Source: Balneolaceae bacterium (lineage in GTDB: Bacteria > Bacteroidota > Rhodothermia > Balneolales > Balneolaceae). From it: a stretch of DNA of 50,497 bases. Under the pieces are notes generated by a model. That model had not been told where the DNA came from, ran no database searches, and worked only from the letters and a program-made list of their open reading frames with translations. Position 1 is the first letter of the stretch. Each line of letters begins with the position of its first letter. Of this stretch, positions 1-50,497 are shown one piece after another. The translations under genes were made by a program, and so were the position numbers. The stretch lies in NCBI GenBank assembly GCA_007127745.1, contig SKYV01000186.1, positions 1 to 50,497 on the forward strand, read 5' to 3'.

Positions 1-2
1 AA

Positions 3-380
3 GAGACGGTACAGTTTGCAAAAGAGAACGAGTATGTTGCCACGCTCCTCGGCAGGAGGCGATATATTCCCGATATCAACTCCCGAAACTGGAACGTACG
101 CGGATTTGCCGAACGAATGGCTATCAATATGCCGATACAGGGCACGGCCGCCGATATCATAAAGCTGGCCATGATTGAGGTAGACCGTTATCTGCGGGAA
201 GAAAATCTCAAATCAAGAATGCTGCTCCAGGTGCATGATGAGCTCGTCTTCGAAATTCATGAATCGGAAACAGATCTGGTACAGAAAAAAATCAAATCGC
301 TGATGGAGAATGCTTACGAATTATCCGTTCCGCTTGATGTGGAGATGGGACTGGCTGATAACTGGCTGGATGCGCATTGA
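3..380 (+). CDS. polA: DNA polymerase I, C-terminal end (5' truncated by window edge)
   Basis: Open frame from window start to TGA at 378-380; motifs GRRRYIPDINSRNWNVRGFAERMAINMPIQGTAADIIKLAMI and LLQVHDELVFE are typical of family A polymerases. Confidence 0.95.
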   Translation, partial: ETVQFAKENEYVATLLGRRRYIPDINSRNWNVRGFAERMAINMPIQGTAADIIKLAMIEVDRYLREENLKSRMLLQVHDELVFEIHESETDLVQKKIKSLMENAYELSVPLDVEMGLADNWLDAH

Positions 381-419
381 TGAAGAGTGGGAATAGATTT
401 AAAACCAGAAATCGGCTGA

Positions 420-1340
420 TTATCTGTCCAGCGATTCCAGAATATTGAGATAGGAATTGTAACGATCAGGATCGATTTTACCCTCTTCGTACGCCTTTAC
501 CACACCGCAACCGGGCTCGTGATAATGAGTGCAATTATAGAATTTGCAGTGCAGCCGGGGTTCAGCCATTTCGGGAAAAAAGAGGGAGAGTTCGGGCTTT
601 TCGATACTAACAGTTCCAAATTCGCGAATTCCGGGTGTATCCACAATATAGCCGCCCGTTTTCAGGGGAACCAGCTTTGCAAATGTTGTAGTGTGTTTGC
701 CCTTATTGGAATAGGATGAAATTTCTCCCACTTTGAGATCTAAATCTGGATCAATTGCATTCAGAATGCTGGTTTTTCCAACACCTGATGGACCAATAAA
801 TACTGAGGTTTGATCTTTTATTTCATCGGCCAGGCTTTGGATCGAGTTTTGGTCGTGCACGGAAGTTTGCAAAACCCGATAGCCCAGTTCCTCATACAGT
901 TCCGAAATCTCATCCATAATGGATTTGGCTTTATCATTTGCCAGATCCATTTTGTTAATGATGATTCCGCCGTGTACCTCATAAGCTTCGCATGTAACCA
1001 GAAAGCGATCGATAAAACCCATATTTAATTTGGGCTTTTTTACGGATTGAACCACCCATGCCCGGTCGATATTTGCGGCAAGAATTTGTTCACCCCGCCG
1101 CCCGTGCGTAGCCTGCCGGGGGATATAATTGTCTCGTGTTTTAATTTCTGTGATCATCCCGCTTCCATCAGTCCCAATATCCACTTTTACATGATCACCA
1201 ACGGCAATGGGATTGGTAACTTCTTTTTTTTCGAGTCTGAATCTGCCGGGAATCCTGCAATCCACAACTTCACCGTCCAGTATTACTTTGTACCACTTGC
1301 CAGTTGATTGTATGACCCGTCCTGTTTTTTCCATTCTCAA
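420..1340 (-). CDS. rsgA: Ribosome small subunit-dependent GTPase A
   Basis: Circularly permuted GTPase motifs (IINKMDL, GPSGVGKTSILNAI, DTPGIREF) and C-terminal Cys/His zinc motif (HCKFYNCTHYHEPGCGV). Confidence 0.95.
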   Translation of the reverse strand: MRMEKTGRVIQSTGKWYKVILDGEVVDCRIPGRFRLEKKEVTNPIAVGDHVKVDIGTDGSGMITEIKTRDNYIPRQATHGRRGEQILAANIDRAWVVQSVKKPKLNMGFIDRFLVTCEAYEVHGGIIINKMDLANDKAKSIMDEISELYEELGYRVLQTSVHDQNSIQSLADEIKDQTSVFIGPSGVGKTSILNAIDPDLDLKVGEISSYSNKGKHTTTFAKLVPLKTGGYIVDTPGIREFGTVSIEKPELSLFFPEMAEPRLHCKFYNCTHYHEPGCGVVKAYEEGKIDPDRYNSYLNILESLDR

Positions 1341-1425
1341 AGGTAAAAATTTCGGTGCATTATCGGGAAAAATTCGGTTTATATTTTAACAGCTTCTAAA
1401 AATCTAATTTTATCCACTTTCAAAA

Positions 1426-1457
1426 AAAATGCCGGATGATTTCTCACCCGGCATTTT
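1426..1457 (-). terminator. Intrinsic terminator downstream of lon
   Basis: AAAATGCCGG ... CCGGCATTTT inverted repeat flanked by A/T tracts just 3' of the lon stop. Confidence 0.7.
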
Positions 1458-1501
1458 TCATCCAAGTATATGCTGCCAGTGAATTGTCTGCATTCACGCT
1501 C

Positions 1502-4042
1502 TTAGTCCATTACGGCCATTTCTTCTTTGCTGTCTTTGCTTGAATTGGTTGATTCAATCTGCCGTTTATGCGATTCCGGAACTTTGAAAAATTCAGCCGG
1601 ATCTTTATCGGGTTTATCTTCCAGAATCAGATCAAGAATCGGATCCATCCGCTCGAGATATTCTACCTGCAGATCACCAATAATATCTGTTTCGATTTCT
1701 TCTACATCTTTCTCGTTTTTCTTTGGGAGATATACCTTTTCAATCCCTGCTCGCTTTGCTGCAAGCACTTTTTCTTTGATGCCGCCCACAGGTAATACAA
1801 GGCCTCTCAGGGTAATTTCACCGGTCATGGCCAGGGTGCCTTTTACTTTTCTTTGTGTAAAGATCGATGCCACGGCCGATAACAGTGCTACACCTGCAGA
1901 GGGGCCATCTTTCGGAACGGCTCCCTTTGGAACATGAATGTGCAGATCAAAGTATTTAAACGCTTCTTCGGGAATATTCAATTCTTCGTATCGTGCACGC
2001 AGATAGCTGATAGCCAGCATGGCTGACTCTTTCATCACTTCGCCGAGCTGCCCGGTGATGTGGAGTTTACCAGAACCTTGTGAAACGCTGGCCTCAATAA
2101 AGAGGATGTCGCCGCCATAGGGTGTCCAGGCCAGGCCGGTTGCAACACCGGGAACTGTAGTTCGTTCGGCAACTTCTGAAAAGAATTTTCTCTTGCCGAG
2201 AACTTCCTCTACATCATTTACGCCCACACTCATGCTTTCAATTTCTCCGCTAGCTATTTGAGCAGCTACATTCCGGCAAACGGCGCCAAGCTGGCGTTCC
2301 AGGTTTCGAACACCGGATTCGCGGGTGTATTCATCAATAATCTTGTTGATAGCCGCTTTCGAAATTTTTATCTGCTTTTTGTTGAGCCCGTTTTCTTCAA
2401 TCTGTTTTGGGAGCAGATATTTTCGTGCAATTTCAATTTTTTCTTCCTGTGTGTATCCACTGATGTTGATAATCTCCATACGGTCACGTAACGGTGCGGG
2501 AATTGTATCCAGCGAGTTGGCCGTGGCAATAAAGAGAACACTGGAAAGATCGTACTCCAGTTCAAGATAATTGTCTGTAAACGAATCGTTCTGCTCCGGA
2601 TCGAGTACTTCGAGCAGGGCAGAGGTTGGATCTCCGCGGAAATCGGAACCCACTTTATCGATCTCATCCAGCATCAGAACGGGATTCCCCTTGCCGGCTT
2701 TTTTCATAGAACGCAAAATACGGCCGGGCAATGCACCGATGTAAGTTCGCCGGTGACCGCGAATTTCCGCTTCATCGTGGATGCCACCGAGACTGAATCG
2801 TTCAAATTCTCTGTTAAGCGCTCTGGCAATCGATTTACCCAGCGAAGTTTTACCTACCCCAGGAGGGCCGTAAAAACAGAGAATGGGTGCTTTCATGTCT
2901 TTCTTAAGTTTCAGTACTGCAAGATATTCTATGATTCTCTTCTTAACTTTTTCAAGTCCGTAGTGATCTTCGTCAAGAATTTTTCGAGCCCTTTTAAGAT
3001 CCAGTTTGTCTTTCGAGTAATCACCCCAGGGAAGATCCAGGATCCATTCAACATAGCTATGAATGATTCCATAATTCGGTGAAGAGTTCGGCGTCATTTC
3101 AAGGCGTTGGATCTCTTTTTTAGCCTCTTCAACAACGTGTTTGGGTACATTCTTTTTCTTGTCGAGGCGATCTTTCAGTTTGGCGATGCCCTGCTGTTCC
3201 ACATCTTCACCGAGGGCTTCCTGGATAGCTTTCATTTGCTGGCGCAGGTAAAAATCGCGCTGCTGATCATCAATATCGGTTTTTACCTTGGTACGAATTT
3301 CTTCACTCAAATTTAGTACCTGAAGCTCTTTCTGTAAGTGCTCCATTACCTTATCCAGTCTTTCTGAAAAGTTTCTAATCTCCAAAAGTTCCTGTTTGTC
3401 GGCGATGGATACCTGGAGATTGGACGAAATAAAATTCAGTAGAAACGAAGGGCTGGAAATATTATTGATAGCAATGGATGCCTCGCTCGGGATGTTGGGA
3501 GAGAGGTTTACAATTTTTGAAGCCGTCTCTTTAATGGACCGGATGGATGCATCGAGCTCCACGCCGGAGAGATCCATGTGCTGCCGAATCGGTTTCACCT
3601 GAGCTTTAAAGAACGGGTCACTTTGAATAAATTCTTCTATTTCAAAAATACTTTTTCCCTGTATAACAACACTTTTGCTGCCGTCCGGCATTTTAATCAG
3701 TTTCAGTATTTGTGCAACCGTACCGAATTTGAACAGGTCATTCGGTTCAGGGTTTTCAACGGATTCATCTTTTTGAGCAACCACACCAATGGTTTTGTTG
3801 CTTTCATAGGCTTCTTTTACAAGTGCAAGTGAGCGGTCTCTTCCTACGGTAATCGGAACCACTACGCCCGGAAAGAGAACTGTATTTTTCAGGGGTAAAA
3901 TCGGCAGATTTTCAGGTACTTCAGATTCGGAGAGTTTCTTTTCCTCCTCTTCGCTCATCAGCGGTATAGCCTGTTCAAAATCGTCGAAGCCTTCATTTTG
4001 ATCTTCAAAATCCATCTTTATTCTAAAGTTCTGATCGAACAT
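1502..4042 (-). CDS. lon: ATP-dependent endopeptidase La (Lon)
   Basis: N-terminal Lon substrate domain (LPILPLKNTVLFPGVVVPI), Walker A GPPGVGKTSLGKSIA, catalytic PKDGPSAGVALLSA. Confidence 0.97.
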   Translation of the reverse strand: MFDQNFRIKMDFEDQNEGFDDFEQAIPLMSEEEEKKLSESEVPENLPILPLKNTVLFPGVVVPITVGRDRSLALVKEAYESNKTIGVVAQKDESVENPEPNDLFKFGTVAQILKLIKMPDGSKSVVIQGKSIFEIEEFIQSDPFFKAQVKPIRQHMDLSGVELDASIRSIKETASKIVNLSPNIPSEASIAINNISSPSFLLNFISSNLQVSIADKQELLEIRNFSERLDKVMEHLQKELQVLNLSEEIRTKVKTDIDDQQRDFYLRQQMKAIQEALGEDVEQQGIAKLKDRLDKKKNVPKHVVEEAKKEIQRLEMTPNSSPNYGIIHSYVEWILDLPWGDYSKDKLDLKRARKILDEDHYGLEKVKKRIIEYLAVLKLKKDMKAPILCFYGPPGVGKTSLGKSIARALNREFERFSLGGIHDEAEIRGHRRTYIGALPGRILRSMKKAGKGNPVLMLDEIDKVGSDFRGDPTSALLEVLDPEQNDSFTDNYLELEYDLSSVLFIATANSLDTIPAPLRDRMEIINISGYTQEEKIEIARKYLLPKQIEENGLNKKQIKISKAAINKIIDEYTRESGVRNLERQLGAVCRNVAAQIASGEIESMSVGVNDVEEVLGKRKFFSEVAERTTVPGVATGLAWTPYGGDILFIEASVSQGSGKLHITGQLGEVMKESAMLAISYLRARYEELNIPEEAFKYFDLHIHVPKGAVPKDGPSAGVALLSAVASIFTQRKVKGTLAMTGEITLRGLVLPVGGIKEKVLAAKRAGIEKVYLPKKNEKDVEEIETDIIGDLQVEYLERMDPILDLILEDKPDKDPAEFFKVPESHKRQIESTNSSKDSKEEMAVMD

Positions 4043-4197
4043 GTAGTAGGGTTAAATTTTTATTCTTTTAATTTATTTACTTTGTTTTGGCAAATAGAAA
4101 GCCAAAGCCTGCAATGCTACCATAACGGCAGAACATCCTTCAGGGTTCTGCCAAATTGTGATACTACTTTCTGATTATGACAGTTGGTCAGAAAACA

Positions 4198-5769
4198 CTA
4201 TTGAATATAAAACTTTATACCCAAAAGAGATGCCGCAAGAATTTCAGATGTTGGGTTTGAATTACGTGATTTAACTTGTATAGCTGCATTAAGGTCAAAA
4301 CGTTCGGTTTCGAATCCTGCACCTAAACTGTATAAACCGGAAAGGCCGGAGCCGAGACGGGTTCCAGCACGCAAGGGAATTTTACGAATCGGCCGGATTT
4401 CCAGGCCAAGGTATGTCGTCAACCCTTTTGGGGTAAACGCACTTTCTGAAACTGAGTAGCTTAGATCACCCATCATTTTCATACGCCTGTACTGAAACAG
4501 TCCCCCGGCATTAATAGTGGTTGGCAAAAGAGTATTAAAATTATCCTCAGAGAATGAATCGGTGCTAAAGGCAAGAAGGTCTCCATACTCCTCTACGAGG
4601 TTATAATGTTCATTAGGTGCCCCGCCAAATTCAGTTTGAAGAAGACTGCCGGTTGTATTGGTGGAGATGGTTTTCGGCTCGGTTTGATATTCAAATGGTT
4701 TATTGTAATAGTAAACGGCTCCAAGGTCGGTGATGGAAAAGCTGATTCTGAGGGACTGATCTGTAGGATCATCCTGCCGGCGCAGTACGGATAAATCCTC
4801 TCCAAAAGTAATCAGATACGTGATACCGATATCAAGGCCTACACCGATACCCGTTGGTTGCATCAGGTCACGGAAAGACTTGTTGCCAGATGGTAAATCG
4901 CTGGGCTGTGAGCTGAAAAATTGCGCTGCATGGTCAGATAATATTCCTGTGGTTTGCTGTGTATACTGTAAATTTCGCTGCCAGAATGCACCGTCCGAAA
5001 CAAAATTGTAGCTGTTTGTAAAGTCGGCATTCATATAACTGCCGGGAACTACAACTTTTGGAGCCACGCCCACTATAAATTCAGACAAGCCGGGAATCAA
5101 TCCATTCAGATAGGTGAATGATTCGGCAAATCCGAAAGATAATTCATGAAGTGCTTCATACCGATAATGAAAAGACTGTTCAAAATGGAATGAGTTGTTT
5201 CTTTCGAGAGGAGTACCCGAGAAGTAACCTCTGCCAAGTTCGTACTGGCTTGCAAATCTCGAGCGCAGTGAAAAGGCATAACTGCGTTTGGGGCGAACCC
5301 ATTTCATCCCAATCCAGTAGATATCGGCCCGGTTGGTAAATACACTACTCGATCGATGATTGCCAAAACTGCGTTCAATAATCTGTTCTCTGGAGGCTTC
5401 GTCCAAAACCGTTCGCGTATCACCGGCATTGAAGAACGAGGACCGGTTATAAAAATCTCTGAACCTGTCGAAATTATTGTCAACAGGTAACAGTGAATCG
5501 TAATAGTAAGCGCCCTGCAACAGGGACAGTTGATAGGAATAATTTTTTTCCGAAATGTAAAGATTGGCCGGATTTACAAACAGTGATTCGTAACCGGTTA
5601 AATAGGCCGTTCCGCCTCCGCCAAGCGCCATACTTTCGGCTGAAAATGAAATCTGCGCTTTTAAACCCGATGTAAATCCCAAAAAGAAAATGACCAACAA
5701 GGACAAAAACCGTTTTGTGCCCGATTGATCAAAAAGTATTTTTTTGTTAAGCAATAGTTGCATCATCAA
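4198..5769 (-). CDS. Secreted/outer-membrane beta-barrel-like protein (DUF5723-like)
   Basis: Signal peptide-like N-terminus, MALGGGGTAYLTGYESLFVNPANL motif similar to PorV/DUF5723-type proteins, repeated amphipathic strands. Confidence 0.6.
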   Translation of the reverse strand: MMMQLLLNKKILFDQSGTKRFLSLLVIFFLGFTSGLKAQISFSAESMALGGGGTAYLTGYESLFVNPANLYISEKNYSYQLSLLQGAYYYDSLLPVDNNFDRFRDFYNRSSFFNAGDTRTVLDEASREQIIERSFGNHRSSSVFTNRADIYWIGMKWVRPKRSYAFSLRSRFASQYELGRGYFSGTPLERNNSFHFEQSFHYRYEALHELSFGFAESFTYLNGLIPGLSEFIVGVAPKVVVPGSYMNADFTNSYNFVSDGAFWQRNLQYTQQTTGILSDHAAQFFSSQPSDLPSGNKSFRDLMQPTGIGVGLDIGITYLITFGEDLSVLRRQDDPTDQSLRISFSITDLGAVYYYNKPFEYQTEPKTISTNTTGSLLQTEFGGAPNEHYNLVEEYGDLLAFSTDSFSEDNFNTLLPTTINAGGLFQYRRMKMMGDLSYSVSESAFTPKGLTTYLGLEIRPIRKIPLRAGTRLGSGLSGLYSLGAGFETERFDLNAAIQVKSRNSNPTSEILAASLLGIKFYIQ

Positions 5770-5867
5770 TCAGTATAGATGCCCGGGTGCTTGTTCGCTG
5801 TATTCAACATTTTCTGTAGATTGAACAAGAAGCAGATTGATAAAATATAATAATGTTCGGCATCACA

Positions 5868-8147
5868 TTAACCGGTTATTACTTTAAGCTTTGCTGCACG
5901 GAGCATCAGGGTTTTTTGCCCTCTTTTTTTAAAAAACACCACCACTTTGCTGTCTCTGCCTGAGCCGTTGCGCTGCACGATTTTTCCCGGTCCAAATACG
6001 GGATGCAGTACGTGAACTCCCGGCCTGAAGGGATCGTCGTCGTATTCATATTCATAGGTGATGTTACTATTTGAAGGCTTGCCAGATTGAAGCGGCTCTT
6101 TCCAATCATATTCAATTTTGCTGGAGTTGTCATCGTCATTTTTTTGATGATTATTCTGACGTATGGTGGCTCCGGTTTCCGTGCGAACAACCCCGGGATC
6201 CACCTCGTCCAAAAACCGTGAACGCGCCTGTCGTTGCTCTTCTCCAAATTTAAATCTCATTTTGCTGTGGCTGAGAAACAACTGCTCTTGTGCCCTGGTA
6301 ATGGCCACATAAAAAAGTCTGCGCTCCTCTTCAATGTTGGGTTCCTCGCCGTCTCGTGCTCCCATGGGGAAGAGGTTTTCTTCCAGGCCAACAATAAACA
6401 CAACCGGAAATTCCAGTCCTTTTGAGGCGTGCACCGTCATCAGGGTAACGGCCGGAATGTTCTCATCATATTTATCCGAGTCGGTAATCAGCGTAATCTC
6501 TTGTAAAAATGAAGCGAGATTCGGTTTTTTTGTGTTCTGCTGATAGTAGGCAATGGCATTTTGCAGTTCCAGCACGTTATCTCTTCGGGTGAGTGCCTGT
6601 GCACTGTTTTCTTCCACAAGAGCTTTCATGTAGCCACTCATTTCCAGCATTTTTTTGGTGACTTCCAGAATAGATGTTCCAGTTGCAAGCTGAGTTCTCA
6701 ACGCATCAATCATCTCCACAAAACTGCCAATTCGGGCTTTTGCCGGTTTGTAAAAATCGTACGATTCCACATCGTTGATGATACTCCATACACTCCGGCG
6801 TTCAGTCCGGGCTTTTTTCAGTATATCATTGAGCGTTTTGTTCCCGATTCCCCGGCTCGGTTCATTGATAATTCGCAGCAGCGCCTGTTCATCTTCCGGG
6901 TTTACCAGAAGTGTCAGATAGGCTATCACATCTTTAATTTCTTTGCGCTGATAAAATGAAAGCCCACCCACAAGCTGGTAATCGATATTTTTTCTGCGGA
7001 ACGATTCTTCAAAAATCCGGCTCTGATAATTGGTGCGGTACAGAATGGCAAAATCGTTGAATGCATAGCCCTTCCGCAATTTTAAGTCTTTAATGTAATT
7101 GGCTATCCGGTTTGCTTCGTCGCGTTCATCAAAGTTTTCGAGCAGGGTAACGGTATTCCCGTCATCGTTATCCGTCCAAAGTGTTTTTTGGAGTTGCTTC
7201 TCATTTTTTTTGATGATTGAATCGGCGCATTGCAGAATTAGTTTAGTGGAACGGTAGTTCTGTTCCAGCGGAATTTCTACGGCATTTTCGTAATCCGATT
7301 TAAAATTCAGAATATTCGAAATATCGGCTCCGCGAAATGAGTAGATGCTCTGTGCATCATCACCCACAACACAGATGTTCTGGTATTTATCGGCCAGCAG
7401 TTTGGTAACTTTGTACTGGGCGTGATTGGTGTCCTGATACTCATCAATCAAAATATACCGAAATTTATCCTGATATTTTTCAAGCACATCAGGATGTTCG
7501 TTGAACAGTTTGATCGGTTTGATGAGCAGGTCGTCGAAGTCCATTGCGTTGGCCTGTTCCATGCGGATTTGATACACATCATAAACTTGTGCGGTAATGT
7601 CGTCCAGCGTGCTGTGCACAAATTTGGTTTTGTAGGTATCCGGCAGAATTAATTGATTTTTTGCATCACTGATTTTTCGTTGTATGGTTTTCGGTTTTAT
7701 TTCTCTCGGATCAAAACCAAGCTCTTTTAAAATCAGCTTGATGGCATTCTCAGAGTCGCTGGTATCATAAATCGAAAAATTTGAGGAAAATCCGATTTTT
7801 TCTGCTTCAAACCGCAATATTTTTGAAAATATGGAATGAAATGTGCCCATCCAAAGGCCTGTGGCTTTGTCTCCAATCAGACTGGCGATGCGTTCCTGCA
7901 TTTCCCGGGCAGCTTTGTTGGTGAATGTAAGCGCCAAAATATTGTGCGGCATGGCGTGATGTTGCTGCAGCAGATAGGCAATTCTGTAGGTAAGTACACG
8001 GGTTTTACCGCTCCCGGCCCCGGCAACAATCAGCAGCGGGCCTTTCACGTGAGAGGCTGCTTTGCGTTGTTGTTCGTTTAGTTCATTTATAAAATCGGTA
8101 CTATTTTCCGGGTTTGATGAATCAGGTTGTAGTGTAAATTTTTGCAT
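5868..8147 (-). CDS. UvrD/PcrA-family ATP-dependent DNA helicase
   Basis: LNEQQRKAASHVKGPLLIVAGAGSGKTRVLTYRI, DEYQDTNHAQYK, VVGDDAQSIYSFRGADI, LMTVHASKGLEFPVVF, RRLFYVAITRA. Confidence 0.95.
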   Translation of the reverse strand: MQKFTLQPDSSNPENSTDFINELNEQQRKAASHVKGPLLIVAGAGSGKTRVLTYRIAYLLQQHHAMPHNILALTFTNKAAREMQERIASLIGDKATGLWMGTFHSIFSKILRFEAEKIGFSSNFSIYDTSDSENAIKLILKELGFDPREIKPKTIQRKISDAKNQLILPDTYKTKFVHSTLDDITAQVYDVYQIRMEQANAMDFDDLLIKPIKLFNEHPDVLEKYQDKFRYILIDEYQDTNHAQYKVTKLLADKYQNICVVGDDAQSIYSFRGADISNILNFKSDYENAVEIPLEQNYRSTKLILQCADSIIKKNEKQLQKTLWTDNDDGNTVTLLENFDERDEANRIANYIKDLKLRKGYAFNDFAILYRTNYQSRIFEESFRRKNIDYQLVGGLSFYQRKEIKDVIAYLTLLVNPEDEQALLRIINEPSRGIGNKTLNDILKKARTERRSVWSIINDVESYDFYKPAKARIGSFVEMIDALRTQLATGTSILEVTKKMLEMSGYMKALVEENSAQALTRRDNVLELQNAIAYYQQNTKKPNLASFLQEITLITDSDKYDENIPAVTLMTVHASKGLEFPVVFIVGLEENLFPMGARDGEEPNIEEERRLFYVAITRAQEQLFLSHSKMRFKFGEEQRQARSRFLDEVDPGVVRTETGATIRQNNHQKNDDDNSSKIEYDWKEPLQSGKPSNSNITYEYEYDDDPFRPGVHVLHPVFGPGKIVQRNGSGRDSKVVVFFKKRGQKTLMLRAAKLKVITG

Positions 8148-8563
8148 CTGTCGGGATTACTTCTTTCTTCTGCTAAACGGCTCCAAAACTACGAATTATT
8201 ATGGACGGGATTGCACTAAAATTAAGGGTTATTGAAATAAGTCTCATTCAGATTAAAGGAAGCGTACGACATTGTTGGGACTTACCCCATTTTATGACTC
8301 ATTTTCCACCAAAGTTTTGGGATAATTTCTCAGTCCGATATTGAACCAGGTTATCCGGCCTCCACATTTCTCTTTCATTGCTTATTTTGTTTGATACAAA
8401 CTGTACGGTTTGTTGCATCAAATAAAGCGAAATGAGATTATTTGATACGTAACGATATCAGGCCAAAACTCTGTACACAGGGCTTTGGCATACAAATGCA
8501 ACTTCGGTAAAAATTAACCCCGGTGTATAGAAAATTTGAATTCCCCGATACAGAATCGGCGGG

Positions 8564-9511
8564 TTATTCCCACTCGGGAAATTGGGTGGTATTAAGATCC
8601 AGCTGGGCGATGGTTCTCATGTCAGACTCATCAAGCTCAAAATCAAAAATATTACGGTTTTCTATCATATGAGCTTTTTGGGATGTTCTCGGGATTGTAA
8701 CGATGCCTCTCTGATAATGCCATCTTAAACTTACCTGCGCATTGGTTTTATTATATTTTTCTCCGATTTCCGCAAGTGTCTCATTTGTAAAGTGTCCATT
8801 TCGGCCTTGCGCAAAAGGAGACCAGGCCTGCATTTGCACATCATGTTGATTCAAATATTCATGAGCTCCGGGCTGCTGAAAGAATGCATGGGTTTCTATT
8901 TGATTGACTGTTGGTTTTATTTCACAGTATTCAATTAACTCAGTGAGCTGGTCAGGTTCAAAATTGCTGACTCCAATTGCCCTGATCTTATTTTCCCGGT
9001 ATAAATCTTCCATCGCTCTCCAGGTTCCTTTTACATCACCACGGGGCCTGTGTATCAGATAAAGATCTAAATAATCCACCCCCAATTTTTCCAGAGAGGT
9101 CTCAAATGCTTTTTTTGTATTTTCAAATCCATAATCATCCACCCATACTTTTGATGTCACAAAAAGTTCTTCTCTGTTAATTCCGCTGCGTTTAATTCCT
9201 GCTCCAACGGCATCTTCATTATCGTAAATCGTAGCCGTATCGAAAAGACGATATCCAACGGAAATTGCATCCGCAATACATTTCTCGCCAACTGAACCGG
9301 TCAGGTACAAGGTTCCAAATCCGAGAATAGGCATTTGTACACCGTTGTTGAGTGTAACAATTTGGCTTGAAGGACTAACTAAATATTTGTTTGCAGCGCC
9401 AAATACGTTTGATGCACCAAATCCTGCCAGCATTGCAGATGCAGCGAAAGTTGCACCGGTTTGTAAAAATTTGCGCCGGGTTATTCCATCCATTTTATTT
9501 AAGTTCTTCAT
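8564..9511 (-). CDS. Aldo/keto reductase with Tat-type signal peptide
   Basis: ITRRKFLQTGATFAASAMLAGFG leader; AKR motifs GFGTLYLTG, DTATIYDNEDAVG, DYLDLYLIHRP, AIGVSNF. Start taken at internal Met (MKNLNKMDG) rather than the longest ORF (9604). Confidence 0.9.
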   Translation of the reverse strand: MKNLNKMDGITRRKFLQTGATFAASAMLAGFGASNVFGAANKYLVSPSSQIVTLNNGVQMPILGFGTLYLTGSVGEKCIADAISVGYRLFDTATIYDNEDAVGAGIKRSGINREELFVTSKVWVDDYGFENTKKAFETSLEKLGVDYLDLYLIHRPRGDVKGTWRAMEDLYRENKIRAIGVSNFEPDQLTELIEYCEIKPTVNQIETHAFFQQPGAHEYLNQHDVQMQAWSPFAQGRNGHFTNETLAEIGEKYNKTNAQVSLRWHYQRGIVTIPRTSQKAHMIENRNIFDFELDESDMRTIAQLDLNTTQFPEWE

Positions 9512-9604
9512 GTTATCCTCGGTAATTTTTTTTTGTATAAATATACTTTTTTCTGCTGATTTCGTTTTATATAAATTAATACAACTTTGTACGAGCAGAA
9601 ACAA

Positions 9605-10558
9605 CTACATTTCAACAATTTCAACACGCCTGTTCCGAGCCCGTCCTTCTTCTGTAGAGTTACTTGACAACGGAGCTGCGGGGCCAATTCCCACCGGCGT
9701 AACTTGTTCAGCTTCAATTTCATATTCATTGATCAGCATATCAACAATGGCCATTGCTCTGGCATCAGATAGTTCAAGATTCATTTCATAGCTGCCAACA
9801 TTATCGGTGTGGCCCACTACCAAAAACAGTTTGGTTGAATTTTGTGAAAGAAATTCGGCAATGGTGTCAAGCGCGTCGAAGGATTCCGGCTTCAGGGTTG
9901 ATTCTCCGGTATCAAAATAAATATTGTAGATGGCTACCCGGCCTTGTGCAGCGAGGCCCTGTTGCAGGGCATCCATCGTTACCTTTCCCAGTTCCATGGG
10001 TTCAACTTCTATGGTGATGAGCTCATAAAAGGTTCTGTCCTGTTGACGCGCTGCGGCTTCACCTCTGCCTGCTACAATAATCACATAGGCATCTTTGGCA
10101 CCCATTGAAATTCTGGCAGTCATAACATCAGTCCAGTTGAGGTAAAAACGGGTATAGCTCATCACGTTGGCAGCTAGCCCTCTTTCCGGCCTGTGAGCGG
10201 CAAGGATAGTTTGAAGTTCATTTCCATCAATTTCAACAGAGCCCGGTTCCCTGCTTCTAAAAAGGATTTCTCCATTCATCTGCTGAATTGTTGCTTCATA
10301 ATTTCTCATGATTTCAAGCGGAGAACGGCCCTCCGGTGCCCTGCAGAATTGGCGCCGTATGATTCCATCAACAATCGTAACAGTTGAATTATCCATCACA
10401 ACGGGAAATTCTTCAAACCCGATCAGGTCATCAAATTGCACGCTGCTGCCTTCATAAAGTGAGATAATTCCATTTCCTTCTTGTGCAAAAAGGATGGTTG
10501 GAAAACTAAAAAGAGATAAAAAGAGTACTCGTAGTATATAATTCTTCATAAGAACCAC
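9605..10558 (-). CDS. OmpA family protein
   Basis: C-terminal IYFDTGESTLKPESFDALDTIAEFL...VVGHTDNVGSYEMNLELSDARA...EEGRARNRRVEIVEM. Confidence 0.9.
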   Translation of the reverse strand: MVLMKNYILRVLFLSLFSFPTILFAQEGNGIISLYEGSSVQFDDLIGFEEFPVVMDNSTVTIVDGIIRRQFCRAPEGRSPLEIMRNYEATIQQMNGEILFRSREPGSVEIDGNELQTILAAHRPERGLAANVMSYTRFYLNWTDVMTARISMGAKDAYVIIVAGRGEAAARQQDRTFYELITIEVEPMELGKVTMDALQQGLAAQGRVAIYNIYFDTGESTLKPESFDALDTIAEFLSQNSTKLFLVVGHTDNVGSYEMNLELSDARAMAIVDMLINEYEIEAEQVTPVGIGPAAPLSSNSTEEGRARNRRVEIVEM

Positions 10559-10901
10559 CTTTTGTTTCCATTATTAGCACCGTCAAAAATTTTAAAAATT
10601 ATTCAGGAAAATGGCGCTCATATGGTTATGTTAATCTCTTGATGTTAAATCAGGATGAAATAATCTGATATTTATGAAAGAGCGGATCCCCCTTCTCCGT
10701 GAAGCTTAAAAAACTCAAGACTAACACTACTGTTATGATAATAATGGAATGGTAGGTTGGTAAAGGCTTCCGAAGTTTTCGTGTTTTTAAAACATTGGTA
10801 AATTTTATTTGTCAAACTTTATGCTAGTGTCGATGTAGACTTCTGAAGACTCGTTTACATGACAATCTACTTGTATAAAAGACAATACTTTAGAGTATAA
10901 T

Positions 10902-11327
10902 TTAATCTTGACCCATCACCGTTACAATAATTTTCCTGGCTTTGGCGTGGTTACGGTGTTCACAAAGATAGATTCCCTGCCAGGTGCCCAGGTTAAAACG
11001 GCCGTTTGTAACCGGGATGGAAACAGAGTGCCCCAGTATTGAGCTTTTGATGTGTGATGTCATATCATCAAGCCCCTCGTAGTTATGCTCAAACATATTG
11101 GCATCTTCGGGCACCATCCGGTTGAAATGAGTTTCAAAATCCCGGCGCACCGATGGATCGGCATTTTCATTGATTGTCAGGCCGGCGCTGGTGTGTTTGA
11201 TGTGGATGTGGGCGATGCCTGTTTTAACATCTCTCAGTTCGGGAATCTGATTGAGAATTTCCTGTGTTACCAAATGAAAACCCCGGGGTTTTGAAGAGAG
11301 CGTAAATTCTTTCTGAATGAATTTCAT
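10902..11327 (-). CDS. YjbQ family (UPF0047) protein
   Basis: GIAHIHIKHTSAGLTINENADPSVRRDFETHFNRMVPED...GLDDMTSHIKSSILGHSVSIPVTNGRFNLGTWQGIYLCEHRN. Confidence 0.93.
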   Translation of the reverse strand: MKFIQKEFTLSSKPRGFHLVTQEILNQIPELRDVKTGIAHIHIKHTSAGLTINENADPSVRRDFETHFNRMVPEDANMFEHNYEGLDDMTSHIKSSILGHSVSIPVTNGRFNLGTWQGIYLCEHRNHAKARKIIVTVMGQD

Positions 11328-11370
11328 AACGAATTGATTGTTTCAAATTCCTGATTTTCTTTAAGCTGAT

Positions 11371-12147
11371 TCAACCGAAAAGTCCGGAGATTGCACCTCC
11401 GTCGTGGCTGATGGTCTGGCCGGTCACATATCCGCTTTGAGGTGAGAGGAGCCATGCGGCCAGTGATGCAAGTTCTTCAGCTTTCCCCATTCTTTTAACG
11501 GGAATTCCGGCCTCCATCTCTTCTTTGGCTTTATCGTATGAGATTCCTTTCATACTGCTATTGTTTTGAATGACCCTCTCAATGGCCGGGGTTTCATGAG
11601 CACCCGGTGCCAGAATATTTACAGTAACACTACTGGGAGCCAGTTCTGCAGACAAAGTTTTAGCAAACCCCGCAACTCCTGCCCGAAATGCATTACTTAA
11701 TGTGAGAGCAGGAATGGGCTGTTTGATTGATTTGCTTTCAATAAACAACATTCTTCCGTAGCCGGCATCTTTTAGCAACGGTGCAAGCCGCAGGGCAAGG
11801 TCAATTTTCCAGCGCATTACCAATTGCCATGCGGCGTCCCAATCGTTCATATCGGTTTGAAGGGGAGTTCCGGTTGGTGGTCCGCCGGCGTTAAACACAA
11901 TTCCGTGGAAGCCCCCCTTTTTGGCACTTTTTTCAATTTTATCGAGTGTTTCACGGTAAATAAGGCTGCCCTCAATAATTTCTACACGTTTTTCAAAATG
12001 TTCGAAGGTTTCTTCCAGTTCGTAACCTCTTCGGGCAATGGTTACAACACTGGCCCCCTCAATTAAAAGTTGTTTGGCAATAGCATGGCCAAAACCGCTG
12101 CTGGCCCCGCATACAATAAAACGCTGATCGCTGATTTTCAGATCCAT
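11371..12147 (-). CDS. SDR family oxidoreductase
   Basis: Rossmann GASSGFGHAIAKQLL, NAGGPP, C-terminal SGYVTGQTISHDGG. Confidence 0.92.
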   Translation of the reverse strand: MDLKISDQRFIVCGASSGFGHAIAKQLLIEGASVVTIARRGYELEETFEHFEKRVEIIEGSLIYRETLDKIEKSAKKGGFHGIVFNAGGPPTGTPLQTDMNDWDAAWQLVMRWKIDLALRLAPLLKDAGYGRMLFIESKSIKQPIPALTLSNAFRAGVAGFAKTLSAELAPSSVTVNILAPGAHETPAIERVIQNNSSMKGISYDKAKEEMEAGIPVKRMGKAEELASLAAWLLSPQSGYVTGQTISHDGGAISGLFG

Positions 12148-12322
12148 GGTATATTTTTTTTGATTCGTTGTCTACTGAAAGAAAACAATTTTTTAGATCA
12201 TATTGAATGGCTAAAAGTTGTAAACCGGTTTGCAGCAAACTGTAATATTCAAGCAAAAACAGTAAATTTATTATACAATGCATTAATCCGGTAAGTATTG
12301 AAATGACTTTTGCCCCTGCTTT

Positions 12323-14533
12323 ATGAAATATTTTCTGTCTTTTCTGCTCTTTATTTTAATGGTGCCTGGAAACCTGTTGGCAAATAATGATGACCCGATC
12401 CCGATTGCACGAACAACCGAGCCCATCATACTTGACGGATTAAGTGATGAACCTGCCTGGGAAAATGCCACCCGTTTCGAGATGATAATGTATGAACCGG
12501 TTTTTGGTATTCCTCCGTCGGAAGAGACCGAAGTGATGGCTCTGTATGATGATGACTATATCTATTTTGCCGCCCGCTTGTATGATTCGGATCCTGACGG
12601 GATACGCGGAAACGTACTATTCAGAGATGTATTTGGGAGTGATGACTATTTTGAAGTGATGCTCGATACATTTAACGACAACGAAAGTTCCATGATATTT
12701 TCCACCAATCCTGCAGGTATCAGACGGGATGCGACTATATCGAGAGACGCAACCGGGCCGGCATGGTTGAATGCAGATTTTGACACCTTCTGGGATGTTG
12801 AAGTAACTGTGAACGAGGATGGATGGTTTGTTGAGATGAGAATTCCGTTTTCGAGCCTGCGCTTTACAGATGATGACGGGCGTGTGGTGATGGGACTTTC
12901 CATGAACCGGATTATTGTCCGTAAATCAGAGAGAGCGGTATATCCCGCCATTGAACCCAATACCGATTTTGCGTATCTGAAACCATCACGCATGCAAAAA
13001 ATTGTGCTTGAGGACGTGGAAAGCCAGCGGCCGGTTTACATCAGGCCGTATTTGCTGGGCGGGCTGGAGCGGATGGCCGTATTGAAGGACGTTGGAAATG
13101 AGTACAGACATGAGCACAGCAGAATGGGAGAAGCCGGGCTTGATGTGAAATATGGGCTTACCAATAACCTTACTCTGGATGTTACCCTGAACACCGATTT
13201 TGCTCAGGTGGAGGCAGACGACCAACAGGTGAACCTGACACGATTTTCTCTCTTTTTCCCCGAAAAGCGGCAATTTTTCCAGGAAAGGGCTGGTTTGTTT
13301 GAGTTCAATACGGGCGGACGTAGTCGCCTTTTTCACAGCCGCCGGATCGGGTTAACCGAACAGGGGGAAATGGTGCGTATTTTGGGTGGTGCCAGGATTG
13401 TTGGCAGGGCAGGCCCATGGGATATTGGATTTTTGAATATGCAAACCGATGAGCACAATGATCTTGCCACAGAGAATTTTGGGGTATTACGCTTGAGGCG
13501 ACAGGTCATGAATCCATATTCCTATGCCGGTGGGATGGCAACCAGCCGTATTGGTGCTGACGGACAATATAATCTGGCATACGGTTTGGATGGATCTTTC
13601 AGGCTTTACGGTGACGACTATTTTATATTTCAATGGGCACACACTCTGGATGAAAGTGATGATATTGAGCGGGGATGGAACCCGTCTGAAAGTGGTCGGT
13701 TTTCTGGAATTTTTGAGCGAAGGCTCCGAGATGGAATCGGTTACCGTACCGATTTTGTATGGTCGGGGCCTGATTATGATCCGGGAATGGGTTTTATTCA
13801 GAGGGCTAACTTTACTCAGGTGGGGCAGCAAATCTCTTATACACATCGGCCGGGTGATGATTCTTCATTCATCTATCAAACGTTTATGGTAAATGGTGAA
13901 GTTTTCTATCGAAATGAAGACTGGACTGCCGAAACGATTGAGTTTGGCCCTGCATTTAGTTTTATGCTAAAAACGGGTGCTTTTGGTAGTATTGGAGTTC
14001 AAATGGTGCGCGAAGATCTGCTTTTTCCTTTCTATCTCGATGAAGATGTTTTTATTCCCGAAGGTGATTACAACTTTTACAAAGCTACGGCCGGTTATAC
14101 GATGTCAAGAGCAGGCCTTTTCAGGATTGGAGCAAACGCAGAAGCAGGCACATTCTTTGACGGAGTGCGATATTCCGTATCACTCCGGCCAAGCTGGACG
14201 GTATCCCGCCATCTTGAAATTCAAGGATCGTATATTTATAACCATGTGAAGTTTAGTGACCGCAATCAACAGTTCGATTCGCACCTTGCCCGTGTTCGGT
14301 TTGGTATTCCGTTCAACACGCAGGTATCCACCAATATCTTCGTACAGTATAACAGTGTGATCGATGCGTTTACAACCAATGCCCGTTTCCGTTATAACTT
14401 TCGTGAAGGAAATGATTTGTGGATTGTCTACAACGAAGAGTTAAACACAAGCCGGCTGGCAATCATCCCGGAAATTCCAAGAAGCCAGTTCCGGACGTTT
14501 ATGATTAAATACACCTATACGTTTATTCTATAA
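12323..14533 (+). CDS. Secreted CBM9-like plus DUF5916-type beta-barrel protein
   Basis: Signal peptide, EPIILDGLSDEPAWENATRF (CBM9-like start), LYDDDYIYFAARLYDSDP, long beta-strand-rich C-terminus ending in an aromatic/aliphatic strand. Confidence 0.8.
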   Translation: MKYFLSFLLFILMVPGNLLANNDDPIPIARTTEPIILDGLSDEPAWENATRFEMIMYEPVFGIPPSEETEVMALYDDDYIYFAARLYDSDPDGIRGNVLFRDVFGSDDYFEVMLDTFNDNESSMIFSTNPAGIRRDATISRDATGPAWLNADFDTFWDVEVTVNEDGWFVEMRIPFSSLRFTDDDGRVVMGLSMNRIIVRKSERAVYPAIEPNTDFAYLKPSRMQKIVLEDVESQRPVYIRPYLLGGLERMAVLKDVGNEYRHEHSRMGEAGLDVKYGLTNNLTLDVTLNTDFAQVEADDQQVNLTRFSLFFPEKRQFFQERAGLFEFNTGGRSRLFHSRRIGLTEQGEMVRILGGARIVGRAGPWDIGFLNMQTDEHNDLATENFGVLRLRRQVMNPYSYAGGMATSRIGADGQYNLAYGLDGSFRLYGDDYFIFQWAHTLDESDDIERGWNPSESGRFSGIFERRLRDGIGYRTDFVWSGPDYDPGMGFIQRANFTQVGQQISYTHRPGDDSSFIYQTFMVNGEVFYRNEDWTAETIEFGPAFSFMLKTGAFGSIGVQMVREDLLFPFYLDEDVFIPEGDYNFYKATAGYTMSRAGLFRIGANAEAGTFFDGVRYSVSLRPSWTVSRHLEIQGSYIYNHVKFSDRNQQFDSHLARVRFGIPFNTQVSTNIFVQYNSVIDAFTTNARFRYNFREGNDLWIVYNEELNTSRLAIIPEIPRSQFRTFMIKYTYTFIL

Positions 14534-14565
14534 ACATCTCTATTTGATTGATATTTAAATCAGCT

Positions 14566-16311
14566 TCAAATTCCGGTTAAGTTTAAAAGAAAATTCAATC
14601 CGGCACCGGTTAGCAAAACCACAACCAGCATAATGAGTGTGAGTTTTAGTAGATCCAGCCATCCCAATTCTTTGAACAATACAACAAATGTTGCCACACA
14701 GGGAAAATAGACCATTAAAACTATGCTGGCTACAATTAATTGCTGCAATTCCATTCCCAGGGGCACCAGCATACCAATGGCCACATCTTTACGCAAAAAG
14801 CCCACAATCAAAGCAGCACCGGCTTCTCCGGGCAGGCCAAATAGTGTGGTGATGACCGGGGCAAAAAAGCTGCTGATCAGATCAATAATCCCCATGGTGT
14901 AAAAAATATTCACGATAAAAACACCCAATAAAACATATGGCAGTGCATGTTTAATGAAACTATTCATCCTCATGTAAATTTTTTTCACAGATGACTGCCA
15001 GTAGGGAATCCGGTAGGAGGGAAGATCAATTAACATTTCCGGAGCTTTGCCTTTTATGAATAGGTTCATAATAACGCCAAGCATAATCCAAAGGATAAAG
15101 AGTGTTCCGTAAACAATGGCAAGTCCAGTGACACCGGCTTTTCCAAGCAGGCCAATTACCATCGCCTGTTGAGCCATACATGGAACAACAATGGCAATCA
15201 ATGTGGCTACAATAAATCGCTGTTTTTTGGTTTCCAAAACTCGGCCAGCCATTACTCCGGGCACATTACAGCCAACGCCGAGCATCATGGGAACAATGGA
15301 GAGGCCGTGCAGCCCAAGGCGTTGTAAAAACCCGTCTATCACCACACCCAACCGCGGGAGGTACCCGATATCTTCGAGCAAACTTAATACCAGATAAAAA
15401 CAGAAAACAAACGGCAGAACCACTGCAATGGGGATAAACAGTCCGGTGGTCAATAATCCGAAAGATTCTTCAAAATTAATCTGTCCGTCAATCAGTTCTC
15501 CGATTAAAATATCATGCAGCCAACCGCTTGATCCCATTGTTATGGAGAGATACTCGGCTACCGGCAGCCATAACAGATCGAATGCCTCATCAAAAATTTC
15601 CTCGTGAAGCCAGTCGCCGATCCATGCCACAATTGCAAAACTGAAAAACAGCACCACCAGAGCAATAACAGGCCCTGATATTGGGTGAATTGTGGTATGA
15701 TCAAGTTTTTGCCAGAAGGTTTCCGGAGCTTCTCCTTTCGTTTGAATCTTTTTTGTGATGCTTTCGACAGCCTGCCAGAGATTAGAATTATTATCGGCAG
15801 ACAACCCGCCGGTTCGAGCTTCCGGCAATCGGTTTTTAAGAGTGATCAGGCCATCCCCGGTAAGTGCACAAGTTGTAACCACCGGCACACCGAGTAACGC
15901 CTCCAGGGCTTGGTGATCGATCTCGATGTCGTTTTTCATCACCTCATCCCACATATTCAGTACTACAATCATGGGTTTGCCAATTTGCAGCAACTGTAAC
16001 GTAAGATAGAGGCTGCGCTCGAGATTTGTGGCATCCAACACATTGATGATGGCGCCCCCTTCTTCCAGCAGCTCAACCGCTGCTTCTTCGGCCTTGTTGG
16101 AAGGCTGAAGCGAAAACGTACCCGGAATGTCCATTAACTTTTCTGTTTTACCCTCCAGGTTCATCTTTCCGCTGGCAAATTCAACAGTAGTGCCAGAGTA
16201 GTTTGATACGACCACATGAGATCCTGTTAACCTGGAGAAGAGGGCGCTTTTCCCGCAATTGGGATTGCCCATCAGCAAATAGTGCATGTCATCTTTATAT
16301 GGTCTGTACAA
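14566..16311 (-). CDS. feoB: Ferrous iron transport protein B
   Basis: G-protein motifs GNPNCGKSALFSRLTG, NYSGTTVE, DIPGTFSL, LNMWDE; multiple TM segments with GVGCNVPGVMAGR. Confidence 0.95.
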   Translation of the reverse strand: MYRPYKDDMHYLLMGNPNCGKSALFSRLTGSHVVVSNYSGTTVEFASGKMNLEGKTEKLMDIPGTFSLQPSNKAEEAAVELLEEGGAIINVLDATNLERSLYLTLQLLQIGKPMIVVLNMWDEVMKNDIEIDHQALEALLGVPVVTTCALTGDGLITLKNRLPEARTGGLSADNNSNLWQAVESITKKIQTKGEAPETFWQKLDHTTIHPISGPVIALVVLFFSFAIVAWIGDWLHEEIFDEAFDLLWLPVAEYLSITMGSSGWLHDILIGELIDGQINFEESFGLLTTGLFIPIAVVLPFVFCFYLVLSLLEDIGYLPRLGVVIDGFLQRLGLHGLSIVPMMLGVGCNVPGVMAGRVLETKKQRFIVATLIAIVVPCMAQQAMVIGLLGKAGVTGLAIVYGTLFILWIMLGVIMNLFIKGKAPEMLIDLPSYRIPYWQSSVKKIYMRMNSFIKHALPYVLLGVFIVNIFYTMGIIDLISSFFAPVITTLFGLPGEAGAALIVGFLRKDVAIGMLVPLGMELQQLIVASIVLMVYFPCVATFVVLFKELGWLDLLKLTLIMLVVVLLTGAGLNFLLNLTGI

Positions 16312-16315
16312 ATTT

Positions 16316-16564
16316 TTATTTCGGGATTCCGGAGTTCAAAGGCCTTACCAATATCCTGGACGCCATACCACGCCCGATAGCTGTCTGGTGGCCATTCATC
16401 GAAATGACTACAGGACCCCGCATAAATTGTGAGTTTATTCTTGATATGATCTGATGCTTTCGGATTCCCATTTTTTCCAGTCGGTGTTGCATCGTTCTGC
16501 CACCGTTTAAAGAGATAATTTCAGCCTTCTCTTTTCTGTTCAGTTCTGTTAGTGTTTTTTGCAT
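16316..16564 (-). CDS. feoA: Ferrous iron transport protein A (FeoA, SH3-like)
   Basis: 82-aa FeoA-like ORF 4 bp upstream of feoB: AEIISLNGGRTMQHRLEKMGIRKHQIISRINSQFMRGPVVISMNGHQTAIGRGMASRILV. Confidence 0.9.
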   Translation of the reverse strand: MQKTLTELNRKEKAEIISLNGGRTMQHRLEKMGIRKHQIISRINSQFMRGPVVISMNGHQTAIGRGMASRILVRPLNSGIPK

Positions 16565-16582
16565 GGGGAGAATTCTTGATTC

Positions 16583-16617
16583 AATCTATTAAGATTAAAT
16601 CTAAATAATAATTTAGA
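16583..16617. promoter_or_regulatory. Cluster of overlapping palindromes upstream of feoAB (candidate metal-dependent repressor operator)
   Basis: AATCTATTAAGATTAAATCTAAATAATAATTTAGA: contains AATCT-N4-AGATT, TTAAGATT-A-AATCTAAA (1 mismatch) and TCTAAAT-N4-ATTTAGA (perfect). Confidence 0.5.
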
Positions 16618-16881
16618 CAGGTTCATCCATTTTTTGTTAAAAAGTATTTTGATAGAGTATCTCTGAGATTCATTTCATGATAAAATAAAGTCAATTGCGA
16701 GAGAAATAGTCCTGTAGCTTATTCTTATTCTTTTTAGCATACTGGTAAAATAAATCAGGATTTCGTGAAATAAACCGTATCTTGAATGCTGTCAATTTTT
16801 GGGTATAAACAGTCTATTGGAACGAAGCCCATCGAATTCTTTTTAACAATTACCGTGCATACAGGTAAGGAAATTTAATTT

Positions 16882-18702
16882 ATGAGTCAGGATATCAGAA
16901 ATATTGCAATAATCGCTCACGTAGATCATGGCAAAACCACATTGGTTGATCAAATGCTGCGCCAGAGCGGAACGTTCAGAGAAAACCAGCAGGTAGCCGA
17001 ACGGGTGATGGATTCCGGCGATCTGGAAAAAGAAAAAGGGATTACCATCAGTTCCAAAAACACGGCTGTACTTTGGGAAGGAACCAAAATTAACATCGTA
17101 GATACGCCCGGTCATGCCGATTTCGGGGGAGAAGTAGAACGAATTCTAAAGATGGTGAACGGAGTGATTTTGCTGGTAGATGCTGCAGAGGGGCCACTGC
17201 CTCAGACCAAGTTTGTGCTTCGAAAGTCGCTGGAATTGGGATATCAGCCTATTGTACTCATCAACAAAATAGACCGGAAAGATGCCCGGCCTGATGAGGT
17301 TTTAAATATGATATTTGACCTCTTCGTAACCCTTGAAGCTAATGATGAGCAGCTCGATTTTCCGGTTCTGTACTCCATTGGGATTGAAGGGGTTGCCAAA
17401 GAGGAACTGAAAGATGAAGGAGAAAATTTAATACCACTCTTTAACAAAATTATTGAACACATTCCGCCACCAAAGCAGATAAAGGATGCTCCATTCAAAA
17501 TGCTGGTTAGCAGTGTTGACTGGAACGATTATGTTGGCCGAATTGCTATCGGCCGGGTAGAGCAGGGCACCATTCAAACCAATCAGGAAATTGTACTGAT
17601 GGACCGAAAGGGAAATCAAAAAGTGAAAGCTAAAGCTACCAAGTTGTTCACATTCAATGGTTTAAACAGAGAGCCGGTGGATCAGGCTTTTGCCGGAGAT
17701 ATCTTTGCAATGGCCGGTTACGATGCAGTTGAAATCGGAGACACTCTGACGGATATTGCTGATCCTGTTCCGATTTCATACTATGACATTGACCAACCTA
17801 CAATGGCAATGTATTTCAGGGTGAACAATTCACCGTTTGCAGGCCGTGAGGGTAATTATGTAACCTCAAACATGATAAAAGACCGGTTGATGAAAGAAAT
17901 ACGAACCAATGTTTCCATTCGTGTTGAGCAGACGGATAATCCTGATATTTACAAGGTTTCCGGAAGGGGTGAGCTGCAACTCTCCATTTTGATTGAAACG
18001 ATGAGGCGGGAAGGATTTGAATTTTCGGTATCCCGGCCAGAAGTTCTTTTTCGTGATGTAAATGGAAATGTACACGAACCCTTTGAAGAAGTAATTGTTG
18101 ATGTACATTCCGATTACAGTAACCGGGTAATTGATAACCTGCAGAAACGAAAAGGAATTATGATCTCAATGGTTCAGGAGGGTGAAAATCACCGAATTGA
18201 ATTTAAAGTACCCTCACGCGGACTGATCGGTTTTCGTGGCGAAATGCTTACCGAAACTCGCGGAACCGGTATTATGCATCAACAGTTTTATGCCTATGAA
18301 CCTTATGCAGGTGATATTCCCGGCCGGAACAGCGGTGCAATGATTTCGCTTGAACAAGGCGATGTAACTCCTTATGCACTGGAAGGTTTGCAAGATCGGG
18401 GGGAGTTTATTGTTGAACCCGGAGACCCGGTTTATATGGGTCAGGTTGTAGGCATTAATAAACGTTCTGATGATCTTGTGGTGAACGTGGTGAAGAAGAA
18501 AAACCTGACCAACCACCGAGCCACTCAATCTGCTGATTCTATAAAAATTTCGCAGGCAAGAAAACTGACTTTGGAGCAGTGTATTGAATTTCTGGACAAC
18601 GATGAACTACTTGAAGTCACTCCAAAAAGCCTGAGAATCAGAAAATTATATCTCGATCCAAACGACCGAAAAAGGGAACAAAAACGAAAAGAGATGGCAT
18701 AG
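16882..18702 (+). CDS. typA: Translational GTPase TypA/BipA
   Basis: NIAIIAHVDHGKTTLVDQML, GDLEKEKGITISSKN, DTPGHADFGGEVER, RGELQLSILIETMRREGFEFSVSRPEVL. Confidence 0.97.
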   Translation: MSQDIRNIAIIAHVDHGKTTLVDQMLRQSGTFRENQQVAERVMDSGDLEKEKGITISSKNTAVLWEGTKINIVDTPGHADFGGEVERILKMVNGVILLVDAAEGPLPQTKFVLRKSLELGYQPIVLINKIDRKDARPDEVLNMIFDLFVTLEANDEQLDFPVLYSIGIEGVAKEELKDEGENLIPLFNKIIEHIPPPKQIKDAPFKMLVSSVDWNDYVGRIAIGRVEQGTIQTNQEIVLMDRKGNQKVKAKATKLFTFNGLNREPVDQAFAGDIFAMAGYDAVEIGDTLTDIADPVPISYYDIDQPTMAMYFRVNNSPFAGREGNYVTSNMIKDRLMKEIRTNVSIRVEQTDNPDIYKVSGRGELQLSILIETMRREGFEFSVSRPEVLFRDVNGNVHEPFEEVIVDVHSDYSNRVIDNLQKRKGIMISMVQEGENHRIEFKVPSRGLIGFRGEMLTETRGTGIMHQQFYAYEPYAGDIPGRNSGAMISLEQGDVTPYALEGLQDRGEFIVEPGDPVYMGQVVGINKRSDDLVVNVVKKKNLTNHRATQSADSIKISQARKLTLEQCIEFLDNDELLEVTPKSLRIRKLYLDPNDRKREQKRKEMA

Positions 18703-18797
18703 GTTGGTTGAAATCGACTCTCTTCTTCAGAAAATTCTTTGCAGTACTTGAGGTGCTGGCCGGGAATGGCTGATGGTTGATCAATGTTGGCGATATC

Positions 18798-20276
18798 ATG
18801 AAAAACATCAACAGTTATCGGGTATTCAAACGAAATAATGCATCACCGGACTCAAGTGCTGATTATGTACTTTACTGGATGCAGATAAATCGGCGCTTAC
18901 ATTATAATTTTGCGCTGGAATATGCAGTATCATGGGCTAATAAATTAAATAAACCCCTGTTGATACTGGAAGCATTTTCATGTGATTATCCGTGGGCTAC
19001 TGAACGTTCACATTCATTCATGATGCAGGGAATGAAAGACCATCTTGAGTATGCTGAAGAACACCATTTAAACTACGTTTCTTTTGTAGAAGAAGAACCG
19101 GGACAATATGAAAAATTACTGAATAATCTTGCTGATAATGCCTCCATTCTCATCACAGACGAATTCCCGGTATTTATTATGCGTGAGCGAAATGAGCGCT
19201 ATCCGGAGCATTTCAATATTCCTTACATCACGATAGACAGCAACGGACTCATCCCGCTCGGCCTTACGGACAAAGACCCCTACAGCGCATATCTGTTTCG
19301 AAAAACAATGCAGAAACATTTTGTGGAGGCGTATACTAACCCGCCACAAAGAAATCCACTTGATGATCTTATCAACAAAAAACAGATTGAACACCCAGCC
19401 GAAATTTTTGAAAATCTGCCTGATGCAAAACATGCTTTAAAAAACATTCCGGAATTTATTTCCGGGTTAGATATTAATCACGAAGTGAAACCAATTAACT
19501 GGCAGGGCGGCAGATCGGCCGCGCTTGGCATGCTTGGCAATTTTATTGAAAACGGACTTCTGGAGTACGATGATAAACGAAATCACCCCGATGAAAATAA
19601 AACCAGCAGGTTGAGCCCATGGTTGCATTTCGGGAAAATATCTGAATATGAAATTGTGAAAACCGTGTTAAGTCACCAGCCCAAAGGGTGGGATCTCAAC
19701 AAAATCACCTACAACAATGGATCAACCGGTGGTTTTTTTAATGGAGATCCAAACATCGACAGTTTTCTTGATGAAGTGATTACCTGGCGTGAAGTTGGAT
19801 TTCATTATGCTCATCACCGCTCCGATTACCACAAATATGAAAGCTTGCCAGATTGGGCCAAAAAAACACTTGATAAACACAGAGGTGATCCCAGGAAATG
19901 GCACTATAGTTACGAAGAACTATCGCAATCAAAAACACATGACGAGCTTTGGAATGCAGCCCAAACACAATTGCGGGAAGAAGGTATCATCCATAATTAT
20001 CTGCGAATGCTTTGGGGCAAAAAAGTGATAGAATGGACAGACAAACCAGAAACAGCCCTGCAATACCTGATAGATTTAAACAATACCTATGCCATAGACG
20101 GCCGTGATCCAAACAGCTATTCCGGAATATTCTGGTGCTTCGGCCGATTTGACCGCGCCTGGCAAGAACGCCCCATATTTGGAAAAATACGCTACATGAC
20201 CAGCAAAAGCGCTCGAAACAAAATAAAACTAAAACAATATCTCCGAGAATTCCGTACTCATAATATCGATAAATAA
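18798..20276 (+). CDS. Deoxyribodipyrimidine photo-lyase, class II
   Basis: YVLYWMQINRRLHYNFALEYAVSWANKLNKPLLILEAF; C-terminal FLDEVITWREVGFHYAHHRSDYHKYESLPDWAKKTL, RMLWGKKVIEW, DGRDPNSYSGIFWCFGRFDRAW are class II photolyase-like. Confidence 0.93.
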   Translation: MKNINSYRVFKRNNASPDSSADYVLYWMQINRRLHYNFALEYAVSWANKLNKPLLILEAFSCDYPWATERSHSFMMQGMKDHLEYAEEHHLNYVSFVEEEPGQYEKLLNNLADNASILITDEFPVFIMRERNERYPEHFNIPYITIDSNGLIPLGLTDKDPYSAYLFRKTMQKHFVEAYTNPPQRNPLDDLINKKQIEHPAEIFENLPDAKHALKNIPEFISGLDINHEVKPINWQGGRSAALGMLGNFIENGLLEYDDKRNHPDENKTSRLSPWLHFGKISEYEIVKTVLSHQPKGWDLNKITYNNGSTGGFFNGDPNIDSFLDEVITWREVGFHYAHHRSDYHKYESLPDWAKKTLDKHRGDPRKWHYSYEELSQSKTHDELWNAAQTQLREEGIIHNYLRMLWGKKVIEWTDKPETALQYLIDLNNTYAIDGRDPNSYSGIFWCFGRFDRAWQERPIFGKIRYMTSKSARNKIKLKQYLREFRTHNIDK

Positions 20277-20349
20277 CCCGATAAAGTGAAAATATCGACA
20301 AAATAGCCGATAAGTTGAAAATATCGAATAAAAACACGATATTAAGGTA
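20263..20349. repeat. Three contiguous 29-bp tandem units, each with TATCG-N10-CGATA inverted repeat (candidate operator array)
   Basis: Units 20263-20291 ATATCGATAAATAACCCGATAAAGTGAAA, 20292-20320 ATATCGACAAAATAGCCGATAAGTTGAAA, 20321-20349 ATATCGAATAAAAACACGATATTAAGGTA; ATATCG at 20263/20292/20321 and CGATA at 20279/20308/20337. Confidence 0.85.
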
Positions 20350-20990
20350 TGGAAACAACAATAACAGGAGATATCGTGCAGTCCAGAGCAGTAGATCAAC
20401 CGGATATATGGTTAGGTCCACTCAAAAATCTCTTCAAAAACTTTGGAGACACACCTAAAGACTGGGAGATTTACCGGGGAGACAGTTTCCAACTAAAAGT
20501 AGAAGCTCGCGAGGCATTACGCATAGCAATACTTATCAAATCGATCATAAAAAAAATAGATAAAAAAAAACTCGACGTTCGCCTTGCCATTGGAATTGGA
20601 GATGATGCAAAATATGTCAACCGGGTAAGTGAAGCCACAGGAGAAGCATTTGTATATTCAGGCGAGTTATTAGAAGAGCTGAAAGAAAAAAAAATCCATT
20701 TAGGTGTAAAATCAAAATGGCCGGATTTCGACAAAGAACTAAATATGATGTTCAAACTGGCCCTTGTGATAATGAACTCCTGGACAAGCAATACCGCAGA
20801 AGTAGCCGCAATACTATTTAAAGTGCCGGGAATAACACAAGTAGAAATTTCAAAAAGACTTGGAATTGCACAGTCATCTGTGAACGACAGAATTAAAAGA
20901 GGATCGGTTTACGAAATCATTGAACTCGATCAATACTACAGAGACCGGATAGACACACTCACAAGTAATCAATACAGCTACTATCCATGA
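20349..20990 (+). CDS. SatD-like protein with C-terminal helix-turn-helix
   Basis: ITGDIVQSR, IYRGDSFQ, DVRLAIGIGDD, EATGEAFVYSGELLEEL pattern plus HTH ITQVEISKRLGIAQSSVNDRIKRG. Confidence 0.75.
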   Translation: METTITGDIVQSRAVDQPDIWLGPLKNLFKNFGDTPKDWEIYRGDSFQLKVEAREALRIAILIKSIIKKIDKKKLDVRLAIGIGDDAKYVNRVSEATGEAFVYSGELLEELKEKKIHLGVKSKWPDFDKELNMMFKLALVIMNSWTSNTAEVAAILFKVPGITQVEISKRLGIAQSSVNDRIKRGSVYEIIELDQYYRDRIDTLTSNQYSYYP

Positions 20991-21685
20991 TACTAATAAA
21001 GTTGATTTTAGCGCATCTGATCGGAGATTTTTTTCTGCAACCCAAAAAATGGATTACAGATAAAGAAAAACGCACCTGGACATCTCCATACCTTTATCTC
21101 CATTCCTTTCTGCACTTTGGGTTGATTCTTCTGATTTTGTGGGATATTTCATATTGGACTGTTGCTCTGTTTGTTGCAGGTTCACACTTGTTGATTGATG
21201 GTGCCAAAGTACAATTACAAACAGAACAAACCCGGAGCCTTTGGTTTGGGACAGATCAAATTTTGCATCTTTTTGTTTTGGTTGCAGTTTGGATGACGTT
21301 TTGGAGTGAAGTATCTGTTGCGATACCTGGCGAATCGTTCTGGATAATGATTACCGGAATTGTATTTTTGACATATCCTTCATCGTATATCATGATGAAT
21401 ATGATGAATCGATGGAATGAACAAATTAATACTGAAAATGAAGATTCTCTGGAAAGTGCGGGAATGTATATTGGAATGCTGGAGAGAATTTTTATCTATA
21501 CAGCCATTTTGAGTGGCTATTTGCAAATCATTGGTTTTCTTCTTGCAGCAAAATCGGTATTCAGATTTGGTGATTTAACCCGTGCTAAAAATCGAAAATT
21601 AACAGAATATATTTTGATCGGTACACTGATGAGTTTCTTGATTGCAATAACTACGGGATTGGCTACTGTCCGGCTATTAAGTTAA
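20987..21685 (+). CDS. DUF3307 domain-containing integral membrane protein
   Basis: ILAHLIGDFFLQPKKW...YLHSFLHFGLIL...GSHLLIDGAKV, multiple TM helices; overlaps the upstream gene by 4 bp. Confidence 0.85.
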   Translation: MILIKLILAHLIGDFFLQPKKWITDKEKRTWTSPYLYLHSFLHFGLILLILWDISYWTVALFVAGSHLLIDGAKVQLQTEQTRSLWFGTDQILHLFVLVAVWMTFWSEVSVAIPGESFWIMITGIVFLTYPSSYIMMNMMNRWNEQINTENEDSLESAGMYIGMLERIFIYTAILSGYLQIIGFLLAAKSVFRFGDLTRAKNRKLTEYILIGTLMSFLIAITTGLATVRLLS

Positions 21686-21704
21686 TGGTTTTCCAATATT
21701 TCGG

Positions 21705-22496
21705 TTAAAGCCGACTGATAATTTCTGTAACAAGCCTTGCAAAATCTTCTTTTCGTTGTTCGGCAGCTTTTTTTACTTCAGAATGGTCCAGCTTTCCTGC
21801 TTCCACACCAGCTGCCATATTGGTGATGAGAGAAACTGCTGCTGCCGGGATGTTCAGTCTGGAAGCTTCAATCAGTTCAGGTGCTGTACTCATACCTACC
21901 ACATCGGCTCCTAAAATTCGAAAAGCCCTGATCTCTGCTTTGGTCTCGTAATTCGGGCCTTTTACGTAGAGATAGGTGCCACGCTGAACATCGAGGCCAA
22001 TTTCTGCTGCAATTTTACGAACACGGTCTGCAATTGAATAAAGATTGTACCGAAAAGGCTCAGAAGGAAAGGGAGAAATTTTCTGGAATAGCCTGAGCAC
22101 ATCATCAATTACCATTAAATCACCGATGTTAAACGTCGTGTTGATCGCTCCAGCAGCATTTGAGATGACGATATTTTTTGCATCAAAAGCCTTGGCAAGA
22201 TGGATGGGTAGCGCAGTTGTTTTAAAATCGTGTCCCTCGTAGTGATGAAACCTTCCCGAAAAAGCGATAATGTGTTTTCCTGCAATCTTACCACAATAAA
22301 GCTCACCAGAGTGTCCCTGAACCGAGGTTTCAGGGAAGATTGGTATTTGTGAATAGGGAACTGAATGTGATTCTGAAATAGAAGACGAAAAGTCACCAAG
22401 TCCAGACCCTAAAATTACAACACTATCAACCTGGGGTGGAAATTCATTTTCTACAAGGTATTCTTTGATTTGATGTATATAATCAGGGATACTCAC
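21705..22496 (-). CDS. punA: Purine-nucleoside phosphorylase
   Basis: VVILGSGLGDFSSSI, FSGRFHHYEGHDF, ISNAAGAINTTFNIGDLMVIDD, GPNYETKAEIRAFRILGADVVGMSTAPE. Confidence 0.95.
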   Translation of the reverse strand: MSIPDYIHQIKEYLVENEFPPQVDSVVILGSGLGDFSSSISESHSVPYSQIPIFPETSVQGHSGELYCGKIAGKHIIAFSGRFHHYEGHDFKTTALPIHLAKAFDAKNIVISNAAGAINTTFNIGDLMVIDDVLRLFQKISPFPSEPFRYNLYSIADRVRKIAAEIGLDVQRGTYLYVKGPNYETKAEIRAFRILGADVVGMSTAPELIEASRLNIPAAAVSLITNMAAGVEAGKLDHSEVKKAAEQRKEDFARLVTEIISRL

Positions 22497-23320
22497 GATA
22501 GATTTTTTATTGCATATCCTTTTTTATTTTTACAATCAGCAAGGCAAAACATAGGGTGATCGGTTTCGTGGTAAGCCAGGATTGTAAAACCTTGATCACA
22601 GGCCATCTTTTTTAAACGTTCCCTAACGTGCATACTGTGTTTGGGATCAAAATCAAATTTGGCAGAAAAACTACGGTTGATGGAAATTCTCCGGCCAATC
22701 ACATCACCCGCCATCATAAATCGTTCCTCCCCGTTTTCGTATAAGAGTAGTTGATGGTATTCTGTATGTCCGCCAATATTTTTTACTGTAACATGAGAGA
22801 TCGGCTGCGATTCATCCGGCAAAAATTCAAGATTGGCTTTCATATCCACAAAATGGAAAAAATCTCTGCTCTCTTCATTTTCATCATCAATGTTTGAATG
22901 CAGTTTTTCCCATCCATCTTTGGATACCCAGATGTTTGCTTCCGGAAATGTGAGTTCCCAATAGCCGTTTTGCCGGTGAGCAATTCCTGCCATATGGTCG
23001 AAATGGAGGTGACTGATAAAAATATCTGATATTTCGTATTCCGAAACTGACAGGTCTGCCAGATTGGTGATCAAGGTTTCGATAGACGTCTCATCCCCGA
23101 ACAAATCACCAATACCGGCATCAAATAAAATGTTTCTTTCGCCATCCTGTATTAAAAAGGGATTTATGGCAAGTTTCAGAGTACCTTTAGGTGGTTTATC
23201 CGACTTTTCAATAGGAAAGAATTTCTTATCCTTTCCAACAGCAAAAGTCCCTTCATACAAGGGGGAAACTTTCACGCGGGATGTTGTATCAACCGCAGGG
23301 CTTAGTACAGAATTTGACAT
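22493..23320 (-). CDS. MBL fold metallo-hydrolase
   Basis: NILFDAGIGDLFG, FISHLHFDHMAGIA, GGHTEYHQLLL, AGDVIG, AYHETDHP. Confidence 0.92.
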   Translation of the reverse strand: MSNSVLSPAVDTTSRVKVSPLYEGTFAVGKDKKFFPIEKSDKPPKGTLKLAINPFLIQDGERNILFDAGIGDLFGDETSIETLITNLADLSVSEYEISDIFISHLHFDHMAGIAHRQNGYWELTFPEANIWVSKDGWEKLHSNIDDENEESRDFFHFVDMKANLEFLPDESQPISHVTVKNIGGHTEYHQLLLYENGEERFMMAGDVIGRRISINRSFSAKFDFDPKHSMHVRERLKKMACDQGFTILAYHETDHPMFCLADCKNKKGYAIKNLS

Positions 23321-24372
23321 CAGTGTTTTTTCTTGTTTTTCTTTTCAAATCTTTCGTATGCATCGATAATATCCCGAACAAGTTTATGTCTCACAACATC
23401 TTGCTGATCCAGATATACAAAAGAAATCCCATCAATTTTCTGCAAGATTTTCTGGATGGATATTAATCCGGATTCTTGCTGTCGCGGCAGGTCAGACTGA
23501 GTGATATCGCCGGTGATAATTGCCCGGCTGTTAAAGCCGATTCGGGTCAGAAACATTTTCATTTGGATGTTGGTAGCGTTCTGTGCCTCATCCAGGATAA
23601 CAAATGCATTGTTTAACGTGCGGCCCCGCATGTAGGCAAGCGGAGCAATTTCAATGACATTTTTGGAGAGGTAGAATTCAAGCTTGTCAAATTCTATCAT
23701 TTCTTCGAGGGCATCGTACAGAGGCCGAAGGTAGGGGTCAATTTTTTCTTTGAGGTCTCCGGGCAGGAAACCAAGATTTTCTCCGGCTTCTACTGCTGGC
23801 CGGGCAAGGATAATTTTTTTTACTTTCCGGTTTTTCAATGCTCTTACTGCCAGAGCTACCGATGTATAGGTTTTCCCGGTTCCGGCTGGTCCGATAGCGA
23901 ATAGAATGTCGTTGTAATCAGATTGATCTACGATATTACGTTGACCGGGTGTTTTTGCTGATATCGCTTCGCCGGTGTGGGTATGCAGAATGATATCTCC
24001 GGTGTCCTCCTGTGTCGGAATTTTTCCAGAGATAGATTTTTTACTTTCTGACTTGTTGGCCAGTGCCAATAATGTTTTTACATCACTTGAATGAATCTGA
24101 TTATTTCTTTTGGCAATCTGTACCATTTCCTGCAGAATATCTTTAACCAGTTCCACCTCATGCTTCGGTCCTAAAATTTTGATGCGATTACCACGAGCGG
24201 TAATTTTTGTTGAAGGGAATGCATTGTCCAGTTGCTGCAGGTGTTCATCAGAAAAACCGAGAATAACAACCGGTTCAATGTTTTCAATAAATAGTATCTC
24301 TTCAGAAAGTTGTTGAGAAGTATCGATATTTTTAAATGTTTGTTTAATCTTTTGATTGATATTGGAATACAG
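23320..24372 (-). CDS. PhoH family protein (5' boundary uncertain; no canonical start for the conserved N-terminus)
   Basis: FAIGPAGTGKTYTSVALAVRAL, RPAVEAGENLGFLPGDLKEKIDPYLRPLYDAL, FVILDEAQNAT. Frame stays open upstream of the GTG at 24156 to TAG at 24373-24375 and encodes conserved N-terminal sequence NIEPVVILGFSDEHLQQLDNAFPSTKITARGNRIKILG. Confidence 0.9.
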   Translation of the reverse strand: MYSNINQKIKQTFKNIDTSQQLSEEILFIENIEPVVILGFSDEHLQQLDNAFPSTKITARGNRIKILGPKHEVELVKDILQEMVQIAKRNNQIHSSDVKTLLALANKSESKKSISGKIPTQEDTGDIILHTHTGEAISAKTPGQRNIVDQSDYNDILFAIGPAGTGKTYTSVALAVRALKNRKVKKIILARPAVEAGENLGFLPGDLKEKIDPYLRPLYDALEEMIEFDKLEFYLSKNVIEIAPLAYMRGRTLNNAFVILDEAQNATNIQMKMFLTRIGFNSRAIITGDITQSDLPRQQESGLISIQKILQKIDGISFVYLDQQDVVRHKLVRDIIDAYERFEKKNKKKH

Positions 24373-24380
24373 CTAACAAA

Positions 24381-25091
24381 TCAAACCACATGGTCTGTTC
24401 CTGTAAGTGCCTTTTTTTGAAGTTCAGCTATTCTGGCAGGAATATCATCCGTTTTAAATACACTGCTTCCGGCAACCAGAATATCCGTTCCGGCAGACGT
24501 TAGTTTGGCTGCATTCTTCAAACCAACTCCGCCATCTATTTCTATAAGGAAATTTAGATTTAAATCATTTCGAATTTGTGCCAATTTACGCACTTTTTCA
24601 ATACTTGATTCAATAAATGATTGACCACCAAATCCGGGATTTACACTCATGATCAAAGCCAGATCAACATCCGGAAGAATCGGGCGTAAAAGTTCTACAA
24701 TTGTAGCCGGATTGATGACCACACCGGTCATGCATCCGTGTTGATGAATATTCTGGATGGTACGATGAAGATGCGTACACGCTTCGTAATGAACTGATAT
24801 TAAATCGGCGCCGGCATCAGAAAAATCTTCAATATATTGATCCGGATTTTCAATCATCAAATGAACATCCAGAAAGGCATCGGGCGCAATATGTCGAACA
24901 GTTTCAACAATAGCGGGGCCGTAACTGATATTTGGAACAAAATGCCCGTCCATAATATCACAGTGAATCCACTGGATGCCCGAATCGAGGCATTGCTGAA
25001 TTTGATCACCGAGCTCTGAAAAGTCGGCTGCGAGAATCGAGGGAGCTAAAACCGGGAGATTAAAATTCATTGTCGTTGTTTGAGTTTTCAA
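24381..25091 (-). CDS. rpe: Ribulose-phosphate 3-epimerase
   Basis: APSILAADFSELGDQI, HCDIMDGHFVPNISYGP, LDVHLMIENPDQYI, MSVNPGFGGQSFI, EIDGGV. Confidence 0.96.
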   Translation of the reverse strand: MKTQTTTMNFNLPVLAPSILAADFSELGDQIQQCLDSGIQWIHCDIMDGHFVPNISYGPAIVETVRHIAPDAFLDVHLMIENPDQYIEDFSDAGADLISVHYEACTHLHRTIQNIHQHGCMTGVVINPATIVELLRPILPDVDLALIMSVNPGFGGQSFIESSIEKVRKLAQIRNDLNLNFLIEIDGGVGLKNAAKLTSAGTDILVAGSSVFKTDDIPARIAELQKKALTGTDHVV

Positions 25092-25902
25092 TAGATTCGT
25101 CCTCTACAGATGTTGTATCGTTGATAATAGCGCCGGCTTCAATCTCTTCACGGGCATCAAAACGCTCAGCTACAATCAGCATCAAAGCTTCACCTTCCGT
25201 TAACTCCTCTTCTTCAGGTGAATAGGAGATGATGGTATTTGGGCTATATTCCCGGCTGGGCTGAAACCGAATTTCTCCAACACGCAAACCGGCGCGAATA
25301 ATGGCCTGCTGGGCTTCAGATAGGCGCATACCTGATACATCCGGGACATCCACCATGCGTGAACCCAACCCATCGCTCACGGCAAGATTGACAACTGTTT
25401 CACGACTTACCGTATCTCCCGGAGCTACTGATTGGCGTAATATAGTGTTACGGAATCGGGATGATTCATAGCTGATGGTTCCAACTTGCAGGCCGTGATT
25501 TTCGAGCTGAAGTTCGGCATTTCTGAAGTGCATTCCCAAAACATCCGGAACAACAGTTGTTGGAGTAACATCCGAATTTACAGTAAGATAAACTTTTCGG
25601 TTTGGTTTTACGATTTGTCTTGGAGAGGGAGACTGATCTATAATGTAATTGGCCGGATATGCAGAATGAGACCTTCGATCCAGAATTTCGTGACGAAGCC
25701 CGTAATTTTCGAGTAGGGTTTGAGCTTCTTCCAGCGATACTTTGGTTACATCCGGTACGGTAATCCCTTTGTTGTAATTGGTGTAGTTGGGCATGATTAC
25801 CAGATCCATAATCAGGGCAAATGCAATGCCGGCCCCAAGAACAGCACCAACTATCTTGTATAATTTTTTATTGGTAAAAAAGTCTTTCAACATTTGGATC
25901 AT
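25060..25902 (-). CDS. PASTA domain-containing membrane protein
   Basis: One N-terminal TM then three PASTA-like repeats (VPDVTKVSLEEAQTLLENYGL, VPDVLGMHFRNAELQLENHGL, VPDVSGMRLSEAQQAIIRAGL). Confidence 0.9.
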   Translation of the reverse strand: MIQMLKDFFTNKKLYKIVGAVLGAGIAFALIMDLVIMPNYTNYNKGITVPDVTKVSLEEAQTLLENYGLRHEILDRRSHSAYPANYIIDQSPSPRQIVKPNRKVYLTVNSDVTPTTVVPDVLGMHFRNAELQLENHGLQVGTISYESSRFRNTILRQSVAPGDTVSRETVVNLAVSDGLGSRMVDVPDVSGMRLSEAQQAIIRAGLRVGEIRFQPSREYSPNTIISYSPEEEELTEGEALMLIVAERFDAREEIEAGAIINDTTSVEDESIENSNNDNEF

Positions 25903-25923
25903 GTGAATAAAATAAAACTAATC

Positions 25924-26904
25924 TTAGAAAGTGTAATTGACAATGATTTGCCGTCCAGGCATAATACTTGAAGCAGCCTGAAGCCTGTTTTGTTTCAGCT
26001 TGAAGGTAAAATATGAATCAAATGCGGAAATAAAATGGTTTGCAATCAAAAGTGATGTAAAAACTCTGCTTCTTCTGAAGTCGTTGTTAAAACGGTCTGC
26101 CAGTTCCACCCCTTTATAAAACATGGGGCTTGCGTATTCACCGTTTCTGTCAATAAAATAACGCTCGAAATACTGTTCATCGGTATGGCCAAGGCTGTTG
26201 TGAAAAGAATCGTAATCTTTCCAACCCGCCTGATATTGATAATATTTGGCAATCAATTCGTAATATTGCTGAGAACCGTAATCGGGCAATACATGCGAAA
26301 AATTATTTGCGCCCAGATCGTCCGTTGTAACGTAAAGAGTGTTGCGTTCAACCTGCCTTAACGTTTCCAGTGCCACAACGCTCCAGTCTTCATCAGGGGT
26401 AAATGCCGGCTGATTTCCCTCAACCATATTCCTCAGTTCAGATAAATATGGATTATTTAATCCGTGAAAGTTGTGATAATCGATCAGCCACTCTGAATAT
26501 TGTACAACGCTCCAATTGTTATCAGCGTATTGTTCATATTTCCGTTCACCCGAAATTCCGCGATTTCTGTAATCCACAATCATATAAATGGAAAGTGCCT
26601 CAACGGCAATGAAAAGCCCGGCCCGTTTCCAGTTTCGGTTGGCTATTTGTGCTGATCCGGGAATAATCAGTGAACTGAAAAAATGGGCTGCAGAGTGGTT
26701 CCAGAATCCCGAACTCGATGGATGATATTCATTGTTAAAATCCGAATCAGTGGTTCTGAGCAGCACAGGAGTTATCAAATCAAGGGGTGATGGCTCCTGA
26801 TAGTTGTTCTTTAGGATAACATCAGATTCAATTTGATCCTGATTGCTTTGAGAGAGCAAGGGAAGCGGTAAAATAAAAAGGATGATACAGACTGTGTACT
26901 TCAT
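25924..26904 (-). CDS. DUF5683-like secreted/membrane protein
   Basis: Signal peptide; FFSSLIIPGSAQIANRNWKRAGLFIAVEALSIYMIVDYR. Confidence 0.55.
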   Translation of the reverse strand: MKYTVCIILFILPLPLLSQSNQDQIESDVILKNNYQEPSPLDLITPVLLRTTDSDFNNEYHPSSSGFWNHSAAHFFSSLIIPGSAQIANRNWKRAGLFIAVEALSIYMIVDYRNRGISGERKYEQYADNNWSVVQYSEWLIDYHNFHGLNNPYLSELRNMVEGNQPAFTPDEDWSVVALETLRQVERNTLYVTTDDLGANNFSHVLPDYGSQQYYELIAKYYQYQAGWKDYDSFHNSLGHTDEQYFERYFIDRNGEYASPMFYKGVELADRFNNDFRRSRVFTSLLIANHFISAFDSYFTFKLKQNRLQAASSIMPGRQIIVNYTF

Positions 26905-29900
26905 CAGGGATCAAAATCAAATGTTAAGCCAAAATAAAAGAGCACTTCTCTGCCATACTGAACTTCATTCAAACCGGTGGTGGTAATAAATTGAGACGGT
27001 AATGTAACGTTATACCGGTTCAGGCCATAAGTAGTATTCACAAAAAATTTCATCGGGAAAAGATAATACGAATTGAATGCAAATCTTAATTCAGCACCGA
27101 TACCGGTTTTAACGGAATCTCCGATGTTTAATGGCCCTCCCCAGCCATTTCCGGCTTCAAAAAACAGATGCCCGAAAATTTTGTCGAACGAATAGGGGCC
27201 GGCTTGCTGGTTGATTTGAGTGAACAACGGCCTGATAAGTGATGCGCGTGAAAACCAGGTACGCTGGCCGCCAAGGGCAAAATATGGGTAAGAACGCATT
27301 CCGGTCATTCCACCGGCATAATCAAGATAAAAGTAATCATCCGGGCGATTCAGGTAGGCAAAAGCCCGGCTTTTAATTAATCCGTTTGTCTGATTTGTGA
27401 TTCCAAACCCGATTTGTTTATTCCACTCCAGAGAGTGATTCCGGTCTCGCGAATACACCGGAGATAGAGTGCCATCTTCAATCTCGTAATCCTGCAATAA
27501 CCGGGCTGGCTGAAACTGGTAACCGATGGATGTGGTAATTCCTTCCGGGGCGATGTCGGCGTGGCGGGTTGGAGGCGTGAGGTCGATGTAATACGTAGCT
27601 GAGTAGGTAGCTCCCCTGAAATATTCGGATGTACTCCCCGGAATAAATTCCTGAAATTCCCGGGAGAAGAATCCCTCCACAGTTACACTATAAGGTGAAT
27701 AGGATGCACCCAGTTCAAGTAAACTCCACCGGTTCAGTTTACTTCTCAAAAACAGGCTGGCTTCCCACATATTATACCGAATGTCGACTTCACGCTCTTC
27801 GGGCAGGCAGGATGTGCAGGGAAACTCTTCAATGCCCAGACCGTTTTGTACATTCCGGATCTGATGATACACTTCCAGGCTGATGGTAGGAGACCAGCTT
27901 CGCTTAATGAAAGGAAGACCGCGATAATCGACAATCAGGAAAAGATCCCGATCAAGATTGTTGATGCGTGACGGGGAGAAGAAATTGCCGAGGCCATCAG
28001 CGGAGCGGGAACCGAGCCCGATCAAAGCGCCACCAAATACCGAGAACGATTCGGTAACATCCCTCGAGGAAAAGTAGGCGCCGGCCTTAAAATCTCTCCA
28101 CATATTTTGTCCAAAATCGCCAATGCGCCCGTCCCGGATCAAACGCGAATTATTTCCTTCCAGTTTGGAATAGTTATCGAACCGAAGAACCGGTAAAATG
28201 CTCAGTCCGGTTGTGGTTTCATTGTATGGCCTCCAGTAGCGGTTTTCGTTTTGGATGGAAAATTCCACATTTCCGGATTCGTCTGCCAGAGGCTGTAATG
28301 CCAGTAATTCTTCTTCTGATAAAAACCCTTCTGAGTCAGAGAATTCTTCATCAAGTGGCTCTTCCGGATTCAGATAATCGTGCCAGTTTTGGCTGGTTGT
28401 GGCCAGGTTGACCGATTTTTCAAGCGAAATACCGGAAATTTTATATCCGTCAGAATAATAATCGGCAACGTATAAAGAATCATTTTTTACGTGAGGCATA
28501 AATGCACCGCCAATCACATCCGTTATTTGATGAATAGAATCATCTGTAAGGAATTTTTTATAGATATTGAAAATTCCGCTGATGTCTGACGAAAAATAGA
28601 GAATTCCTTTTTCGAAATCGATCCACGGATCTCGAAAATCGACATCGTGGTGGGAGAGAACCGGCTGAAGTTGGCCGCCGGAGATATCTGTTTTGTAGAT
28701 ATTCCGGTTTCCTGATGATGCTGTTGAAAAATAGATCGTGTTTTCATCACCCCAAACCGGTGTATAAACAGTTTCTGCGGAATTGAAGTTGGTTATCTGA
28801 TGGATGTCTCTTGTGTCAGCATCAAGCAGCACCAGATTTTGGGTGCCATCTTTGAGCTGTACAGCCGCAATTTTATTTTCAGTGGGATGCCAGGCCGGGT
28901 CTTGAATACGGGCACTTTCAGTGATTTTTTTCTTTTCTTCCGATTCTAAATCAAAAAGGTAAATATCCTGATAGGTTTCACCATACCGGTTTTTTCTGGC
29001 CCGGCTGTAGGCAATTTTCCGATTGTCGGGAGAAAAGGAGAACCGGTTACTGATAAAATCAATTGAAGGATTGGAATAGATTCCATGAGTGGACATATAC
29101 TGTTGCCGGGAATCGTTCAAATCAAATCCGCCAATGTCATTGATAACGGTTTCGCTGTCATTGCTATAAATAACAAGGGATGTTCGTGCGTGATCACGGC
29201 CGCGATTGGTCAGATAAGCAAAATATTTTCCATTTAGGCTAAATTGGGGGTAGAAGTTGAAAAATCCGTTCGTTTCAATTTGTGTGAATGATGCCGGGTT
29301 CAGTCCGGAGATTTGCTGTTCATAAAAAGATTCCCGGTCATTCAGCCAATCATGGTAAAGTTTATCAGCAGGTACTCCGGTTACCTGTTTCATTACAGTG
29401 TTGAAATTACTGCGGCCGGAATTCGCTGCGTGTCGGCTCAAATCTGCAATAATATCCTCACCAAAACGATCCGTCAGATAGAGGGTAAAATCAAATCCCT
29501 GGTTATAAACCAGCTCGCGTTCAAGGCTGTTTTTGGAAGTAAAATGTCCCATCTGATGTAAATTAAGGGCAGTGCCGGAGAGAATCCGGGTTCTGAGCAG
29601 CATATCCCTGTGGGTGTCCCAAAAATCGTGATTCAAATTATGTCTTTGATATTGCGCCGTTCCCTCGGCAAACCAGGCCGGTATGCTCACTGTTGCAAAC
29701 GGGTGAGTGATAATTCCGCTGGGATAGCCGTACAGTACATCAGGTCGGCGTACATCTTCGTATGAGAGCCATTGCATGTAGATGGATTGTATCCGCTGGG
29801 AACGCTTCATGGAAGCTCCAAGCTGCACCATATGAGTGAATTCGTGAGTGATCACATTTCTGAGCCAGTGGTGGGTTCCCCGAAGAGGAGTGTCGAGTGC

Positions 29901-30248
29901 CGGTACCCATATCTCGATTTTATTATCAAAAAAGAAAGCCGCTCCGTTGGAGAAATCTTCCCTGTCCCGTAGCACAATACTCACTTTTCTTTCCGGTTCG
30001 TGTTGATAAAGTGATGTGACCGGGCCGTAAATTTCTTCAGCTATTTTTGATGTTTTCTGAGCTGAATAACTGCTTCCTTCCTGATAGTGAACAAAAAAGT
30101 GTTCGCTCTCGATAGTGTACCAGGGCAGGTGATTCTGCGGATACTCAAAATCAGCCGGACTGACCTGTGCATTCGCAGAAAGGCTTAAAACTGCCGATAG
30201 TATCAGCCCGATGATGAACCAGACAAGATATGAGTTGAATCGAATCAT
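26904..30248 (-). CDS. Peptidase-MA-like domain + TolB-like propeller + outer-membrane beta-barrel fusion
   Basis: HEFTHMVQLGAS...IPAWFAEGTAQYQRH; propeller repeats (FSPDNRKIAYSRARKN, DPAWHPTENKIAAVQ); C-terminal surface-antigen-like MRSYPYFALGGQRTWFSRASLIRPL...VLFYFGLTFDFDP. Confidence 0.8.
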   Translation of the reverse strand: MIRFNSYLVWFIIGLILSAVLSLSANAQVSPADFEYPQNHLPWYTIESEHFFVHYQEGSSYSAQKTSKIAEEIYGPVTSLYQHEPERKVSIVLRDREDFSNGAAFFFDNKIEIWVPALDTPLRGTHHWLRNVITHEFTHMVQLGASMKRSQRIQSIYMQWLSYEDVRRPDVLYGYPSGIITHPFATVSIPAWFAEGTAQYQRHNLNHDFWDTHRDMLLRTRILSGTALNLHQMGHFTSKNSLERELVYNQGFDFTLYLTDRFGEDIIADLSRHAANSGRSNFNTVMKQVTGVPADKLYHDWLNDRESFYEQQISGLNPASFTQIETNGFFNFYPQFSLNGKYFAYLTNRGRDHARTSLVIYSNDSETVINDIGGFDLNDSRQQYMSTHGIYSNPSIDFISNRFSFSPDNRKIAYSRARKNRYGETYQDIYLFDLESEEKKKITESARIQDPAWHPTENKIAAVQLKDGTQNLVLLDADTRDIHQITNFNSAETVYTPVWGDENTIYFSTASSGNRNIYKTDISGGQLQPVLSHHDVDFRDPWIDFEKGILYFSSDISGIFNIYKKFLTDDSIHQITDVIGGAFMPHVKNDSLYVADYYSDGYKISGISLEKSVNLATTSQNWHDYLNPEEPLDEEFSDSEGFLSEEELLALQPLADESGNVEFSIQNENRYWRPYNETTTGLSILPVLRFDNYSKLEGNNSRLIRDGRIGDFGQNMWRDFKAGAYFSSRDVTESFSVFGGALIGLGSRSADGLGNFFSPSRINNLDRDLFLIVDYRGLPFIKRSWSPTISLEVYHQIRNVQNGLGIEEFPCTSCLPEEREVDIRYNMWEASLFLRSKLNRWSLLELGASYSPYSVTVEGFFSREFQEFIPGSTSEYFRGATYSATYYIDLTPPTRHADIAPEGITTSIGYQFQPARLLQDYEIEDGTLSPVYSRDRNHSLEWNKQIGFGITNQTNGLIKSRAFAYLNRPDDYFYLDYAGGMTGMRSYPYFALGGQRTWFSRASLIRPLFTQINQQAGPYSFDKIFGHLFFEAGNGWGGPLNIGDSVKTGIGAELRFAFNSYYLFPMKFFVNTTYGLNRYNVTLPSQFITTTGLNEVQYGREVLFYFGLTFDFDP

Positions 30249-33200
30249 TTACCGGGCTATTGCAATTTTTACGAGTTTTCGTTCGGTACTGCCATTAGCT
30301 GTAGCTGAAATGAGCGCCATATAACCGCCGCTGCCCCAGTCAGACGTATCAATTTCAATTTCTTCCGGAGCTCCGCCACGAGATTCTAATGTACGGCTAT
30401 AAATCAGACGCCCGCTGGTTGTCGTTACCTGGATCTGTATTTCTGCCGGATCAGCCGTTTGAAATCGAATAATTGTATGATCTGTTGCCGGATTTGGCCA
30501 GTTATACGTTTCCTGTTCATTCAATAATTCAAAAGAGGGTTGAATGGTATCGGTATCTGAGAGTAATCCTGTGATTTTATTATTTCCCTGGTTGCCATAT
30601 TTAGATCCCCAAAGTACGTTCTCCATATTTGGAAATTCCCAAACTTTCAGGTCGCCGGTATGGCTGACTGTAATCAGAAAGTTACCGGATACGGCTGCAT
30701 GAACCGGCTGACCCGCAGCAGGTTCGGTACTTCCGATAAATAATGGAAACCCGTGGTGTAACTGACCTCTGTAATTATAGGCATATATATTGAGAGAATA
30801 GGAATCATGCCCCATCACAAGAAGCTCAAAATTTCCGTCTCCATTGAAATCAGCAATGAGGGGCGTCCCGGTAAATTGCACACCATCAGGGGGTGATATG
30901 GGAAAGTGGTTTAAAATGGCACCATTTAGATTTACAGCTATTATCTGGTTTAAATGATGATCTATAAAAATAAAATCGATGTTTCCATCACGGCTGAAAT
31001 CTGCCAGAGCCGGCCACCCAAAATCCGGTGATTCATAAACCCGATTTAATTGTTCCGGCTGATTGAGAGGGTCAAACAGGAAGAGTTCATCTCTTTTATA
31101 GACAAAAGACTGAAAATGATTGTTTTGCGATTCAATCAAACCGAGGTAGAAAGGATGTTCAAATGGCGGCCCTGATGAAGGGATTTGTTGGCGGTATTCT
31201 GTTCCGGAGATACTGAACCTGATGTAGCCATTATTATTGATTGATCCCTGGTGGCCATGTCTCATCTCTGTAAATTGCCTGCTCTCTTCAAAAAAATCTG
31301 AATCAACTTCCAGATTTGATATATCTGCTTTTGCTCTTGTTCCGTCAAACTGCAAGATTCCCGGAGAAGGCGAGCTGATAAAAGCTGAATTTTCAGGAGC
31401 CGTAAAATTCCAGACTGCCGAAAAATCTGAGCCATTCCATTCAATGATTTCAACATCAGTGGTTTCACTTTCTTCCGGGATGTGAGCAACGGAAAATCTG
31501 TTTGAAACGGGTTCAAAAAATGGTTGTTGTAAACGGTCCGTAAAACTGTCATGAAAGTCGTAGAGTGCGTTTTCGTCTGCACTGTAAATGTGGATTCCAT
31601 TCTGTGCCGGAATCAGAGCCATGCTGCGCTCTTCCATCTCAAAAGGTATGATGGCAAGTGGGAAATCTTGCCAGTATGAAGTGTCAAAAGGAGTGAAATA
31701 ATTGAAGGGTAGGTTCTGCTTCAAATCAGTTAATTTGTAAAGATCACTGAAAGGTTCTGCGGTCCGAATACTAAAGGTGGCTGTGGGGAGGTTGCCGGAA
31801 AAATCGTATAACTCAAAAAAGGAGGGAGAGCCCGATTTGCTGCTGTTATCGGGGGTAGTATCCGGACCAAATCTGTTTTCATAAAGAGTAATTGTGCCGG
31901 TTGGTGTTATTACTGAGGCATCATTTCCACTCCACCAAAAATCAAAAGCTGAGCCATTTGCTTCGTTTCTCGTCAAGCCGATCTGTGTTGGCCTGCCAAT
32001 ATCCTGGGCTCCGTCTGCTTCCATCAATTCCACTCCTCGACGATCCGGCTGATCATTCACTCCATTTCCCATGGCGAGCTGACTCCGAATCACCGATTCA
32101 TCAATATGCCAGATCAAAAAGCCACCGTTTAAAATCCTGCCTTCATCAGTCTCATCTATAGCACTCACAGGGCCTCCGGGCAGAGAAAAATCGTAGTTGC
32201 TTGCGTTTATCACAACTCCCGGTTCAAGCTGATCATCAAAATTGGATAACTGTAAGACGAAGGAGGTGTCTCTGTTGGTAAATGTTTGGTTAATAATTGA
32301 CCCATCGGGTTGTTGAATGGTAAGTGTTACGCCGGTATTATCCGGGTCGCGATGACGGTTTTCAATCAAAAAATATTCATCATTTGAAATTGCAACCCGC
32401 GCAATACTTTTTGGACTTTTTTTCACTGCAGCATCAAGCGAAATTTGACTTTCGGGTTCAGGTGAAATATCAAAAGGTTCTTCCCAGCCCAAATAAATTT
32501 TTTCCCAGGCCGACATTTCCGGCGGGAAAAGCCCATTGTATGAAAAAATTCCAGCACCGTCCATCAGCCCAAATCGGCCGATTCCTGATTCCCCCGTTTG
32601 GGTGTTAAACAGATCGGGCAGGCCAAGATGGCTGGCAATCTGGGCGGTTACAAGCCCGTTGGTGGAAAGTGGCAATACAAACCGATTCCCTGCGGCATCT
32701 TGACCGGCACGGGTCAGGGTTCTGGGTAAAATCAATGTGTTGTTTACAAGAAAATTTCCGTTGTCAATCGGAAATCCGCTGAATGATGAATCATCCAGAA
32801 AACGCCGGAGAGCGTCTCGGTTTAAATAAACCGACGGTATATCCTGGGGAGTTTTATCAAGCGTGGTTCCGGTCAGCTCAACATCTCTTCCCACCCCTGC
32901 ATGAAAAATGATGAATGCGGTGTTTTGATGTGGATTCAATTCCAAAGGCAATCTGCCATCTGCTGCCACAAGATTCCAGACATCGTTTGCTAATTCTCCC
33001 AGCGGAGACAAATCCGGGTCATGGCCGATGGGCGAGTAGTATTCCATCGGTTGGTCAAGGTGATAAATCTCTGGCAAAACCTGATACTCAATACTGAGCC
33101 GATTATGAGACATCTGCTCGAAATAGTTTTTCGCAAATTCCAGATGAGCTTCAAAATACTTCTGATCGTGTGGAAGTGCGTCGATATTGGTACCGGGGTT

Positions 33201-33467
33201 CTCAAGATAGGGGATGCTGCCCGGTTCAAATGTACCGTTACCGGATGTAAACCGGTTGGAATCCGGTTGAAATTCAACCATTACGGCAATCACATTCAGG
33301 GTTCCTTCAACCGGCTGGGCTGGCAAAAGTTGGTTGATTTGAAGTGCAGAAACGGGCAGATTTCTTTGAAGGTGTGCCTGTGCCCCGGCGAATGAACTGA
33401 CTCCAAAAAACAGAAAGAGCAGTGATAATACGACGTTACCACTGCTCCCTGAAAACCTGTACGTCAT
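30249..33467 (-). CDS. M6-metalloprotease-like secreted protein with FG-GAP/VCBS-like repeats and C-terminal T9SS-type sorting domain
   Basis: M6-like segments (FQPDSNRF, NYFEQMSHNRLSIEYQVLPEIYHLDQPMEYY, LMDGAGIFSYNGLFPPEMSAWEKIYLGW), NGDGNFELLVMGHD, C-terminus YNWPNPATDHTIIRFQTADPAEIQIQVTTTSGRLIY... Confidence 0.75.
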   Translation of the reverse strand: MTYRFSGSSGNVVLSLLFLFFGVSSFAGAQAHLQRNLPVSALQINQLLPAQPVEGTLNVIAVMVEFQPDSNRFTSGNGTFEPGSIPYLENPGTNIDALPHDQKYFEAHLEFAKNYFEQMSHNRLSIEYQVLPEIYHLDQPMEYYSPIGHDPDLSPLGELANDVWNLVAADGRLPLELNPHQNTAFIIFHAGVGRDVELTGTTLDKTPQDIPSVYLNRDALRRFLDDSSFSGFPIDNGNFLVNNTLILPRTLTRAGQDAAGNRFVLPLSTNGLVTAQIASHLGLPDLFNTQTGESGIGRFGLMDGAGIFSYNGLFPPEMSAWEKIYLGWEEPFDISPEPESQISLDAAVKKSPKSIARVAISNDEYFLIENRHRDPDNTGVTLTIQQPDGSIINQTFTNRDTSFVLQLSNFDDQLEPGVVINASNYDFSLPGGPVSAIDETDEGRILNGGFLIWHIDESVIRSQLAMGNGVNDQPDRRGVELMEADGAQDIGRPTQIGLTRNEANGSAFDFWWSGNDASVITPTGTITLYENRFGPDTTPDNSSKSGSPSFFELYDFSGNLPTATFSIRTAEPFSDLYKLTDLKQNLPFNYFTPFDTSYWQDFPLAIIPFEMEERSMALIPAQNGIHIYSADENALYDFHDSFTDRLQQPFFEPVSNRFSVAHIPEESETTDVEIIEWNGSDFSAVWNFTAPENSAFISSPSPGILQFDGTRAKADISNLEVDSDFFEESRQFTEMRHGHQGSINNNGYIRFSISGTEYRQQIPSSGPPFEHPFYLGLIESQNNHFQSFVYKRDELFLFDPLNQPEQLNRVYESPDFGWPALADFSRDGNIDFIFIDHHLNQIIAVNLNGAILNHFPISPPDGVQFTGTPLIADFNGDGNFELLVMGHDSYSLNIYAYNYRGQLHHGFPLFIGSTEPAAGQPVHAAVSGNFLITVSHTGDLKVWEFPNMENVLWGSKYGNQGNNKITGLLSDTDTIQPSFELLNEQETYNWPNPATDHTIIRFQTADPAEIQIQVTTTSGRLIYSRTLESRGGAPEEIEIDTSDWGSGGYMALISATANGSTERKLVKIAIAR

Positions 33468-33476
33468 CCGGTTTAA

Positions 33477-34643
33477 TTATCTGAAATTGACCAATAAACT
33501 CAGCCGGATTGTGTTTGCAAGCGGATGATCATCTTCAAGAGTATAAAGATAGCTAAAATCAACGCCGAAAATGTTATACCTGAGCCCGGCTCCAAGTGTA
33601 ATAAACTCTCTGTTTCCATTCTCGGGATGCTCGTAATAGTAGCCGGTTCGGAGTGCGAATAAATCGTCATACCAATATTCCAGACCAAACCCGAACATAA
33701 GCTGTTGAGCCAAACTTACCGTAACCATTTCGGTGCCGTTAAATCGCTCGTAAGAACCCCAGGAGTTAAAAAGAGCCTCAAAAACGCCCATTGACTCGTA
33801 CTCCGGATTTTCCGGATCGGAACCAATCCGCTCATTTCGGGCCATAATTTTTGAAATATCGTTGGCAAACGTGATGGTATTCAGCCCGTTTGAATCAAGG
33901 TCCATTTTGTATGCCCATCCTGCACGAAATACGGTTGGAAGCGGATCTTTTTGGGCATTATCGGTGTACTGAATTCCAGGACCGATATTCGAGAGGTTAA
34001 AACCTGCATTGAAAGAAGCAAGACGATTGGCTACTTCAAAAGGATTGGATTTGTAGAGGGCGGCAAGATCGAGGCCTACACTTGAGCCGGGATTAATACT
34101 TTGACCACTTACACTGCCATCCGCCAGAGAGCTGTAAATGTATCTCAGCCCGGTTCCAACAGCAAAGTTATCGGAAATACTGAAACCGTATGAAAGTCCG
34201 GCAGAAATTTCAAAACTGTTGAATCGACCAAGTTCAAGGCCAGTTTCATCGGTTCGGGTTTGCTCACCAAGATTCAAAAATGTAATATGTCCGCCGATGG
34301 TTCCAATTCCATCAACATGATACGTTCCCACAAGATAGTCGTAAAAAAGATCGGCATTAAAAGCGGGCAGCCAGTTAGCGTGTGTCAGGTTAATCTGGCT
34401 TTGATCCTGGAAAGCCAGTCCGGCTGGATTCCAAAAAATGGCTGATGAATTATCAGCAATTGCCACCCCGGTATTTCCCATACCAGTAGCTCTGGAATCG
34501 GGTTCTATTTGAAGGAATGGAACAGCCGTTATGCCAACCTGAGCCTGAACAACACTGAAAGGAATAAAAGCTACTACGAATAATAGAAATGTGATTTTTT
34601 TCATAATGATGATGCCGTTTGAAGGTAAAGTAGTTAAAACCAC
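33477..34643 (-). CDS. PorV/PorQ-family outer membrane protein
   Basis: GITAVPFLQIEPDSRATGMGNTGVAIADNSSAIFWNPAGLAFQDQSQINLTHANWLPAFNADLFYDYLVG; likely start at internal Met MKKITFLLF (about 34604). Confidence 0.85.
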   Translation of the reverse strand: MVLTTLPSNGIIIMKKITFLLFVVAFIPFSVVQAQVGITAVPFLQIEPDSRATGMGNTGVAIADNSSAIFWNPAGLAFQDQSQINLTHANWLPAFNADLFYDYLVGTYHVDGIGTIGGHITFLNLGEQTRTDETGLELGRFNSFEISAGLSYGFSISDNFAVGTGLRYIYSSLADGSVSGQSINPGSSVGLDLAALYKSNPFEVANRLASFNAGFNLSNIGPGIQYTDNAQKDPLPTVFRAGWAYKMDLDSNGLNTITFANDISKIMARNERIGSDPENPEYESMGVFEALFNSWGSYERFNGTEMVTVSLAQQLMFGFGLEYWYDDLFALRTGYYYEHPENGNREFITLGAGLRYNIFGVDFSYLYTLEDDHPLANTIRLSLLVNFR

Positions 34644-35013
34644 TTAAAAATATGTAAATATAACTCGGTTCAAATGTTTATTATTGTTTCACATCTTAAA
34701 AATTGAAAGCTGACAATCAAGCCCGTACAACACAGAAACAAACTACGCTGAGGCTTAATTACAGCTGATTTCAGGTTTTGGAAAGTGAAACTGTAGCAAT
34801 TTTAAATAGGCTGAAAAATAAGTTGTTTATGAGTGATATGATATTGAAATATAAGTGATTTTCAATGCCAGAATCTACTTAATTGATTTCTATCTACGTA
34901 TAAAATTCATGATACACGCACCATCTAAAAAAGTCAAGTAATGGCTGATCTATAAAAATAATTTAATTGTCTGAACAGATTTGAAATTTTTGTGAACCAA
35001 CCCCGGGTTTTTA

Positions 35014-36192
35014 TCAAATCATTTCAACAACCAGAGACGAGGCTCCACCGCCTCCGTTACAGATTCCGGCGCATCCGAGCTTTCCACCCGTACGTTTCAG
35101 AGCATTCAGAAGTGTCACAATAATTCTGGCTCCCGAGCAGCCTATTGGGTGGCCAATACTAACTGCGCCACCGTGAATGTTTACCCTTTGGGGATCCAGT
35201 TCCAGAAGCTGATTATTGATTAGAGATACAACCGAAAACGCCTCATTAATTTCAAACAGATTCACATCGTCTTTTGAAATTCCCGCTATAGAAAGCGCAC
35301 GCGGGATGGCATCAGACGGAGCGGTTGTAAACCACTCGGGAGCTTTTGCGGCGCTGGCATGGCTCAAAATTTTAGCAATGGGTTTTATTCCCAATTCCAC
35401 AGCTTTTTCTTCACTCATCAGCAAAACAGCTGCAGCTCCATCGTTAATACTACTGGCATTGGCCGCTGTAATGGTTCCCTTTTTATCAAAAACAGGTTTT
35501 AATTCGGGGATTTTATCGAAGTTTACACGCTGAAGCTCTTCGTCCATTTTCACCATATTTACAGCACATTTCCGGCCTTTTACTTTTAATGGTACTATTT
35601 CATCAGTAAACCAGCCTTCTTCATGAGCTTTTATGGCGCGTTTATACGACTCAATGGCGTATTCATCTTGTTGTTCACGGTTAATACCGCATTCTGATGC
35701 GCAAAGTTCACCGGCATTCCCCATGTGGTAGTCGTTGTACACATCCCAAAGGCCGTCATTTATAATTCCATCAGAAACTTCAGAATGGCCGATTTTTGAG
35801 CCAAATCGATGTTTTTTGAGATAATAAGGCACATTGCTCATACTTTCCACGCCGCCGGCAACCATGATTTCATTATGGCCTAATGCAATTTGATCGGCTG
35901 CAATCATGATGGCTTTCATACCGGAAGCACACACTTTGTTCACCGTAGTTGCGGGAATTTTATTGGTCAATCCAGCCTTCAGTGCTGCCTGACGGGCGGG
36001 TGCCTGGCCAACTCCGGCAGTCAGAACATTTCCCAGAACAATTTCGTCAACCTGATCCGATTTTACTCCTCCGGTTTTCAAAACTTCATAAATAACCGAT
36101 GCTCCAAGCTCCGGTGCTGTAAACGATGACAAACTTCCGCCGAAGGAACCAATCGGTGTACGTTTTGCTGCAACGATTACCACATTCTTCAT
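35014..36192 (-). CDS. Acetyl-CoA C-acetyltransferase (thiolase)
   Basis: KRTPIGSFGGSLSSFTAPELG, TTVNKVCASGMKAIM, NIHGGAVSIGHPIGCSGARI, CNGGGGASSLVVE. Confidence 0.96.
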   Translation of the reverse strand: MKNVVIVAAKRTPIGSFGGSLSSFTAPELGASVIYEVLKTGGVKSDQVDEIVLGNVLTAGVGQAPARQAALKAGLTNKIPATTVNKVCASGMKAIMIAADQIALGHNEIMVAGGVESMSNVPYYLKKHRFGSKIGHSEVSDGIINDGLWDVYNDYHMGNAGELCASECGINREQQDEYAIESYKRAIKAHEEGWFTDEIVPLKVKGRKCAVNMVKMDEELQRVNFDKIPELKPVFDKKGTITAANASSINDGAAAVLLMSEEKAVELGIKPIAKILSHASAAKAPEWFTTAPSDAIPRALSIAGISKDDVNLFEINEAFSVVSLINNQLLELDPQRVNIHGGAVSIGHPIGCSGARIIVTLLNALKRTGGKLGCAGICNGGGGASSLVVEMI

Positions 36193-36214
36193 CTTTTAGC
36201 TCCGTTATGTTTTG

Positions 36215-37351
36215 TTATAAAGACTGTTCCAGATCTTCAATCAGATCGTCGGCATCTTCCACACCGACCGACAACCGGATCAGAGAATCTTTCAATCCCG
36301 CTTTTTCACGAATATTTTTGGGGATAGAGCCGTGAGTCATGGAAGCGGGATGGCTGACGAGAGATTCAACTCCGCCCAAACTTTCAGCCAGGACAAATAA
36401 CCTGGTTTTTTTCATCACATCAATCGCCTTCTCCATCGTATCGTCTTTCATGGAAAATGAGACCATCGCCCCAAAATCATTCATCTGATCTGCAGCCAGT
36501 TTGTGCTGGGGATGATTGCTCAGGCCGGGATAATGCACGATTCCCACCCTGGGATGATTATTTAAAAAATCAGCAATTTTTTTTGCATTTTCTACTGATC
36601 GTTCAACCCTCAGGTGAAGTGTCTTGATGCCTCGAAGTACCAGGTAGCTATCCATTGGCCCCGGGACCGCCCCGGTTGTTTTTACCTGAAAGCGGATTTT
36701 CTCCATAAAATATTTATCCGATGAAGCAACCGCGCCTCCAACCACATCCGAATGGCCGCCAAGATATTTTGTTGTTGAGTGCATGACCGCATCTGCCCCG
36801 AGAAGCAGTGGTTGCTGCAAATAAGGGGAGGCAAACGTATTGTCAACCACGCTAAGTGCTCCGCGCTCTTTCGACATCTGCGCTGTTTTTCTGATATCGA
36901 TTATGCGAAGCAGCGGATTGGTGGGTGTTTCGATCCATACCAGTTTTGTTTTTTCGGTAAAGGCGGCTTCAATTTCGTCCAAATTTGTCATGTTGACAAA
37001 TGAAAACCGGATTCCGTACGGTTCAAACACCTGGGTAAATAAGCGGTAAGTTCCGCCGTAAAGATCGTTTGTGGATATTACATGATCGCCGGGTTTTAAC
37101 GTTTTTAAAATGGCATCAATGGCTGCCACACCGCTGGAAAAACAGGCACATTCATCAGCTTCTTCAAGACCGGCAATCAATTTTTCGAGTGCAGTCCGGG
37201 TTGGATTTCCCACACGGGCGTAGTCGTACCCCTGGTGTTCGTTGGGGGCTTTTTGTACGTAGGTTGATGTGTGAAAAACCGGCGGCATTACAGCTCCGCT
37301 GGTTTTTTCGGGCTCCTGCCCGGCGTGAATGGTTTTTGTATTAAACTTCAT
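36215..37351 (-). CDS. Cys/Met metabolism PLP-dependent enzyme (cystathionine gamma-synthase/lyase-like)
   Basis: YDYARVGNPTRTALEKLIAGLE, SSGVAAIDAIL, WIETPTNPLLRIIDI, VDNTFASPYLQQPL, HSTTKYLGGHSDVVGGAV. Confidence 0.95.
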   Translation of the reverse strand: MKFNTKTIHAGQEPEKTSGAVMPPVFHTSTYVQKAPNEHQGYDYARVGNPTRTALEKLIAGLEEADECACFSSGVAAIDAILKTLKPGDHVISTNDLYGGTYRLFTQVFEPYGIRFSFVNMTNLDEIEAAFTEKTKLVWIETPTNPLLRIIDIRKTAQMSKERGALSVVDNTFASPYLQQPLLLGADAVMHSTTKYLGGHSDVVGGAVASSDKYFMEKIRFQVKTTGAVPGPMDSYLVLRGIKTLHLRVERSVENAKKIADFLNNHPRVGIVHYPGLSNHPQHKLAADQMNDFGAMVSFSMKDDTMEKAIDVMKKTRLFVLAESLGGVESLVSHPASMTHGSIPKNIREKAGLKDSLIRLSVGVEDADDLIEDLEQSL

Positions 37352-37353
37352 AA

Positions 37354-38586
37354 CTAAAAATTGAGAGATCTTTCAAGTGATTGAGCGTCTTCTTTCATAT
37401 CCAAATGGAGATAAACCTGATAAAGATGATTCAGATAATCGAGATTATCCGGATTCAGTTCAGCCAATCGCTCCCAGAGGGGGAGAGACAGACCAAGAAA
37501 CTGTTCTTTCTGGCTGATGATAACTTCAACGATTTCACTATCAAATTCAATTCTGTTTGTCAGTTTCGATAAGGTCAGAAAGGCATCCTTGTAAAAGGCA
37601 GCCATCCGGTATGTATTTTCCTCGTTTATCGGCATTGTGGCCTGAATTTCATCAAAAATGAGGTGCACCTGATCGGCCATCAACGAAATTTGCTGAATAT
37701 CTTCTGATTTATCGGAATCCAGGTAATCTTGCTGAAACAGATCATCTGCTTTCAAATCAAAAAGAAAATAAATCTGTGTAGCCAGTGTTTCCTGGTAGGT
37801 GTGCCGCGATGGGAAACGGTCTGTCAGCTCACTCAGAATGGCAATAGCTTCTTCATGCCGGTTATCGATGATGTAAGCATTCACCAGCCCGTGTTTTAGA
37901 TGCTGGTCATCCGGGTTGGATTCAACAAGGGTTTCGTACATGCTGATCGATTTTTCTACATCACCCGATTCCAGGTAGAGATAGGCAAGTTTTTCCAGGA
38001 ATTCAGTATTGCTGCCACCAGACAGGGTATTGGCTTTTTCCAGGGTTTCTATGGATTTACCCAGATTACCTGATTCATAAAGTGTGGTGGCCTTCAGGCT
38101 GTAGGTAACCAGGCTGTCAGGAATTACGGTGATTGCATTATCAAAATGTGCGATAATTTCACTATAATTCTCGTTCAGACCGGTTGAACGGTCTTGCTGT
38201 AACAGTTGCACACCCCGGCTTTGTTCTTCGTTCCAGGCAGTTCTCAGAACATCTTCGATTTCGTTCTGATCAATATTCTCCTTATGCATTGCAGCATCGG
38301 AATGATCTTTCAGGTTTTGATAAATCGGAGGCCTTTCCCGTGGAGAATGGGTTTTAGCAAACTCATAGAGCACTTCACTTTTTTCGAGGTAAAGAGAAGA
38401 TGTTCCGGGATTTTCAGCAAGTTGATCGTTAAGCCGGTTTAGTTCAGCCTCAAGGTACTGTGCGGTGCCGGGTTCATATTCTGGGGTTTCGGTTGGTTGA
38501 ACCGTTGTACATGCCTGGACAAAAAAAAGCCCGAAGGCAAAACCGATATACAACGGAATTGCCATTCGGGTGATACGAATTTTCAT
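37354..38586 (-). CDS. TPR lipoprotein
   Basis: Lipobox-like FFVQACTT; repeated TPR helices (YLESGDVEKSISMYETLVESNPDDQHLKHGLVNAYI). Confidence 0.8.
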   Translation of the reverse strand: MKIRITRMAIPLYIGFAFGLFFVQACTTVQPTETPEYEPGTAQYLEAELNRLNDQLAENPGTSSLYLEKSEVLYEFAKTHSPRERPPIYQNLKDHSDAAMHKENIDQNEIEDVLRTAWNEEQSRGVQLLQQDRSTGLNENYSEIIAHFDNAITVIPDSLVTYSLKATTLYESGNLGKSIETLEKANTLSGGSNTEFLEKLAYLYLESGDVEKSISMYETLVESNPDDQHLKHGLVNAYIIDNRHEEAIAILSELTDRFPSRHTYQETLATQIYFLFDLKADDLFQQDYLDSDKSEDIQQISLMADQVHLIFDEIQATMPINEENTYRMAAFYKDAFLTLSKLTNRIEFDSEIVEVIISQKEQFLGLSLPLWERLAELNPDNLDYLNHLYQVYLHLDMKEDAQSLERSLNF

Positions 38587-38604
38587 ATATTTTTTACTAC
38601 CTCT

Positions 38605-39921
38605 TTATTCAAAACCTGCTCGTTCCATAGCCTCTTCGGCTTCCTCTTCCATTCCCAGTGTAGTATATACCTGGAACAGAGACTGCCAGTTTTCCGGATT
38701 GTCCGGATTTATTTCGGCTGCACGTTCGTAGTAAATAAGGGCATTTCTGAGATTGTCTCTTGCTTGAGAGTCCAGCTGTTCAGCTATTTCGTTATCTGTT
38801 GTATTGTTACGCCGTTCAAACAGGTTGGCTGCACGGTTTTGATAGATGATTCCGAGAATGAAGTTCGCTGATTCGCTATCGGGTTCAAGTTCAACAACTC
38901 GTTCCATTTCGCGAATGGCAATTAATGTAAGATCATCAATTTCATCTTCTATACTATCAATCTCGTCTTGAATTTCATCGATCTCGGCTTGTGTCTGATC
39001 GAGTTGATCGCCTTGCTGACTGCGGGATTCCTGGCGTAAATCGAACTGACGCTGATATTTCTGCGAAACATCGGCAATCAGGCGGTCTACACTTTGGTAA
39101 ATTTGTGTGCCAAGCACTCTTCGATATTGCGGATTATCCGGATCATCGGCAATCAGTCCCTCAACCAGTTCAATAGCACGGTCTCTTTCGCCGGATTGGA
39201 TATAGGCATCTGCCAGGAACTGAACAAAAACGGTTTCGTCCGGATAATGCTCTAAGGCTTCGTTCGACAGTTCGATAGCTCTTTGAAAAGATTCATCAAA
39301 CAGGTAGAGGCTGATGATGTACTCATAATCATCTGATTCAGGTTGTTCTTTCAGATCCAGAGCCATTTCGAAGTAACTGATGGCATTGTCAATCTCATCC
39401 ATCTGAAAATAGGTGGATGAGATTACTTCATAGGTCATTGCACTGTCGGGATTGATCGCAATCGCATTTTGGAAATGATCAACTGACGTTTTGAACGGTT
39501 CGGGAGTTGCGTTGAAAAGACTATCGTCTGTCTGAACGTTCACACCCATGTTGTACTCATCAGCCCAAAAAGAGATGATTGTATTGTTGAGTTCTTCGTA
39601 CTCATCAGGCAGCTCTTCCTGATCTTCCATGATTCGTTTAGCCGTATCAAAAGATTGTTTTGCCCGCTCATAGTACGACTTTCGGTCTGCAGGGGGTTCG
39701 ATCGTTTCGGCCTCGGAAGCGATTACTATGCCTTTGTAATAGTGGGCAACATAGTTTAATGAGTCTTGTGCAATGGCTTCATCGGTCGCCTCAAGTGCCA
39801 TTTCAAAATCGCCGGTAAGAATTCCGATCTGGACTTCATCGATAAAAGGATCTGTAGTTTCACATGCCCAAAAGAGCCCGGCAAATAAAAATATTAATAG
39901 AAGTGGTTTATAACTTTTCAT
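38605..39921 (-). CDS. TPR lipoprotein with acidic coiled-coil insertion
   Basis: Start at MKSYKPLLLIFLFAGLFWACETTD (lipobox LFWAC); TPR repeats; QAEIDEIQDEIDSIEDEIDDL coiled coil. Confidence 0.8.
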   Translation of the reverse strand: MKSYKPLLLIFLFAGLFWACETTDPFIDEVQIGILTGDFEMALEATDEAIAQDSLNYVAHYYKGIVIASEAETIEPPADRKSYYERAKQSFDTAKRIMEDQEELPDEYEELNNTIISFWADEYNMGVNVQTDDSLFNATPEPFKTSVDHFQNAIAINPDSAMTYEVISSTYFQMDEIDNAISYFEMALDLKEQPESDDYEYIISLYLFDESFQRAIELSNEALEHYPDETVFVQFLADAYIQSGERDRAIELVEGLIADDPDNPQYRRVLGTQIYQSVDRLIADVSQKYQRQFDLRQESRSQQGDQLDQTQAEIDEIQDEIDSIEDEIDDLTLIAIREMERVVELEPDSESANFILGIIYQNRAANLFERRNNTTDNEIAEQLDSQARDNLRNALIYYERAAEINPDNPENWQSLFQVYTTLGMEEEAEEAMERAGFE

Positions 39922-40095
39922 TTTAATCGTGATATCGTTGATTATTTTATTTCCTATAGTATTAGAAAGTAACCATATATAGAAGATTCCGCAATAAGAA
40001 GCGGCATCTGAAGTCTGAAATTTACAGATAATTCTATACAACTGTATATTCTTACAGGTAATAATTAAAACTTAAATTTTAAATTGTATTTCGCG

Positions 40096-40473
40096 ATGAA
40101 AAAAATTGTAAAGACATCAGCTGCACCCGACGCTATTGGCCCTTACAGCCAGGGTGTGGTTCATAACGGAATTTTATATTGCTCCGGACAAATTGCTCTC
40201 ATTCCGGGTGAAATGAAGATTATTGATGGCGGTGTTAAAATTCAGGCCGAGCAGGTTATGGAAAATATGAAAGCCGTTGTGGAAGTATCCGGAAGCAGCA
40301 TGGAGAAAGTGTTAAAATGCACCATTTTTTTGGCAGATATGAATGATTTCACTTCTGTAAACGAGGTTTATGGTCGTTATTTTAAGGCAGATCCGCCCGC
40401 AAGAGAAGCTGTGGCTGTTAAAACACTTCCGAAAAATGTGTTAGTTGAAATCAGCTGCATTGCCGCAGTCTGA
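40096..40473 (+). CDS. RidA family protein
   Basis: AAPDAIGPYSQGVVHNGILYCSGQIALIPGEM...VLKCTIFLADMNDFTSVNEVYGRYF...PAREAVAVKTLPKNVLVEISCIA. Confidence 0.95.
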   Translation: MKKIVKTSAAPDAIGPYSQGVVHNGILYCSGQIALIPGEMKIIDGGVKIQAEQVMENMKAVVEVSGSSMEKVLKCTIFLADMNDFTSVNEVYGRYFKADPPAREAVAVKTLPKNVLVEISCIAAV

Positions 40474-40476
40474 GCA

Positions 40477-42360
40477 TCAATAAGAAAGTGTTTGATTACT
40501 GACGGTTCTGTTTCCCACACCATCAAATATTTCAATATTTATAATATTGGTGGATGCAGGCCTGAATGAAGGGTTGTAGAATACAAGAAAGTTTTTTTCG
40601 GGGTCATATTCTATAATCCCTTTTTCACCATTTACTGTGATGGAGGAACGCCTGTAATCGATGCCCGTTTCCCGATCCAACGTTGGAACAATAACAATGT
40701 GATTTCCGGCAAGATTTTGAGATATCCGTGCTCTGCCAACCCACGGGTTTGTGTGGTCTTCGCGTAACACCAGGCTGCTGATTTCTCTCAGAGGTGCCCG
40801 GATAAATCCATTAGCCCGGGTCGATGGGCGGTAAAACGTCCGATCCCGGTAACGGTCAACGGAATAGAGAGCCAGCTTGTCGATGTTCTGAAACTCCTCG
40901 GGTAATCTGTAATTAAAATAAATTGTGCCGTCAACCGGAATTCTGTCGGGGCTGAAATCGAAGTGAATTTCGTCTCCGGCTTTGGAAATCTGCAGTTGTA
41001 AATCTAATGTATCGTAAAGTGCCCTTGTAGGAAATTCAAGCCAAAATCTGTAATCTGGTGTGCTGAAGATACTCCGTTTTCCGGGAATAAGCCGTTTCTT
41101 CATCGCCCTGCGGGAACAGACTCTGTAAGCAGATTCTATTCTTCTGAATGGAACAATATGCTCGTCCTGGGTAGAAGCGAATAGCAAGCCAGACGGCATA
41201 AGCTGAGGATGATTCCACCTGATATAGTTGGAAGCAAAATGATCCGGCTTCAAATCAGGATAAGGTGAGACATAATCGATCTCACGTGGTTCAAAATTTT
41301 CCGTATTCTGAACATTTAGTGTAACAGTAGCTATGGTTTTATTACCAAAAATATCTGCCGCTGTAATGGTGATTGGATGCCGACCATCATCAAGTTGTAA
41401 AATTCCGTGGTTTTCAATGATATGATAAAATGGAAGTTCATTTCCTTTTACCCGGAACAGCCGCTGAAAACCTCTTCGGGTTTGAGCAAGTATGGGAGCC
41501 GATCTGTCCAGAAACATATGGCCTGCATGAGAATAAGAAAAATAATCAGCCGTGGCATGAAACAGGGTGTCAGCGGTCTGTGTCATGGTCAGAGAATAGA
41601 CGGCATAAACATTTGGTGTGTCGTTTGCGCGATCGTGCACATTTACGGACAGTCCCACCGGGCCGGAGACGTTTACTTCACCAAATGAGTAACCGGAACC
41701 ACTTCGGCTTGCATTGACAATTTCATGACCGGCCGGCCGGAATGTTTCCGGATGAAAAAACTCAATGCCGAGCTGACGAAAAACGGGAGGGATGTTGTCC
41801 CTCACTGATAGGTTGGTTAAAAGCGGATTGAAAGGCTTGAAATCGGGAGTTCTGAGTTCAAAATGAAGATGAGGGGGGCCAACACCTGTAGAACCAGTAT
41901 AGCCAATCAGTTCTCCCTGGCGGTAGTAGATTTTTTCATCTTCAACAATTTGGTCGAGGTCTGCTTGGTACGTGATGAAACGAATAGAATCTGCAAAAGC
42001 CTGCAATTCGGGTTCAAACCGGTTCAGATGTGCATATACCGAATAAGAAGCATCGAAATGTTTCATATAGATCACATTTCCGTAACCATACGGGCTCATC
42101 CCAATTCGGTAAATATAGCCGTCTCTTGTGGCATAAACCGGATAGCCTTCCTGCCCCCAGGTTCGGATGTCAAGACCCGCATGCAGGTGAGCCGATCTGG
42201 TTTCAGCAAAAGTGGAAGATAGCTGGCGGGTGGCGTTTGTAGGCCATAAATAGGAAACAGAATCAGCTAAAAATGAGAGTGACTGCGCATTGCTTTTCTC
42301 AACGGGCTGAATGATCAATAAAACCAGAAATGCACAGGATAGAATTCTACGCTTGAACAT
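40477..42360 (-). CDS. M23 family peptidoglycan metalloendopeptidase
   Basis: SAHLHAGLDIRTWG, YGNVIYMKHFDASYSVYAHL, GELIGYTGSTGVGPPHLHFELR. Confidence 0.92.
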   Translation of the reverse strand: MFKRRILSCAFLVLLIIQPVEKSNAQSLSFLADSVSYLWPTNATRQLSSTFAETRSAHLHAGLDIRTWGQEGYPVYATRDGYIYRIGMSPYGYGNVIYMKHFDASYSVYAHLNRFEPELQAFADSIRFITYQADLDQIVEDEKIYYRQGELIGYTGSTGVGPPHLHFELRTPDFKPFNPLLTNLSVRDNIPPVFRQLGIEFFHPETFRPAGHEIVNASRSGSGYSFGEVNVSGPVGLSVNVHDRANDTPNVYAVYSLTMTQTADTLFHATADYFSYSHAGHMFLDRSAPILAQTRRGFQRLFRVKGNELPFYHIIENHGILQLDDGRHPITITAADIFGNKTIATVTLNVQNTENFEPREIDYVSPYPDLKPDHFASNYIRWNHPQLMPSGLLFASTQDEHIVPFRRIESAYRVCSRRAMKKRLIPGKRSIFSTPDYRFWLEFPTRALYDTLDLQLQISKAGDEIHFDFSPDRIPVDGTIYFNYRLPEEFQNIDKLALYSVDRYRDRTFYRPSTRANGFIRAPLREISSLVLREDHTNPWVGRARISQNLAGNHIVIVPTLDRETGIDYRRSSITVNGEKGIIEYDPEKNFLVFYNPSFRPASTNIINIEIFDGVGNRTVSNQTLSY

Positions 42361-43006
42361 AAACCTTCAATGATGAAATGTGATCTCCCAAACCAGCTTC
42401 AACTGTGTCTCCGTCTGTAATTTGACTGACACCTTCGGGCGTGCCCGTAAAAATAAGATCTCCGGGATTAAGGATAAAGTGCCGGGAGAGATAGGAGACA
42501 ATGTCTGCTGATGAAAATAGCATCATTTCCGTGTTGCCGTGCTGTCTTGTTTCTCCGTTTACGTTTACCCAGAGATCGAGATTTTGCAGATCCGTTTCTT
42601 CATTGAGTTCTGCAAAATTTCCGACAGGGGCAAAGGTATGAAATCCTTTTGAAAGTGCCCATGGAAGTCCTTTTTGTTTTGCATTGGCTTGCAGGTCGCG
42701 TGCTGTTATATCAAGTCCCACGGCAACTGCTTTTATGGATTTTTGAGCTTCTGCTACAGTGGCTTTGTGCGTAAGCTCTCCAATCATCAGTACCAGTTCA
42801 ACCTCGTGGTGAATGTTGTTTGATGATTCAGGTAAAATCACACGTCCGCCATTAAAAATTACAGAAGAGCGGGGCTTGAGAAATACGACAGGATCGTCCA
42901 GTATTTCACTTTTCATCTCTTCAACATGTTTGGCGTAATTTCTCCCGATACAGTAGATGCTGCCGAGCTGTAATTGGGGGTATTCGGGAATGGAAAAGTT
43001 CTTCAT
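42347..43006 (-). CDS. Fumarylacetoacetate hydrolase family protein
   Basis: IYCIGRNYAKHVEEM, VVFLKPRSSVI, IHHEVELVLMIG, GLDITARDLQ, GDLIFTGTPEGV. Confidence 0.94.
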   Translation of the reverse strand: MKNFSIPEYPQLQLGSIYCIGRNYAKHVEEMKSEILDDPVVFLKPRSSVIFNGGRVILPESSNNIHHEVELVLMIGELTHKATVAEAQKSIKAVAVGLDITARDLQANAKQKGLPWALSKGFHTFAPVGNFAELNEETDLQNLDLWVNVNGETRQHGNTEMMLFSSADIVSYLSRHFILNPGDLIFTGTPEGVSQITDGDTVEAGLGDHISSLKVYVQA

Positions 43007-43022
43007 ATCCCAAAAATAAAAA

Positions 43023-43052
43023 AAGCCCCGGCAACATCTGCTACCGGGGCTT
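43023..43052 (-). terminator. Intrinsic terminator downstream of rplU-rpmA
   Basis: Perfect AAGCCCCGG-N12-CCGGGGCTT hairpin followed on the minus strand by a T-rich tract. Confidence 0.85.
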
Positions 43053-43069
43053 AAAAAAAATTGTAAATT

Positions 43070-43324
43070 TTATACTTGCTCTATGGAAACATATTTTCTT
43101 CCGCCGCCTCTGGTACGGAAATTCACCACTCCGTCGGCCATTGCAAACAGCGTATCATCTCCGCCTCTGCCAACGTTTTCTCCGGGATGAAATTTGGTTC
43201 CGCGCTGGCGAACTATAATGTTACCGGCTCGAACTACTTCACCGCCATATTTCTTCACGCCCAGGCGTTTCGATTCTGAATCTCTTCCGTTCTTGGTTGA
43301 ACCTTGACCTTTCTTATGTGCCAT
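43070..43324 (-). CDS. rpmA: 50S ribosomal protein L27
   Basis: [61 protein letters not shown]. Confidence 0.98.
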
Positions 43325-43338
43325 AATTTACCTCGCTG

Positions 43339-43647
43339 TTAAGAAATTTTTTCGATTTGAAGCTGAGTGATAGACTGTCTATGTCCGCGCTTCACTCTGT
43401 AACCTTTTCTTCGTTTCTTTTTAAAGACAATAACCTTGTCTGCTTTGGGATGATCCACAATTTTGGCTTCAACTTTTGCTCCTTTTACAGTTGGTTTGCC
43501 GATTTTTACTTTTCCTTTTTCATCTTTTACCAGCAAAACATCGTCGAAACTGACATTCTCCTCGTCAGTAGAAAGCCTGTTGACAAAAATGGTTTGATCT
43601 TCAGCAACTTTGTATTGATGCCCGCCAATTTTTACGATAGCGTACAT
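43339..43647 (-). CDS. rplU: 50S ribosomal protein L21
   Basis: MYAIVKIGGHQYKVAEDQTIFVNRL...VIVFKKKRRKGYRVKRGHRQSITQLQIEKI. Confidence 0.98.
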   Translation of the reverse strand: MYAIVKIGGHQYKVAEDQTIFVNRLSTDEENVSFDDVLLVKDEKGKVKIGKPTVKGAKVEAKIVDHPKADKVIVFKKKRRKGYRVKRGHRQSITQLQIEKIS

Positions 43648-43761
43648 GATCCTTATTTCCGTTTAATTCAAAATTTTTACAGACACAAAATATACAACTT
43701 TAATAGATAATTAAAAACCACAAGAATTCACTTTTTTTGATGATAGTGGCACTAAAATGGG

Positions 43762-44712
43762 TCAACTCCAGGGTAATTGATTCAGGTCCACATTACCGCC
43801 CGTCAGAATAATGCCGACTTTTTTACCCTGAACGCTGATTTTGGCATCCATCAAAGCCGATACCGGAACAGCACAGGATGGTTCAATAATGATTTTCATC
43901 CGTTCCCAAACGTTTCGCATATCGCGGATGATGGACGCCTCGGAAACGGTAACGATATCGTCAATATGTGTTTGAATGATCTGAAACGTAAGGCTGCCGA
44001 GTGAAGTACGCAGGCCGTCGGCGATTGTATCTGTTCGTAAAACGGGTTCGATTTTTCCTGATTTGAGGGATCGCCAGGCATCATCGGCCAGTTCAGGTTC
44101 AGCACCGTAAACCTTTATTTCCGGATTGATGGCTTTTGCTGACAGGAGTGTTCCGCTCATCAAACCACCGCCGCCAACCGGTGCTATGATCATATCCAGG
44201 TCGGGAATCTCTTCGAGAAGCTCTTTGGCTGAGGTCCCTTGTCCAGCAATCACATCCGGGTGGTTGTAAGGGTGAATGAAAGCAGCCCCGGTTTTTTGAA
44301 TGATGTTTTGAGCCGTTTCTTCGCGCGATTCAATGGTATTTTCACAGAACACAATCTCGGCACCGTATTCCCGTACCGCATTCACTTTTACAGATGGGGA
44401 ATTTTTTGGCATCACAATGGTTGCTTTGTAGCCGTTCATCCGGGCTGCAAGTGCCACGGCTTGTGCATGGTTTCCGGACGAATGTGTGATGATTCCTTTT
44501 TTTCCGGCACGCTCCGGCAGTTTCATGATAGCATTGCAAGCCCCCCGGAATTTGAAAGCCCCTACTTTCTGGAAATTTTCACACTTGAATAAGAGTTCCG
44601 CGCCGGTTTGGTCATTGAACCATGAGGATTGCAGAACGGGAGTCCGGTGCGCGTACGGGTTGATGCGTTCCGCGGCTTCATTAATATCCTTGAAATTTGG
44701 GATTTGGGACAT
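43762..44712 (-). CDS. Threonine/serine dehydratase or serine racemase-like PLP enzyme (no ACT domain)
   Basis: FKCENFQKVGAFKFRGA, THSSGNHAQAVALAARMNGYKATIVMP, APVGGGGLMSGTLL; start at MSQIPNFKDINEAAERI. Confidence 0.93.
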   Translation of the reverse strand: MSQIPNFKDINEAAERINPYAHRTPVLQSSWFNDQTGAELLFKCENFQKVGAFKFRGACNAIMKLPERAGKKGIITHSSGNHAQAVALAARMNGYKATIVMPKNSPSVKVNAVREYGAEIVFCENTIESREETAQNIIQKTGAAFIHPYNHPDVIAGQGTSAKELLEEIPDLDMIIAPVGGGGLMSGTLLSAKAINPEIKVYGAEPELADDAWRSLKSGKIEPVLRTDTIADGLRTSLGSLTFQIIQTHIDDIVTVSEASIIRDMRNVWERMKIIIEPSCAVPVSALMDAKISVQGKKVGIILTGGNVDLNQLPWS

Positions 44713-44828
44713 GGATGAAAGTTGGGTTCTGCTTATGGGGTTAAATTTACATAACTGTGATGAATGAGCGAGAAACAAAATCGCCGATATCCAGTGTTTT
44801 TTCTCTTAGTGTTCGTATTGTCATATCT

Positions 44829-45140
44829 ATGAACCGAGAAATCGAATTGGAGAGTTCTGAAAGAGATATTACACGCTTCATTAATTTCGAGCAACTTTTC
44901 CAAAGATGTTTTGATGAATTCCAGGGATCAAATATTTACGTGTGTATTGAAAACACGGGTGCAAAGTTCTACGTCACATTGGCGACTCATCTGGTCCTGA
45001 TCAAAGATGAAAATCATAAAAACAACAATATAAGGAACAATGTAAGCTTGTCATCTGCCGGAATATTCGAATTTTCAATCAACACCTTTACTGAGAATAT
45101 GGAGGCGAAGGTAAACCATTTTCAGCTTGAAGATTGTTAA
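44829..45140 (+). CDS. Hypothetical protein
   Basis: Open frame MNREIELESSERDITRFINFEQLFQRCFDEF...; no family recognised. Confidence 0.35.
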   Translation: MNREIELESSERDITRFINFEQLFQRCFDEFQGSNIYVCIENTGAKFYVTLATHLVLIKDENHKNNNIRNNVSLSSAGIFEFSINTFTENMEAKVNHFQLEDC

Positions 45141-45202
45141 ACCTTTGTTTCAAACTGGTAAATATATATTGAAAATTTCAAGTGTATAACTACTCAAAAT
45201 GT

Positions 45203-45223
45203 GTACCTAATATTGTTAGGTAC
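45203..45223. promoter_or_regulatory. Perfect palindrome upstream of RHH/PIN toxin-antitoxin pair (candidate operator)
   Basis: GTACCTAA-TATTG-TTAGGTAC. Confidence 0.55.
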
Positions 45224-45293
45224 TTTCATATTTCTTGCAATAATCGCTCTGCCTTTATAGTTTCATATTTACATCATAACGAAACTTAAAACA

Positions 45294-45533
45294 ATGCCAA
45301 GCATTACAGTCAAAAATATACCAGATTCTATTTACAACAAACTAAAGCAACAGGCTCAGGCTCAACATCGCAGTATGAACAGTGAAATTATTGCCTGTTT
45401 GGAGCGGACCGTCAATCCAAAGCGGGTTTCTCCTGATGAAATTCTTCGGCAAGCCCGAATGATGAGAAAAAAAGTCAGAGGAAGCTTATCTGCTGAAGAG
45501 ATTCAGGATGCCATTGATCAAGGCAGGCCATGA
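45294..45533 (+). CDS. Ribbon-helix-helix (FitA/Arc-like) antitoxin
   Basis: MPSITVKNIPDSIYNKLKQQAQAQHRSMNSEIIACLERTV; 4-bp overlap with PIN gene. Confidence 0.88.
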   Translation: MPSITVKNIPDSIYNKLKQQAQAQHRSMNSEIIACLERTVNPKRVSPDEILRQARMMRKKVRGSLSAEEIQDAIDQGRP

Positions 45534-45934
45534 TCGTTGTTGATACAAACATCCTTGCCCACTTTTGGTTGCCATCAGATCACACCGAACTTTGTGAACG
45601 GCTGTTTCAATGGGATCCGGAATGGGTTGCTCCTGTTTTGTGGAAAAGTGAGTTCAGAAATGTTGTTATTCTTTACATGAGAAAAAAACTCATTGATCTG
45701 CCGGAAGCAATTCAAATATCTGAAAAAGCAGAAAATCAGATGAAAGAACGAGAATTTCATGTAAACTCAATGCAAGTTTATAATCTGGCAGATAAATCTG
45801 ATTGTTCTTCCTACGACTGTGAATTCATCAGTCTTGCAGAAGACCTGGACATCAAACTGATAACCATGGACAAGCAGATCCTCCGCTCGTTTCCTGAACG
45901 ATCTGCTAAACCGTTGGATATCATTGACTCATAA
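45530..45934 (+). CDS. PIN domain (VapC/FitB-like) toxin
   Basis: MIVVDTNILAHFWLP, LWKSEFRNVV, YDCEFISLAEDLDIKLITMDKQIL. Confidence 0.88.
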   Translation: MIVVDTNILAHFWLPSDHTELCERLFQWDPEWVAPVLWKSEFRNVVILYMRKKLIDLPEAIQISEKAENQMKEREFHVNSMQVYNLADKSDCSSYDCEFISLAEDLDIKLITMDKQILRSFPERSAKPLDIIDS

Positions 45935-46172
45935 CATCACCACTCCACCATAATCTTTTTATACTTTTTTGATTTTCAACAATCTTTTTATAAAAGTTTG
46001 GACACACCATTTTTCAGTTTCAGTTGGTAATGTTGGTTTATGGCATTTTTTAAATATCCCAGCGACCAGCTTAAATCGAAGAAGTATCTCAAGGAGTTCA
46101 GACAGCCCCGCAAGAGACTCTAAAAGCTGGACTTGCAAACGCCCAAATGCAATTAAATAACACTTAACCAAA

Positions 46173-46188
46173 TTAACATTATTGTTAA
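46173..46188. promoter_or_regulatory. Palindrome upstream of degraded HigBA module
   Basis: TTAACA-TTAT-TGTTAA, directly 5' of the relict HigB reading frame. Confidence 0.4.
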
Positions 46189-46198
46189 CATTTGTTCT

Positions 46199-46555
46199 GT
46201 GAAAGAAATCAAGTTACATAAAACCAATCAGGCAAAGTTCCGATCAAAAAGTTTTTAGATTCTTTGAGCTCCAACATATGCAAACAGTTGCCTGGTGTTG
46301 GAATTGGTTGAAAGGCTGTATCAGATTCCTGTACAATATTTCAAGAAACTCAAAAGCACGGATGACATCAGGGAAGTGCGTGTCAGGGTTGGATCCAACA
46401 GTTTCCGGTTGTTGGGTTTCATAGATGACCATGATGAGTTTGTCATACTCTGAAATGGATTTGCCAAAAAATCACAGAAAACTCCCAAAAAAGAAATTAA
46501 ATTGGCAGAGCAGCGAAAAGCTGATTATCTGTCTCGTAAAGGATGTAAACAATGA
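46199..46555 (+). pseudogene. Degraded HigB-like (phage Gp49-like/RelE) toxin
   Basis: Piecewise frames: VKEIKLHKTNQ / KVPIKKFLDSLSS / HMQTVAW / [85 protein letters not shown]; three apparent -1 shifts and an in-frame TGA (46451-46453). Confidence 0.8.
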
Positions 46556-46829
46556 GTGATCTTCAAGCATATATCAGCGACAGAAAAAAACGAGACTCCG
46601 AATTTCAAAGAGGTATGATGAAGGATTCCGTAGCTTTAAAATCGGTATTCTCGATAAGCAAGCCCGTGAAAAAGCAGGCATGACACAGGATCAACTTGCC
46701 AAACAATTAAACACGAAAAAAACAGCCATCTCACGAATCGAGAATCACGCCAAGGATATTAGGCTTTCAACTTTGGAGAAGTATGCCCAGGCATTTGGTA
46801 AAAAGCTCAGAGTGGAACTCATAGAGTGA
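46552..46829 (+). pseudogene. Frameshifted HigA-like XRE antitoxin
   Basis: [21 protein letters not shown] then (after -1 shift near 46612) YDEGFRSFKIGILDKQAREKAGMTQDQLAKQLNTKKTAISRIENHAKDIRLSTLEKYAQAFGKKLRVELIE*. Confidence 0.8.
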
Positions 46830-46914
46830 AACAGGGATAAAACGGTTCAAGCGGATGATTATGCGGCTCGGGGCATTGGAAAGTTAATCACCTCGCCGTT
46901 TATCCACCAAACCA

Positions 46915-48498
46915 TCAATAATCCAGCCCCGGCTGGGTGATTCTGAAATCGTGCTCTTCTTTTGACTCCCGAACCATCTCTTCAACATCCTTCAGGAGCT
47001 GTTTTGCATCAAACACTATTCCATCTTTGATGGTGTATTTCATTCCACCCACACGCACAGCTTCATTATCTTGATTCACTCTGATGGCACCTGTTCCGTA
47101 CAGAACTTTCAGGTTTTGTTGTGGGTTTTCATCAATTATAACAAGGTCGGCCAGTTTGCCCACTTCGATGGTGCCGAGTTGGTCATCCACTCCCAACACC
47201 TCGGCCGCTTTTAATGATGCCGACTGAAAAATTTCGAGCGGATGGAATCCGGCTTCCCTTAACAGTTCCATTTCGCGGATGTAGGCAAAACCGTACAATT
47301 TGTAGATATACCCGGCATCGGAGCCAAGCGTTACCGTTCCACCCCGGTTTTTGTATTCGTTCACAAACTGCATCCAGATACGGTAGTTCTCTTTCCAGGC
47401 AATCTCCTGTTCAGTGCCCCAGTCGAACCAGTAGGAGCCGTGAGCCCGGCGGTCGGGTTCAAAAAACTGCCAGAGAGAGGGGAGGGTGTAGCGTTCGTGC
47501 CATTCGGCCCGGCGCTCGCGCATCAGGTCGCGGCTGGCTTCGTAGATGGTGAAAGTGGGGTTGATCTCAAAATCGAGTTCCAAAAGGCGGTTCATCACCT
47601 TGTTCCATTTTTCACTTCCAGGCTCGGCTGCCTGTTTCCACAGTTTTCCGGCTTGCTCAAACCGATGCTGTTCGTTGCTGTAGTTGTAATCGAGGGGATA
47701 ATCCTGAATCACACGGTCATCGAAGAGTGCCTCAGGCAGGCCATACCAGTGGGTCATGCCCCGCAGCCCCAATTCTGATGTGTGCGAAACATTGGCGTAC
47801 ACAACCATTGGCTGTGCATGATGGGCCATGGAACCCAAACCCAGCTTATTGGCTTCATCCAGTGCAGCTTCCCAGATTTCGGGACGTGCACCAAAAAATT
47901 TGATGCCGTCTGCTTCTCTCTCATCAATCATCCTGACCCACTCACGGGCTTGGCCGGTTGTGGTGATTGGGCCATTATGCCCCATTCCAAAACCAAAATA
48001 TGGGAAAATTCGGGGAGCAGTTATGGAATTTTCACTGCTTTTTCTGGTGTGATTTATCGTCCAGTCCATCCCGCTAAAAGAACCTGCCTCACGAATGGAT
48101 GTGATTCCATGGGCAAGCCAGAGTTTAAACACATACTCTGGAGTTGTGCCTTGTGCCGAACCGCCGATGTGTGTGTGCATATCAAAAAAACCGGGTAAAA
48201 TGTACATTCCTTCGGCGTCCAGCTCTTTATCACCATCTTCGGCTTGTGGCCTGCGGGTTTCGTTGATGGGTACTCCGGGATACCCCACATTTTGGATCTG
48301 CGTGATGGTATTGCCTTCAATCACAATATCCACAGGGCCGGCGGCAGGGGAGCCGGTTCCATCAATCATCGTTCCGCCGCGGATGATGAACCGATCATAA
48401 GGGCCATCACCTTCAGCTCTTGAAGGGGCATCGGGCATTTGGGCAAAAAGGTTTGCACTGACGCCCGAAATGATTAAAACCAGCAAAAATTTTTTCAT
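46915..48498 (-). CDS. Secreted amidohydrolase family protein
   Basis: Signal peptide; GFFDMHTHIGGSAQGTTPEYVFKLWLAHGITSIREAGSF, GTVTLGSDAGY, LGTIEVGKLADLVIIDENP. Confidence 0.92.
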   Translation of the reverse strand: MKKFLLVLIISGVSANLFAQMPDAPSRAEGDGPYDRFIIRGGTMIDGTGSPAAGPVDIVIEGNTITQIQNVGYPGVPINETRRPQAEDGDKELDAEGMYILPGFFDMHTHIGGSAQGTTPEYVFKLWLAHGITSIREAGSFSGMDWTINHTRKSSENSITAPRIFPYFGFGMGHNGPITTTGQAREWVRMIDEREADGIKFFGARPEIWEAALDEANKLGLGSMAHHAQPMVVYANVSHTSELGLRGMTHWYGLPEALFDDRVIQDYPLDYNYSNEQHRFEQAGKLWKQAAEPGSEKWNKVMNRLLELDFEINPTFTIYEASRDLMRERRAEWHERYTLPSLWQFFEPDRRAHGSYWFDWGTEQEIAWKENYRIWMQFVNEYKNRGGTVTLGSDAGYIYKLYGFAYIREMELLREAGFHPLEIFQSASLKAAEVLGVDDQLGTIEVGKLADLVIIDENPQQNLKVLYGTGAIRVNQDNEAVRVGGMKYTIKDGIVFDAKQLLKDVEEMVRESKEEHDFRITQPGLDY

Positions 48499-48587
48499 TT
48501 TAATCAAAACATTCGTTCAAAATTTCAATGAATGTAATGATTGATCCAATGAATTGACAATCTTTGAAAGAAGGAAATTATGGCTTC

Positions 48588-49688
48588 TCAATTTACAATG
48601 AAGTAATTATAATACCCTCTTTTAGGGCGTTCGCCGGATTCCAGCAAGGTAGCTTCTCCACGGAAATGGATCACTTCACCTCCAAGAAACCGACGTGCAA
48701 CCGAACGGGCAACTCTTCCGAGTTCTCCCAATACGGAAAATTTTTCATGGTCATTAGTTCTGGTGACTTGCAATGTTTCACCATTACTCAGTTTCAGTTC
48801 AAGTACTCTGGCCAAATTCTCACCGAATGTATTCCTTTTGGATAGATACTCAATCGATTCAATACCCATCATTTCAAGCTCTCCGTTTCGGTTTACCAGT
48901 CTATATCCGATGGTGTCTTTTTCATTCGTATCTTCGGGCAGCATCAGAAATAGCATATCATAATTGTCAGCATCTTCATGAAAAACAAACCGGTACCCGC
49001 TGTCTAAAAGGCGGGTTGTAGTCTGGTTTTGGAAAGTGTGATCCATGAATGCAGTCCCATTCACCCGCTTTCTGTTGTGATTAACTTCAACGTGCCCGCG
49101 CACCTCGCCGTACGGGATATGCGTTGTAATTCCCACCTGCTCATCATCGATGGTGTATTTGCCATCCCCCAGTTTTACACCTTTATGAATATTGTGAAGG
49201 TTCAGATCGATATCGTATGATACGCCGTCTTTTTCGGTTTTAATCCTCACACGATGTTTTTCCGGCAGTTTACCTTCAAAATAAAGCTCTCGTTCAAGCC
49301 GGTTTCTGAACATATATTTTTCCTTGTCCAGAACCAGCCGGTTGATGTTATATTCCCTGGAAAGTTGATACACCTCATCATCAAGACCGTAAACGGAAAG
49401 CTGAACTCCGGTCACTGCATTTTTTAAACTGCCAAAATCAGCGGCCGAAAACATGATGTGAACGATTAGTCCATCATTCAGATAAAACTGATAATTCCAG
49501 AATTCATTAAAATAGCTCCCTTCCAGTGTTTGTGGCCAAATGTCATCATCATCTGCCTTGTTGAGTTCTCCGGTCGGATTGGAAATCTGAGCGTACCCGG
49601 AAGTGGTTAAAATCAGTGTTATAGAGAGCAGTAAGAAAGATTTCAAAACGCTTTTGGTTCTCTTCGCATACGAGGGGTAATTCTTCAT
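48588..49688 (-). CDS. Secreted protein, possibly CrtC/AttH lipocalin-like fold
   Basis: Signal peptide ending SGYAQ; WNYQFYLNDGLIVHIMFS and VNGTAFMDHTFQNQ resemble CrtC/AttH-type motifs by eye. Confidence 0.4.
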   Translation of the reverse strand: MKNYPSYAKRTKSVLKSFLLLSITLILTTSGYAQISNPTGELNKADDDDIWPQTLEGSYFNEFWNYQFYLNDGLIVHIMFSAADFGSLKNAVTGVQLSVYGLDDEVYQLSREYNINRLVLDKEKYMFRNRLERELYFEGKLPEKHRVRIKTEKDGVSYDIDLNLHNIHKGVKLGDGKYTIDDEQVGITTHIPYGEVRGHVEVNHNRKRVNGTAFMDHTFQNQTTTRLLDSGYRFVFHEDADNYDMLFLMLPEDTNEKDTIGYRLVNRNGELEMMGIESIEYLSKRNTFGENLARVLELKLSNGETLQVTRTNDHEKFSVLGELGRVARSVARRFLGGEVIHFRGEATLLESGERPKRGYYNYFIVN

Positions 49689-50168
49689 AAAAATGATATA
49701 TACGGTTAAATCTGTTTGTAATAATGTTTAGCCTGCTGTTAACGATTATTTTGGTAAAACGTTGTTCGTTTGATTGATAGTAAATTCGAATGAGATTAAA
49801 ATTGAATAGCTTATTAATATAAAACTAATTTTGCGATGTGTGGTTCCGTAAGGATATTTTTCAATCATTAACTTAAAAAATTGAGAGAATACCTTATTAT
49901 TTATAGCACTTCAGAAGTCTTTGTAATTTAGTCTTTTAAACCAGTCGACGAATTCTGGATGCCCCCAAAATGGTTAAAAAATTGTGCAGTAAAGGAAGTT
50001 TTTGTGTGTATATTTGTGCGATGATATTGATTTTCGGTAAAGTGTAAATCAAGCAATTATTTACTGATATATGTAATTTTCAATTCATTTAGACGCTACT
50101 TTATCATATAATTGTCTGGAAGCAACATTTTTGATTTGTAATCTTCGTTTGCCAAAAACAAATATTTA

Positions 50169-50497
50169 ATGGCTGATACCTCACAACAAATTGATGCAGT
50201 AATTACCTGGCTTGACGGTAACGACGAAAAACATCGTGAAAAGAGGCTGAAAACACTTCAAAAAGAGGCCATAAAGAGAGAAAATGAATTGACCACCGGC
50301 AGAGATAAAACCAGGTTTATCGATAACGGCGAGTTAAAATACTGTATATCTTCCATCAAAAAGTTTGCCCCGTGGATTCGAAAAATTCATCTGGTGACTG
50401 ATAACCAGGTGCCTGAATTTCTGACTGATGAGATGCAAGAGAAGTTGAATGTGAATATTGTAGACCATCGGGACATATTTGAAACATACGAATGGGC
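50169..50497 (+). CDS. Stealth-family capsular polysaccharide phosphotransferase (3' truncated by window edge)
   Basis: QIDAVITWLDGNDEKHREKRL...RFIDNGELKYCISSIKKFAPWIRKIHLVTDNQVPEFL. Confidence 0.88.
   Translation, partial: MADTSQQIDAVITWLDGNDEKHREKRLKTLQKEAIKRENELTTGRDKTRFIDNGELKYCISSIKKFAPWIRKIHLVTDNQVPEFLTDEMQEKLNVNIVDHRDIFETYEW

Follow-up and report, generated by a model that had tools for sequence, protein, structure and literature searches.

What reads the three evenly spaced palindromes that stand in front of a satD-like gene in a Balneolaceae bacterium, and to what effect? The window, that is, the whole stretch of 50,497 nucleotides that was analysed, carries an 87-bp array between a photolyase-like ORF and this gene. 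With good confidence, we read the array as a row of operators to which the SatD-like protein would bind, thereby repressing its own two-gene operon.

A phased array upstream of satD

The first-pass annotation had placed ATATCG at 20263, 20292 and 20321 and CGATA at 20279, 20308 and 20337 in a 29-bp phase, and these positions and their spacing are exact. The three palindromes, none assigned to a strand, are as follows.

20264..20283, no strand: putative operator unit 1, TATCG-N10-CGATA, spanning the stop codon of the upstream ORF (20274-20276), kept in orthologues
20293..20312, no strand: putative operator unit 2, TATCG-N10-CGATA, exact sequence, kept in orthologues
20322..20341, no strand: putative operator unit 3, TATCG-N10-CGATA, its 3' end 7 bp before the satD ATG

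The upstream ORF encodes 499 residues with weak Pfam matches (E about 2e-3), and unit 1 does run over its stop codon, as had been proposed. The companion claim, that the last unit ends on the satD start, is true of the 29-bp register, which reaches the A of the ATG, but not of the palindrome itself, which ends at 20341 with the ATG at 20349; this 7-bp gap is the same in nearly all genus orthologues.

The motif TATCG-N10-CGATA occurs three times in the window against an expectation of 0.05, a count reached in none of 100 dinucleotide shuffles. Tandem Repeats Finder gives positions 20262-20341 the top score of the window (97, with a period of 29, 2.8 copies and 78% match; the runner-up scores 52). 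Across the 3.07-Mb genome, single sites occur nine more times outside the array, while a pattern of 1.5 array units is found nowhere else. The idea of a wider regulon was set aside, the two single genomic sites inspected lying in or next to coding sequence and having no tandem partners.

In Bacteroidota, the promoter -7 box has the consensus TAnnTTTG. This box is present in 69 of 131 satD upstream regions, against 15.1 ± 3.1 after dinucleotide shuffling and 8 on the reverse strand; it takes preferred phases within the array unit and lies inside many arrays. In the window, the corresponding candidate falls short of the full consensus:

20311..20317, plus strand: TAAGTTG, candidate promoter -7 element in the spacer between units 2 and 3 (orthologue consensus TAA(T/A)TTGAAAA)

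Because the -7 box sits within the arrays, occupied operators would cover the promoter, and it is on this ground that we infer repression by SatD; activation in its place is possible.

A satD homologue was found in 24 of 59 relatives searched; the named relatives closest to the source genome are Balneolaceae MAGs. In each of the 15 loci nearest to the gene of the window (L006-L020), two to four TATCG/CGATA units stand immediately upstream of satD in a tandem 28/29-bp register, so that the check for half-site conservation upstream of orthologous pairs came out in favour of the first reading. Among these loci, the end of the upstream gene and the spacers vary whereas half-sites and phase are kept, which favours a tandem operator over a slippage repeat, as had been argued from the window.

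The search for targets in trans covered the genus genomes. In the 28 of them searched with the 1.5-unit pattern, exact matches are confined to genomes with a satD orthologue; they lie at satD, and three of these genomes have one more exact site elsewhere. In genus genomes lacking the orthologue, the exact pattern was not found and there were at most scattered one-mismatch matches. The second TATCG tandem arrays, at about 2484 in L187, 2554 in L188 and 2488 in L189, are each found towards the 3' end of a lipoprotein-like gene, and the three genes belong to one family. The arrays are possible trans targets or antisense promoters, and given their presence in three relatives, control by SatD may reach beyond its own operon.

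Distant homologues were gathered by Pfam family search, region retrieval and an alignment-based scan of genome contigs, the family survey covering satD of Bacteroidota. Their upstream regions hold other palindromes in the same rhythm, with half-sites such as TATTCC, TATCAC and TATTAC in other clades. When palindrome length and period were scanned together at 167 loci, with the half-site left free, a sharp peak appeared at length 20 and period 28/29 (+5.4 for period 28 and +3.5 for period 29, other periods mostly staying below +1). The array threshold at 28/29 bp is reached by 140 of the 167 upstream regions, with 27 loci falling below it, but by none of the 167 control stretches of matched composition taken from these loci. 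The 131 well-fitted loci have two to six units each, and 325 of their 334 spacings are 28 or 29 bp. Palindromes of 20 bp every 28/29 bp, in two to six units, thus characterise the sequence in front of satD throughout the Bacteroidota.

SatD and its membrane partner

In streptococci, satD is known for its part in secretion and acid tolerance. The gene of the window and the parts of its product are as follows.

20349..20990, plus strand: satD-like gene, 213 aa, Pfam SatD (PF16264) E=1.4e-6, 28.6 bits
20349..20714, plus strand: SatD N-domain (residues 1-122), predicted nucleotidyl-cyclase/GGDEF/Cas10-palm fold with Asp8 and Asp45 kept
20787..20900, plus strand: SatD helix-turn-helix (HTH, residues 147-184), HipB-like by profile, covarying with the operator
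20871-20900, plus strand: SatD recognition helix (residues 175-184) in the AlphaFold model

The score of 28.6 bits is just under the PF16264 gathering cut-off of 29, several relatives score above it, and 32 of 34 alignment members match the family. The AlphaFold (AF2) model (pLDDT 94) shows a palm of beta-alpha-beta-beta-alpha-beta topology, then a helix and finally the HTH. Foldseek against the PDB returned diguanylate cyclases, cyclic UMP synthase, Cas10 subunits and class III adenylyl/guanylyl cyclases, as well as GTP cyclohydrolase III and Panoptes mCpol, with probabilities up to 1.00, a best E of 1.3e-3 and modest TM-scores. Furthermore, hhalign aligned the N-domain collinearly with class III cyclase domains from relatives (P=1.2e-4, probability 56%, versus P=0.44 for the DUF3307 control) and brought both metal aspartates into register, in GDI opposite TDF and in RGDSFQ opposite IGDSYMA. 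The alignment columns of Asp8 and Asp45 are invariant, and the predicted SatD has both the palm topology and the two metal-binding acidic residues. The N-domain therefore likely belongs, on the strength of these models, to the class III cyclase/GGDEF/palm superfamily; among the Pfam families listed, neither a cyclase nor a GGDEF match was found.

The second gene of the operon encodes an all-helical membrane protein.

20987..21685, plus strand: partner membrane protein, DUF3307 plus C-terminal domain, its start overlapping the satD stop by 4 bp (ATGA)
21434..21682, plus strand: C-terminal membrane domain of the partner, about 83-95 aa, GxLER..AAKSxFRF..TEYxLIGTLxS, common to stand-alone partners

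A partner lies directly downstream of satD at 169 of 174 loci, mostly with a 4-bp overlap, and three of the five loci that lack one are at contig ends. In one clade (downstream ORFs of L041-L065), the partner has only 105-115 aa and no DUF3307, and its sequence corresponds to the C-terminal part of the DUF3307 protein (GxLER, AAKS/ALKIGTR, TEYxLIGTL/NDYFLIGN). Since the stand-alone partners match this domain, the near-obligate partner is the membrane domain, with DUF3307 as an addition, and DUF3307 was rejected as the universal partner of SatD. The SatD-HTH/DUF3307 pairing that the first-pass annotation had named for comparison is thus conserved as regards a downstream partner, but the conserved part is the C-terminal membrane domain. 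No Pfam model was found for this domain, and a PDB structure search with the partner/DUF3307 model gave no usable match.

Some side observations concern the same genes. The DUF3307 part resembles the phage membrane protein family phrog_2470 (E=2.7e-13) and a protein of Acinetobacter phage SH-Ab 15599; relatives were searched for in viral contigs and SatD itself in phages, and neither was found there. Two satD genes (L060 and L071) have no membrane partner, a kinase-like ORF (MRIFLTGVGCVGKST...) downstream and no convincing array. In Segatella copri, a satD-DUF3307 pair lies on a plasmid (NZ_CP137558.1, L192) beside an IS1182 transposase.

The pairing leads to the alternative that survives best, namely that SatD and the membrane protein form a hipBA-like toxin-antitoxin pair in which SatD would serve as antitoxin and repress its own operon, the membrane protein would be toxic and the two together would act on the operators. 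This is a special case of SatD autorepression and compatible with it, and it fits the gene order with its 4-bp overlap and near-obligate pairing, the HipB-like HTH and hipBA-like 28-bp operator spacing, the patchy distribution of satD (66 of 297 genomes) and the plasmid copy beside a transposase. A satD of S. pyogenes reported as essential though accessory (PMC11323703) could suit an antitoxin as well. We nevertheless hold a toxin-antitoxin pair to be unlikely, as SatD exceeds the usual size of an antitoxin and includes a folded, predicted cyclase-like domain, chromosomal neighbourhoods are conserved within genera and HipA is absent.

Probable recognition of the array by SatD

The general case, SatD as the reader of its own array, is best approached through the half-sites, whose bases 4-6 vary among the 117 main-clade loci of the covariation set (selected for outer TAT/ATA). 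In partial Mantel tests, operator distance follows HTH distance with N-domain distance controlled (r=0.33, 0 of 999 permutations), and follows residues 176/177/180 more closely under the same control (r=0.57, 0 of 999), while with the HTH controlled it is nearly independent of N-domain distance (r=0.04). Residues 176/177/180 had been picked by eye before the test, and the scan over all residues is the unbiased version. This unselected scan, of residues 145-191 against bases 1-7 at 38 loci thinned to below 60% N-domain identity, ranks residue 177 with base 5 first (z=10) and residue 180 with base 4 third (z=7.3); the second rank, residue 189 with base 4, is perhaps due to relatedness. Serine or threonine at 177 goes mostly with G at base 5, alanine mostly with A and asparagine mostly with T; D, E, G or N at 180 goes with C at base 4, Q mostly with A and R with T. 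Residues 177 and 180 both lie inside the recognition helix of the model. This covariation of half-site and recognition helix is the strongest evidence, at the level of sequence, that SatD itself reads the array.

The same result bears on the idea that the array is the operator of another regulator, global or sigma-like, with SatD merely a regulated gene. Such a regulator could account for the additional array that three genomes have outside the satD locus, but we rate it as improbable, given that the half-sites vary by clade with the recognition helix of SatD and not with its other domain, and that exact arrays are missing from genus genomes that lack the orthologue. The inverted repeats abut the upstream stop codon, which might suggest a neutral minisatellite or, at the level of RNA, a terminator or a series of hairpins where the photolyase ORF ends. 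This reading is highly improbable and was rejected on the HTH covariation and the comparison of 140/167 loci with 0/167 controls, with the array geometry unchanged behind differing upstream genes in other families and the spacers diverging while half-sites and phase stay.

SatD is thus very probably the binder and autoregulator of the array, as judged from comparative data. The operator and autoregulation reading first put forward from the window gains support in that the closest orthologues all carry the array, exact arrays are missing from congeners that lack the gene, and in distant homologues the half-sites shift together with the recognition helix at an unchanged 28/29-bp period. In the mechanism that we propose, SatD dimers would bind each palindrome through the C-terminal HTH and fill neighbouring units cooperatively, and bound SatD would occlude the embedded promoter and the start region and so repress the operon that it shares with the membrane partner. 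The input that relieves or tightens repression likely comes from the palm domain with both metal aspartates, from the membrane partner or from both; this is the weakest step of the scheme.

More speculatively, SatD and its partner could be an unrecognised, widespread signalling or conflict module, in which a nucleotide-binding or nucleotide-making palm enzyme doubles as a transcription factor with a specificity code at 177/180 and gates a membrane effector domain that stands alone or is fused to DUF3307. We regard this as possible but doubtful. PADLOC defence models, searched for a system of the CBASS/Pycsar/Panoptes type, matched neither SatD nor the partner.

Comparison with known systems

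In the open-licence full-text literature, we found no description of an operator, fold or DNA binding for SatD, and nothing informative on SatD with an HTH in Bacteroidota, on DUF3307 or on the Pfam accessions. The first-pass remark that no operator of this form was known for this family is to be refined in that the architecture has a precedent in hipBA. The family (PF16264) is homologous to the window protein over residues 5-187, and its Bacteroidota members have an array and a partner of the same kind as the window locus. As concerns the palm, SatD resembles class III nucleotidyl cyclases, GGDEF proteins and Cas10/mCpol in predicted topology, in both metal-binding aspartates and in a collinear profile alignment; it differs from these in the fusion of its palm to an HTH and in having no Pfam cyclase/GGDEF match among the families listed.

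Among known systems, hipBA of E. coli comes closest to the array; there, HipB binds four TATCC-N8-GGATA operators (PMC3376134, PMC3920265), and the units of the O1-O2 oligonucleotide printed in PMC3376134 start 28 bp apart. In both systems, palindromes with TATC half-sites follow one another every 28 bp or so in front of a two-gene operon whose first gene encodes the DNA-binding protein. Furthermore, HipB is the best PDB match of the SatD HTH profile (E=0.008), with the segment TQ-ELA-K-GIKQ in common. While hipBA is autoregulated, autoregulation of the satD operon is proposed here from sequence comparison. The palindromes also differ, with 20 bp and TATCG-N10-CGATA for SatD versus 18 bp and TATCC-N8-GGATA for hipBA, SatD carries a predicted cyclase-like palm domain, and its partner is a membrane protein instead of the HipA kinase. 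By this analogy, the array would work like a hipBA operator and yet is not one. The SatD family thereby gains a predicted fold, a probable DNA-binding role, an operator of fixed geometry, part of a recognition code and, as near-obligate partner, a membrane domain. The hipBA layout of tandem operators spaced by 28 bp appears to be matched in a regulator of another type.
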